Source: a virus
Reading direction: 5' to 3' (one strand)
IMG/VR virus record: IMGVR_UViG_3300027777_000073
Span: 1 to 37,523 of that record
DNA length: 37,523 bases
Each line of letters begins with the position of its first letter. The first letter of the stretch is position 1. The position numbers were made by a program, and so were the translations under genes. Positions 1 through 37,523 of this stretch are shown here, piece after piece. A model generated the notes under the pieces. That model saw nothing but the letters and a program-made list of their open reading frames with translations, had not been told where the DNA came from and did not search any database.

Positions 1-99
1 CTTCTCAAGTCGTGACTTAGCCTTCTCGTAACGGGTAGGCTTCTTTTCGGAAGCCGACTCCGACTTGTCTTCTGAAGATTGCGTTGTTAAAGAACTTTT
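1..99. repeat. Exact 99-bp terminal repeat, copy 1 (copy 2 at 37091-37189)
   Basis: The first 99 bases match 37091-37189 exactly; base 100 is the first mismatch. Homology continues to the right end of the window with many substitutions and small indels. Length 99 is a common de Bruijn k-mer size, so the exact part may simply be the graph node where two alleles part. Confidence 0.95.
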
Positions 100-324
100 G
101 GCTTCCTCGGATTTCTCCTTGGTAGCTGAAACCTCATCCGAGGCTTCTGTTTGTTTTTCGGCTTCATCTGCAGTCGCGGGTGTCTGCTCGTTATCTCCGC
201 TTGAATTTACCTCTGTTTCCGTTTCAACTTCTGGCTCATCCTTGGGGATTGTTTCCAATCCTGCATCGGCTGCTGCCGCAAGTTTCAACATATCCAGTTC
301 AGTAACTTCCATTGAATCTGCCAT
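1..324 (-). CDS. Scaffold-like protein, N-terminal part, allele A (3' end off window)
   Basis: An open frame starts at the ATG at 324-322 and runs off the left edge after 108 codons. The product is very acidic and rich in E, K, S and T, and starts MADSMEVTEL. Its last third (EKKPTRYEKAKSRLEK) is identical to the protein at 36458-37429, and the rest is clearly homologous but diverged. A ribosome binding site (AAAGGG) lies before the ATG. The neighbour upstream is the 107-aa gene at 372-695, the same order as at the right end. I therefore read it as a second allele of the scaffold-like gene, brought in because the contig wraps round a circular map. A true partial tandem duplication is the alternative. 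Confidence 0.8.
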   Translation of the reverse strand, partial: MADSMEVTELDMLKLAAAADAGLETIPKDEPEVETETEVNSSGDNEQTPATADEAEKQTEASDEVSATKEKSEEAKSSLTTQSSEDKSESASEKKPTRYEKAKSRLEK

Positions 325-346
325 TTGACCCTTTCTTACACTTGTC

Positions 347-365
347 GGCAGGGAGTCATTCTGCC
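347..365 (-). promoter_or_regulatory. Leader hairpin upstream of scaffold-like gene, allele A
   Basis: GGCAG (347-351) pairs with CTGCC (361-365) around a 9-base loop. It lies between the 107-aa gene stop and the scaffold start. The equivalent hairpin at 37452-37470 has a compensatory change in the middle pair and an identical loop, which supports a real RNA structure. Confidence 0.55.
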
Positions 366-371
366 TAAAGG

Positions 372-695
372 TTAGTTGGCTATTGTGTCATCCGATCCGT
401 CCTCATAGCCAAGAACGGCGGAGTTAAGTTTTTGGGTTGCGAGCGATTCTAAGGTCGCTACACAACCACGAAATCCTTTAGCATACCCACAAGCGTCCGC
501 AAGTGCTTCTGATTTCTTCATCACAGCAGATCCGTTTTGACGCAGGGTTAGGTTAAGCAAAATCAGACTAAGGCGTTTGCCAGTTGGAGTTGACAAGAAG
601 CCAGTCCACGCTTTTTCGTCTTCATCCTCCCATTTGGGTTCATTCACCCATTCTTGGTCGCGCATAAATGCCAATGCTGCTTTTAGTTTTCTCAT
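372..695 (-). CDS. Hypothetical protein, 107 aa, head-gene cluster
   Basis: I do not recognise this protein. It begins MRKLKAALAF, has a W/E/D-rich stretch near residues 15-32, and ends in an acidic tail (GYEDGSDDTIAN). The start overlaps the stop of the methyltransferase gene in an ATGA arrangement, so the two are probably translationally coupled. The last codons of a diverged allele of the same gene are seen at 37477-37523 (ending GYGDGSDEPVAD), so the reading frame is under selection. It sits between portal/methyltransferase and scaffold, where small head-assembly or DNA-packaging accessory proteins are common; that role is inference only. Confidence 0.8.
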   Translation of the reverse strand: MRKLKAALAFMRDQEWVNEPKWEDEDEKAWTGFLSTPTGKRLSLILLNLTLRQNGSAVMKKSEALADACGYAKGFRGCVATLESLATQKLNSAVLGYEDGSDDTIAN

Positions 696-1222
696 AGCTT
701 TATTGCCCAGGAATCTCCTTGGAATAGCGTATAGTCCTTTTGTCCTATCTCCTCAAGTAAAGCCTTCTTTACCGACTCCCAACTCCAATCGTGGCCAGAC
801 ATAATCCCGCCTTCTTTTAGTTTGGATCGCCAGCCTTTTAAATCTGCCAGCACGCCTTCGTAGCGGTGATCTCCGTCAATATAAACCAGGTCTAGCTCTC
901 CATCTTTTAAGAATTGAAGTGCATCTAGGCTTTTACCTATGCTATATAGAACATTTCCAAGTGGACTTGTACGTTCTTGAAATGCCTCAAAGACAAACTT
1001 CATTGGGCATTGCTGACTAGCCCTATCGTTAATATCGTAGCCGTTCAGCCAAGGATCAACCGCCAGCACCTCTTTGAAATATTTAGCAATAACCACCGTA
1101 CCTTCCCCGCTGTAAGAACCGATCTCAACCGCCTTGCCAGTCGCACCTTGTTTGTTCGCCCATTCACACAGTTTTGCCAAGCCTTCCGCTTGGAAGGCAT
1201 CCCGCATTACTGGTACTTTCAA
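692..1222 (-). CDS. Class I SAM-dependent methyltransferase, small (Methyltransf_24-like)
   Basis: The 176-aa protein has a Rossmann methyltransferase layout. Motif I is VEIGSYSGEG (residues 32-41). An acidic residue ends the next strand (AVDPW, D56), and LVYIDGDHRYE (about 112-122) and a GHDW segment (143-146) match the pattern of small methyltransferases acting on sugars or other small molecules. No target-recognition domain is seen, so DNA is an unlikely substrate. The start overlaps the portal stop and its stop overlaps the next gene. Its place in the head-packaging operon is unusual. It could modify a virion protein, a glycan or a small molecule; the substrate cannot be read from the sequence. 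Confidence 0.8.
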   Translation of the reverse strand: MKVPVMRDAFQAEGLAKLCEWANKQGATGKAVEIGSYSGEGTVVIAKYFKEVLAVDPWLNGYDINDRASQQCPMKFVFEAFQERTSPLGNVLYSIGKSLDALQFLKDGELDLVYIDGDHRYEGVLADLKGWRSKLKEGGIMSGHDWSWESVKKALLEEIGQKDYTLFQGDSWAIKL

Positions 1223-3099
1223 CCAGCCATCGGTGCTGGTGCTTGGCCTTGCATTACTTCTTGAGGCAATTGTTGCCCCTGCTGTTGCATCTGAGCCTTA
1301 CCTGCATCACGAAGCTGTTTCTGGATAGCGCGGGATGTGTTTGGGTCAACCTGTTCCAAGGCTGCCAAGTGCTGTTGTAAGTGTGCCATCAGAACTTGCA
1401 TTGCGCTCTGATCGACCTGCTGTTGCCGCTGTTGAGCCGCTTGGTTAAATGCGAACAGAACGGATATATGCGCTTTGTGATCGTCGCTAGGCTTGATGGC
1501 GACTGGGAATCCAGTTGCAAGCATAGTCGCGATTTCAGTCGCTTGATCTTCAGCTTGATCGCCAGAGGCTGCGTTCGGATCTTGGAAGAGTCTGCGGACC
1601 AGCGAGGGATCGTCTTGTTCAAGGACTGACTTTACCAATTCGCCTTGGTTAACGAAAGGATTATTTTGGAACATTTGCATCCGAGCTACAGACTTCTGCA
1701 ACGCAAACTGGCGGTTGATAAAGTCAAGTCCACCCTTCGGCTCAATGGAATACTCATCGTGGATACCATCTGGAGGCATCGAGCCTGTCTCTTCCGCATA
1801 GCGATACATCAAGTCTTTCTTGTTGTACTGCGTGTAAAGCGACCAACACTGTTTGAATAGATGGGCTAAACCCATTCGGAACATCCGATTGCGCAAATCT
1901 CCAGAGGCTGCTGCCTGCGACTGCAACGCTTGAATCTCGGTGGCAGTCTTGCGATCCGACACCTGGAACTGCGAGCCAGCACCAAAATCTGGATTGCCCA
2001 TACGTTGCTCGGAAAGTAGACGTTCTTCGAGCATCAGTTTCTGAAAGTCAAATGGAGGCTGGCTAAACTGAACTGGCTTTAAGCCCTGTGGCAGAATCTG
2101 CCCAGGCTGCATCTTCAAGTTCGATGTGTTTAGCGAGATAGGATTCTGTGCTTCGAAAACTGGGCGGTTGGCAAGCTCCACATAGTCAGAGAGACTATTT
2201 TTTAATTTATTGAGGAGGTTCTCATTCGGGAGGAGGATCTCGGCCACACCTCGTGGACTGTACCAACCGCCACCAGTAACTTCATAGGGGAAATCTACGA
2301 AAGGTGGTTCACCGTGACGATACGGCAAAGTGAACGGCTTGCGAACATCTTCAGTTACGACAAGCGGACTATACGTCTCGACCTTCCATCCGTCTTCAGA
2401 AGGCGTGTACATTTCCCAAAGAATGATGCGATCATTTTCAGCTTCTTGAGTAATTCCCTCGCGTCGATAAATCTCGTCTTGAATCTCACTTCGTAAGCCC
2501 ACCGATTTGGAGGGTTTACCCGAAATGGTTTTAATGAAGTCGTCGTCCTGCTTGTAAAGCGGATTTGCCTTATAGGAATCGACGCTTGTCGATACGATGT
2601 GTACGATGAAATCTGCATCTTTGAACTCCTTTGTGTACGCTGGAACAATGATGTGGAAAGGGTCAATAGCTTCAAAGTCAATACGCTTCTTGTCTTCGTT
2701 CCAAACAATTTTTGCAACGCCTCGTCCGTATAGGAGGATATTGTCAATTACGGAAACAATCTCTTTCTGAAAGTTGGTTCGTTCGCGCATGTTGTAATCA
2801 AACCAACGCTCGGCAGAAACGGTAAGAGGAGTCAACTGCTGGCGCATCGGTACAAAGCTGGAAAGAATGTCGTTACCAATTGCGCTGTTGACGAAGCTGG
2901 GTTTCAGCTTTTCAATCGCTGTGTCAATTAACTGAACGTGCAAGTCGGCGGCTGTAGGCCAAGGCTTTACCTTACGGCGAACGCCAAAATAACGGGCTTG
3001 ATAGAATAAACGCTGGCGATTTTCCCAAGTCTCGCGCTGATTGAGCGAGTCAATAATGCGAGAGTAATATTCTGTTCTACGGCTATCTTTGGCGTTCAT
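1219..3099 (-). CDS. Portal protein (podovirus type)
   Basis: The 626-aa protein has the size and composition of podovirus portals. It has an N-terminal region beginning MNAKDSRRTEYYSRII, a mixed alpha/beta core with conserved-looking segments (LLYGRGVAKIVW, DPFHIIVPA), a proline/glycine-rich central part, and a Q/A-rich helical C-terminus ending QGQAPAPMAG. Portals form the dodecameric ring at one capsid vertex through which the terminase drives DNA. It lies downstream of both terminase genes and upstream of scaffold and capsid, as expected. There is no catalytic motif to test; the assignment rests on size, position and overall resemblance. The start overlaps the end of the spanin-like lipoprotein gene. 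Confidence 0.85.
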   Translation of the reverse strand: MNAKDSRRTEYYSRIIDSLNQRETWENRQRLFYQARYFGVRRKVKPWPTAADLHVQLIDTAIEKLKPSFVNSAIGNDILSSFVPMRQQLTPLTVSAERWFDYNMRERTNFQKEIVSVIDNILLYGRGVAKIVWNEDKKRIDFEAIDPFHIIVPAYTKEFKDADFIVHIVSTSVDSYKANPLYKQDDDFIKTISGKPSKSVGLRSEIQDEIYRREGITQEAENDRIILWEMYTPSEDGWKVETYSPLVVTEDVRKPFTLPYRHGEPPFVDFPYEVTGGGWYSPRGVAEILLPNENLLNKLKNSLSDYVELANRPVFEAQNPISLNTSNLKMQPGQILPQGLKPVQFSQPPFDFQKLMLEERLLSEQRMGNPDFGAGSQFQVSDRKTATEIQALQSQAAASGDLRNRMFRMGLAHLFKQCWSLYTQYNKKDLMYRYAEETGSMPPDGIHDEYSIEPKGGLDFINRQFALQKSVARMQMFQNNPFVNQGELVKSVLEQDDPSLVRRLFQDPNAASGDQAEDQATEIATMLATGFPVAIKPSDDHKAHISVLFAFNQAAQQRQQQVDQSAMQVLMAHLQQHLAALEQVDPNTSRAIQKQLRDAGKAQMQQQGQQLPQEVMQGQAPAPMAG

Positions 3100-3308
3100 T
3101 TGTTTCGCTCCACTTTAAGTTCGTATGATAGATCGTTGACTGCGTTTAATGCTTTCCTAGCCCATTCACGAGTGCCTGGTGTGCCACGACGAATTTCAGT
3201 ATAGGTAGGATCTTTCATCAGTTCTTCAACTATCCCTGTCGTGTGTGTTACTGGTGTCGTTGTTGCGCAACCACCAAGACTCACCACGCAGATCACGCTC
3301 AATAGCAT
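3096..3308 (-). CDS. Rz1-like outer-membrane lipoprotein (o-spanin candidate)
   Basis: From the ATG at 3308 the 70-aa product is a short hydrophobic leader ending in a lipobox (VSLGGC, Cys at residue 14), then a small polar domain. A GTG at 3329 in the same frame would give a 21-residue leader. The 5' part overlaps the 3' part of the Rz-like gene (3226-3414) in a different frame, which is the classical architecture of Rz/Rz1 spanin genes. Spanins join inner and outer membranes at the last lysis step in Gram-negative hosts. The exact start is uncertain. The order with a holin just upstream supports the role. Confidence 0.65.
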   Translation of the reverse strand: MLLSVICVVSLGGCATTTPVTHTTGIVEELMKDPTYTEIRRGTPGTREWARKALNAVNDLSYELKVERNK

Positions 3309-3414
3309 TGCGGTTATGCTTCCACTCACCTTCGATGTTCTGTACTCGCTTCTCTTTCCAATTCGGAATGAGGCGAAACACGGCTGCGATGATCTCAAGG
3401 ATTGCACGCAGCAC
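3226..3414 (-). CDS. Rz-like inner-membrane protein (i-spanin candidate)
   Basis: A 62-aa frame begins with GTG at 3414-3412. It has an N-terminal hydrophobic segment (AILEIIAAVFRLIP) followed by a charged, helical, periplasm-type region (NWKEKRVQNIEGEWKHNRN). This is the type II topology of Rz i-spanins, though 62 aa is short for the family. The gene starts 7 bases after the holin stop and overlaps the lipoprotein gene in another frame. I favour a compact spanin pair. The weak points are the GTG start and the lack of a clear Shine-Dalgarno. Confidence 0.55.
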   Translation of the reverse strand: MLRAILEIIAAVFRLIPNWKEKRVQNIEGEWKHNRNAIERDLRGESWWLRNNDTSNTHDRDS

Positions 3415-3421
3415 AAATAAA

Positions 3422-3592
3422 TTATTTAATATTCAGACCGACTGTCTTGAGGAAGTTTACAATCTTTTCCAAGAACGTATCATCCGCTGGGGTCGGTGTG
3501 AGTTTAACAATGATGCGAGCTGCGAGAACGATGCCACCAACAGCGGCTACGATCTCTTGCCAATTTGAAGTAATCCAATTCCATATGTTCAT
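3422..3592 (-). CDS. Holin-like small membrane protein
   Basis: This 56-aa protein starts with ATG at 3592. It has an N-terminal aromatic stretch (MNIWNWITSNW), one hydrophobic segment (EIVAAVGGIVLAARIIV), then the phrase KLTPTPADD and an amphipathic C-terminal helix. Short phage proteins with one membrane span followed by LTPTP-D-D are commonly annotated as holins. Holins open the inner membrane at a set time to let the muramidase out or to depolarise the cell. It is followed at once by the Rz-like and Rz1-like genes, making a lysis cassette placed between terminase and portal. The muramidase is far away at 20733-21470. Confidence 0.65.
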   Translation of the reverse strand: MNIWNWITSNWQEIVAAVGGIVLAARIIVKLTPTPADDTFLEKIVNFLKTVGLNIK

Positions 3593-3595
3593 AGT

Positions 3596-4210
3596 TTATT
3601 TCTCCATGTCCTGTTTGTTTGCTTCTCGAATCATTCTATCACGTTGAAGCGCGTTTACAAAGAATGATTCGGGAATAGTGTTTCCAGCAGAAATTGACGT
3701 ATTTGCAGAAACAATTGCTCCAGGTCTATCACCAGAAGACAATTGACTCCAGAACTTTTCCCAAGCTGGAGATTGTTCCTTGCTTAACTTTGATGATAAC
3801 TCTTCGCCAAAACCTGGGTTGCTTGAGTAATAATCTTTAATTTGTTTTGCAAAACCAGAATCTTTATTTTCTTCTGATGTCACCTCATCAAGATAATCTC
3901 GAATGCTCGGAACTTGTGCTCTCTTGCCACTTGGGTCTTCCATTGTTCGGAATCCTTGCGTTGGAGCATTTTCAACTGGTGGCTTTATTTGCTCAAGCAC
4001 ATCATTCCTTGGTACTGGTTCAGCCCTACGGATAGGCTCTTCAACTGGCGTGGCTCGCCTGATAACATTGGCAGTCATCGCATCCTTGCGTTGGTCTTGA
4101 GACATTAGTGAATAAATGTCTTTTGGGTACGCAGTAAGTGGAGTTACAGGCCGCATTTCTGCTGCTGCAACTGCCTTCTTGTTTGCTAATGTACCTCGCT
4201 CGTTAGCCAT
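3596..4210 (-). CDS. Hypothetical protein, 204 aa, between terminase and holin
   Basis: I do not recognise this protein. It starts MANERGTLAN, has a basic/proline-rich first half (RRATPVEEP, RRAEPVPRND repeated phrase near residues 51-67) and a polar, probably disordered middle. The C-terminal half is more structured (FAKQIKDYYSSNPGFGEEL, PAWEKFWSQL). There is no signal peptide or membrane span. It starts 6 bases downstream of the large terminase stop and ends 3 bases before the holin start, so it is in the same transcript. A packaging or head-completion accessory role is possible but not shown. Confidence 0.75.
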   Translation of the reverse strand: MANERGTLANKKAVAAAEMRPVTPLTAYPKDIYSLMSQDQRKDAMTANVIRRATPVEEPIRRAEPVPRNDVLEQIKPPVENAPTQGFRTMEDPSGKRAQVPSIRDYLDEVTSEENKDSGFAKQIKDYYSSNPGFGEELSSKLSKEQSPAWEKFWSQLSSGDRPGAIVSANTSISAGNTIPESFFVNALQRDRMIREANKQDMEK

Positions 4211-4216
4211 GAAAAA

Positions 4217-5644
4217 CTATCCTCCTGGGTCAAATCCAGCCATGACAGGGTCGTGTGCCACCATCATTTCCTGAAGTGACTTCCAAGTTGGACGCTCTAT
4301 CTGAAATGTCAAGTCAAGACCGCTATTTGACGTACTCAAGCATAATGCTAGGGCATCGGCTCTATCTGGCGAGGCTATGCCTCTGGCTCGCATTGAGTCC
4401 TTGGACTCTACGCCCAGCTTGCCCTTGCTGTTAGTAATGGTACGCCTGCAAGTTAGTTGGGCAGTCAAGTCCTCGTCGTCTTCGGGTAGGATGATTTCTG
4501 CATCCTCAATCTTCTTGGCCATGTTGTACCACATCTCGGCTGATCTGTTGGTATAGGCATTGTTGTCGTAAGCCGTACCACCAAAGTTTACCCTATTGAC
4601 AGTCCATCCAGACTCAGCCAAGGCATCGCACATAACCATCCCCATCCCGCTTGCGTCAGCGTAAATGTTGTTGGCTTCCAACCCAGCCTTCTTAAACTCG
4701 ACTATAAACCTGCCTACCGCTGCCATCGTGTCTTTCTCGCGCCATGCAATCATAGGCAGGATCTTGTTGCCGTCACTTATGCAGATCACGTTTTGATCGC
4801 CACCAGCCGCAAAGTCCACGCCTGCTGTTCTTACACCTGGCCTAAATCTTGGTGGTGCGTTGTAGCAGTTCTGTAGCTGGTTTAGGTTGATGACTAAACT
4901 CTCCGCACCTATGTCAACAAACTCGCCATAGATCATGGATCGGGTTAGTGGATGTTTCTCGCCGTAACGCTGGGTTATTTCGTCAATCTGCTTCTGCGTT
5001 ATGTGTGGGCAGTCAAACGCTGTGACTGCGTGCTTTGACCACATATTTGCTTCCTTGGTGAACGCTCGATAGAACGCACCACTAGTCCCGCCTGGGCTGG
5101 ATGCGATTAGCAGCCTAGTTGGTTGACATCGGCTGATAGCCTCGAACAGCGGGTCGGCTACGGTCTTGGCTTCGTCTACCACCATCAGCAATGGATGGTA
5201 TTCGTGGTCTTCTGCGTGCCAGCCTTCAGCACGCCCAGGATCGGTCGCTGAGTAGCCTATAATGCGTGATGTGTTGCCATTGGGGTGGAGGTAGCGGATC
5301 TCGCCAGATGTCACTTCCCACGCACCCCCAAGTTTGGCAATGTGATTGCGCAGGCTAGGCCAAAGCTGGCTTTCGACTTGACGGAAAACGCCCGCCGTAG
5401 TTACAGCGATTGAGCGCGGGTAAACTAGCGCGTGCCATATCAGAATTGCCGAAATGACGGTGCTAGTCTTGCCAGAGCCGTTGGCTGCACGCAGGGCTAC
5501 GCGACAGTCCTTAGCCTCTAAATCACGCAGTACCTTGCGTTGCCAGTCATAAAGATTGATGCCAAGTACGTTAGATGCGAATGCGGCTGGTTTAGAGAGG
5601 TCTAGCAGAATCTCTTCTTGGCTACGCTTTGGAGGCTTTGGCAT
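4217..5644 (-). CDS. terL: Terminase large subunit (packaging ATPase-nuclease)
   Basis: The 475-aa protein has the two-domain layout of TerL. In the ATPase domain, YDWQ (32-35) is the adenine-motif region. AANGSGKTS (53-61) is the Walker A motif. LLMVVDEAK (152-160) is Walker B, with catalytic D157/E158. IASSPGGTSG is the coupling motif. In the C-terminal RNase H-like nuclease domain, acidic residues lie in GVDFAAGGDQN, IYADASGMG and RADALALCLS. It cuts concatemeric DNA and pumps it through the portal. The small terminase gene lies just upstream and the portal is downstream in the same operon. Length is normal and there are no frameshifts. Confidence 0.97.
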   Translation of the reverse strand: MPKPPKRSQEEILLDLSKPAAFASNVLGINLYDWQRKVLRDLEAKDCRVALRAANGSGKTSTVISAILIWHALVYPRSIAVTTAGVFRQVESQLWPSLRNHIAKLGGAWEVTSGEIRYLHPNGNTSRIIGYSATDPGRAEGWHAEDHEYHPLLMVVDEAKTVADPLFEAISRCQPTRLLIASSPGGTSGAFYRAFTKEANMWSKHAVTAFDCPHITQKQIDEITQRYGEKHPLTRSMIYGEFVDIGAESLVINLNQLQNCYNAPPRFRPGVRTAGVDFAAGGDQNVICISDGNKILPMIAWREKDTMAAVGRFIVEFKKAGLEANNIYADASGMGMVMCDALAESGWTVNRVNFGGTAYDNNAYTNRSAEMWYNMAKKIEDAEIILPEDDEDLTAQLTCRRTITNSKGKLGVESKDSMRARGIASPDRADALALCLSTSNSGLDLTFQIERPTWKSLQEMMVAHDPVMAGFDPGG

Positions 5645-5688
5645 TGGTAATGTTTAAGACCTCTTTTTGTTTTGAGCCAGAATAATTT

Positions 5689-5735
5689 GGGGGGGTTTAT
5701 GCGTATTAAATGGGGGCTGGGGGAGTGGTAGGGGG
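5689..5735 (+). other. G-tract cluster at the terS 3' end (possible G-quadruplex)
   Basis: Four plus-strand G-runs lie at 5689-5695 (7 G), 5712-5716, 5719-5723 and 5731-5735, with loops of 16, 2 and 7 bases. The last three lie in the end of the small terminase gene, where they encode a P/T-rich tail. Homopolymers of this length are also prone to sequencing error. Confidence 0.45.
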
Positions 5736-6335
5736 CGTGGTGGTGTACTTGGCCAAGCTCTCTTTCCTTGGTTTGCGTCTTCTCATTGCTATATGCTTTG
5801 TCCTTCCAGAAACTTTTTGCGTTGGAGTGACAATGGTTTGTGTGCCATCTGTCGCACAATAAGTATTGTATTTAATTGCAGGAATAGGATTAACTGAAAC
5901 TGCCTTTGTATCAATAACTTGTGTCTTTTTTCTGCCAGCAATCCCAGCTAAAAGTGAGGCTAGGTTGGAGCTTATTCCGTGAGTGTGTTCTTGCGTAACT
6001 GACAGCCTAGCACTGGGTTGTGCGTGATTATAGATTCGCTCGGCCATCCACGCTTTTGCTTGCCACGATTTTGCACCAGCTAACTCTATGTCACGAAGGA
6101 GAGACAACTCGTGTTTTTTTCTGGCTGTCTCCACTCTACGAGCGAAATCTGGCTTTCTTTGCGACCAAGTGCGGATAGTGGAAGGATTCACGCCGACCAA
6201 TGCTCCCGCTTTTTCCAAAGTGAAACCAGATCCACACGCCGAGATTATTTCCTCGGCAATCTTCTCGGTAAATACTTCACGACCATTCTTGGCCTTTTCG
6301 ATAGGTGCAGTGGAGTCCGCTGCCGATTCATCCAT
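5706..6335 (-). CDS. Terminase small subunit-like, DNA-binding
   Basis: I chose the ATG at 6335 (MDESAADS; a TTG six bases upstream is also open), giving 209 aa. Residues about 18-85 resemble the N-terminal helix-turn-helix of small terminases (FTLEKAGALVGVNPSTIRTW). This is followed by a long helical segment (KPDFARRVETARKKHELSLLRDIE) and a WQAKAWMAERIYN motif common in HTH-type TerS proteins. TerS recognises the packaging site and loads TerL. The C-terminus is basic then P/T-rich (TTTPPTTPPAP) and falls in a G-rich tract whose length could be misassembled. It is the first gene of the leftward packaging operon, next to the divergent early promoter. Confidence 0.8.
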   Translation of the reverse strand: MDESAADSTAPIEKAKNGREVFTEKIAEEIISACGSGFTLEKAGALVGVNPSTIRTWSQRKPDFARRVETARKKHELSLLRDIELAGAKSWQAKAWMAERIYNHAQPSARLSVTQEHTHGISSNLASLLAGIAGRKKTQVIDTKAVSVNPIPAIKYNTYCATDGTQTIVTPTQKVSGRTKHIAMRRRKPRKESLAKYTTTPPTTPPAPI

Positions 6336-6372
6336 CTGCAAAAATTACCATATCCCAGGCAGAAAAAAAGTG

Positions 6373-6401
6373 TTGACCTAATAGGCAAGCAGATATAGTA
6401 T
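6373..6401 (+). promoter_or_regulatory. Sigma70-like promoter for the rightward early operon
   Basis: TTGACC at 6373-6378 matches the -35 consensus at 5 of 6 bases. A 17-base spacer leads to TAGTAT at 6396-6401, a 4 of 6 match to -10. Transcription would start near 6408 and read a roughly 57-base leader into the gene at 6465. It lies in the divergent gap between the small terminase start and the plus-strand operon, and fits recognition by host RNA polymerase. Confidence 0.6.
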
Positions 6402-6464
6402 GCATTTTATCGAGGGAGATCCGATAGGAACTTCCGAGGTAAAAAGAAAAGAAAGGAAACACAA

Positions 6465-6650
6465 ATGAAAAAACTAGAAGTTATGGATATAGGCGGTGAT
6501 GTTGGTTTCGTTCACAATGGCATCTTCATTGAAAACCCATTTATATCCGAGTGCGGAAGGTTTGATGTAGATCCGTTGAAACACTATGGATTGACGCTCA
6601 AAAAGATTATTGAGATATTTGGCAAGGATTACGAAAGGCTATTGAGCTAA
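6465..6650 (+). CDS. Hypothetical protein, 61 aa, first gene of early operon
   Basis: I do not recognise it. The product starts MKKLEVMDIGGDVGF and is a small mixed-charge soluble protein ending KIIEIFGKDYERLLS. A ribosome binding site (AAAGGA) sits 7 bases before the ATG in a purine-rich leader that recurs before two other genes of this operon. It is the first gene behind the predicted promoter at 6373-6401. Small proteins made first in infection often act on host functions, but nothing in the sequence shows a target. Confidence 0.65.
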   Translation: MKKLEVMDIGGDVGFVHNGIFIENPFISECGRFDVDPLKHYGLTLKKIIEIFGKDYERLLS

Positions 6651-6655
6651 AGCGA

Positions 6656-6696
6656 TCAGACCCCGAACACATCCGCAAGGGTGTGTTTCGGTCTGG
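6656..6696 (+). terminator. Long stem-loop with GCAA tetraloop after the 61-aa gene
   Basis: A near-continuous stem of about 15 pairs, with G-T wobbles, one mismatch and one bulge, closes on a GCAA (GNRA-type) loop at 6675-6678. It starts 6 bases after the stop codon. There is no T-run downstream, so it looks more like an mRNA processing or stability element, or a weak attenuator, than a classical terminator. Confidence 0.45.
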
Positions 6697-6744
6697 CCGA
6701 TAGGCTGGAACAAAAGAAACCAAAAAGAAAGGAAACGACACAAT

Positions 6745-7113
6745 ATGACAACAGCAGAACCAAAAAAGAAGAATGACAATGGCCTTGCCGATATGGTCAA
6801 GAACATTGCCCAAACGATTGAGTGTGGAGAATACGAAACAGAATCCGAGGAGGGTTGCAACGCATACGATTATCTATCTAGTGCGTTGGATTTTCAATGG
6901 ATCGTGCAAAACGATCTCACCTTTATTGGTGCGAGGATTCTTGTGGCGTTCGGAGGTCCGAATATTTGGATTGATACAGATAAAAAGAAGGTGGAGGGAT
7001 ATTGGTGGGGCGATTATGCTTGCGCCGATTATTCCGAGGACTCGCTGGGCTTGCAAGAATGCGTTGAGGAGTTGTATCAATCGAGACTCGATGAGGCAAA
7101 GAGAAGGAAATGA
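6745..7113 (+). CDS. Hypothetical protein, 122 aa, early operon
   Basis: I do not recognise it. It starts MTTAEPKKKN and has a polar N-terminus, a central segment with many aromatic and acidic residues (YWWGDYACADYSED), and a C-terminal helix ending DEAKRRK. A ribosome binding site (AAAGGA) lies 11 bases before the ATG in the recurrent purine-rich leader. Its stop codon overlaps the ATG of the next gene (ATGA at 7110-7113). No membrane span or signal peptide is seen. Confidence 0.7.
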   Translation: MTTAEPKKKNDNGLADMVKNIAQTIECGEYETESEEGCNAYDYLSSALDFQWIVQNDLTFIGARILVAFGGPNIWIDTDKKKVEGYWWGDYACADYSEDSLGLQECVEELYQSRLDEAKRRK

Positions 7114-7241
7114 TTTGCTTCTCAATCTACTCACGGAACGGCTCATTCGTCTGCCGTTTTATGGAACGCAGCAAAGCTGAAATGTGGAGGATGTTCCACG
7201 GCATCCAAGATTATGTAATCAGAAAAGAGGTATGGCGATGA
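7110..7241 (+). CDS. Hypothetical protein, 43 aa, early operon
   Basis: The 43-aa frame (MICFSIYSRNGSFVCRFMER and on to EVWR) overlaps the preceding stop and the following start by ATGA at both ends. This is strong evidence for translational coupling within a compact operon. It has two cysteines and a basic, aromatic composition. The function is unknown. Confidence 0.5.
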   Translation: MICFSIYSRNGSFVCRFMERSKAEMWRMFHGIQDYVIRKEVWR

Positions 7242-7327
7242 ATTCACCGCAAATCTATTCGCTCGGGTTATTGCACGGAGGACTCCTTTTAGGATTCGTC
7301 TGGCTAGTCTGGCCAAAGCGGAAATAA
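7238..7327 (+). CDS. Tiny membrane peptide, 29 aa, early operon
   Basis: The frame begins at the ATG at 7238, overlapping the previous stop. It encodes MNSPQIYSLG followed by one hydrophobic span (LLHGGLLLGFVWLVW) and a basic end (PKRK), the pattern of a single-span inner-membrane peptide with a cytoplasmic C-terminus. Its small size makes chance coding possible, but the ATGA coupling and clean topology argue that it is real. It could alter the host membrane or block superinfection; that is speculation. Confidence 0.45.
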   Translation: MNSPQIYSLGLLHGGLLLGFVWLVWPKRK

Positions 7328-7333
7328 GTTTCC

Positions 7334-7367
7334 CCTCGTCTCCCATCGTAGCGGATGGGAGGAGAGG
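7334..7367 (+). promoter_or_regulatory. Intergenic hairpin with GTAGCG loop, copy 1
   Basis: CTCCCATC (7340-7347) and GATGGGAG (7354-7361) form a perfect 8-bp stem around the loop GTAGCG. Pairing extends outward to 7334-7367 with one mismatch. It follows the 29-aa gene. The same hexaloop closes the hairpin at 7758-7793, so this is probably a specific RNA element. Confidence 0.5.
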
Positions 7368-7420
7368 TCAAACCCTATCGGGATGGCCTAAAGAAACAGA
7401 AAAGAAAGGACACACGCACA

Positions 7421-7753
7421 ATGAGCAAAAACTACTGGGAATCACACAACATAGGAAAACAAGTTGGAGAATATGCAGATAAGCTTGGGTTGGATTGCAT
7501 CGCAACTGGAGGGAACTGCGATTTCATTGTGAAATCATTGAGCAAAGAAAACGAGATGATGGCAGTTTTAGTTTCAGAGTTTTGCGAATGTCCAGACACT
7601 CTGAATGAGGTTGCTTGGGTATCAATTAAGCTCAATTCGTCTTGGGTTGAGTCTGTGGAGTTAAAGTTCGAGTCAGCTCGAAAGGCGATGCAGTTTATGG
7701 CAAATATTAAGGATTCTAGTGCTGTTAATATTGGGGAACTTGTAGCCAGCTAG
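7421..7753 (+). CDS. Hypothetical protein, 110 aa, early operon
   Basis: I chose the ATG at 7421 (MSKNYWES), preceded by AAAGGA and the recurrent purine-rich leader; an in-frame ATG at 7355 would lie inside the hairpin. The product is a small soluble protein with a patterned middle (MMAVLVSEFCECPDTLNEVA) and a C-terminal helix (FESARKAMQFMANI). I do not recognise the family. It stands between two hairpins that carry the same loop, so it may form its own mRNA segment. Confidence 0.7.
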   Translation: MSKNYWESHNIGKQVGEYADKLGLDCIATGGNCDFIVKSLSKENEMMAVLVSEFCECPDTLNEVAWVSIKLNSSWVESVELKFESARKAMQFMANIKDSSAVNIGELVAS

Positions 7754-7757
7754 TCCC

Positions 7758-7793
7758 TCCTCGATCCACCTTGTAGCGGAGGTGGACGGAGGA
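7758..7793 (+). promoter_or_regulatory. Intergenic hairpin with GTAGCG loop, copy 2
   Basis: TCCACCTT (7765-7772) pairs with GAGGTGGA (7779-7786), with one G-T pair, around a GTAGCG loop. A 2x2 internal loop and five further pairs (TCCTC/GAGGA) extend it to 7758-7793. The stem sequence differs from copy 1 while the loop is identical. Confidence 0.5.
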
Positions 7794-7822
7794 TGGATTT
7801 GGGCTTTCGCCTGGACATCCTA

Positions 7823-8090
7823 ACAAACGGCAGCGTAGCCATAATCCGGTTGCGTATGTACAGCAAACGGAAGCATAGCCATAAGGAGACAAATGGACGA
7901 ACAGCAAATTATCAAAGCCTACCTTTCGCGCCTGGGGCGTAAAGGCGGGAGCGTAAAAGGCCCGCAAAAGGTGCGACCCAGAGAACACTATCAGAAGGCG
8001 GTAGGTATCCGCTGGGCTAAGTATCGGGAGCGTCAAACGGAATCGCAGGCATCAAAACGGTAGCGTAGCCTTTTGCGGGAGCGTTAAATG
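7823..8090 (+). repeat. Six direct repeats of CGGNAGCRT (iteron-like array)
   Basis: Copies in one orientation start at 7828, 7868, 7946, 8025, 8058 and 8076. Copies 1, 2 and 5 continue as TAGCC; copies 3, 4 and 6 continue as a run such as AAAA, CAAA or TAAA. Copies 1 and 2 lie in a longer shared block (about 7823-7844 and 7863-7884). The array overlaps a 56-aa gene and ends where the plus- and minus-strand operons converge. Confidence 0.6.
7893..8063 (+). CDS. Small basic protein, 56 aa, end of early operon
   Basis: A strong ribosome binding site (AAGGAG) precedes the ATG at 7893. The product (MDEQQIIKAYLSRLGRKGGS, then basic and ending QASKR) is rich in R, K, G and Q. It resembles small phage and bacterial proteins with an LG-KGG-S motif, often of unknown function and possibly nucleic-acid binding. 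Part of the direct-repeat array lies inside this coding region, so some of the repeat signal could come from codon usage, but the copies outside the gene cannot be explained this way. Confidence 0.55.
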   Translation: MDEQQIIKAYLSRLGRKGGSVKGPQKVRPREHYQKAVGIRWAKYRERQTESQASKR

Positions 8091-8099
8091 GCAGTCTAG

Positions 8100-8486
8100 T
8101 TATTTTTTGGCAATGTAAAGAACTACGTTATCTGTATTCTGTTCTGGAAATATGCTTTCGCCATTTGAGTCTATGTAATAAATAGATCCCGACCTGGTGG
8201 GATTCCCAAGCACTATTGCAAGCCAATCAAAGTCACTATGAGAACACGCAGAATGTCTTATTTTTATGTCTCCTGTTTTGCTTCCAGTTATATGACCAGT
8301 TTTAACTTCAACTCTTTTCAGTTCGCCATTGTTAAGCATAACTATTAGATCGCACCTACATGACGGACTCAAGGCTCTGAATACACTCAAACCTTTTGCC
8401 ATCAAATCGTTTGAAACATAGAGTTCGTTTATTGCGCCTACTGTTCCAGTGTTGGCGATATAATCATGAGCTTTTTCGTTTAGCAT
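8100..8486 (-). CDS. PD-(D/E)XK nuclease-like protein (PDDEXK_10 type)
   Basis: The 128-aa protein carries a compact PD-(D/E)XK signature. An N-terminal helix has GAINELYV (E21), then CDLIV (D46) and RVEVKTG (E60, K62). This fits the small endonuclease-like family first seen with group I introns. It is the last gene of the leftward replication operon and converges with the plus-strand early operon. The similar protein at 19966-20355 heads the same operon. It could be a DNA-repair, resolvase or host-DNA-degrading nuclease; a role in mobility is possible, but no intron or interrupted gene is seen nearby. Confidence 0.65.
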   Translation of the reverse strand: MLNEKAHDYIANTGTVGAINELYVSNDLMAKGLSVFRALSPSCRCDLIVMLNNGELKRVEVKTGHITGSKTGDIKIRHSACSHSDFDWLAIVLGNPTRSGSIYYIDSNGESIFPEQNTDNVVLYIAKK

Positions 8487-8489
8487 AAT

Positions 8490-8678
8490 CTATTTACCTA
8501 TAAAACAGCAACACGCCTTGTTGCCAAGTTCTAACTGTTCAACCCTGAACTTGACGCTTAAACTCAATTCTTGGGGTTTTGTTTTAGTTCCGCATCTTTT
8601 ACCATTTTGTTTATCCCGACATCGTGGCGAGGCTTCTGGGTGGCAAGGAATCGATTTTAAAGCCTTTTTTCTTTTCAT
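8490..8678 (-). CDS. Small cysteine-rich protein, 62 aa
   Basis: I start it at the ATG at 8678, 4 bases after the upstream stop; in-frame sequence upstream would overlap the neighbouring gene. The product (MKRKKALKSIPCHPEASPRC) is basic, with cysteines at several points including a terminal CCCF. The spacing could suit metal binding, but no standard zinc-finger pattern is complete. There is no clear ribosome binding site, so re-initiation after the upstream gene is likely. Function unknown. Confidence 0.5.
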   Translation of the reverse strand: MKRKKALKSIPCHPEASPRCRDKQNGKRCGTKTKPQELSLSVKFRVEQLELGNKACCCFIGK

Positions 8679-8682
8679 GTAA

Positions 8683-8919
8683 CTACCAATTGCGGCAGCT
8701 CCAGTAGCGGGCCGAAGTCTTGGCTGGTGGTTTAGAGTCACACTGATGCCTAGCCCTAAAGCTCTTGCGCCTTGCTGGACTGCTCTTCTTGATGGTCATT
8801 TTTGGGTCGCCATAACGAATAACCTTGCTTTGGCCATTCTGACAGGCTCGGACTACAAACTTCTTGCGCTCTCCAGGTGTACGCCTAGGGCTGTTACATG
8901 GTAAGTCTCTAGGATTCAC
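8683..8919 (-). CDS. Small basic phage protein with RKSFRARH-C-ARYWSC motif
   Basis: The 78-aa product has a basic N-terminus and then a segment KSSPARRKSFRARHQC, followed by ARYWSCRNW at the end. From memory, small proteins with this RKSFRARH-x-C...ARYWSC-x-W pattern recur in phages and viruses of aquatic samples without known function. The conserved H, C and W residues suggest metal or nucleic-acid binding. The start overlaps the stop of the coiled-coil protein gene (8916-9227). Confidence 0.7.
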   Translation of the reverse strand: MNPRDLPCNSPRRTPGERKKFVVRACQNGQSKVIRYGDPKMTIKKSSPARRKSFRARHQCDSKPPAKTSARYWSCRNW

Positions 8920-9227
8920 GAGTCATCTACCTCATCAGCGTCAAAAGCCTCAGGACAGGCATCGTGGAGCGATTGGAGTGCCTTCTGGTGCGCTTCAAAG
9001 AAGCCTGAGAGCCTATTGACCTCATCAGTCAGCCCTTCCCACTGGTGTTCGAACACTTCAAAAGAGCAGTTTGCGTCCATATCATCGACTAATTGACCCA
9101 AGAGCCTAAGAACGCCGTGTAGTTGAGCGTTCTCCTTTTGAAGCAGGCAAATAAATCTATTTGCCAGCTTCAACTGCTCTCGGTCTTGGTTCAGAACCCA
9201 CCCTTCTTGGCTTTCATCAGTCGCCAT
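8916..9227 (-). CDS. Predicted coiled-coil protein, 103 aa
   Basis: The product starts MATDESQEGW. It has a long helical stretch with heptad-like hydrophobic spacing (LKLANRFICLLQKENAQLHG, then LRLLGQLVDD) and an acidic C-terminus (DADEVDDS). No catalytic motif is seen. Its first 37 bases overlap, in another frame, the end of the small gene at 9191-9316, so a later start is possible, but the next methionine lies well inside the protein. Function unknown. Confidence 0.65.
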   Translation of the reverse strand: MATDESQEGWVLNQDREQLKLANRFICLLQKENAQLHGVLRLLGQLVDDMDANCSFEVFEHQWEGLTDEVNRLSGFFEAHQKALQSLHDACPEAFDADEVDDS

Positions 9228-9316
9228 ACTCTAGGCTTAATGGTGCTGTTCTTCTTGCTGCGGCTAGACCCAGCCTTCCGGCGGGCGTTGATGTTTGCGT
9301 ATAATCCTTGTTTCAT
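9191..9316 (-). CDS. Small basic protein, 41 aa (MKQGLYANINARRKAG type)
   Basis: The frame begins with ATG at 9316 and encodes MKQGLYANINARRKAGSSRS, followed by KKNSTIKPRVW and a basic end. The GLYANINA-(K/R)RKAG start is one I recognise from many small phage proteins of unknown function. It is the first gene after the non-coding stretch at 9317-9559 and overlaps the next gene by 37 bases. Confidence 0.65.
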   Translation of the reverse strand: MKQGLYANINARRKAGSSRSKKNSTIKPRVWRLMKAKKGGF

Positions 9317-9447
9317 TTTGCTATTGTACCACACCCTCCACCTGATCACCAACTCCGTTGTTCAGCAGGTGCGAACGTGTGCGAGCCAGCCCAGCCAGCC
9401 TTGTTTGTTCATTTAGGAAAACGCTACGGAAAGAACGCAGTGGTAGT

Positions 9448-9482
9448 GGGGAAGGGACGGGACAAAAGGAGTCCCTTTCCCC
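9448..9482 (-). terminator. Strong GC-rich stem-loop downstream of primase-helicase gene
   Basis: GGGGAAGGGAC (9448-9458) pairs with GTCCCTTTCCCC (9471-9482) with one bulged base, giving about 11 pairs and a 12-base loop. It lies about 80 bases after the primase-helicase stop on the minus strand. No T-run follows on that strand, so it is not a textbook intrinsic terminator. Confidence 0.4.
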
Positions 9483-9502
9483 TACTTTCCTTTGCGAATT
9501 AT

Positions 9503-9520
9503 TCCTTATATATATAAGGA
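9503..9520. promoter_or_regulatory. Perfect 18-bp palindrome, AT-rich core
   Basis: TCCTTATATATATAAGGA is its own reverse complement. Such a site suits a dimeric regulator, or an easily melted -10-like or origin element, since TATATA appears on both strands. No good -35 partner is seen on the minus strand. Confidence 0.4.
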
Positions 9521-9559
9521 GTCTGACTGCTCTATAAATGATAGTGCCTTGAAAGTGGA

Positions 9560-11518
9560 TTAGAAAGTGGTCTGATTGGCAATATATAAGCCGCTGTCAG
9601 ACAATATCTTGTTAGCTTTATTAAGGCGTTTAAGATACCTATAAAACGTGCTTTCCGATACTTCCAACTTTTCGATGATATGACGACATAAATCACCTGC
9701 TTGCCACTGCTTGCTACCCATTTCAGTTAAGAACCTTTTATCGTCAACAGCCTTGTGTGCTCCTGGCTTCTTTAGCTTGTCTGGATTGAGTGCAAAGTTG
9801 GCTTGGAACAGTGGATAATGCCACTGAACTACAAAGCTATCTACTGGCGGGAAGTTACGCAGTGTGATGTCACAAGTGTAAGTCTTCTCATCCTCCTCGT
9901 GGGCAGTCAGAACGACCAACGTATCTGGATTACGAGCGAAAACGCCCGACCCACTGAAGCGGTCAATCGACTCTGACCCACTCTTGTTTCCCTTGCTAAA
10001 ATGGTGTGACAGAATGATTGACAGATTGTGGCGTGTGGCTAGGTACTCAAACTCGTTCATTAGGCTTGACATATCGCCTGCGCTGTTCTCATCCCTCTCA
10101 CCCATCAGCATATAGTTTGGATCTAGGATGATCGCTTGGTAGCCCTTACCTTCAATCTGCTTTTCGATCATTGGACGGATGAGAGTCAAGTCGGCAGCGT
10201 GACCTCGGAGCGTCCACACATCAAAGTCATCGGCCTTTTCTTCTAGTCCTTTGGCCTTGATAACATCAGCCAAGCGATTGCGGAACGACCACTCTTGTAT
10301 TTCGAAATTGATAAACAACACCCGCGACATCTTGCACTGCTGCCCCCACCAAGTCACACCAGCATGTAACGAAAGGGCTAAGTCAATTAGACTCCAACTC
10401 TTGAACGCCTTGCTACCTCCACCCAGCAACATCTTCCCGCCTCTATGCAGCATTCCCTCAATTAACGTCTCTGGTGCGGGTAAGTCTTCCTTAACAAGTT
10501 GTGCATAAGATTTAATTGGCGGCCACTCGTCCGTCTTCGGCTTGATACCAAGTGCTACGGCTGGTTCAATCATCGGTAGTTCATTCATCTTTCCTCCCTT
10601 GTAGAACCATAACAGGCTCTGCATTTTGTCGTTTCTTTTTGCCCCAGGTATCCGAACTGGCTGACTAGGCTTGAATGTTGCTGGGTCACATCCAAGCGGA
10701 ATAAGAAATGTTTTCAACTGGTCAATCAATTCCTTGTTTGACGGCATATCAAACCATCCATGCAAACTCTTTCCACCAGTATCCACAACGGCACGTAACC
10801 GAAGGTTGAATAAATCACGCATCAATTGGAACACCGCGCCGATCTCTGGCTTGGTTAGAACATCGGACTCGACAACCAGAAATATCCTATGTTCAACTGT
10901 ATCGTTCGACCTGCTGATCGTCCCATGCTTGTACGTTGCGCCAGTCGTGTACTGACCTATTGGTGCATCCAACTTCTTCCAATCCCAAGCTGACCTAAAG
11001 TTCTGCGGATGCCTCCCGCTGTCCTTGACATCACCAATCCAGATATTGTCAGCCACATTAAACATAGATAAGAACAAGTGATAGTCTTGCGCTGGATCGT
11101 CTAGCTTAACTGGACTCTCCTCGTACATATCCGCTGGGTCCCAATTGTAATGTGTCAAGTATCGTTGCCTATTCGACTCTGCAATCGTCTTGATTCTATC
11201 CAGCACCTCGGCGTGCGGGTCTTTCTTAATGACTAGCTTGGGCGCAGCAGTACCCCCCGACATAATGTTGACTGGCTTGTAAAGCACATCGCTGGATATA
11301 GCTCGGCGTAACTTGCGGTTGACCTCGTCACGATACGGAGTGCAACTCGTATGCCAGCAAAATATAGTCGGCGCGCCATCCACAAACACCGTTGTGTCAC
11401 GGATGCGAGTGTGGCTTGTATGTGCAGCCTCACCAGGACACTTGCACAGCCCATGGTTCTCGGACTGCCAATCCACTTGGCCTACGATCTCTTCAGCTTG
11501 GCGTTGTGCTGTTGTCAT
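9560..11518 (-). CDS. Primase-helicase: zinc motif, AEP-like primase, RecA-like ATPase, C-terminal HTH
   Basis: The 652-aa protein reads as four parts. Residues 25-59 hold a zinc-binding-like set (CKCPG with H33, then CWHTSC). Residues about 210-300 look like an archaeo-eukaryotic primase fold: VVESD (215-219), the SxH motif KSLHGWF (S251, H253) and RIPGAKRND (289-297). Residues about 350-560 are a RepA/AAA_25-type ATPase, with Walker A variant GGGSKAFKS (366-374, K373) and Walker B AIILDPN. The C-terminal 60 residues form a winged-helix-like domain (VSESTFYRYLKRLNKAN). It should prime and unwind phage DNA. No DNA polymerase is encoded, so the host enzyme is presumably recruited. It is near the end of the leftward operon. 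Confidence 0.85.
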   Translation of the reverse strand: MTTAQRQAEEIVGQVDWQSENHGLCKCPGEAAHTSHTRIRDTTVFVDGAPTIFCWHTSCTPYRDEVNRKLRRAISSDVLYKPVNIMSGGTAAPKLVIKKDPHAEVLDRIKTIAESNRQRYLTHYNWDPADMYEESPVKLDDPAQDYHLFLSMFNVADNIWIGDVKDSGRHPQNFRSAWDWKKLDAPIGQYTTGATYKHGTISRSNDTVEHRIFLVVESDVLTKPEIGAVFQLMRDLFNLRLRAVVDTGGKSLHGWFDMPSNKELIDQLKTFLIPLGCDPATFKPSQPVRIPGAKRNDKMQSLLWFYKGGKMNELPMIEPAVALGIKPKTDEWPPIKSYAQLVKEDLPAPETLIEGMLHRGGKMLLGGGSKAFKSWSLIDLALSLHAGVTWWGQQCKMSRVLFINFEIQEWSFRNRLADVIKAKGLEEKADDFDVWTLRGHAADLTLIRPMIEKQIEGKGYQAIILDPNYMLMGERDENSAGDMSSLMNEFEYLATRHNLSIILSHHFSKGNKSGSESIDRFSGSGVFARNPDTLVVLTAHEEDEKTYTCDITLRNFPPVDSFVVQWHYPLFQANFALNPDKLKKPGAHKAVDDKRFLTEMGSKQWQAGDLCRHIIEKLEVSESTFYRYLKRLNKANKILSDSGLYIANQTTF

Positions 11519-11523
11519 AACGA

Positions 11524-12168
11524 CTATTCAGAAATAGTTTCTGATTCGTCTTCATCATCGGAAGCAATGAATTGCTTGCCAGCCCTGTAAATGTATTGCC
11601 CCTGCACGCACTTCTCTCCGCCACTCATATTCGCAAGCTCTTCATTCCCTCTTTTCATGTTGCAAGAATAGTGTGCAAGCTGAACATTGTCCCACACATG
11701 AAGACCGCCAGAGGATATTGGCGTAATGTGATCTACAGAAGACTGCGCCATCTCTACGGAGTTCTTGCATATACCGCAAATATCACAATCTTTAATTTTT
11801 AGTTCAAGACGATTTATAAAATGACACCTACCATTTGTTCTTATGGAGTGCGACTTATTCATGGCTAATGCCTTGGCTGCACATTTGTATGAACAGAAAA
11901 GAATTGGATGCTCCCAACAACTATCTTTCCTAGAAATAGAAGCTGCGCATCCATTCCCACAATGATGACAAACATTTACGTATTCTTTTATGTGACGCTC
12001 CCACCCAACATTTTCCCACGGCTTGTAATTACTTGATTCAAAATCTGCAGTAAAATCAAGCCTAGACGTGCGCAATAATGTAACTATATGCCTATACTCA
12101 TAGTCACAGCTCTTGTAATACGCTTGCTTTATCTTGACTTTTTTGGTTTCAACATAATATAAATCCAT
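11524..12168 (-). CDS. HNH endonuclease with additional zinc-finger-like cysteines
   Basis: The 214-aa protein has a C-terminal HNH domain: CDICGIC (128-134), SVDHITPISSGG (D146, H147), WDNVQLAHYSCNMKRGN (N161, H166, C169, N170). Upstream there are further cysteine clusters (CHHCGNGC at 67-74, FCSYKC at 91-96) that suit a zinc-binding DNA-recognition part. The tail is acidic. The ribosome binding site AAGGAA precedes the ATG. Isolated HNH genes in phage genomes are often free-standing homing nucleases. Its place between a glycosyltransferase and the primase-helicase would also allow a role in host DNA degradation. Confidence 0.85.
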   Translation of the reverse strand: MDLYYVETKKVKIKQAYYKSCDYEYRHIVTLLRTSRLDFTADFESSNYKPWENVGWERHIKEYVNVCHHCGNGCAASISRKDSCWEHPILFCSYKCAAKALAMNKSHSIRTNGRCHFINRLELKIKDCDICGICKNSVEMAQSSVDHITPISSGGLHVWDNVQLAHYSCNMKRGNEELANMSGGEKCVQGQYIYRAGKQFIASDDEDESETISE

Positions 12169-12230
12169 TTTATTTATTCCTTATTCAAACTGGCTCTGAT
12201 TCAAGAGGAGACACACTGAGGAACGCCCGC

Positions 12231-12247
12231 CGCAGGATCTCCCTGCG
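12231..12247. other. Short inverted repeat between HNH and GT9-like genes
   Basis: CGCAGG (12231-12236) and CCTGCG (12242-12247) can pair around a 5-base loop, in the 97-bp gap 12169-12265. No T-run follows on either strand. It may be an mRNA processing signal or chance; the gap holds no gene. Confidence 0.3.
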
Positions 12248-12265
12248 TACCACATCGCCAGTTAG

Positions 12266-13378
12266 TTATTTGGTTTTATCCTCCAACTCCATCGCCTTCT
12301 TGCTGGCCTCAACAATATCCTCGGCCTTGATGTTGCGTAGTGCATTGCACCACATCTGCGTTTTGGGAGTCTTGTTGGTCGCATCCTTACACTTCGCTTG
12401 TGGCAACCCAGCGTGAGGACGACAAGGCGCATGCGGGCAAACGTCAGGCTTAAACACTGAAACATTCAGCGGGTAGAAAGACATTCTGTCGGCTGGATCG
12501 TATGATCCCCACAGCGAAACGCACGGCGTGTTAAGCCCAGCAGCGATGTGATTGACACTGCTATCTGGAGCCACAACAAAGTCAGCGTTGGCTACGACTG
12601 GGAACAATGATCTGATCGCCTTCGTCGTATTAAACAAATCAATGACGCGAGGATGATCGACATGGAAATTGTTACTGTTGTCCAGCCCAATAATTACTGC
12701 GTGATGTTCTGGATAGGCTTCCAACAACGCAAGCACAGCATCCTGCCCCATCTTGGGTGGATAGGTTCGCGTTGGTCCACTCGACGAAACGTGGTAGGAA
12801 AAGAATTTCTCTGGCAACGGCCACTTGCCTAATGCCTTTAGCTCGTCGTGATCTGGTTCAACAAGGTGAAGCATCGGCTTACAATACTTAACCATCGTCT
12901 TCTCATCCCATACACCCATCCACTCGTAGATCCGCTTGTAGCAATTGCCAGGACCAGTCCCAAGCTTTGTATCCCCAACCTGCCCGCTGAACAAATCGTC
13001 AGTAGGCAAATGCGAGTCATACGACTCCCACGCCTCAAGCGTGCAAGGCAGCGGATATAACTTTGCACCTAGCCCAGCATAGAGAGGCAGGTTACGAGCA
13101 GGCGCATAAACATCCACCACACCACCCGACTCCTGCACCAAGTAGTTGACGAATGCTGTGGCAATAATTGCATCCCCAATCGCTCCAGCCCGATACACGG
13201 CTGTCGCTCCACCAGCCGACCTTCCCTTGTAGTACGGCTTAATTTTGTGTGGGCATGGAATAGAGTCAGTCCATATTCCTCCAGTAAGCTCATCTGGGAG
13301 AACGTAGGTATTTCGAACGTGAAGTAAGTTATCATCCACCTTGTGGATTGAGTTTGTGTTATTTGTCCATAGTTTCAT
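12266..13378 (-). CDS. GT9-like (heptosyltransferase-type) glycosyltransferase
   Basis: The ATG at 13378 (MKLWTNNTNS) has a ribosome binding site (AAAGG) and lies after the methyltransferase stop, so I prefer it to the in-frame start at 13429. The 370-aa protein has a GT-B/GT9 look. VYRAGAIGDAIIATAF in the N-terminal domain matches the GD-ba loop of heptosyltransferases, and VVAPDSSVNHIAAGLNTPCV followed by SLWGSYDPADR is the typical nucleotide-sugar binding end. GT9 enzymes usually add heptose or related sugars to LPS. Here it lies directly downstream of a C5 DNA methyltransferase, so glycosylation of modified phage DNA is an alternative substrate to host surface glycan. Confidence 0.8.
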   Translation of the reverse strand: MKLWTNNTNSIHKVDDNLLHVRNTYVLPDELTGGIWTDSIPCPHKIKPYYKGRSAGGATAVYRAGAIGDAIIATAFVNYLVQESGGVVDVYAPARNLPLYAGLGAKLYPLPCTLEAWESYDSHLPTDDLFSGQVGDTKLGTGPGNCYKRIYEWMGVWDEKTMVKYCKPMLHLVEPDHDELKALGKWPLPEKFFSYHVSSSGPTRTYPPKMGQDAVLALLEAYPEHHAVIIGLDNSNNFHVDHPRVIDLFNTTKAIRSLFPVVANADFVVAPDSSVNHIAAGLNTPCVSLWGSYDPADRMSFYPLNVSVFKPDVCPHAPCRPHAGLPQAKCKDATNKTPKTQMWCNALRNIKAEDIVEASKKAMELEDKTK

Positions 13379-13391
13379 TTTGGTTGCCTTT

Positions 13392-14855
13392 CTATTTAGT
13401 TTTTTCTGCAGCGTCAATCCTTTTTCCAATCCAAGCCATGCACGGCACGGCCATAGAATTGCCTAGTGCCTTGTATCGTGGACCATCTGGGCATTGATCC
13501 GCTGGCTTGTTACGCCAAGGAATTAGCGTGTGGTCGTCATCAAAGCCTTGGAGTCGTTCACATTCTCTTGGAGAGAGCCTGCGTACTGCCATCCGATCCG
13601 CTGGGTTAATTACTCCACCAGTATGATTAATGTCGGATGCTGAAGACGAAATTGACTGCGACTTATCTCCAATTGTTTTGTTATAGCAATCGACTGCAAC
13701 TGCCCCAACAAGATGAGCATCCTCATTGTAAGGCGCCCATCCAGCTTGACCCTGCATCTTGCTTGTTAGAGTTGGGGATGGATCTCTAAATGGAATCGCC
13801 TCCTGCACCAATGGCACATTCCCACCACCAGTTCCGTATCGTGATACGCAACTTGGAGCAACATCGTGCGGGCCAGTTACTCGGCTGTCGTTGGGATGGT
13901 TCTCGTAAAGGACAGCATGCTTGTCACCCTTGGTCAGAGTTGGGCAAGGATCACCCGGCTTACCCACTCCAAGTCCATTACCTTTGCCGTCTTGCTTGTC
14001 TCCGTGCTTGCCAGAATGTCGTGTCGCTTGGTCGTGGATGGGAATAACTGGAACAAGCAATCTTCCGCTTGTTAAGTCTTGATTGCCGATTCCCTTGTAG
14101 TCTCTTGCCAAAAGCGTATCAGATGGAGCAGACGGATTATTCCAATGCGATTGGTTAATCGCTTCGTGAACTGCCTTAATCTCCATCAATGCTTCGTCAC
14201 TACATCCTCCTCGACTTCCTTTGCACTGGGTGATTGTTGGACTAACTCCAACGCCTGCTTGAGCATTGGTGGCAACTCCTTGCCTCGTTTCTCGGCTCGG
14301 CGCAGGATTCCGGCGCACGCTTTCGGACTCAAATAAAACCTTTGCGGCAAGGTTCCCTTTTCCAAGATGTGCGACAACGAACACACGCCTGCGTCTTTGG
14401 GCCACTCCGAACCATTGAGCGTCCAGCACTCGGTATGCCCACTCATACCCCAGCTCCCCCAACGCTCCGAGGAAGGAACCAAAATCTTTTCCTCCGTTAG
14501 ATGACAAGACACCAGGGACATTTTCCCAGACAAGCCATCGAGGTTTGAGACGTTCAGCGATTGCAAGATATGTAAGCATAAGGTTTCCTCTTGGGTCTTT
14601 GAGTCCTTGCCTAAGTCCTGCAACGCTGAAGGACTGGCATGGCGTTCCTCCGACCAGAATGTCAATTGATCCGCTTTGTATTTCCCATTGTTCATATTTA
14701 CTCATGTCTCCTAAGTTTGGTACTTTCGGCCAATGATGCTTAAGCACCGCTGACGGAAATGGTTCTATTTCTGAAAACGCTACTGGCCTCCATCCGATAG
14801 GCTCCCAAGCTTTGGAAGCTGCTTCAATGCCAGAACATACGGATAGGTATTTCAT
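13392..14855 (-). CDS. DNA cytosine-C5 methyltransferase
   Basis: The 487-aa protein has the ordered C5-MTase motifs: motif I LSVCSGIEAASKAW (4-17), motif IV GGTPCQSFS with catalytic C73, motif VI ENV (111-113), motif VIII QRRRR (153-157), and near the end motif IX (RRLSPRECERLQGF) and motif X (ALGNSMAVP). Between VIII and IX lies a long target-recognition region with repeated PT(L/I)T-type segments. It transfers a methyl group from SAM to C5 of cytosine. No restriction partner is adjacent. It may protect phage DNA or supply 5mC to the dioxygenase encoded upstream. The start overlaps the stop of the 59-aa gene. Another long frame lies inside it (14186-14695). Confidence 0.95.
   Translation of the reverse strand: MKYLSVCSGIEAASKAWEPIGWRPVAFSEIEPFPSAVLKHHWPKVPNLGDMSKYEQWEIQSGSIDILVGGTPCQSFSVAGLRQGLKDPRGNLMLTYLAIAERLKPRWLVWENVPGVLSSNGGKDFGSFLGALGELGYEWAYRVLDAQWFGVAQRRRRVFVVAHLGKGNLAAKVLFESESVRRNPAPSRETRQGVATNAQAGVGVSPTITQCKGSRGGCSDEALMEIKAVHEAINQSHWNNPSAPSDTLLARDYKGIGNQDLTSGRLLVPVIPIHDQATRHSGKHGDKQDGKGNGLGVGKPGDPCPTLTKGDKHAVLYENHPNDSRVTGPHDVAPSCVSRYGTGGGNVPLVQEAIPFRDPSPTLTSKMQGQAGWAPYNEDAHLVGAVAVDCYNKTIGDKSQSISSSASDINHTGGVINPADRMAVRRLSPRECERLQGFDDDHTLIPWRNKPADQCPDGPRYKALGNSMAVPCMAWIGKRIDAAEKTK
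14186..14695 (-). CDS. Overlapping out-of-frame protein inside the C5-methyltransferase gene
   Basis: This same-strand frame lies wholly within the methyltransferase gene. Its C-terminal half does not look like a random shadow: it contains SEWPKDAGVCSLSHILEKG, then RFYLSPKACAGILRRAEKRG and KELPPMLKQALE. From memory, phage proteins carrying an LSPKACAGILRRAEKRGK(x)LP segment occur widely beside or overlapping C5-methyltransferases. The alternative frame therefore seems to be a conserved product. The start is uncertain: the ATG at 14695 lacks a ribosome binding site and later ATGs are possible. The segment shared with the enzyme covers motif IV to just past motif VIII. Function unknown. Confidence 0.5.
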   Translation of the reverse strand: MNNGKYKADQLTFWSEERHASPSALQDLGKDSKTQEETLCLHILQSLNVSNLDGLSGKMSLVSCHLTEEKILVPSSERWGSWGMSGHTECWTLNGSEWPKDAGVCSLSHILEKGTLPQRFYLSPKACAGILRRAEKRGKELPPMLKQALELVQQSPSAKEVEEDVVTKH

Positions 14856-15031
14856 TGTTCCTCAACAATCTCCTTACAAATCAAAGCCGCAGCATCGACC
14901 ATCGTAATTATCTGGATCATGTCAATTGCACGACCATGAGAAGCGCGATCCCTCTCCACAACCAGTTTTTCCCTGGCAGAGAGAAGGATGTCGCGCCCCC
15001 ACTTGAGGCGAGCTTTTGCCTCTGTATCCAT
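14852..15031 (-). CDS. Hypothetical helical protein, 59 aa
   Basis: The frame begins MDTEAKARLKWGRDILLSAR and ends KEIVEEQ. It is predicted to be mostly helical and highly charged. Start and stop both overlap neighbours (TAATG with the 60-aa gene at 15031, ATGA with the methyltransferase at 14855), so it is translationally coupled on both sides. Such coupling to the C5-methyltransferase suggests related timing or stoichiometry. I do not recognise it. Confidence 0.65.
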   Translation of the reverse strand: MDTEAKARLKWGRDILLSAREKLVVERDRASHGRAIDMIQIITMVDAAALICKEIVEEQ

Positions 15032-15213
15032 TACGAGCCTGACCGCATCCGAAACTTACGATGCGACTTGTTACTCTTCCCAGCAGCAGAGAGTGCTATC
15101 GCAATCATCTGCTGGCGTGAGCGAGGCTTACCGCCTGCTCCACGCTCCTTGCCCTTCTTCTTGTTGTCCATCGCCAACTCATGCATATTCTTCGATACGT
15201 CTTTACCTAGCAT
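15031..15213 (-). CDS. Small basic protein, 60 aa
   Basis: The product starts MLGKDVSKNMHELAMDN, has a very basic middle (KKKGKERGAGGKPRSRQQ) and then MIAIALSAAGKSNKSHRK. Small basic phage proteins with an RSRQQ-(x)IAIALSAAG phrase are common and uncharacterised; nucleic-acid binding is likely from the charge. A good ribosome binding site (AAGGAG) precedes the ATG. It is embedded in the operon between the dioxygenase and the methyltransferase. Confidence 0.7.
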   Translation of the reverse strand: MLGKDVSKNMHELAMDNKKKGKERGAGGKPRSRQQMIAIALSAAGKSNKSHRKFRMRSGS

Positions 15214-15215
15214 AT

Positions 15216-15443
15216 TTATTTCTCCTTATTGTTATAATGGGGATTAGGCACTGATGGTGCTTGTACCCCGAAGCTTGGATTCTCACATCTGCGACAATCT
15301 CGAATGTCAAAGTCAAGTATCTCGCCAGAGTTGAGCATTACCGTGAATATCTTATTATGATCCATTCCGTAATCAGTAACCAAGAATGCAAGACCTTCAC
15401 CTTTTGGGGTCATCATCCATAGTTCTGGATTAAGCTGGATCAT
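15216..15443 (-). CDS. Hypothetical protein, 75 aa
   Basis: I take the ATG at 15443 (MIQLNPELWMMTPKGEG), which overlaps the dioxygenase stop in an ATGA arrangement; an ATG at 15449 would add two residues. The product is a small, probably beta-rich protein (EGLAFLVTDYGMDHNKIFTV, then GEILDFDIRDCRRC) with two close cysteines and a polar tail. The arrangement resembles a small single-domain protein that binds a ligand or another protein. Function unknown. Confidence 0.65.
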   Translation of the reverse strand: MIQLNPELWMMTPKGEGLAFLVTDYGMDHNKIFTVMLNSGEILDFDIRDCRRCENPSFGVQAPSVPNPHYNNKEK

Positions 15444-16009
15444 TTCCATGCTGGTCCTGTAAACCAAGCCACCAATACCCAGCGAGTTCCCCAGATCGGC
15501 GCACGCGCCCTGTGTTCGATGTAGGATGGGAACCAGCATCCAGCCCCTTGCTCGCGTATGAATCGAGCGTTCTCAATGTCAGCCTTAACCTGTAACCCAC
15601 CGCCAATGTATTCGTGTGGTGCGGATAGGTTGACTACGGCTGTAAGTTTGCGATCAGAGGCCGTATACGAATCCCAGTGCCACTTAAACCTCTGGAACGG
15701 ACGATAGCGAAGCACCTGCAACTGCTGGATGCCTTGGATGTCGAATCGCCATTGCTCGGCATTGATGCTTTCTGTAATCTCTTTCATCACATTGTAGATC
15801 CACTTGTGATGTTGGCTGAATGGTATCCAACACGACGAGCATGTACGAGTACGAGATACTTTATGCGTTACGCCATCCTTGGCTAGTACTGGCGCACGCT
15901 TCATACCGATTACTTGAGCGTCTTGGCGAATCATCTCGCACTGGCTAGGAGTCAGCACATAGCGATCTACGGATGCGGTTAATACTTTCTGCTTGAATGT
16001 CTCGATCAT
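15440..16009 (-). CDS. 2-oxoglutarate/Fe(II)-dependent dioxygenase (prolyl-hydroxylase-like)
   Basis: The 189-aa protein has a full iron and 2OG binding set. LRYRPFQRFKWHWDS contains the HxD pair (H111, D113), RKLTAVVNL and the GGGLQV turn follow, then FPSYIEHRARAPIWGTRW gives the distal His (H166) and the 2OG-binding Arg (R176). The pattern is that of the P4H/PKHD-type double-stranded beta-helix family. It should hydroxylate a protein, nucleobase or small molecule using O2 and 2OG. It is three genes upstream of the C5-methyltransferase and in the same operon as two glycosyltransferases, so oxidation of 5-methylcytosine is a plausible but unproven role. It looks less like classical TET/JBP than like P4H. 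Confidence 0.88.
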   Translation of the reverse strand: MIETFKQKVLTASVDRYVLTPSQCEMIRQDAQVIGMKRAPVLAKDGVTHKVSRTRTCSSCWIPFSQHHKWIYNVMKEITESINAEQWRFDIQGIQQLQVLRYRPFQRFKWHWDSYTASDRKLTAVVNLSAPHEYIGGGLQVKADIENARFIREQGAGCWFPSYIEHRARAPIWGTRWVLVAWFTGPAWK

Positions 16010-16149
16010 AGTATGTTGTCCTTCAAAAAATCAATCAGCTTGCAGACGATAAATACTCCAGCCAAAACAATTGAGGCAAGAACGCAGAACATAAATGCCA
16101 GCCAAGTCAGAATCCAAATCATATCACCAATTGTTTCAAGCAATTGCAT
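16006..16149 (-). CDS. Small single-span membrane protein, 47 aa
   Basis: I choose the ATG at 16149 because a GGAGG lies 9 bases upstream; a second in-frame ATG at 16122 would give 38 aa. The product has a strong hydrophobic span (ILTWLAFMFCVLASIVLAGV) and a short basic/acidic tail (CKLIDFLKDNIL). Its start overlaps the end of the 105-aa gene and its stop overlaps the dioxygenase start (ATGA). It could be a membrane-active accessory protein; no known family is recognised. Confidence 0.6.
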   Translation of the reverse strand: MQLLETIGDMIWILTWLAFMFCVLASIVLAGVFIVCKLIDFLKDNIL

Positions 16150-16453
16150 AATCATTATCCTCCAATTTGCGCAGCAGAGTCCTATTGTCGATCCTTATTC
16201 CTGAAGCCCTGCACCACCAGGCAACTGTTCCGTTCTTAAAATCTTTAAGTAAATTCTGCACCTCGTGCATATTCTTATATTCAAGAGCATCGTTAAGAGG
16301 CACGCCGTGATGATCTCGCACAATCTTCATACCCTCCACCATCCCTCGCTTACGCAACATCCGCAGGTCACGGATCGCCTGCAACGCAACCTCGCCAGCC
16401 AACTGTTGCAATCTTTCATCGTAGTCTCCCTTGGTTAAATGCGTTGATCTCAT
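16136..16453 (-). CDS. Hypothetical protein, 105 aa
   Basis: The product starts MRSTHLTKGDYDERLQQLAG. It is helical and basic in the first half (VALQAIRDLRMLRKRGMVEG) and continues with HHGVPLNDALEYKNMHEVQN and a C-terminal segment with WWCRASGIRI that could form a helix-turn-helix-like end. It overlaps the upstream gene in ATGA fashion (16450-16453). A DNA-binding or regulatory role is possible from the charge and helices, but I recognise no family. Confidence 0.65.
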   Translation of the reverse strand: MRSTHLTKGDYDERLQQLAGEVALQAIRDLRMLRKRGMVEGMKIVRDHHGVPLNDALEYKNMHEVQNLLKDFKNGTVAWWCRASGIRIDNRTLLRKLEDNDYAIA

Positions 16454-16662
16454 TTGCGTTTGCGTTGTGCCTTATGCCATTTCGCATAATCGTTCCATTC
16501 CTGACAAGCTAAATCTGCTTCCTCTCGTGAATTAAATAAATCAGTAAGTGGCGGGAATCCTTTTGGCGGCCTAGATCCCCACAGGCGAGGACCAATTACG
16601 TTGCCAGCCATCGTATGAAGTCGGAACTTTCCGCACTCCTCGACGACTTTAATCTCGGTCAT
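16450..16662 (-). CDS. Hypothetical protein, 70 aa
   Basis: The product starts MTEIKVVEECGKFRLH and contains FNSREEADLACQEWNDYAKW before a basic end (HKAQRKRK). The middle resembles the small domains in which a beta-hairpin is followed by an F-x-S-R-E-E-A-x-x-A helix, found in many short phage proteins of unknown function. Start and stop overlap both neighbours by 4 bases, so it is part of the coupled operon. Confidence 0.65.
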   Translation of the reverse strand: MTEIKVVEECGKFRLHTMAGNVIGPRLWGSRPPKGFPPLTDLFNSREEADLACQEWNDYAKWHKAQRKRK

Positions 16663-17324
16663 CTCCCAAGCTCGACAAGCTTTGCTTCGTCTTCTTTAAT
16701 CTGGTCAGCCAACTTAACCAGATCATTCGACTGCCCAGCGTAGTGAATGCAAAATGCGTCCTTGTACCGATCCAACCCAAAGTGTGACTCAACGCTGGTC
16801 ATGCAATTGTAGGCTGGGTCAAGATTATCCAGCGGTACATTCCAGAGGTGAATCATAATGTTCATCCAAGTCTGCTCGGCAAAATGGTTCGGAAGCAAGC
16901 CAAGCGGAGGCATGGAAAGTATACCAACGGCCTTGGAAGAAACTACAAATACGCCAGTGTTGACGTAGAATCTTGGATCAATCCTTGCCCCGAATGCGCT
17001 GGCAAGCTTTCCCATCTCGTACTTGCGATCAAGAAAAGCACCCTCGTCGAATGCTGAGAACATCTCAACTTCAGCACCAATCTCATCGCAGTCGTTGGCA
17101 ATCAGAACATCGCAGTCAACAAACGTAATCTGCTCATAGCCCTTTGTGGCTATGATGTTCCCGATTGCGGATTTGCTGTACTGCACTGGCTCGACCAACG
17201 GCTTATCCAATGCCATGAAATCAATCTTGTGACGCTTGCAGTAAGCTTCCATCCTTGGCTGCGTAAGCTCTAGGATCTTCTTCCAATCATCACCGAACGC
17301 CTGCGTTACCAATCCTTTTTTCAT
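16659..17324 (-). CDS. GT-A fold glycosyltransferase (GT8-like)
   Basis: The 221-aa protein has GT-A signatures. An N-terminal beta-alpha unit opens MKKGLVTQAFGDDW, the DxD metal-binding motif appears in FVDCDVLI (DCD at 70-72), RFYVNTGVFVVS is the usual acceptor-site strand, EQTWMN follows, and FCIHYAG near the end matches the HxxG of GT8-type enzymes. It should transfer a sugar from a nucleotide-sugar donor. It is coupled by 4-base overlaps to both neighbours. Targets could be modified DNA bases (see the C5-methyltransferase and dioxygenase in this operon), a virion protein or host glycan. The N-terminus has no signal peptide, so a cytoplasmic substrate fits. Confidence 0.8.
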   Translation of the reverse strand: MKKGLVTQAFGDDWKKILELTQPRMEAYCKRHKIDFMALDKPLVEPVQYSKSAIGNIIATKGYEQITFVDCDVLIANDCDEIGAEVEMFSAFDEGAFLDRKYEMGKLASAFGARIDPRFYVNTGVFVVSSKAVGILSMPPLGLLPNHFAEQTWMNIMIHLWNVPLDNLDPAYNCMTSVESHFGLDRYKDAFCIHYAGQSNDLVKLADQIKEDEAKLVELGR

Positions 17325-17503
17325 TTGTCATTCCTATCGTAATCTTCCCATGTGATATGCTTGCAACCCTCGATTGCGTCCTCTCGCGTTTGGTAAGTAT
17401 CGAAGTGGGACCAGTCTTCTTCTCTGCCTTCACCAGTCTCGTCAATATAAACCGCCCACTCTGGCTTTCCGTCTTCGTCAAATTCTTTCTTAATCCATCT
17501 CAT
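17321..17503 (-). CDS. Hypothetical acidic protein, 60 aa
   Basis: The product starts MRWIKKEFDEDGKPEWAVYI and continues with a W/E/D-rich segment (GREEDWSHFDTYQTREDAIE) to a short C-terminal end with ITWEDYDRND. It is very acidic and compact, probably a small beta-alpha domain. It is coupled by ATGA overlaps on both sides. I see no homology that would give a function; acidic small early proteins sometimes mimic DNA or bind host enzymes, but this is only a thought. Confidence 0.65.
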   Translation of the reverse strand: MRWIKKEFDEDGKPEWAVYIDETGEGREEDWSHFDTYQTREDAIEGCKHITWEDYDRNDK

Positions 17504-17796
17504 AGTCTTGGTACTTCCTTTCTTATTTGAGCTAATACGAATAGGGATCTTACCAGGGCGCGCTCGAGATGGTCAACACTTGTTTCTCCATTCACGTCTG
17601 GACAAGGCGTTGACTTGTGCAACTGCATCTGCGCTGTGGCTAGGTGGCGAATAGCTCTTGCGATATGGTAATCGTGCGTAGGCCGATCCTTCTCCAGCCA
17701 GTCTCCGTATCCAGACTTATCTGATCCCTTACCCATTACGCGCCACACAATCTCCTGTGCAGCATTGCCCATCTCTTGGATTGTTGGTGCGGTCAT
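17500..17796 (-). CDS. Hypothetical helical protein, 98 aa (possible dNTP-phosphohydrolase-like fragment)
   Basis: I take the ATG at 17796, which overlaps the exonuclease stop (ATGA), rather than the in-frame start at 17838. The protein begins MTAPTIQEMGNAAQEIVW. Its pattern YGDWLEKDRP, ARAIRHLATAQMQ, GETSVDHLERALVRSLFVLA is weakly like DUF5664-type phage dATP/dGTP pyrophosphohydrolase domains, which have a YG-x-W, then RHL, then D-x-x-G-x-x-H-x-x-x-A pattern. The resemblance is only partial, and the metal ligands are incomplete. I therefore leave the function open. Confidence 0.6.
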   Translation of the reverse strand: MTAPTIQEMGNAAQEIVWRVMGKGSDKSGYGDWLEKDRPTHDYHIARAIRHLATAQMQLHKSTPCPDVNGETSVDHLERALVRSLFVLAQIRKEVPRL

Positions 17797-18629
17797 AACT
17801 TCATCCCTGGAGGCGTGTAGCCCTTTACCCAAGACCATACTTTCTGCATAGCACAGAAGGCAATACCAGCTTGGTAGAGTTCGTCTTTATCCCAAACTTT
17901 AGTCATTATTTTGCTGGGATCATTTGATGCCAGCACGATTGATACGCCTGCTGCTTTGGGGTTTTCGGAAGCTGACAAGTAAGCAAAAATTTGGGCGCAA
18001 TCTGTGTCATAGAATGGCTCATATTTTGGATTAACTTTCCGATTCTTTAAGTCAACGATAGCGTCACCAACACCCCGTAGTTTGACGTATGCGTCACATC
18101 TTCCAGCATACCCTGCGCCAACAAGTGCCTTCTCGCACCAGTAGGTCTTTTCCACGTTTTCTTCTGCCCACTTCTTAAACGTGGCGATGTATGGTTGCAG
18201 GATTGGGTCTGTGGTAGTATCACGTCCCATAAGGATATTTTCTGCCTCCTCGTGCATAAGCGTGCCATGTTGAGCTGCCTTCGTTGTTGATTCTTTAGAG
18301 TCCTTAACCACTCTTCGAGAGTAATCTTCGAGCGTTTCATTTTCCTCCTTTGGCAACGTCAATGATGACATAATTGCCTGTTCAATTTTCCAACTGGTCA
18401 ATTGGGGCTTATCCAAAATAGACAAAATCGAAGTAACGCTAGGATAAAGAAGCATCTTCCTAGCATCGGCAACAGTCGTATTCCTAAATTTGCCATTCTT
18501 GCCCATAACTGTATGAGCAGATTCCCCCTCGGCTGTGTACCAATGACCCGCCTGGTCCGTTTGGACCAGACGGGTAACATGTTTCTTTCCATCTATATAG
18601 ACGAACCCATTGCTAATTGTGAGTGCCAT
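17793..18629 (-). CDS. RecB/Cas4-family PD-(D/E)XK exonuclease
   Basis: The 278-aa protein has a RecB-nuclease motif set: AAQHGTLMHEEAENIL (H126), YAGRCDAYV (D179), AIVDLKNRK (D193, K195) and the QxxxY motif QIFAY (213-217). Such proteins are 5'-3' or single-strand exonucleases used in phage recombination and repair. It is followed by small genes and preceded directly by the SSB-like gene, with which it shares a TAATG overlap at 18629. An exonuclease coupled to an ssDNA-binding protein is a common recombination module; no annealing protein of the Red-beta type is evident. Confidence 0.85.
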   Translation of the reverse strand: MALTISNGFVYIDGKKHVTRLVQTDQAGHWYTAEGESAHTVMGKNGKFRNTTVADARKMLLYPSVTSILSILDKPQLTSWKIEQAIMSSLTLPKEENETLEDYSRRVVKDSKESTTKAAQHGTLMHEEAENILMGRDTTTDPILQPYIATFKKWAEENVEKTYWCEKALVGAGYAGRCDAYVKLRGVGDAIVDLKNRKVNPKYEPFYDTDCAQIFAYLSASENPKAAGVSIVLASNDPSKIMTKVWDKDELYQAGIAFCAMQKVWSWVKGYTPPGMKL

Positions 18630-19270
18630 TAGAACGGCATTGCGTTGCCGTTTTCGTCAAGCTCGACTTTGGTAGTCGTAGGCTTTCCTGCGGCAGTCGC
18701 AAACTCCTTGGAGGCGCGGATCTTTTCCTGCAACCAGTCGGGCATATCGTTGAACTGCCCAGCCTCACCCTGTTCGATCTCGTAATACAACTGATCGTTG
18801 GTGGTGGTAGCTGGTGCTTTCATGCCCTTGGGGAGCTTGGATGCACCCGCAATGGCGCAATACTGCCGACCTTGCTGGCTGGTCTTGTGGATCAGCGTGA
18901 GCATAGCTGGTTTACCAAGAAGGTTCTTCAAGCTGAACGCTTGTAGTTCCTTGGATGTGAAGGTCTGGCCGCGCCATTGTTCGAGAAGCTTCCGCAAGCT
19001 TGCTTTCTCGCCAAGACTGCGCGTCTGCTCGATGGAAACGACCATAGGCTTTTGAACCTTGGTCACTTTGCCTTTCTCTTCTACCTCGTACTCATCAGTC
19101 TGATCAGGCAACTCAAAGGTCAAGCGAACTTTGGGTGTCCACTTCTCTTGGTTATCCCAGTTGGTCTTCTGGTGTCCAAGATCGACCAACGAGTAAAGAA
19201 CGCCTACGGTTGCGCCAGCTTCGGGCAACTTGCGTTCTGATTTCTGCGATTCACTTAATGTCAATGCCAT
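18629..19270 (-). CDS. Probable ssDNA-binding protein (OB-fold-like, SSB-type C-terminal tip)
   Basis: The 213-aa protein starts MALTLSESQKSERKL. It has a beta-rich core (VGVLYSLVDLGHQKT, KVRLTFELPDQTDEYEVEE, AMLTLIHKTSQQGRQYCAIA) that suits an OB fold. It ends LDENGNAMPF, close to the acidic tip ending in PF that bacterial SSBs use to bind partner proteins. It has a strong ribosome binding site (AAGGAG) and is coupled to the exonuclease gene. Binding ssDNA during replication or recombination is a reasonable inference; the family is not certain and no catalytic site is expected. Confidence 0.6.
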   Translation of the reverse strand: MALTLSESQKSERKLPEAGATVGVLYSLVDLGHQKTNWDNQEKWTPKVRLTFELPDQTDEYEVEEKGKVTKVQKPMVVSIEQTRSLGEKASLRKLLEQWRGQTFTSKELQAFSLKNLLGKPAMLTLIHKTSQQGRQYCAIAGASKLPKGMKAPATTTNDQLYYEIEQGEAGQFNDMPDWLQEKIRASKEFATAAGKPTTTKVELDENGNAMPF

Positions 19271-19283
19271 TGTAGTATCTCCT

Positions 19284-19745
19284 TTATTTATTTGGGTTTA
19301 TTGGTTGTATGTATTTGGGGGTAAGTTGGTCTGGGCTATGTACCCAAAATCCAGCACCGACAGTCGTTGCCATCGGATTGTTTGGTACATATTCGATCTT
19401 CACATTTGCTGGTGCAATCTGTCGAGCCAATTCGCACACGCTGTCGGCGGTCAGTATGACTAACCATTCCTTGCGTCCATTACGCCGAAAGAATACCGCT
19501 GGAATCTTGCCTTCTGGACAATCCCGCTTCGCTTGCTCCATCCACTCTTCGGGCTTGAGTGCTTGGCAACGCTTGCCTTCGATATGAAATGGGAAGTTCT
19601 CGCAAACCACATCCCCGCTGCCACCCTCTGGATTACCTGCGAACTGCTGCGTCCTTCTGGCTTTCTGCCAGCCTTGCTCCCGCAGGTAATTTGCTAATTC
19701 ACGCTCGCCCGCTGCACCCTTAGCTCGACTATTGATTTTGCCCAT
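19284..19745 (-). CDS. Holliday-junction-resolvase-like (Hjc-type) nuclease
   Basis: The 153-aa protein starts MGKINSRAKGAAGERELANY, the typical beginning of Hjc-like resolvases (basic residues, then G-ERE with E14). It continues NPEGGSGDVVCENFPFHIEG, giving D45 and the E56-x-K58 pair of the PD-(D/E)XK core. Such enzymes cut branched DNA during recombination or before packaging. The C-terminal half has no extra domain. It sits between the SSB-like gene and a small gene. Confidence 0.82.
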   Translation of the reverse strand: MGKINSRAKGAAGERELANYLREQGWQKARRTQQFAGNPEGGSGDVVCENFPFHIEGKRCQALKPEEWMEQAKRDCPEGKIPAVFFRRNGRKEWLVILTADSVCELARQIAPANVKIEYVPNNPMATTVGAGFWVHSPDQLTPKYIQPINPNK

Positions 19746-19789
19746 CCATTGGGTTTAGCTGTCAACCCACACCAGCGTCGAGATATATT

Positions 19790-19969
19790 TTAGTTCCGCC
19801 AAGTTCTATTAGCTTTGCTAATATCCTCATTAAATCGTCTAATCATTGATATCATTGTCAGCTTCTCGACGATCTTCTTGTTCTTCTTGACCCAAGCCAC
19901 GGCTTCGTCAAAGGATTGTGTATCCTTCAGTCCATCCTCAAACTTCGCCCACGCCTCCTTCTCGGTCAT
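19790..19969 (-). CDS. Hypothetical protein, 59 aa
   Basis: I start it at the ATG at 19969 (MTEKEAWAKFEDGLKD), which overlaps the upstream nuclease stop by ATGA; a longer frame to 20011 would overlap more. The product is a charged helical protein with a repeated aromatic/acidic pattern (FDEAVAWVKKNKKIVEKL) and a basic end. The function is unknown. It is coupled with the PD-(D/E)XK protein, so it might be a partner. Confidence 0.6.
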   Translation of the reverse strand: MTEKEAWAKFEDGLKDTQSFDEAVAWVKKNKKIVEKLTMISMIRRFNEDISKANRTWRN

Positions 19970-20355
19970 AGATTCTGAAATACACGCCAGCTTTGGCCTG
20001 TCGATGGACAAAGCAAAGTTGTGACACTCTTACAGCGTGCAATTGGCAACAGCCAGAAAAGGTCGTCATGCATACCCCAGCAAGCGACATAATCAACACC
20101 AGTAATTACTTTCTTGGGAGCATTGTATCCAGACCCGCAGGATGTGGTGAAGCGATACCTACTCCTCCCAGGCTCGACGTTCTGTGCTGCCTTGACCTGA
20201 ATGCGGTGGAACTTGCCATGCTTTTCGGCTACCAAATCGTAACCAGAAAAATCCTCAAGCGGGGCAAGCACATTGTAGCCACATCGCAAAAGTGAGCTTA
20301 CAACTCTTGAAACTCCTATTGCACCGATCTGTCTTGGTGATAATTTAATTTTCAT
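19966..20355 (-). CDS. PD-(D/E)XK nuclease-like protein, head of replication operon
   Basis: The 129-aa product starts MKIKLSPRQIGAIGVSRVVS and has the core SGYDLVAEKHGKFHRIQVKA, with D40 and a Q53-x-K55 pair in place of E-x-K, common in this small family (PDDEXK_10). The similar protein at 8100-8486 has the same layout, with a GAI start, a (C/Y)D-L-(I/V) strand and an EVK pair. It is the first minus-strand gene of the replication operon, next to the divergent secreted-protein gene. Roles could be resolvase, repair or host-DNA degradation. Confidence 0.65.
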   Translation of the reverse strand: MKIKLSPRQIGAIGVSRVVSSLLRCGYNVLAPLEDFSGYDLVAEKHGKFHRIQVKAAQNVEPGRSRYRFTTSCGSGYNAPKKVITGVDYVACWGMHDDLFWLLPIARCKSVTTLLCPSTGQSWRVFQNL

Positions 20356-20393
20356 GCTTGACTGATCTACGTTTGTCCTAGAGACTTTTTCCT

Positions 20394-20732
20394 ATGAAAG
20401 CAATAACAACTATAATGGTGACAGCGATGCTGATGGCATCGGTAAATGCGGATGACTTCGATGGTGGCGTATATGATTCCGGATACGCTGTGTTTAGCGG
20501 TGGCAAAGGATTGGCCATAACATCCAATGGATTGATAGTGGATAATGGCATACTTAAACAAACCCCTAATGGATGTTATTCATCGTGTGGAGATGTTTAT
20601 TATGGTGGCAATGAAATTGTGACAAAAACTGGATACCTTTATTATGGATCAAATGGGACAAAGGTGCAGGTTGGTGAGTATTATTCTGGTACAGCAGGGT
20701 CAACTTATGTGTTTGAAAATGATCCAGAATAA
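20394..20732 (+). CDS. Isolated secreted protein, 112 aa, plus strand
   Basis: The product has a clear signal peptide: MKAITTIMVTAMLMASVNA with likely cleavage before DDFDGG. The mature part of about 93 residues is beta-rich, with repeated aromatic/glycine turns (DVYYGGNEI, YLYYGSNGT, EYYSGTAGSTY) and a close cysteine pair (GCYSSCG). It is the only plus-strand gene between two long minus-strand operons; its stop directly abuts the muramidase stop (20733). Ribosome binding and promoter signals are weak. It looks like a moron-type gene whose product is exported to the periplasm or beyond. It could alter the host surface; that is inference. Confidence 0.6.
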   Translation: MKAITTIMVTAMLMASVNADDFDGGVYDSGYAVFSGGKGLAITSNGLIVDNGILKQTPNGCYSSCGDVYYGGNEIVTKTGYLYYGSNGTKVQVGEYYSGTAGSTYVFENDPE

Positions 20733-21470
20733 TTAGCCGCCACCAAAAGCATTAAGCCTGTTGTTAATTCTATTCTCAAGTCCAGCAATAAACTTCTTTC
20801 TTCTTGGATCGGCAGCAACCCTTGCTCTTTCATCATTTAATTGAGCTTGGCTTGCTGCAATCATAAGTTGCTTTGGATTTACGCCTTCAATACCAGCAAG
20901 CGTTTTTGGTCCAATCGCTCCGTCAACTGCAACCTTGACTCCAAGCGAGTTTAGACCCTCTTGGATGTACTTTGTTGCACCGCCCAAACCTCGATTAAAT
21001 GCAAGATCCTGCGTGAATGGTTGGATGGCTGGTGGAAGTTTGGATACAAGCGGTGCTGTGTATTGGCTGATATATTCAGCCGCCGCACTCTCCCTATCTT
21101 GGGCTGGCAAGCCTGCGATTTTTCTGAATGCTTCTGGGTGGTATCGGTCATTGATTCCAGCTACCTCATAATCTCCACCCATATCACCAGCAGGCAATGC
21201 GTACACTGAAAGATTGCCCTTCTTGTCACGCCGACCCTCCCAATTAACTGTTGTTTTGGCTGCATTCACCAAATCAACATTTGAAACATTTGTTGCGGAC
21301 TTTGATTCAGGCTCTATAACGTCAAATCCAAGATCAATTTTTGGCTGAACGGACTCTTGGGGTTTAGTCTGAATTATATTAGTTACTGCCTGCTGTCGAA
21401 TCGGCTGTTGTACTGGAGCAATTGTTGGTTTTGGAATGTTTGCCTGAATCATCTTTTCGTAGCGTTCCAT
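20733..21470 (-). CDS. Peptidoglycan hydrolase, GH108-like with PG_binding_3-like end; probably virion-associated
   Basis: The 245-aa protein has an N-terminal Q/P-rich tail carrying DLGFDVIEPE (46-55), a motif shared with the giant internal protein upstream. A catalytic region follows: NWEGRR with probable catalytic E78, then GGDYEVAGINDRYHPE (98-113) and AFNRGLGGATKYIQE. A C-terminal peptidoglycan-binding part has DGAIGPKTL (183-191) and an F-x-x-G-L-x-x-R end (about 229-236). It should cut the glycan strands, during entry, lysis or both. There is no signal peptide or membrane span, so release would need the holin. It is the last gene of the structural operon, with a strong ribosome binding site (AAGGAG). 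Confidence 0.75.
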   Translation of the reverse strand: MERYEKMIQANIPKPTIAPVQQPIRQQAVTNIIQTKPQESVQPKIDLGFDVIEPESKSATNVSNVDLVNAAKTTVNWEGRRDKKGNLSVYALPAGDMGGDYEVAGINDRYHPEAFRKIAGLPAQDRESAAAEYISQYTAPLVSKLPPAIQPFTQDLAFNRGLGGATKYIQEGLNSLGVKVAVDGAIGPKTLAGIEGVNPKQLMIAASQAQLNDERARVAADPRRKKFIAGLENRINNRLNAFGGG

Positions 21471-21471
21471 T

Positions 21472-24400
21472 TTATTTCTCCTTTGGTGTCAAGTAATCCC
21501 TATTGTATTTCAAGAACTGCCTTTTTCCATCTTCAGCACCGCGCTCATACGCCTTTTCTAATGCCTTTACCTTAAACTCTGGTTCCATTCCATCAAATGT
21601 TGCGCTCTGGAATAGATTATCCACAAGAGCCTTTCTTCTTTGGCCAACATACTCCTGATAAATTGCGTACTGGTTCTCATCAAGCTGGTAAGTAATTTTC
21701 TTGTCCATAACATTCCTTGACGGAACGGATGGCAACACATCAGCATTTCCAGTTTCCTTCCATAGCCTATATAGGGCAAGATTGGATTCGTCGCTTGGGA
21801 CTATTCTTGACCTAGTGAAATCAAGGAAATTGTATAGAAACGGATTCGCTCCTTCTGGAGTCTGCTTAACTGGATTCCCCCACATATCTCTTTTGAGTGG
21901 CAATTCCTCTGCTCCAATCGCCTCGCGCGCAAACTCCGGCATCTTTGATTTGAGAACATTGGCGAATAGTTGCAGGCTATCATCTGTTTTTGAGTCAATC
22001 ATATTTTCCCGACTTGCCTTATTGAAGGCTTGCAATGTGTTGGGGAATGGTATTGATGATATTGTTCCGTATAGTGATTCTAAATAGCTGTCGTAGTCTT
22101 CTTTTGAGATTGCATTAAGAAGAGTGTTTGTACTTTTTAAGAATGTTTGATTGAGCGTATAGCTTGCAACTGACGGCAAGCCTTTAAGGGTTACATCAAG
22201 AACATCCTCTAGTAATGCAGATCCTTCATTCTTGCTTAATACATTTGCATAAACATTAAAGATTGTTCCAAGGTATCCAAAATTCTCATAGCTTTTTATG
22301 TCATCTCCAGTTTGGATTGCTGGATCTTCTCCATTCAATAGCCTATTTAGTCCGGACATATTGATTGTATTTGGAGGCTGTGTTTCGTATTGGATTCCTC
22401 TTTCCTTTGCTGACTTCGGGGCAGATCCAACAATAACACCAGCTCGATATAGGGCGGCAGCCACCCCTCCAATTACTGCTCCAACTATTCCTTTAGCCGC
22501 AGCTTCAAGTGCTTTTTTTCTGTCTCCTTTAACTGTATAATATGCGCTTTTGGAAAAGGCCAATCCTGGCACTGCAACATCAACAACGTCTGTAACAACA
22601 TTAACTGGTGTCTTTGTGTATGGCGCAACGATTGACTTGGCAAGTGGCCCAACAATAGGAATAGCTTTTACAGCATTTGCTACAACACCAACTACTGCTG
22701 TAAGTTTTGTGTCTTGTTGGAATGTTGCCTCTGCCGCCTTGTTTGATATTCCCTTTAACTCTGTCTTTGTAGGGAATCTTACGCTTGCTAAAACTTCCTT
22801 TGGTGATTTTCCTGCTAAAATGGCTTGCTCTGCAAGAAGTCTGCCCTCTGCAAATCCTCTTGCTGGAACGTCTCCAAGCGTTAATACCCTTCCTACTGGT
22901 TCTGTATATGAGCCGATTATCCCCTCGGCAAGCTTCCGCACTCGATCAATAAGTGCAATGTTACCTTTTGCATTCGTAGCCATGTCTTTCCCAGTAAATG
23001 CTTGAGCCAAAGATTTGAATACAGTAAATCCCTTAACTCCTTCTCCAGCTAGAGCAGATGACGCTGGAATGCCCTCACCCAAGAATGCCCTAATTGCTTC
23101 CTTTGTCTTTTCAGCACCACGAATCATTGCACCCCTTGTTGTGAGTGCAGATTGTGTCATCGTCCTTGGTTGCTTGGTCACATAACTTATTACTGCATCT
23201 CCAGCGGTTGCTAATGACCTAACTCCAAGCTGGCCGACTGCTCTGGCTACGTTAAATATTGGATTCTTAACAAGAGATAATGGACTTAAAAGCGTAAGCT
23301 GTATGGCTTGTGGAAGTATTTCTCCAACAATTTTTTTAGGCAGAATACTATCCGAGTATCTTTGCAATTTAGTTACTGCGCTTGCGGCAACATTCCTTGC
23401 ATTTTCAGCCGCAACAGCGGCCTCATCAGTTGGGTTTGATCTGTAAAATTTTTCTGCTTCAACTAGGTTCGTTTTTGCTTGTTTGCTTGCATTAAATAAT
23501 CGAAGAATATTATCTTGAACGCTTTTAGGTATATTTCTTTTTGCTGCTTCCGCTGCTTTTGATATGGTTGCTAAATACCCAGCAGGCGTGTTTATGTACT
23601 CACGGACATTCCTTAACGAAACACCAGCCAGCGATGCGGCTTTAGTAAATTCATCCCAATTGATTGCAGCAGATGCTGGGTCTGCATCAATCTGCCTTGC
23701 GGATAATATTGCATTCGCTCCTGCTCTTTCTGCATCATCATACGCTGACGAAGTAATGCTTCTTCTTGCAATTGCATTTAGTTCATCATCCGAAAGTTCC
23801 TCAAGGTTTCCCTTAATAGCACCTAGTGGAACATTCTGTCTTACTGTGCTTGGCTGAAGCGCAACCTCTGCCTTGAATGGCTCTGGTGCTTTTTCAGACT
23901 TCAATACTCTTTCTGCTGTTCTAGCTATTTTAGATCCTTCTGGAACTTCTGGCATCTTAAACTCTGGGCGTACTGTGCCAGACTCAAAGCCAGCCTCGCC
24001 AACTACGCCTGGGCGAATTGGTTGCTGGCCTTCAATAGTCCCGATAACCTCTGATGGTTGCGGTTTTACCTGCAACGATGGAGCAATTTTCGGCTGAAAC
24101 AATTGTTGAAATTTGTCAATAGCTTTTGTTGGACCAGCAAGCCCTGCGCCGACAACCATAGGCGTGGCAATCTCAAGAGACTTTGTTGTTATTGGGAACA
24201 TCGCAATATCGGCCTCGCGCATTCTTTGGTAGTCAGCGTAACCTTGTTCTCCAGCCAAGATTCTTGCAAGTCCAGCTTGCCCCATTTCGCCTGCTTTGTA
24301 TCCGGCTGCACCTCCAGCCAATCCTCCAGCAAGTATCCCAACTGGTCCAGCAGGCGCGCCAGCAGCACCTCCAAGGATTGTTCCAGCAACAGCACTAGCT

Positions 24401-24987
24401 CCAGGTATAATCTGTTCTCCAACCGACCTTAACGATGCACCAACAAGCGTTGGTGGCTTTTCCTCAATGCGAACAACCCGCCCATCCTTGGCCTTCCCAA
24501 CAGCAAATCCAACGCCTTTTTCTTTGTCAAATCCAGAAGAGACAGTAAGCACGCCTTCGTTCATTGCCTTCCTAACGGCTGGCAATGCTGCTGGTTGGAT
24601 CATTCCCTTTTGGATGGCTTCCTCGGTTGGAAGGTATCCTGCGGATATAGACCCATCTGGCCTTGTTTCTGGAGGCATTGCTTCAAGCGCATCAGTTGCC
24701 TTGAGCATTGCATCCTCTTGAGACATACCAGACTCAAGATTTTTATTAAACTCTGTAGTTAGTAGGTTTGCTCGCTCTGGAGCATATACATCTAGCGGAT
24801 TTCCACCTTGCGAAACATAATCCCGCTTGATTTGGGACAAATACTGCTTGTCTGGTTCGATTACTTCAAATGATTCCGAAGGTGTTGGTTGATCATTTTC
24901 TGGCTCAATAATGTCAAATCCAAGATCCTGCTTATTTGCATTTACCTCTGGCTCAATAATGTCAAACCCCAGGTCGGGACTTGCCAT
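21472..24987 (-). CDS. Giant internal virion (ejection-type) protein, 1171 aa
   Basis: The 1171-aa product is by far the largest of the window. Its N-terminus carries three copies of an IEPE-type motif: DLGFDIIEPE (5-14 and 21-30) and SFEVIEPD (about 39-46). Glycine/alanine-rich hydrophobic parts lie near residues 190-240 (GTILGGAAGAPAGPVGILAG), 775-805 (VVGVVANAVKAIPIVGPL) and 840-865 (AVIGGVAAALYRAGVIVG); the rest is long helical sequence. Size, position after the tail genes and amphipathic Ala/Gly stretches match internal virion proteins that podoviruses eject to form a trans-envelope channel. No transglycosylase motif is seen here; the muramidase gene follows next. The exact fold is unknown. 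Confidence 0.7.
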   Translation of the reverse strand: MASPDLGFDIIEPEVNANKQDLGFDIIEPENDQPTPSESFEVIEPDKQYLSQIKRDYVSQGGNPLDVYAPERANLLTTEFNKNLESGMSQEDAMLKATDALEAMPPETRPDGSISAGYLPTEEAIQKGMIQPAALPAVRKAMNEGVLTVSSGFDKEKGVGFAVGKAKDGRVVRIEEKPPTLVGASLRSVGEQIIPGASAVAGTILGGAAGAPAGPVGILAGGLAGGAAGYKAGEMGQAGLARILAGEQGYADYQRMREADIAMFPITTKSLEIATPMVVGAGLAGPTKAIDKFQQLFQPKIAPSLQVKPQPSEVIGTIEGQQPIRPGVVGEAGFESGTVRPEFKMPEVPEGSKIARTAERVLKSEKAPEPFKAEVALQPSTVRQNVPLGAIKGNLEELSDDELNAIARRSITSSAYDDAERAGANAILSARQIDADPASAAINWDEFTKAASLAGVSLRNVREYINTPAGYLATISKAAEAAKRNIPKSVQDNILRLFNASKQAKTNLVEAEKFYRSNPTDEAAVAAENARNVAASAVTKLQRYSDSILPKKIVGEILPQAIQLTLLSPLSLVKNPIFNVARAVGQLGVRSLATAGDAVISYVTKQPRTMTQSALTTRGAMIRGAEKTKEAIRAFLGEGIPASSALAGEGVKGFTVFKSLAQAFTGKDMATNAKGNIALIDRVRKLAEGIIGSYTEPVGRVLTLGDVPARGFAEGRLLAEQAILAGKSPKEVLASVRFPTKTELKGISNKAAEATFQQDTKLTAVVGVVANAVKAIPIVGPLAKSIVAPYTKTPVNVVTDVVDVAVPGLAFSKSAYYTVKGDRKKALEAAAKGIVGAVIGGVAAALYRAGVIVGSAPKSAKERGIQYETQPPNTINMSGLNRLLNGEDPAIQTGDDIKSYENFGYLGTIFNVYANVLSKNEGSALLEDVLDVTLKGLPSVASYTLNQTFLKSTNTLLNAISKEDYDSYLESLYGTISSIPFPNTLQAFNKASRENMIDSKTDDSLQLFANVLKSKMPEFAREAIGAEELPLKRDMWGNPVKQTPEGANPFLYNFLDFTRSRIVPSDESNLALYRLWKETGNADVLPSVPSRNVMDKKITYQLDENQYAIYQEYVGQRRKALVDNLFQSATFDGMEPEFKVKALEKAYERGAEDGKRQFLKYNRDYLTPKEK

Positions 24988-24991
24988 TGTG

Positions 24992-25726
24992 TTATCTCAT
25001 CCTTACTTTGCCGTAACCTTGAATGTAGACAATATCTCCAGATTTTGCACCAGCTTTAATTGCCTCATCTTTTGAGGCATAGGAAGGAACGGCTTGCTGT
25101 CTTTGTGGCTGTGCGGTTGGTTGGGCTGTTGGTTGCTGTGGCGCAGGCTTTGCAACCGAAGGCATTCCGTAACTTTGAGGCATTTGAGTGTCCTTTAATG
25201 CCTGCATTTGCACGCCAGCAACATTTCGCTTTTGCTCGGTTTCCATTATCTTTTTCTCAATATCACTTGTTTGCTGTGAATATGGTTTTCCAAATAATGC
25301 TCCAGGCAACCAGTCTGGTCCTGGCTTCTCGCCACCCATCCATCCTGCTTTAGCGGATTGTATGTCAGCCTTCTTTTGCAAGTTCTGCTCAAGCTCAACC
25401 TCTGCTTTAGCCATATCAGCCTGATGCTTTGTAAACTTTCTTGATTGCTCTAGCTCCCAATCAACTTGGCGTTGTTTAGCCCATTGAGCCTTCTGCTCTG
25501 GTGGCAATGCCTTGAATGGAATCTGCTCTCCGTTTACATCAATCTTGAAATCTTCAAATGGAAGAACTTGATTTGATCTTATTGCTTCCTTCTCTTGCTG
25601 ATTCTGGGTGTATGCGTTTAACTGTGCATTCTGAAGTTGCTCGCTTAATGCGGCTCTACGCAATGCATCTTTATCCCCAAAAGTTTGAGGAAACATTGCC
25701 GCCAAATCCATTGTAATTTTACCCAT
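24992..25726 (-). CDS. Internal virion protein candidate, 244 aa
   Basis: The product starts MGKITMDLAAMFPQTFGDKD. It has a long helical Q/E/K-rich part (NQQEKEAIRSNQVLPFEDF, AEVELEQNLQKKADIQ), a PQ-rich linker (APQQPTAQPTAQPQRQQ) and a small C-terminal domain (DIVYIQGYGKVRMR) that looks like a short SH3-like strand set. It lies between two large internal-type proteins. Structural or ejection-complex roles are likely from the position. I do not recognise a specific family. Confidence 0.65.
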   Translation of the reverse strand: MGKITMDLAAMFPQTFGDKDALRRAALSEQLQNAQLNAYTQNQQEKEAIRSNQVLPFEDFKIDVNGEQIPFKALPPEQKAQWAKQRQVDWELEQSRKFTKHQADMAKAEVELEQNLQKKADIQSAKAGWMGGEKPGPDWLPGALFGKPYSQQTSDIEKKIMETEQKRNVAGVQMQALKDTQMPQSYGMPSVAKPAPQQPTAQPTAQPQRQQAVPSYASKDEAIKAGAKSGDIVYIQGYGKVRMR

Positions 25727-25734
25727 AAATCTCC

Positions 25735-27627
25735 TTAAATGCTTATGTTAGGGATCAATGATCCAATACCAGAAGCAATTGCACCAAAGTTCTGTGCTCC
25801 GCTTGGCTGGCTAGCCACTGCGCCTGTGTATGCACCATACGTTTTGGCTTGATAATCCGCCAACGTATTATAAATACCAGCCGCATTCTGCGCGCCAAGG
25901 AATCCAGCATTAGGATTAACATATCCGTATGGATTCGCTGCTGAAGAAGCACCTTGGAACTGGCCAGTCTGCAATGGTTGAGAAGCTGCAAGGTAGTTGT
26001 TAAGCATGCCTTGCTGTGTGCCAAGCCGCTGTGATGCCAAGTTATACATCGTAGGACCGCTTGCAATAAAGCCTTGAGCTGCTCCCAAACGAGATTGATC
26101 AAGAGCGTTACGCAAGCCAATGTCTCGGGCAGCAGCAGCACCAGTTGTCTCGCCAGATCCAAGGAAGGCAGCGGCTGCGCCATACCGTGCAAGCTTGCGC
26201 TGTTCTGCGGCAGCACCAATATTGGCTGCTTCTTGCACTGCTGGTCCAAGACCAAAGATATTTCCACGCGCAGACTGCGCCGATCTGGCTGCTTGTTCAT
26301 ACTGACGGCGTTCTTCAACACCAAGCGTAGATCCAAGTTTTAATTGATTTAACGCCTCCTGCTCAATTTGATTGCGAAGGTCTTCAGTCTGCTTGGTCGT
26401 TGTTGGGCCAAGAGGAGTTTCAGCCATCGCCTGGTACTGCTTGGCAAGACCGCGAACGGTTGCGCCGATAGTAGGGTCAATTACATCAATTTGTTTTAAT
26501 GTTCGTTCTTCTGGTAAACGCAGTGATTCTCTGAATTTGGAAATGGCTGAAGTGGCTTGTTCTCCACTTACTGGCTGATAGCCCTCATAAAGACCTTTAG
26601 CTTCTAGCGTATCTTTCTGGGCCTGAGCAAGCTGACTTTTAATGCTATCAATAGATTTTTGAGCTTCAGTTTTGCTTGTACCAGAAGGAAGATCAGCATA
26701 TATTTTATTTGCTTGATCAAGTTGGCTTTGCAGATCAGTTGTTGCCGCAATCCCGATGTCGTAAAGGCTTTTATATTGACTCTTTCTTGCCGCATTGATG
26801 TCGTTAAGAATCTGATCATCTGTAACATCTACATTCAGTTTTCCAGCAAGACCGCCAGTACCGAGTCCGAGTTGGCTTTCTCCTCGAAGAGCTTCTAAGC
26901 CTGTTGTAAGCTTTTTATTTTGGGAGAAATCAGAATCTATATTTACGCCAATGTCGGACAATCCAAGCCTTGATAGCGATTCGTTGAGTTTAGGGGCAGT
27001 TCTTGAAGCCGTTGATTCCAGTCTACGTAACGTGTCCTGCTCTGTAACAAGCCTACCCCTTGCTGCCTCAAGCTCCTTTTTTGACAACTTGATTTTTGTT
27101 ATGCCATCAACGTCTAATCCCCTTGATCTATATTGCTGTATCTCTACATTCTTTCTTTGCTCATTGATTTGATCAATTTCATCGGATGCTGCGGTGATAT
27201 TCGCAATTGCTTGTTTCGCATCAAGACTTAAATTCTTTGAATCAAAATCACGAACAAGCTTGGCTGCATCTTTTAATGCATTTTGATAATTTGTATTTAG
27301 ATTGTTTACTCCAAATTTTTGAGCTTGAGAAAGAATATCTGAATAATAATTTAGAGCTTGCGTGAAGCTTTCTGGTTTTGATTTCGGAAGAGTTACATCT
27401 GCTTTTTCAAATTGATATTTTTGCGTTGCGGCATCAAGATTTATATTGCCTTTTTTGTCAGTATATAATGCAGGATCAAGTTTATATACATTCTTGATCA
27501 AATCTGTTTGTGCCTTTGCCTCGTCAAACTTTCCTTTTGTAGCATAGCTTGCAGCATCGGTAAGACCGAGTGCTTTATACCTATCAATTGTGGCTTGGTT
27601 TGGATCTACTTTAGGTGCTGCGGCCAT
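25735..27627 (-). CDS. Internal virion protein candidate, 630 aa, coiled-coil and Ala/Gly-rich
   Basis: The 630-aa product starts MAAAPKVDPNQATIDRY. The first two-thirds are helical with coiled-coil-like stretches (QINEQRKNVEIQQYRSRG, KKELEAARGRLVTEQDTLRR). The last third is rich in A, G and Q (AAAEQRKLARYGAAAAFLGS, AAQGFIASGPTMYNLASQ), like podovirus proteins packed inside the capsid. It lies between a small internal-type gene and the 244-aa gene. A part of the ejection machinery is the best inference. Confidence 0.65.
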   Translation of the reverse strand: MAAAPKVDPNQATIDRYKALGLTDAASYATKGKFDEAKAQTDLIKNVYKLDPALYTDKKGNINLDAATQKYQFEKADVTLPKSKPESFTQALNYYSDILSQAQKFGVNNLNTNYQNALKDAAKLVRDFDSKNLSLDAKQAIANITAASDEIDQINEQRKNVEIQQYRSRGLDVDGITKIKLSKKELEAARGRLVTEQDTLRRLESTASRTAPKLNESLSRLGLSDIGVNIDSDFSQNKKLTTGLEALRGESQLGLGTGGLAGKLNVDVTDDQILNDINAARKSQYKSLYDIGIAATTDLQSQLDQANKIYADLPSGTSKTEAQKSIDSIKSQLAQAQKDTLEAKGLYEGYQPVSGEQATSAISKFRESLRLPEERTLKQIDVIDPTIGATVRGLAKQYQAMAETPLGPTTTKQTEDLRNQIEQEALNQLKLGSTLGVEERRQYEQAARSAQSARGNIFGLGPAVQEAANIGAAAEQRKLARYGAAAAFLGSGETTGAAAARDIGLRNALDQSRLGAAQGFIASGPTMYNLASQRLGTQQGMLNNYLAASQPLQTGQFQGASSAANPYGYVNPNAGFLGAQNAAGIYNTLADYQAKTYGAYTGAVASQPSGAQNFGAIASGIGSLIPNISI

Positions 27628-27628
27628 A

Positions 27629-28090
27629 TTAAACTATTCCTGTCCTTGGAAGCCCGCTTAAATAATCAATTTGATTTGCGCCTTGAGATTGTTGAACTTC
27701 TTGCGGAACTGCTCCCATAGGAGATTGACCATAAAGGCGAGCAAATTGAATTGCAGCCTGTTGACCAAGGCCACGCTGAGTTGCGAAAGCCTCTGGAGCA
27801 GTCTCAAATTGACGGCGCATAGCCTCAATAGAACGCTGCGGCCCAAGTTCACGTTCAACCTGCAGGGCTGCTTGAGCTGACTTCTGCAAGTCTAAAGCCG
27901 ACATCTGGCGTTCTAGTTCACGCTGGCGGGGCATATACTTCTCGCGTAAGCGTTGCTCTAAAGCCGCTACGTCTGGCTGTTTCTGGATGTATGTCTCAAG
28001 CGAAGAGCGATAGAAAAGATCGTTAGCCCTAGCTGCCTCAAGTGGATTGGGAGGCGGCGGAGGTGCTGGAATAGAAGGACTGCCACCCAT
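27629..28090 (-). CDS. Internal virion protein candidate, 153 aa
   Basis: The product starts MGGSPSIPAPPPPPNPLEAA, a proline-rich leader, then a helical region (ALEQRLREKYMPRQRELERQ) rich in Q, E and R, ending in a GLPRTGIV tail. The MGGSPSIP-(x)-PP-type start is one I have seen on podovirus internal/tail-cluster proteins. It is one base apart from the 630-aa gene downstream and overlaps the stop of the GNAT-like gene upstream. It may be a small component of the same ejection complex. Confidence 0.65.
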   Translation of the reverse strand: MGGSPSIPAPPPPPNPLEAARANDLFYRSSLETYIQKQPDVAALEQRLREKYMPRQRELERQMSALDLQKSAQAALQVERELGPQRSIEAMRRQFETAPEAFATQRGLGQQAAIQFARLYGQSPMGAVPQEVQQSQGANQIDYLSGLPRTGIV

Positions 28091-28458
28091 TAGAGTAAAG
28101 CCTTTCGCATAAATGTCATATAGTCATAACTCCTTGGTTTACCAGAACGATTAAAGGTGATCCGCTTGCGAGGACCAAAACGCTCCCAAAGGAGCAACAG
28201 CAAGCACTTTAAGGATTTAGCACCCTTTGATGAGATCGTCAAGTCAACAAAGACATTCTCACCATCTTCGCTATGCACATAATGATCAGCCTTTTGTCCG
28301 TCCTTTATGCACCTAGCCAAAGCCACTCCAGCTATCTCATCCCCATCCTTAACTATCCCGACCATGCCTTGCTTCTCAAACCATCCGTACCAAGCCCCCA
28401 GGTTAGGCCACATAGCCTCTGGAACGCTGCTCTGCTCAATATACTCAATAGCCGTCAT
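28090..28458 (-). CDS. GNAT-like (acyltransferase-fold) protein, 122 aa
   Basis: The product has the ordering of a minimal N-acetyltransferase fold: a helix pair (PEAMWPNLGAWYGWFEKQ), strands MVGIVKDGDEIAGVALARC, then VFVDLTISSKGAKSLKCLLL and a final FGPRKRITFNRSGKPRSYDY. The usual Q/R-x-x-G-x-G/A acetyl-CoA loop is reduced to SSKGAKS. Podoviruses of the T7 type encode a similar acyltransferase-fold protein (gp13-like) at the start of the internal virion gene block. Its place here between tail nozzle and internal proteins is the same. It could be structural rather than enzymatic. Confidence 0.65.
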   Translation of the reverse strand: MTAIEYIEQSSVPEAMWPNLGAWYGWFEKQGMVGIVKDGDEIAGVALARCIKDGQKADHYVHSEDGENVFVDLTISSKGAKSLKCLLLLLWERFGPRKRITFNRSGKPRSYDYMTFMRKALL

Positions 28459-30302
28459 ATTGTCTTCTGAATTTCAATTGTATCTGGATTGGCCGCAGCC
28501 GTAATTTGACGGACAGCTAACTTATTTCCAGTGCTTGAAATCTTGATGTTAAGCAAACGCCATTTCTCATACTTGCGCAGGTCACTGGCAATCCTCTTCT
28601 TTGTGATTGTGGGCAGTGCGGCTGGCAAGACAAATGGCAATACTAATGTTGAACTTGCAATGTCAATGTTTGCTTGTACCACAACATCGCCAACATCGGT
28701 ATCACGCTGGATGAATATGGATGTATCGTTTGAGAATGAGTTATCAAAGATAACCTCAAAATGGCTACCATACTTTGCCGAAAAAGGATCGCCAAAGTTA
28801 AAGTCCTTGGTTCGCACATAGGACTGATATTCAGTCCCAGCATCCTTGTAGTCCTCAAATGTAGTGCCAGCGGGAGTCTTATATCCAGAATACTTCTCAA
28901 TGATTCCGTTGGTCTTCTTAAACATTGCCCTTGACCCCTCGTTGTCGTAGTTGGTAAGAGTAAACTGCATAACCTGCGGACTCCAAGTACCCTCAAACGC
29001 ATTCAGGGCGGTATTGTAAACAATCAGCGTGTCGTTGTAATCATTTGAGCCAGTTGGTACAGCCAAGAAGTATCGGTTATCGTAGAAGATTGCTGTGGAA
29101 AGTCGAATTGACGTTGTGTTAATGTTTTGGATTACATCCTTGACAATCTCGGAAAGAGGGATTCCTACTGATGTGAAATCGTCAGCAACCGAGCGAACAA
29201 GCGACCTAATACCGTTGTCCGACAAGAATAGAATATCGCTGCTTACTTGAACTGCGCTTCCAGCCGCAACGCATCCAGTATTGTTTGAGATAAGCGAAAC
29301 AATCCAATCCGTTGCAGATGTAGAATCTGGAGGAATGTCAAGTTGGAATATTCTTCGCTTCTTGAAAACAATAATGCGATTCTTGTAGTAAGGAACAATT
29401 GCTGTTATCTCGTCTCCGTCATCTCCGTTGACAACGATGCTATTTGAGGAATCCCATACATTCGGATCAAGAATGTCCGAAGCATAAATAGTATTCCTAA
29501 ACTCTCCAGACCCAACTCCAATCAACCTATTTTCAGCATTGATTAAAAGCCTCAAGTCTTGTGGTGGCGGGCTAACAGTTGCTGTTGCGGTTGCTCCAAT
29601 TCCATCGCCAATGATTGTTACTTCAGGTGCGCCAGAGTAACCAGATCCTCCGTCTGATACTGTTACACTTATAGTTCCGTTGGCTACCTGCGTAATCAAA
29701 GTTGGACTTGTGCCTCCCCAATCTGGTCCAGTTACAAAAGCTGTTGCTGTTGTGTATCCAGCACCACTGCTTGTAACAGTAATGGCTCGCAGCTTCCCAC
29801 CTTGTCTTGTGACCCTTGTTCCATCCCAGAAATGCAAGTCGCCATCAGCATCTGCCATATACATCTTGTCGTTAAACTGAGCAAAGCTAACTGCAACATC
29901 GGCATCAATGTTGTATCCATTAGACCATATTTGAGCATATGATCCAAATGTACTTGCAGTATTAGCCCAGGTTGTGTCGGCTGGGTGTAGGGTTGCGCTT
30001 CCGCTTGAGTCAATGCTATAGAATCTACCTTGCGTTACTGTAAGCAATTGCTGGTAGTTGTATGTCTCAAAGTATCGCATTCCACCAACTGATGTTGATG
30101 TGCTGGTTGCTCCAGTCGCAAAGCTTGTAGTGCCTACGCGAGTCTCAAGATTACCCTTTGGCGAAAGGGTCATATTGTACAGCTCTTGTACTTGGTTTTC
30201 TGCTAGTAGGTCAGATTGCAGGCCGCTTGCTTGACCTCCCGTAAAATTACGGATTCCGTCAAACGCCAAGAGATCGTCAAGGTTATCCGAATAGTAAGGC
30301 AT
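28455..30302 (-). CDS. Tail nozzle / stabilising protein, beta-propeller-like
   Basis: The 615-aa protein is beta-rich with repeated blades: VGGMRYFETYNYQQLLTV, DADGDLHFWDGTRV, NRLIGVGSGEFRNTIYASD, DILFLSDNGIRSLV, FYDNRYFLAVPTG. These resemble the propeller of podovirus nozzle proteins (P22 gp10-like, T7 gp12-like). Residues about 170-245 contain two related segments, ITVTSSGAGYTTATAFVTG and ISVTVSDGGSGYSGAPEVT, apparently an insertion. The protein should sit below the adaptor and carry fibres. It is the largest protein of the tail block and lies directly downstream of the adaptor gene. Confidence 0.75.
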   Translation of the reverse strand: MPYYSDNLDDLLAFDGIRNFTGGQASGLQSDLLAENQVQELYNMTLSPKGNLETRVGTTSFATGATSTSTSVGGMRYFETYNYQQLLTVTQGRFYSIDSSGSATLHPADTTWANTASTFGSYAQIWSNGYNIDADVAVSFAQFNDKMYMADADGDLHFWDGTRVTRQGGKLRAITVTSSGAGYTTATAFVTGPDWGGTSPTLITQVANGTISVTVSDGGSGYSGAPEVTIIGDGIGATATATVSPPPQDLRLLINAENRLIGVGSGEFRNTIYASDILDPNVWDSSNSIVVNGDDGDEITAIVPYYKNRIIVFKKRRIFQLDIPPDSTSATDWIVSLISNNTGCVAAGSAVQVSSDILFLSDNGIRSLVRSVADDFTSVGIPLSEIVKDVIQNINTTSIRLSTAIFYDNRYFLAVPTGSNDYNDTLIVYNTALNAFEGTWSPQVMQFTLTNYDNEGSRAMFKKTNGIIEKYSGYKTPAGTTFEDYKDAGTEYQSYVRTKDFNFGDPFSAKYGSHFEVIFDNSFSNDTSIFIQRDTDVGDVVVQANIDIASSTLVLPFVLPAALPTITKKRIASDLRKYEKWRLLNIKISSTGNKLAVRQITAAANPDTIEIQKTI

Positions 30303-30312
30303 AATGCCTCCT

Positions 30313-31011
30313 TTAAGCCGAGAACATTTCTTCTATGGTTAGCTCGCCTAAACTTTGCGGTGTAATCTGTTTCACGCCTCCAACCTGGCTCAACTCGTAG
30401 TTAGCCATAGCAGCAAGGTCTGAATTTGCACCCTGCGTAATTGCTTGCGCCTTGGCATACTGCCGTTCGCGCTCTAGTGCGTCAGCGTGAGTCAATGCAA
30501 GAACCAAGTGATGAACATGTGGCAAGCGAAGTTCATCATCAAGAGCGTCTGTAGACGGAGGAAAGTCAACGATATAGTTCGTCCTGGTAAGGCACTTCAG
30601 CTTCTCCACAACACGCAATGGAATCGTGCCAGATGTGGCAAGCCTTGGGTAGAGGTTAAGCTGCGCAATGCCACTGCTATTACGGCCTGTAAAATGGTAT
30701 GTATCTGGATCGCCAGTGCGATCGTCGGAAAGTAAGCCTGGGTCTTGGCTGATGATTGTGGCTAGGTCAATTGGGTCAACTTCGGCATCGTTGTATGCAA
30801 TGGAAAGAGGCGTTTCTACATTCGTTCCTAGCGTGATCTGCCTGTTTGTTCCAACTGAATAGGTGGAGTTGGTTACAGTCTCGCGCCAAGGCGCAAAGTC
30901 CCATACGCGCCGATAGGCCAAGCTTGCGGCCTTCTGCAAGAAGGTAAGCGTGTCAGCATCGGTTTTACCGATCTTCTCACCCGCATATTGGGCGATTTCA
31001 GTTAGGGTCAT
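30313..31011 (-). CDS. Head-to-tail adaptor (gp4-like tail connector)
   Basis: The 232-aa product starts MTLTEIAQYAGEKIGKTDAD and continues FLQKAASLAYRRVWDFAPWR, an N-terminal helical pattern seen in P22 gp4/T7 gp11-type adaptor proteins. Then comes a beta-rich middle (STYSVGTNRQITLGTNV, YHFTGRNSSGIAQLNLYP) and a C-terminal helix (VLALTHADALERERQYAKAQ). The adaptor joins the portal ring to the nozzle. The nozzle gene follows directly in the same operon, as in podoviruses. The assignment is by pattern, size and gene order. Confidence 0.7.
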   Translation of the reverse strand: MTLTEIAQYAGEKIGKTDADTLTFLQKAASLAYRRVWDFAPWRETVTNSTYSVGTNRQITLGTNVETPLSIAYNDAEVDPIDLATIISQDPGLLSDDRTGDPDTYHFTGRNSSGIAQLNLYPRLATSGTIPLRVVEKLKCLTRTNYIVDFPPSTDALDDELRLPHVHHLVLALTHADALERERQYAKAQAITQGANSDLAAMANYELSQVGGVKQITPQSLGELTIEEMFSA

Positions 31012-31323
31012 TTAGTTATTCCAAGGAAAAGGAACAACAGAAACTTTAGGATTTAGGATATCGTTGATTTGCTCGGAAAGACTTGCTTCAAGTCCAGTAA
31101 TATCAACTGAAGAAATAACCCAAGATTTTACAATATCTTCGGTGAGTTGATCGAATGGAATAAATGAATCTCCTAGATTGCTGAATGAGGCTGTGCCATA
31201 GCGAGCGCACTTTGCATTATTATCGGTTGCTGTGTATTCCCAATCAACTTCAACAACAAAGTCTTGCCTGTTGTTTAATTCTTTTGCTGCTCGGAGTTGT
31301 TTTATGTTTAGATTGTATTCCAT
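31012..31323 (-). CDS. Hypothetical protein, 103 aa, tail cluster
   Basis: The product starts MEYNLNIKQLRAAKELNNRQ, has a beta-type region (DFVVEVDWEYTATDNNAKCA), then FIPFDQLTEDIVKSWVI and a C-terminal helix. Small proteins with a similar layout, a short N-terminal strand, V-x-W strand, then DLTE-x-x-V-x-x-W helix, occur after fibre genes in many phages as unknown proteins, possibly fibre chaperones. It stands directly between the fibre and adaptor genes (1-base spacing). Confidence 0.7.
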   Translation of the reverse strand: MEYNLNIKQLRAAKELNNRQDFVVEVDWEYTATDNNAKCARYGTASFSNLGDSFIPFDQLTEDIVKSWVISSVDITGLEASLSEQINDILNPKVSVVPFPWNN

Positions 31324-31324
31324 A

Positions 31325-32797
31325 TTATGATCCAGCCATTATTACCCAATTTGTTCCATCAGAAACAAGCGTTGCCCAATTTCCAGCACCAGATGCAATA
31401 ATTGCAGTTCCAGCAGTAGTCGTATTTTTTGGAACAACATTGCTTGATGCGGAAACAACAGTTCCAACAGCAACTGTTTTTATCATAACTTCTCTTCCTG
31501 TCCAAGATGAAGCCGCAGGAAAAGTAACAATACAAGATGATCCTTTGTTTACAATAATCCAATTCTCTGTTGCGGCCAAAGTAAAATCAGTAACCTTTGT
31601 AACTGGCGCACCGCGACCGAAAGAACCAACTACTTCTAGTTTGTTGACTGGTGCTGCCACTCCAATGCCAAAATTTCCGTTTGTATCAATAACGGCTTGA
31701 GTTCCATTTTTATAGAAACTAAATTGATCTGCGGATAATCCTCCAACATTTTTACCAATTATCCATTTATCAGCGCTTGTATCTGTTGAATCATAGAAAC
31801 TAATAGATGATTCTGCGTTTGCAGATAATGATTGAACATTAACTGTTCCAAAAACAGAGCTTCCTCTTACATGGAGTGGAGCAGCAGGACTCGTAGTCCC
31901 AATCCCAACATTTCCAGATGAATCAATTCGGATACGTTCTGTGTTTGTAGTTTGGAATGCAATGAAACCTGCTTCTACTGTTGTAAGATAAAGTCCACCT
32001 GTTCCCCTATTTGCAAGATTTGTATTGGCATTTGAGCCGCCGCTATCCCTTATAATCCTAAATCCATAATCTGTATATGTGTCGTCACCAGTAAGATCAA
32101 TTGTAACATTTCTGTTTCCAGATAGTCCAGATTTTCCAACTTCAAGGTATTGAAAATTTCCAATACCATAAACATCGAGTTTTGATGTGGGACTTGTAGT
32201 CCCAATCCCAACATTTCCACTGCCATCCTTATAAATCTGTCCACTACCAATATTAACTACATTGGTAGATCCAGTAATTGTTCCAAGGAGTGTGGATGTT
32301 GTTGCGGAAAGGTTTGTGATCGTACCAGTCGTGCTATTCAGTGTAGCAACTGTTCCAGTAGTAATACTAGCCGTACTCGCCGTCAGCGTCTGGACTGTTC
32401 CGTTGGTAATGTTGGCCGCAGTAGACGTAGTAGTTCCAGTTGTAAGACTTGAAATTGTCCCGCCAGTTCCAATAATTGTTCCAGTTACGTTGCCATTTAA
32501 TGGGCCAACAAAACTTCCAGCCGTAAGTGTTCCAGTAAAGCTTGAGCTTGTATAAATTCCGTTACTCAACGCATCATTGAACATACTTCCAACGGTAACC
32601 CTGCGCGGTGCGGATGTTGCGGTTAAGTCTGAATCAGCAATCAATAACTGGTCAGAGCTACCAACGCTAGTGATTACTGGCTGTGTTGTGATGATGCCAG
32701 CATAAATCTCAGTCTGGTCAATAAGATTGTGAAGACCAGCGGAAGTTACTGTTCCGTTGGTTGAGAAGGTGACTTGACGATTTAGAATTGTTGCCAT
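31325..32797 (-). CDS. Tail fibre / spike-like protein with GNVGIGTTSP repeats
   Basis: The 490-aa product starts MATILNRQVTFSTNGTVTSA, has a long T/S/G/I-rich low-complexity part (about residues 90-180), then three copies of a D-x-(S/N)GN(V/F)GIG-x-x-(S/A)P-x-x-(K/P)L-x-V-x-G segment near residues 189, 291 and 369. The C-terminal domain (IVTFPAASSWTGREVMIKT, then SDGTNWVIMAGS) is a common fibre tip. No S74-type autoprotease or known enzyme motif is seen. It should bind the host surface. A 24-base exact DNA repeat (31893-31916 and 32196-32219) underlies the first two protein repeats, which could recombine. Confidence 0.75.
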   Translation of the reverse strand: MATILNRQVTFSTNGTVTSAGLHNLIDQTEIYAGIITTQPVITSVGSSDQLLIADSDLTATSAPRRVTVGSMFNDALSNGIYTSSSFTGTLTAGSFVGPLNGNVTGTIIGTGGTISSLTTGTTTSTAANITNGTVQTLTASTASITTGTVATLNSTTGTITNLSATTSTLLGTITGSTNVVNIGSGQIYKDGSGNVGIGTTSPTSKLDVYGIGNFQYLEVGKSGLSGNRNVTIDLTGDDTYTDYGFRIIRDSGGSNANTNLANRGTGGLYLTTVEAGFIAFQTTNTERIRIDSSGNVGIGTTSPAAPLHVRGSSVFGTVNVQSLSANAESSISFYDSTDTSADKWIIGKNVGGLSADQFSFYKNGTQAVIDTNGNFGIGVAAPVNKLEVVGSFGRGAPVTKVTDFTLAATENWIIVNKGSSCIVTFPAASSWTGREVMIKTVAVGTVVSASSNVVPKNTTTAGTAIIASGAGNWATLVSDGTNWVIMAGS

Positions 32798-32798
32798 A

Positions 32799-33521
32799 TT
32801 AAGCCGTAAACCTTATTGCGGTTGCGTATAGAGTTCCAGATGGAATTGTACCATGTGAAACTGTATCTGTATTAAGAATTGTGTATCTTACAACATCGGT
32901 TGCTTCTGTTCTAAATGTGCTCATCATTCTTGCCCCAGCTGTAGGTACTCCAGCGGTTCCAGAACTTGAACTAAGTGAAGTAAGTCCACCGAAAACAATA
33001 TCCCCAATCGCTGCACCAGAAACTGTAAATGTTCCAGTTGTTATATTTGATCCAGTTGTTGCTGAGTCAAGGTCTTGGAGCGTTGCGCCAGTAAATGCAG
33101 CAGTTCCATAATTAAATGCTTTTACACCACCAGTAGAACCAGTAATCCTGGCTGTTCCAAATGTAGCAGAAGCAATCGTTGATACGTTTACCGACTCAGT
33201 GCCAATCGTTGCTGTTCCAGTAGATGCCGTAATGCTTGTTCCAAATGTGGCAGGACCAGAAGCAAACAAAGTCCCAATCGTGGATGTGCCAGTAGATGCT
33301 GTAATATTTGTGCTAAAAGTAACAGTACCAGTAAATGTTGATGCTCCAGCAACAGACAAAGATCCAGTGCTGTTAACGCCAGTTGTGGATATTCTCAATG
33401 CTGAAGATGTATCGTCTCCATCGGTAACAACTTGGAGCGTGCCATCAACTCCTCCTGTCCCAAATGTCTTTAGGAGTTGTGGATAGCTGGTGCTGATTAA
33501 TTGTGTTCCAAGTGTGGGCAT
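32799..33521 (-). CDS. Fibre-like, T/S/G-rich structural protein
   Basis: The 240-aa product starts MPTLGTQLISTSYPQLLKTF. It has a repetitive middle with two ITASTGT-(S/A)-TIGT segments 24 residues apart (72-base DNA spacing, near 33202 and 33274) and a more globular C-terminus (FRTEATDVVRYTILNTDT). Composition matches the shaft of trimeric fibres. It is followed at once by the larger fibre-like protein, with which it shares the T/S-rich style, suggesting joint assembly or a head-decoration/fibre pair. Confidence 0.65.
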   Translation of the reverse strand: MPTLGTQLISTSYPQLLKTFGTGGVDGTLQVVTDGDDTSSALRISTTGVNSTGSLSVAGASTFTGTVTFSTNITASTGTSTIGTLFASGPATFGTSITASTGTATIGTESVNVSTIASATFGTARITGSTGGVKAFNYGTAAFTGATLQDLDSATTGSNITTGTFTVSGAAIGDIVFGGLTSLSSSSGTAGVPTAGARMMSTFRTEATDVVRYTILNTDTVSHGTIPSGTLYATAIRFTA

Positions 33522-33529
33522 TTAGTCTC

Positions 33530-33757
33530 CTAGTTAGAAAGGCGGTTTTTAAGGACATCCCAGGCCATTGAGCAAGCAAGCCCTATTAGCCCAGCTACAG
33601 CCAGAAGCCTCGTCCGAAGGTGTTCTAGCGCACCTAATCTATTAGCAACATCCCCATGAAAAGCAAGTGACCTTTCTACCATAGCGTAAAGCTGGACTTG
33701 ACGCTCTTCCATTCTGGCGAGCCTAACCTCCATGTTCCAGACTTGCTCTTCGCTCAT
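33530..33757 (-). CDS. Coiled-coil protein with C-terminal membrane span (XhlA/holin-like)
   Basis: The 75-aa product starts MSEEQVWNMEVRLARMEERQ, a heptad-type helix, followed by a second helix (LAFHGDVANRLGALEHLRTR) and one hydrophobic span (LLAVAGLIGLACSMAWDVL) before a basic end. This is the XhlA-like topology, in which a cytoplasmic coiled coil is anchored by a C-terminal span and works with a holin. The start overlaps the stop of the lipoprotein gene upstream (ATGA). With that gene it may form a second lysis-type pair away from the cassette at 3096-3592. Confidence 0.6.
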   Translation of the reverse strand: MSEEQVWNMEVRLARMEERQVQLYAMVERSLAFHGDVANRLGALEHLRTRLLAVAGLIGLACSMAWDVLKNRLSN

Positions 33758-33882
33758 GGCTTAACCTGTCCTGCGTCATCGGCTGCACCCATGTCTCCAT
33801 AGGCTGGTAGAGAGTTGTTAGCCTGTTTCCGTGGTGAGCAGGAGGCAAGGACAAGGCAGAAGATAACTAGCGGAATTTTCAT
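33754..33882 (-). CDS. Small lipoprotein, 42 aa (Rz1-like or entry-exclusion type)
   Basis: The frame runs from ATG at 33882 to TGA at 33754-33756. It encodes MKIPLVIFCLVLASCS and then a short polar, P/A/G-containing tail (NNSLPAYGDMGAADD, GQVKP). LASC is a textbook lipobox, so the product is expected to be lipid-modified at Cys15 with a mature part of about 28 residues. It overlaps both neighbours, with the start at a TGATG junction. It could be a second o-spanin or a surface lipoprotein that blocks superinfection. Confidence 0.6.
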   Translation of the reverse strand: MKIPLVIFCLVLASCSPRKQANNSLPAYGDMGAADDAGQVKP

Positions 33883-34244
33883 CAAACTGCTGTGATGGTA
33901 AATGGAATGCCTGTCCATCCGCTTGTCGGAATGTATGCTCCATTTGAAGATGGATTTGTAGAATAGTATGTGTATCCTCCATCTCCGTCATACTCAGTAA
34001 ATACCCAAATGTTTGGAACTTCAGATAGCCAATTAAATGCCAATATTGGCAAATCATCTGGCGTTAAAGTTGATTTATAAACAGCATCTGAAATAAACAA
34101 TCTTGAGTATGGCTCAAGAATTAAACTACCTCTTGTTATCAATATATTACTTGTACTCGCCACAGGAATCCCGCTGGGCGGAGGTCCACCAGCCTTAACC
34201 TTGCGAACTGCCTGCACGCCCAATCCTAGAGATAATCTTGGCAT
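33882..34244 (-). CDS. Hypothetical protein, 120 aa, neck/tail cluster
   Basis: I prefer the ATG at 34244 (MPRLSLGLGVQAVRKVKAGG); an ATG at 34259 would add five residues. The product is proline/glycine-rich at first (GGPPPSGIPVAS) and then beta-rich with aromatic residues (NIWVFTEYDGDGGYTYYSTN, GWTGIPFTITAV). It resembles the small carbohydrate-binding-like or decoration domains found on phage structural proteins. Function is unknown; it is the first gene after the hairpin at 34263-34290. Confidence 0.6.
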   Translation of the reverse strand: MPRLSLGLGVQAVRKVKAGGPPPSGIPVASTSNILITRGSLILEPYSRLFISDAVYKSTLTPDDLPILAFNWLSEVPNIWVFTEYDGDGGYTYYSTNPSSNGAYIPTSGWTGIPFTITAV

Positions 34245-34262
34245 ATAATTAAAATGCAATCA

Positions 34263-34290
34263 ATCGCCAAGGGATAGAACCTTTGGCGAT
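34263..34290 (-). terminator. Strong hairpin between the head-gene and tail-gene groups
   Basis: ATCGCCAAGGG (34263-34273) pairs with the segment 34280-34290 over 11 pairs, including one G-T, with a 6-base loop. It is in the 47-base gap between the 79-aa and 120-aa genes on the minus strand. The following minus-strand bases are moderately T/A-rich (ATTGCATTTTAATTAT), so a leaky terminator or processing site is possible. Confidence 0.5.
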
Positions 34291-34306
34291 GTGATTACTT
34301 CAATCA

Positions 34307-34546
34307 TTAACCAGCTATGTAGCCAATCACCTTGCCAGTTCCAGCCGTGTAGCTGTCGAACTCGCCATAGATGATGTTGCCTGAGCCAATCGTAACGCCA
34401 GTCAGAGTGCCATCATATTTACCGCTAATCGCGCTAAACGTGGTATCTGAAAGCATCTGGATAGCCCAGTAGCCAGCAGTCGCTGTTCCTTGCGTCCCTA
34501 CGGAAAATCCGTATTGACCTTGGAATTTATCTAATGCGCGTGACAT
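34307..34546 (-). CDS. Hypothetical small structural-type protein, 79 aa
   Basis: The product starts MSRALDKFQGQYGFSVGTQG and continues with a beta-rich part (AGYWAIQMLSDTTFSAISGK) to SYTAGTGKVIGYIAG. Proteins of this type, with a WAIQ-x-L-x-D-T-x-F strand and a G-x-V-I-x-Y end, are common small head/decoration proteins in phages. A head-decoration or stabilising role is plausible given its place three genes after the capsid. The start overlaps the upstream stop (TAATG). Confidence 0.65.
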   Translation of the reverse strand: MSRALDKFQGQYGFSVGTQGTATAGYWAIQMLSDTTFSAISGKYDGTLTGVTIGSGNIIYGEFDSYTAGTGKVIGYIAG

Positions 34547-34740
34547 TAGGTGTGAAGGGCAATCCGATAGGAAGTGCCGTTAAGAGTTACGTTCAAGGAC
34601 GCAGGGGATGTTGCAACAGTATTAACCGTTCCACCGCTGGAGCTTGCCGTGACTTCAAACACATTTGTGAAGCCTTGAGTGTCAAAGCGGATAGCCTTGT
34701 TCTTAGCCTTACGAGTGCTTCTTACAAATTCATTCGCCAT
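34546..34740 (-). CDS. Hypothetical small protein, 64 aa, head cluster
   Basis: The product starts MANEFVRSTRKAKNKAIRFD and has a beta-type second half (NVFEVTASSSGGTVNTVATS, LNVTLNGTSYRIALHT). It overlaps the preceding gene by 11 bases and the next by a TAATG junction. Small size, head-cluster position and beta content suggest a decoration or joining protein; I recognise no family. Confidence 0.6.
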   Translation of the reverse strand: MANEFVRSTRKAKNKAIRFDTQGFTNVFEVTASSSGGTVNTVATSPASLNVTLNGTSYRIALHT

Positions 34741-35020
34741 ATTTTTTTCTCCTTAGAGCAGCACGTTTGATGCTATCTGGCGTATGCTCACTTTTGAATC
34801 TACTGCCAAGCTTTTGTTCCTGGCGGTAGTACCCCTTCAATAAGTTTGTTTGATTTACCCCAAGCGGATTGTCGAGGGGTTCGCCAACCCCCACTAGGGA
34901 TAATCTTTGCGGGACGGTGAATCGTTTAAGGTAACGAGGGACAGAATCCCTTTCGGCTACAGCTTTTTCCAGTTCGACAACTTTCCCATTTCTGGAGTCC
35001 TCGTACTGGTAAATAGGCAT
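34730..35020 (-). CDS. Hypothetical protein, 96 aa, with FmdB-like start lacking cysteines
   Basis: The product starts MPIYQYEDSRNGKVVELEKA. The MP-(x)-Y-x-Y opening and following layout resemble FmdB-type zinc ribbons, but all the usual CxxC cysteines are missing, so metal binding is not expected. The remainder is basic (PRYLKRFTVPQRLSLVGVGE, then KRAALRRKKYGE). Proteins of this type occur in head clusters of phages. The function is unknown; it might bind DNA or the portal/capsid shell. Confidence 0.65.
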   Translation of the reverse strand: MPIYQYEDSRNGKVVELEKAVAERDSVPRYLKRFTVPQRLSLVGVGEPLDNPLGVNQTNLLKGYYRQEQKLGSRFKSEHTPDSIKRAALRRKKYGE

Positions 35021-35021
35021 A

Positions 35022-35390
35022 TTAGCTATAGTTATTCTTATCCGACTCCTCGGCCATCTTCATCATCTTTTCCTCTTCGGACATTGAGTTTTCACCTTCG
35101 GCCATGTCTTCCGACTTGTCCTTAGACTCACTCTCGCTCATGGCGTGTTCCACATTAACGTGGGCAACGCCATTCTCGATCATGTCAATAGTTCCAGAGA
35201 GTTCAACAGAATCACCTACTTCTGGCGAAACATTCTCGCTGCCATCGTTCATTTCGAACTTGGAAACAGGAAGCATCACCATTCCAGACTTCATCATTTT
35301 ATTCATAGGTTTTCCAGATGAGGAAGGGGCTGGGGAGGTTTTACCCTCCCCAGCTTTCCGAGGACCCATAGCGATTACTAGGGTTCCCAT
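35022..35390 (-). CDS. Hypothetical acidic/Met-rich protein, 122 aa, downstream of capsid
   Basis: The product starts MGTLVIAMGPRKAGEGKTSP, has a short beta-type domain (MVMLPVSKFEMNDGSENVSP, DSVELSGTIDMIENGVAHVN) and ends in an acidic, Met/Ser/Glu-rich tail (ESESKDKSEDMAEGENSMSE). Such acidic tails are typical for small capsid-associated or decoration-type proteins. It begins 7 bases after the major capsid gene stop. I do not recognise a family; a role in capsid maturation or decoration is inferred from position. Confidence 0.7.
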   Translation of the reverse strand: MGTLVIAMGPRKAGEGKTSPAPSSSGKPMNKMMKSGMVMLPVSKFEMNDGSENVSPEVGDSVELSGTIDMIENGVAHVNVEHAMSESESKDKSEDMAEGENSMSEEEKMMKMAEESDKNNYS

Positions 35391-35397
35391 TTAATTA

Positions 35398-36426
35398 TTA
35401 GCTGTAGTTGGACTTCGCAACGATGACTCGGAAGAACCGAGGATCGAGTTGCTTGGCCGCATAGAACGTCTTGAAGGACGCTACGATGCGCTGTCCGTAA
35501 GGATCGCTCTTATCTGGAGCATCAAGGATCGACACCTTCGGAGCGAAGGGCGAGCCAGAGGCTGCCAATGAGGACAAGCTAGGAACTCCGAACGCGCCAC
35601 CACCGAGGAGGACGTTGGCATAACCAGTGTTAACACCAGTTGTTCCAACGCTGTTCTCAGCGATGCCAGAAGCGGAGGTATTGAAGGTTTGTACGTTAGT
35701 CGAAGAAATGACCGAAACGCCAAACAACTTGCCGATTTCACCTTTGAAGATGGCATCAGGATTCGAATAGCTCGAAACCTTCAACCAATCATCGTCCTGC
35801 TGTAGATCGCGGATAACGGCAGGGTGCGCGACGAGCGCGTAGCCATCCTTGATCTTGGGAGCACGAGCGATGAACAGCGAAGTAGCACCATCGAGCAAGT
35901 CGGTGGAGGTCAATGCGCTGTTAGCAACTGAACCAGTAGCCCAGGTCGTGCCGTTAGTCGTGTTCTGAGCATAACGGTTGTACGATTTGGTAGCTACACC
36001 AGTACCAGTGCTAGTCGAGGAGTCCTGCACCAACGCGCGGTGACAGAGTGTGTCAGCGTGGAGGGCGGCATCTTCGCCGAGTTGTTTGGTGGCTTGTGCC
36101 AAGTGCGAGAACAATTCGGTTGCGAGTACGACATCGGTTAGGATGATCTTGCTTCCGTATTGTACAAGCGTGGCTTCAACCGAGGACAACGTGAGATCAC
36201 GTTCGTCGCCAGAAGAAGGAGTCGTTCCTTCCGACAAAGCGGAGATCGCAGTGATGCTGGGATCGCCGAAGCGGAAGAACCGAATCGTTTTGTTTCCACC
36301 CGTTTTGGTCGGGTAGGGGGTTTTCATTGCGAATTGCTCCATCTGGAGCAATGGGATTGCGCGTTCGAGCAATGCTTTCGAGAAGTATGCTTGGAACTGC
36401 GCGCTGACTGAGCCAGTAGTTACCAT
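35398..36426 (-). CDS. Major capsid protein, N4-gp56 family
   Basis: The 342-aa protein starts MVTTGSVSAQFQAYFSKALL and continues RAIPLLQMEQFAMKTPYPTK, then GGNKTIRFFRF. This is the typical N-terminus of the N4-gp56 family of HK97-fold capsid proteins. Internal segments such as LVQYGSKIILTDVVLATELF and LVAHPAVIRDLQQDDDW match the A-domain layout of the family. It forms the icosahedral shell. It follows the scaffold-like gene directly (31-base gap) with a ribosome binding site (AAGGA), and no delta-domain fusion is seen. Length agrees with the family. Confidence 0.93.
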   Translation of the reverse strand: MVTTGSVSAQFQAYFSKALLERAIPLLQMEQFAMKTPYPTKTGGNKTIRFFRFGDPSITAISALSEGTTPSSGDERDLTLSSVEATLVQYGSKIILTDVVLATELFSHLAQATKQLGEDAALHADTLCHRALVQDSSTSTGTGVATKSYNRYAQNTTNGTTWATGSVANSALTSTDLLDGATSLFIARAPKIKDGYALVAHPAVIRDLQQDDDWLKVSSYSNPDAIFKGEIGKLFGVSVISSTNVQTFNTSASGIAENSVGTTGVNTGYANVLLGGGAFGVPSLSSLAASGSPFAPKVSILDAPDKSDPYGQRIVASFKTFYAAKQLDPRFFRVIVAKSNYS

Positions 36427-36457
36427 ATAATTAAGTATCCTTGTTTGTTATGACTAC

Positions 36458-37429
36458 TCAACCTCTGTCAACTTCGGATGCCATTTTCATCAATTCACGT
36501 TCCTGCTCATCTAGAGTTAGTTCGTGAAAAGCTTTAGTCTTGGCAGGACCTTTGGGTTGACCTGACGCTGGAGTAGTCGCTTTTCTGAGTTGAGAAAGTT
36601 CTTTCTCATACTCTGCAACCTTTTTCGACAAATCGGAGGCGGCCTCCGCTTTAAGCTTTACCTTTGCAATTCCAACCGCATCCTTGATACCAGCTGGATA
36701 ATTACGCAAGATTGCGTGGTTTTGCAACATTTCCGATACGGCTTTGTAGAGAGGTGTATTTGAATCTTTGAGTTCAGGGTTTGCGTCAACTTCTTCCATT
36801 AGATTCTTGTCCCAAGCAGACTTCATTTCAGTCTGCACCTTCTGCTCAAACTCCTTCTTATCCTCTACTTCAATCTCGCTGGCTTTGTTTTCAGCGAGTT
36901 TCGCAAGATCGTCACGGCCTTCATCACGGTAGCTTTTTGCTGCTTCCCGATAATCTTCCGCGCTAAACTTGCGACTTCCTGTCTTTGTCTCGCCTTGAGG
37001 AGCCTCTGAAGTCTTCCTTGCCCTTTCAGCCTCGATCTGTTCGCGTTCTGCTTTGATTCTGGCTTTCTCGGCTCGGACATCTTCCCACTCCTTCTCAAGT
37101 CGTGACTTAGCCTTCTCGTAACGGGTAGGCTTCTTTTCGGAAGCCGACTCCGACTTGTCTTCTGAAGATTGCGTTGTTAAAGAACTTTTATCTTCCTTGG
37201 ATTTCTCCTTGGTAGACGAAACCTCATCCGAGGCTTCTAGTTTTGTTTTTTCGGCTTTTTCAGCAGGCGCGGGTGTCTGCTCGTTATCTCCGCTGGCCTT
37301 TTCTGTAGCTTCTGTTTCTACTTTGGCTTTTTCGTCTTCCTTGGGAGTGGGAGTAAAATCCCGTCCTTCGTCAGCCGCTTGCGCCATCGCCAATACATCC
37401 GCTTCAGTTAGGTTATTTGAATCTGCCAT
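36458..37429 (-). CDS. Scaffold-like protein (capsid assembly), allele B, full length
   Basis: The 323-aa product is acidic and helical: MADSNNLTEADVLAMAQAAD at the start, a long E/K/S-rich low-complexity region, coiled-coil-like helices (AKSRLEKEWEDVRAEKARIK, EREQIEAERARKTSE) and an end with KAFHELTLDEQERELMKMAS. This is the usual style of phage scaffolding proteins, encoded just upstream of the capsid gene. Scaffold directs shell assembly and leaves before maturation. Residues near the N-terminus differ from the second allele at 1-324, while the EKKPTRYEKAKSRLEK core is identical. Confidence 0.82.
   Translation of the reverse strand: MADSNNLTEADVLAMAQAADEGRDFTPTPKEDEKAKVETEATEKASGDNEQTPAPAEKAEKTKLEASDEVSSTKEKSKEDKSSLTTQSSEDKSESASEKKPTRYEKAKSRLEKEWEDVRAEKARIKAEREQIEAERARKTSEAPQGETKTGSRKFSAEDYREAAKSYRDEGRDDLAKLAENKASEIEVEDKKEFEQKVQTEMKSAWDKNLMEEVDANPELKDSNTPLYKAVSEMLQNHAILRNYPAGIKDAVGIAKVKLKAEAASDLSKKVAEYEKELSQLRKATTPASGQPKGPAKTKAFHELTLDEQERELMKMASEVDRG
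37091..37189. repeat. Exact 99-bp terminal repeat, copy 2 (copy 1 at 1-99)
   Basis: These 99 bases are identical to 1-99. To the right, sequence stays homologous to 100-430 but diverged. The window therefore covers the circle once plus a second version of about 430 bases. Confidence 0.95.
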
Positions 37430-37451
37430 TTGACCCTTTCTTACACTTTTC

Positions 37452-37470
37452 GGTAGGGAGTCATTCTACC
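37452..37470 (-). promoter_or_regulatory. Leader hairpin upstream of scaffold-like gene, allele B
   Basis: GGTAG (37452-37456) pairs with CTACC (37466-37470) around a 9-base loop. The same hairpin in allele A has GGCAG/CTGCC: the middle pair changed from C-G to T-A while the loop stayed identical. Such a compensatory pair supports a functional RNA hairpin in the scaffold leader. Confidence 0.55.
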
Positions 37471-37476
37471 TCAAGG

Positions 37477-37523
37477 TTAGTCGGCTACTGGTTCATCCGA
37501 TCCATCCCCATAGCCTGGGATGG
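37477..37523 (-). CDS. C-terminal end of the 107-aa head-cluster protein, allele B (5' end off window)
   Basis: The minus-strand frame ends with TAA at 37477-37479 and encodes IPGYGDGSDEPVAD. This matches the end of the product of 372-695 (LGYEDGSDDTIAN) with substitutions and a one-residue length difference. Only the last 14 codons are inside the window. It shows that allele B has the same gene order upstream of the scaffold. Confidence 0.7.
   Translation of the reverse strand, partial: IPGYGDGSDEPVAD

Follow-up and report, generated by a model that had tools for sequence, protein, structure and literature searches.

The window, a 37,523-nucleotide stretch of viral DNA, encodes three consecutive genes for P0003, the giant protein P0002 and the muramidase P0001, all on the minus strand (Table 1). 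The muramidase matches PF09374 above the cut-off and the endolysin family phrog_315, and so carries a peptidoglycan-acting domain, as virion-associated hydrolases do; its match to an NCBIfam N-acetylmuramidase is weak, partial and far below the cut-off, and its catalytic domain matched no Pfam family. The giant has no relative in Pfam, PHROG, NCBIfam or the PDB, no match in isolate phages, and none when its profile was run against prokaryote genomes. Its predicted fold was too poor for structure search or comparison, with very low AlphaFold2 confidence for residues 1–46, like that of disordered tails. Judged by gene order only, it is a probable internal or ejection protein. P0003 is predicted to end in a small folded module, hung on a disordered linker, with a helix (residues 219–224) and a hairpin (232–235/239–242) at pLDDT 75–83. 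Foldseek with P0003 returned nothing at E ≤ 0.001.

Table 1. Genes, tags and modules of the locus, in window coordinates.
Feature	Position	Strand	Basis
Muramidase-like peptidoglycan hydrolase P0001, 245 aa	20733..21470	(-)	PF09374, phrog_315
PG_binding_3 domain of the muramidase, residues 165–234	20769..20978	(-)	Pfam match
Muramidase tag DLGFDVIEPE, P0001 residues 46–55, within a Pro/Gln-rich linker	21306..21335	(-)	translation
P0002, the giant (1171 aa), probably an internal/ejection protein; three tags on its N-terminal tail	21472..24987	(-)	
Tag 3, SESFEVIEPD, P0002 residues 37–46	24850..24879	(-)	translation
Tag 2, DLGFDIIEPE, P0002 residues 21–30	24898..24927	(-)	translation
Tag 1, DLGFDIIEPE, P0002 residues 5–14	24946..24975	(-)	translation
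P0003, 244 aa, directly upstream of the giant; coiled-coil body and C-terminal module; proposed receptor	24992..25726	(-)	
P0003 C-terminal module VPSYASKDEAIKAGAKSGDIVYIQGYGKVRMR, proposed tag-binding; type changes with tag type	24995..25090	(-)	
P0003 Pro/Gln-rich linker, largely low confidence (residues 192–211, pLDDT <50)	25094..25186	(-)	

The giant and the muramidase share a short motif, hereafter the tag, with the acidic-aromatic consensus Phi-[DE]-[VIF]-[VIL]-x-x-E. The preliminary description had reported the motif in both proteins and a likeness of the underlying DNA, and both observations hold: translation gives three copies in the giant and one in the muramidase, and tag 2 agrees with the muramidase tag at 27 of 30 bases (tag 1 with tag 2, 26 of 30). 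This sharing is far above chance. Among the 780 pairs formed by 40 window proteins, giant and muramidase gave the top ungapped 10-residue match (BLOSUM62 score 52), compared with 38 for the next pair and 39 for the best of 300 muramidase shuffles. A six-frame search of the window found the tag pattern nowhere outside these four places. The muramidase tag is the only one that lies far from the P0003 module.

Relatives carry the tag in four versions (..GFDVIEPE, ..EFVPDE, ..GYEVLEDE and ..LEFVPE). Giant and muramidase types agree in 76 of 76 distinct combinations (33 tagged, 43 untagged, none mixed), with types and motif patterns defined after the sequences were seen. These are the combinations with both ends readable out of 86, the other 10 having no readable muramidase; giants were recognised by a few hand-set start patterns, identical N-termini were merged, and the count is confined to muramidases whose giant start lies on the contig. 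The muramidase relatives were the best 80 of 241. By type, the tagged pairs comprise 17 T1, 1 T2, 6 T3 and 9 T4, the single T2 combination placing giant and muramidase on the same contig (seen in L015 and L017, which are nearly identical); further T2 evidence is split between contigs that give the muramidase only (L022, L036) and those that give the giant only (L068 and others). Inside T1, no matching at the level of single residues was seen (the L005 giant reads NAGYDVIEPE and its muramidase DLGFDIIEPE).

Absence of the motif from homologues of both proteins, which the preliminary description had named as evidence against a shared role, is not what the relatives display: close homologues retain the motif, and where homologues lack it, it is missing from both proteins together. 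In T1 muramidases the tag is kept while its flanks change, with a pairwise identity of 86% for the tag versus 61% and 42% for the flanking linkers, and synonymous codons vary. A loose tag pattern, which overlooked the T2 muramidase and some copies, recovered the giant, the muramidase and scattered chance-like matches among the open reading frames of nine records and the window. One such match is a stretch that recurs in the ~600-aa protein and occurs in an untagged phage too. The remaining matches to the tag DNA pattern fall in tail-sheath-like proteins and unrelated open reading frames. Searches with the tag and module peptides gave no credible match in isolate phages, and the module pattern occurred at six places in prokaryote genomes, with none of the four loci read in a recognisably phage-like gene setting.

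Two sister phages, one T1 (G005) and one T2 (G001), display the replacement directly. Their portal proteins are 100% identical, terminases 99.8% and major capsid proteins 97.7%, as are a 324-aa protein (99.1%), a 652-aa protein (98.6%) and the 152-aa and 232-aa proteins (both 100%). Sharp T1/T2 differences in the cluster fall at three sites, namely the giant tags, the muramidase tag linker and the end of P0003. Giant residues 1–46 are 27% identical; muramidase residues 41–53 are 8% identical, versus 98% for residues 63–160; and P0003 residues 213–245 are 31% identical, versus 98% for residues 1–150. The three sites have been replaced in coordination, a natural swap that points to a signal and its likely receptor.

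Could the matching simply be inherited with the DNA? The giant and muramidase genes are adjacent, and the agreement of tag 2 with the muramidase tag in the window would also suit hitch-hiking, either of one block from the giant N-terminus to the muramidase linker or by functionless homogenisation of the tags through gene conversion. In a comparison of the window and 14 loci (10 of type T1 and 5 of T2, the latter including a near-identical pair), however, the T2 phage has a mosaic in the 3.4 kb that separate the tags: by sliding identity, most of this core matches T1 phages equally well or better, with 90-base windows identical to L016 at region positions 3285–3510. Linkage therefore fails to explain the type match. 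The T2 giants of L017 and L068 have the tag patch in common but differ in much of the core, and T1 and T2 interleave in a tree of the muramidase catalytic domain (59 representatives of 76 domains, bootstrap not settled), so tag type appears independent of that domain. The linkers around the giant and muramidase tags are unlike, hence neither tag was copied from the other. We consider hitch-hiking or gene conversion very improbable.

Module type equals tag type wherever the gene upstream of a tagged giant was readable. Stretches matching the T1-module DNA pattern occur with a T1 tag in 20 of 20 cases, and T2-module stretches lie upstream of a T2-tagged giant in 3 of 3. When the tag changes class, so does the module, with one exception class in which a module stands without a tag: six untagged combinations (giants MAFRPI/MAFRPL) have a related module, GDxVIIGGxxGILEP, and no recognisable tag. 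These six would also suit a different reading, in which the tags dock on another type-specific partner, either a host protein (after ejection or in assembly) or another phage protein, and the module changes merely through adjacency to the giant tags. In T1 the giant starts only 4 bases from the 3′ end of P0003, and module and giant tags lie in one replaced patch, so they may travel together by linkage. Yet the pairing recurs in an unrelated phage, where, on contig L198, a T1-type tagged open reading frame comes directly after a T1-type module, and T2 and T4, which are similar in their tags, are likewise similar in their modules. Further, the portal, the scaffold-like protein, the capsid and the other listed structural proteins are 98–100% identical between T1 and T2, so none is likely to be type-specific. 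A partner other than P0003 is, on balance, unlikely.

Two other candidates for a type-specific partner were rejected. P0004 (630 aa) gives way to unrelated proteins within T1, and the T1 and T2 phages have counterparts of it that share 98.6% identity. The first P0003 hairpin (residues 61–70) lies within the part of P0003 that is 98% identical between them.

The motif is thus probably a short linear docking tag, with the P0003 module as its most likely partner and with giant and muramidase co-loaded and ejected. A docking tag for a shared partner, as the preliminary description had proposed, gains support from the type matching, the joint switch in near-identical phages and the module on a third protein; its idea of a new virion-targeting signal is plausible, and its placement of the muramidase in the virion would follow from the shared tag only. 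We infer that one partner binds directly to the three tags in the giant's disordered N-terminal tail and to the one in the flexible N-terminal linker of the muramidase. The likeliest receptor is the small module that ends P0003, on its Pro/Gln-rich linker; the acidic-aromatic tag would lie against the module's basic β-hairpin, where it may add a strand. In this way P0003 would join the giant and the separately encoded muramidase into one internal complex, which would be incorporated into the head and ejected as a whole.

Acidic motifs near the N-terminus also resemble the targeting peptides of T4 internal proteins, which are cleaved, and the tags might therefore be processing sites for maturation proteases of differing specificity between phages. 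No protease was matched among the scanned window proteins, one cut needs no three tandem sites, and the co-changing P0003 C-terminus would be left unexplained, all of which renders processing extremely improbable. The endolysin PHROG match favors a further alternative, in which the muramidase acts as a usual late endolysin and its tag controls lysis activity or storage instead of virion loading. It is also favored by the scan of window proteins, where no second peptidoglycan hydrolase was matched except for a partial amidase-PHROG match of a 615-aa protein, but it offers no account of three tags on a giant structural-cluster protein, and we judge it improbable. Endolysin and virion-loading roles could coexist.

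On the docking reading, tag and module would exist in at least four matching classes, with selection keeping the classes matched while other gene parts recombine. More broadly, and tentatively, podovirus-like phages may possess an ejection-complex code, in which the C-terminal module of a small internal protein binds tags on every loaded protein and at least four exclusive classes are swapped as sets by recombination; we put this at somewhat below even. How phage proteins are chosen for head loading and ejection is understood in few model phages only, and the present locus reduces the question to the binding of short peptides to a module of ~33 residues. If true, the code would provide a sequence rule by which more virion cargo could be found in uncultured phages, separate cell-wall hydrolases included.

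N-terminal signals for capsid targeting are in themselves already known from T4 and P1. Excerpts on the T4 CTS describe a short signal common to otherwise different internal proteins that can load foreign proteins (PMC3012670), and those on P1 DarB describe a giant protein that is ejected and in which the first 30 residues suffice to send a reporter to the capsid (PMC9024508). As in these systems, a near-N-terminal signal occurs here on different, putatively internal, proteins. Unlike the T4 CTS, the tag is in tandem on the giant and in a linker on the muramidase, falls into exchangeable classes and has a candidate receptor module; the muramidase tag, moreover, sits at residues 46–55 and not at the very end. 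For DarB, the excerpts describe no repeated motif common to a cell-wall hydrolase (PMC9024508). In T7, as excerpted from a review, gp16 has an N-terminal transglycosylase, so that peptidoglycan-cutting activity is delivered with the giant ejection protein, and lysozyme activity moves between ejection proteins (PMC8954989). The T7 enzyme is a fused domain, whereas the muramidase here is a separate protein, and the tag would do what T7 achieves by fusion. For the giant itself, Pfam yielded no match and the PDB no credible chain match, and neither an N-terminal lytic transglycosylase domain nor a sequence relation to gp16 was found.

Within one literature collection and the terms used, we found no description of such a tag-module match. 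Encapsulins, in which a short cargo-loading peptide in a flexible tail brings an enzyme into the shell, work alike, but their sequences are unrelated and the receptor proposed here is not a shell protein. The giant bbp10 (2052 aa) of Bordetella phage BPP-1 has tandem N-terminal repeats (EFDAAVAGTL / PFDAAVAGVL), as does the giant here; its motif differs, and a second protein with that motif was not found in BPP-1. This related design is a hint that codes of this kind are widespread in phages, in which case the tag would allow further cargo to be recognised from sequence.

The 37.5-kb virus record carries terminase, portal and major capsid genes, reads mostly on the minus strand, and transcribes P0003, the giant protein P0002 and the muramidase-like P0001 in that order. 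The preliminary description had reported a motif present twice, plus once in weaker form, in the giant and once in the muramidase, and both translation and a comparison of 780 protein pairs bear this out. The first 46 residues of the giant hold DLGFDIIEPE twice and SESFEVIEPD once, and muramidase residues 46–55 read DLGFDVIEPE, giving this pair the top 10-residue match (score 52; next pair, 38; best of 300 shuffles, 39). The second tag of the giant shares its first 15 bases with the muramidase tag and its next 14 with tag 1, as if it had been patched by a tiny conversion.

Features, tag-receptor candidates and compared patches (region, coordinates in the compared DNA of the window and 14 loci)
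Feature	Position (strand)	Length	Sequence or match
P0003	24992-25726 (-)	244 aa	
Giant, P0002	21472-24987 (-)	1171 aa	
Muramidase-like, P0001	20733-21470 (-)	245 aa	
P0004	25735-27627 (-)		
Tag 2 of window	24898-24927 (-)		DLGFDIIEPE; relatives there, [DN]AG[FY]DVIEPE
T1 module	P0003 C-terminus		..YKSRDEAIQGGAKAGDIVYIPGVGKVRIK
T2 module	P0003 C-terminus		..YNTPEDALKAGVKEGDRVIIGGRAGTFKRPK
T3 module	P0003 C-terminus		..YADEASAKAAGAKVGDIIILQN..PAKVRLTR
T4 module	P0003 C-terminus		..FNSAAEARAAGIKPGQTVIIKGQRGTLQPKR
L017 (T2), patch 1	region 1035-1305		best T1 match only 48-57%; other T2, 74-100%
L017 (T2), patch 2	region 4815-4860		best T1 match 46-52%; other T2, 82-89%
L017, short stretch	region ~3015-3060		nearer to T2 locus L068
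Longer T1 giants	L035:5851-9996; L030:5851-9996	1382 aa	insertion includes ..TKTFYHGSPATSIENIKSDARGLVFVSE
BPP-1 bbp10	L187:8770-14928	2052 aa	EFDAAVAGTL, PFDAAVAGVL

Relatives of both giant and muramidase were found in IMG/VR; among 50,697 phage records, the giant had none. The tags form four classes, T1 (..GFDVIEPE), T2 (..EFVPDE), T3 (..GYEVLEDE) and T4 (..LEFVPE), named only after the sequences had been inspected. Giant and muramidase agree in class in 76 of 76 distinct combinations with both starts readable (T1 17, T4 9, T3 6, T2 1, neither 43; none mixed), although the independent agreements number closer to four tagged lineages together with the untagged lineages, because closely related phages among the 76 are not independent. 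Across 18 distinct T1 muramidase N-termini, mean pairwise identity is 0.86 in the tag; the preceding linker averages 0.61, the following one 0.42, and the core 0.92. The tag is kept above its linkers, its substitutions are mostly conservative (F/Y, V/I) and synonymous codons vary, a pattern that selection on the peptide would be expected to leave.

At its C-terminus P0003 has a Pro/Gln-rich linker followed by a module of ~33 residues, which matches the tag in class in every case that could be read. AlphaFold2 predicts a folded module (helix plus beta-hairpin, pLDDT 75–83) after a low-confidence linker; the tag tail of the giant has very low confidence, within a model that is poor throughout (mean 47.6). 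The T1-module DNA pattern retrieved 20 stretches from IMG/VR, all 20 also carrying a T1 tag. One belongs to an unrelated phage (L198): its 318-aa module protein otherwise has little in common with P0003, and directly after it comes an ORF, cut by the contig end, bearing YDLLEPE, GYDIIEPE and GYDVIEP. T2-module stretches lie ahead of a T2-tagged giant in 3 of 3 cases.

Tags and module are replaced together. In the catalytic-domain tree, T2 muramidases fall among T1 (L022 with L064, 100/100; L065 with L056, 98/70), requiring at least two class changes on well-supported branches. Portal, terminase and several further structural proteins are 98–100% identical between the sister phages G005 (T1) and G001 (T2). 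Three sites in the cluster stand out by a sharp drop in identity: giant residues 1–46 (27%), muramidase residues 13–62 (8–28%, versus 98% for residues 63–160), and the C-terminal 33 residues of P0003 (31%; 48% in the preceding 22 and 98% in the first 150). A single inherited block could have carried matching tags together. Between the two T2 patches of L017, however, the DNA is a mosaic: over most of it T1 phages match as well as other T2 sequences or better, and some windows are completely identical to L016. A single block therefore fails to account for the matching tags.

On the simplest reading, the module of P0003 would bind the tags directly, gathering giant and muramidase into one internal complex. 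The tag may dock on the hairpin, and the proteins may be loaded into the virion and ejected. A host protein could instead be the type-specific partner, but this is less likely because many other genes hardly differ between the two swapped phages. Three points weigh against the simplest reading: module and giant tag lie close together in the DNA, T2 is represented by one pair, and a related module is present in six untagged combinations. In these combinations (L101, L106, L044), the upstream-gene C-termini end ..GDMVIIGGRRGILEP, and no recognisable tag was found in giant or muramidase.

Untagged giants in L038, L046, L103 and L109 have a beta-hairpin-like start (KYEEVPGVGLVEFPDDTP; AFIEIDNIGKIEVPDN), and the proteins upstream end NPKTGLLMK or DPATGKVIRVK; these are possibly other tag–receptor pairs. 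Some T1 giants carry a ~210-residue insertion after residue ~315 that, by eye, we take to resemble a phage ADP-ribosyltransferase-type domain; it matched nothing in Pfam or NCBIfam. P0004, encoded directly upstream of P0003, is swapped among T1 phages for proteins of different length and sequence (for example, 525 aa in L030), with neighbouring genes alike.

In Bordetella phage BPP-1, the giant bbp10 opens with tandem repeats in the same layout as the present giant, but the motif differs, and a search elsewhere in that phage found no second place. Within the library and terms that it covered, our literature search found no account of a shared, class-switching tag with a candidate receptor. Known precedents are head-targeting signals on T4 internal proteins (PMC3012670) and on a P1 internal protein (PMC9024508), and a T7 cell-wall enzyme that is a domain of gp16 (PMC8954989). 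Unlike these, the present tag is shared by two proteins, multi-copy and class-switching, and comes with a candidate receptor.
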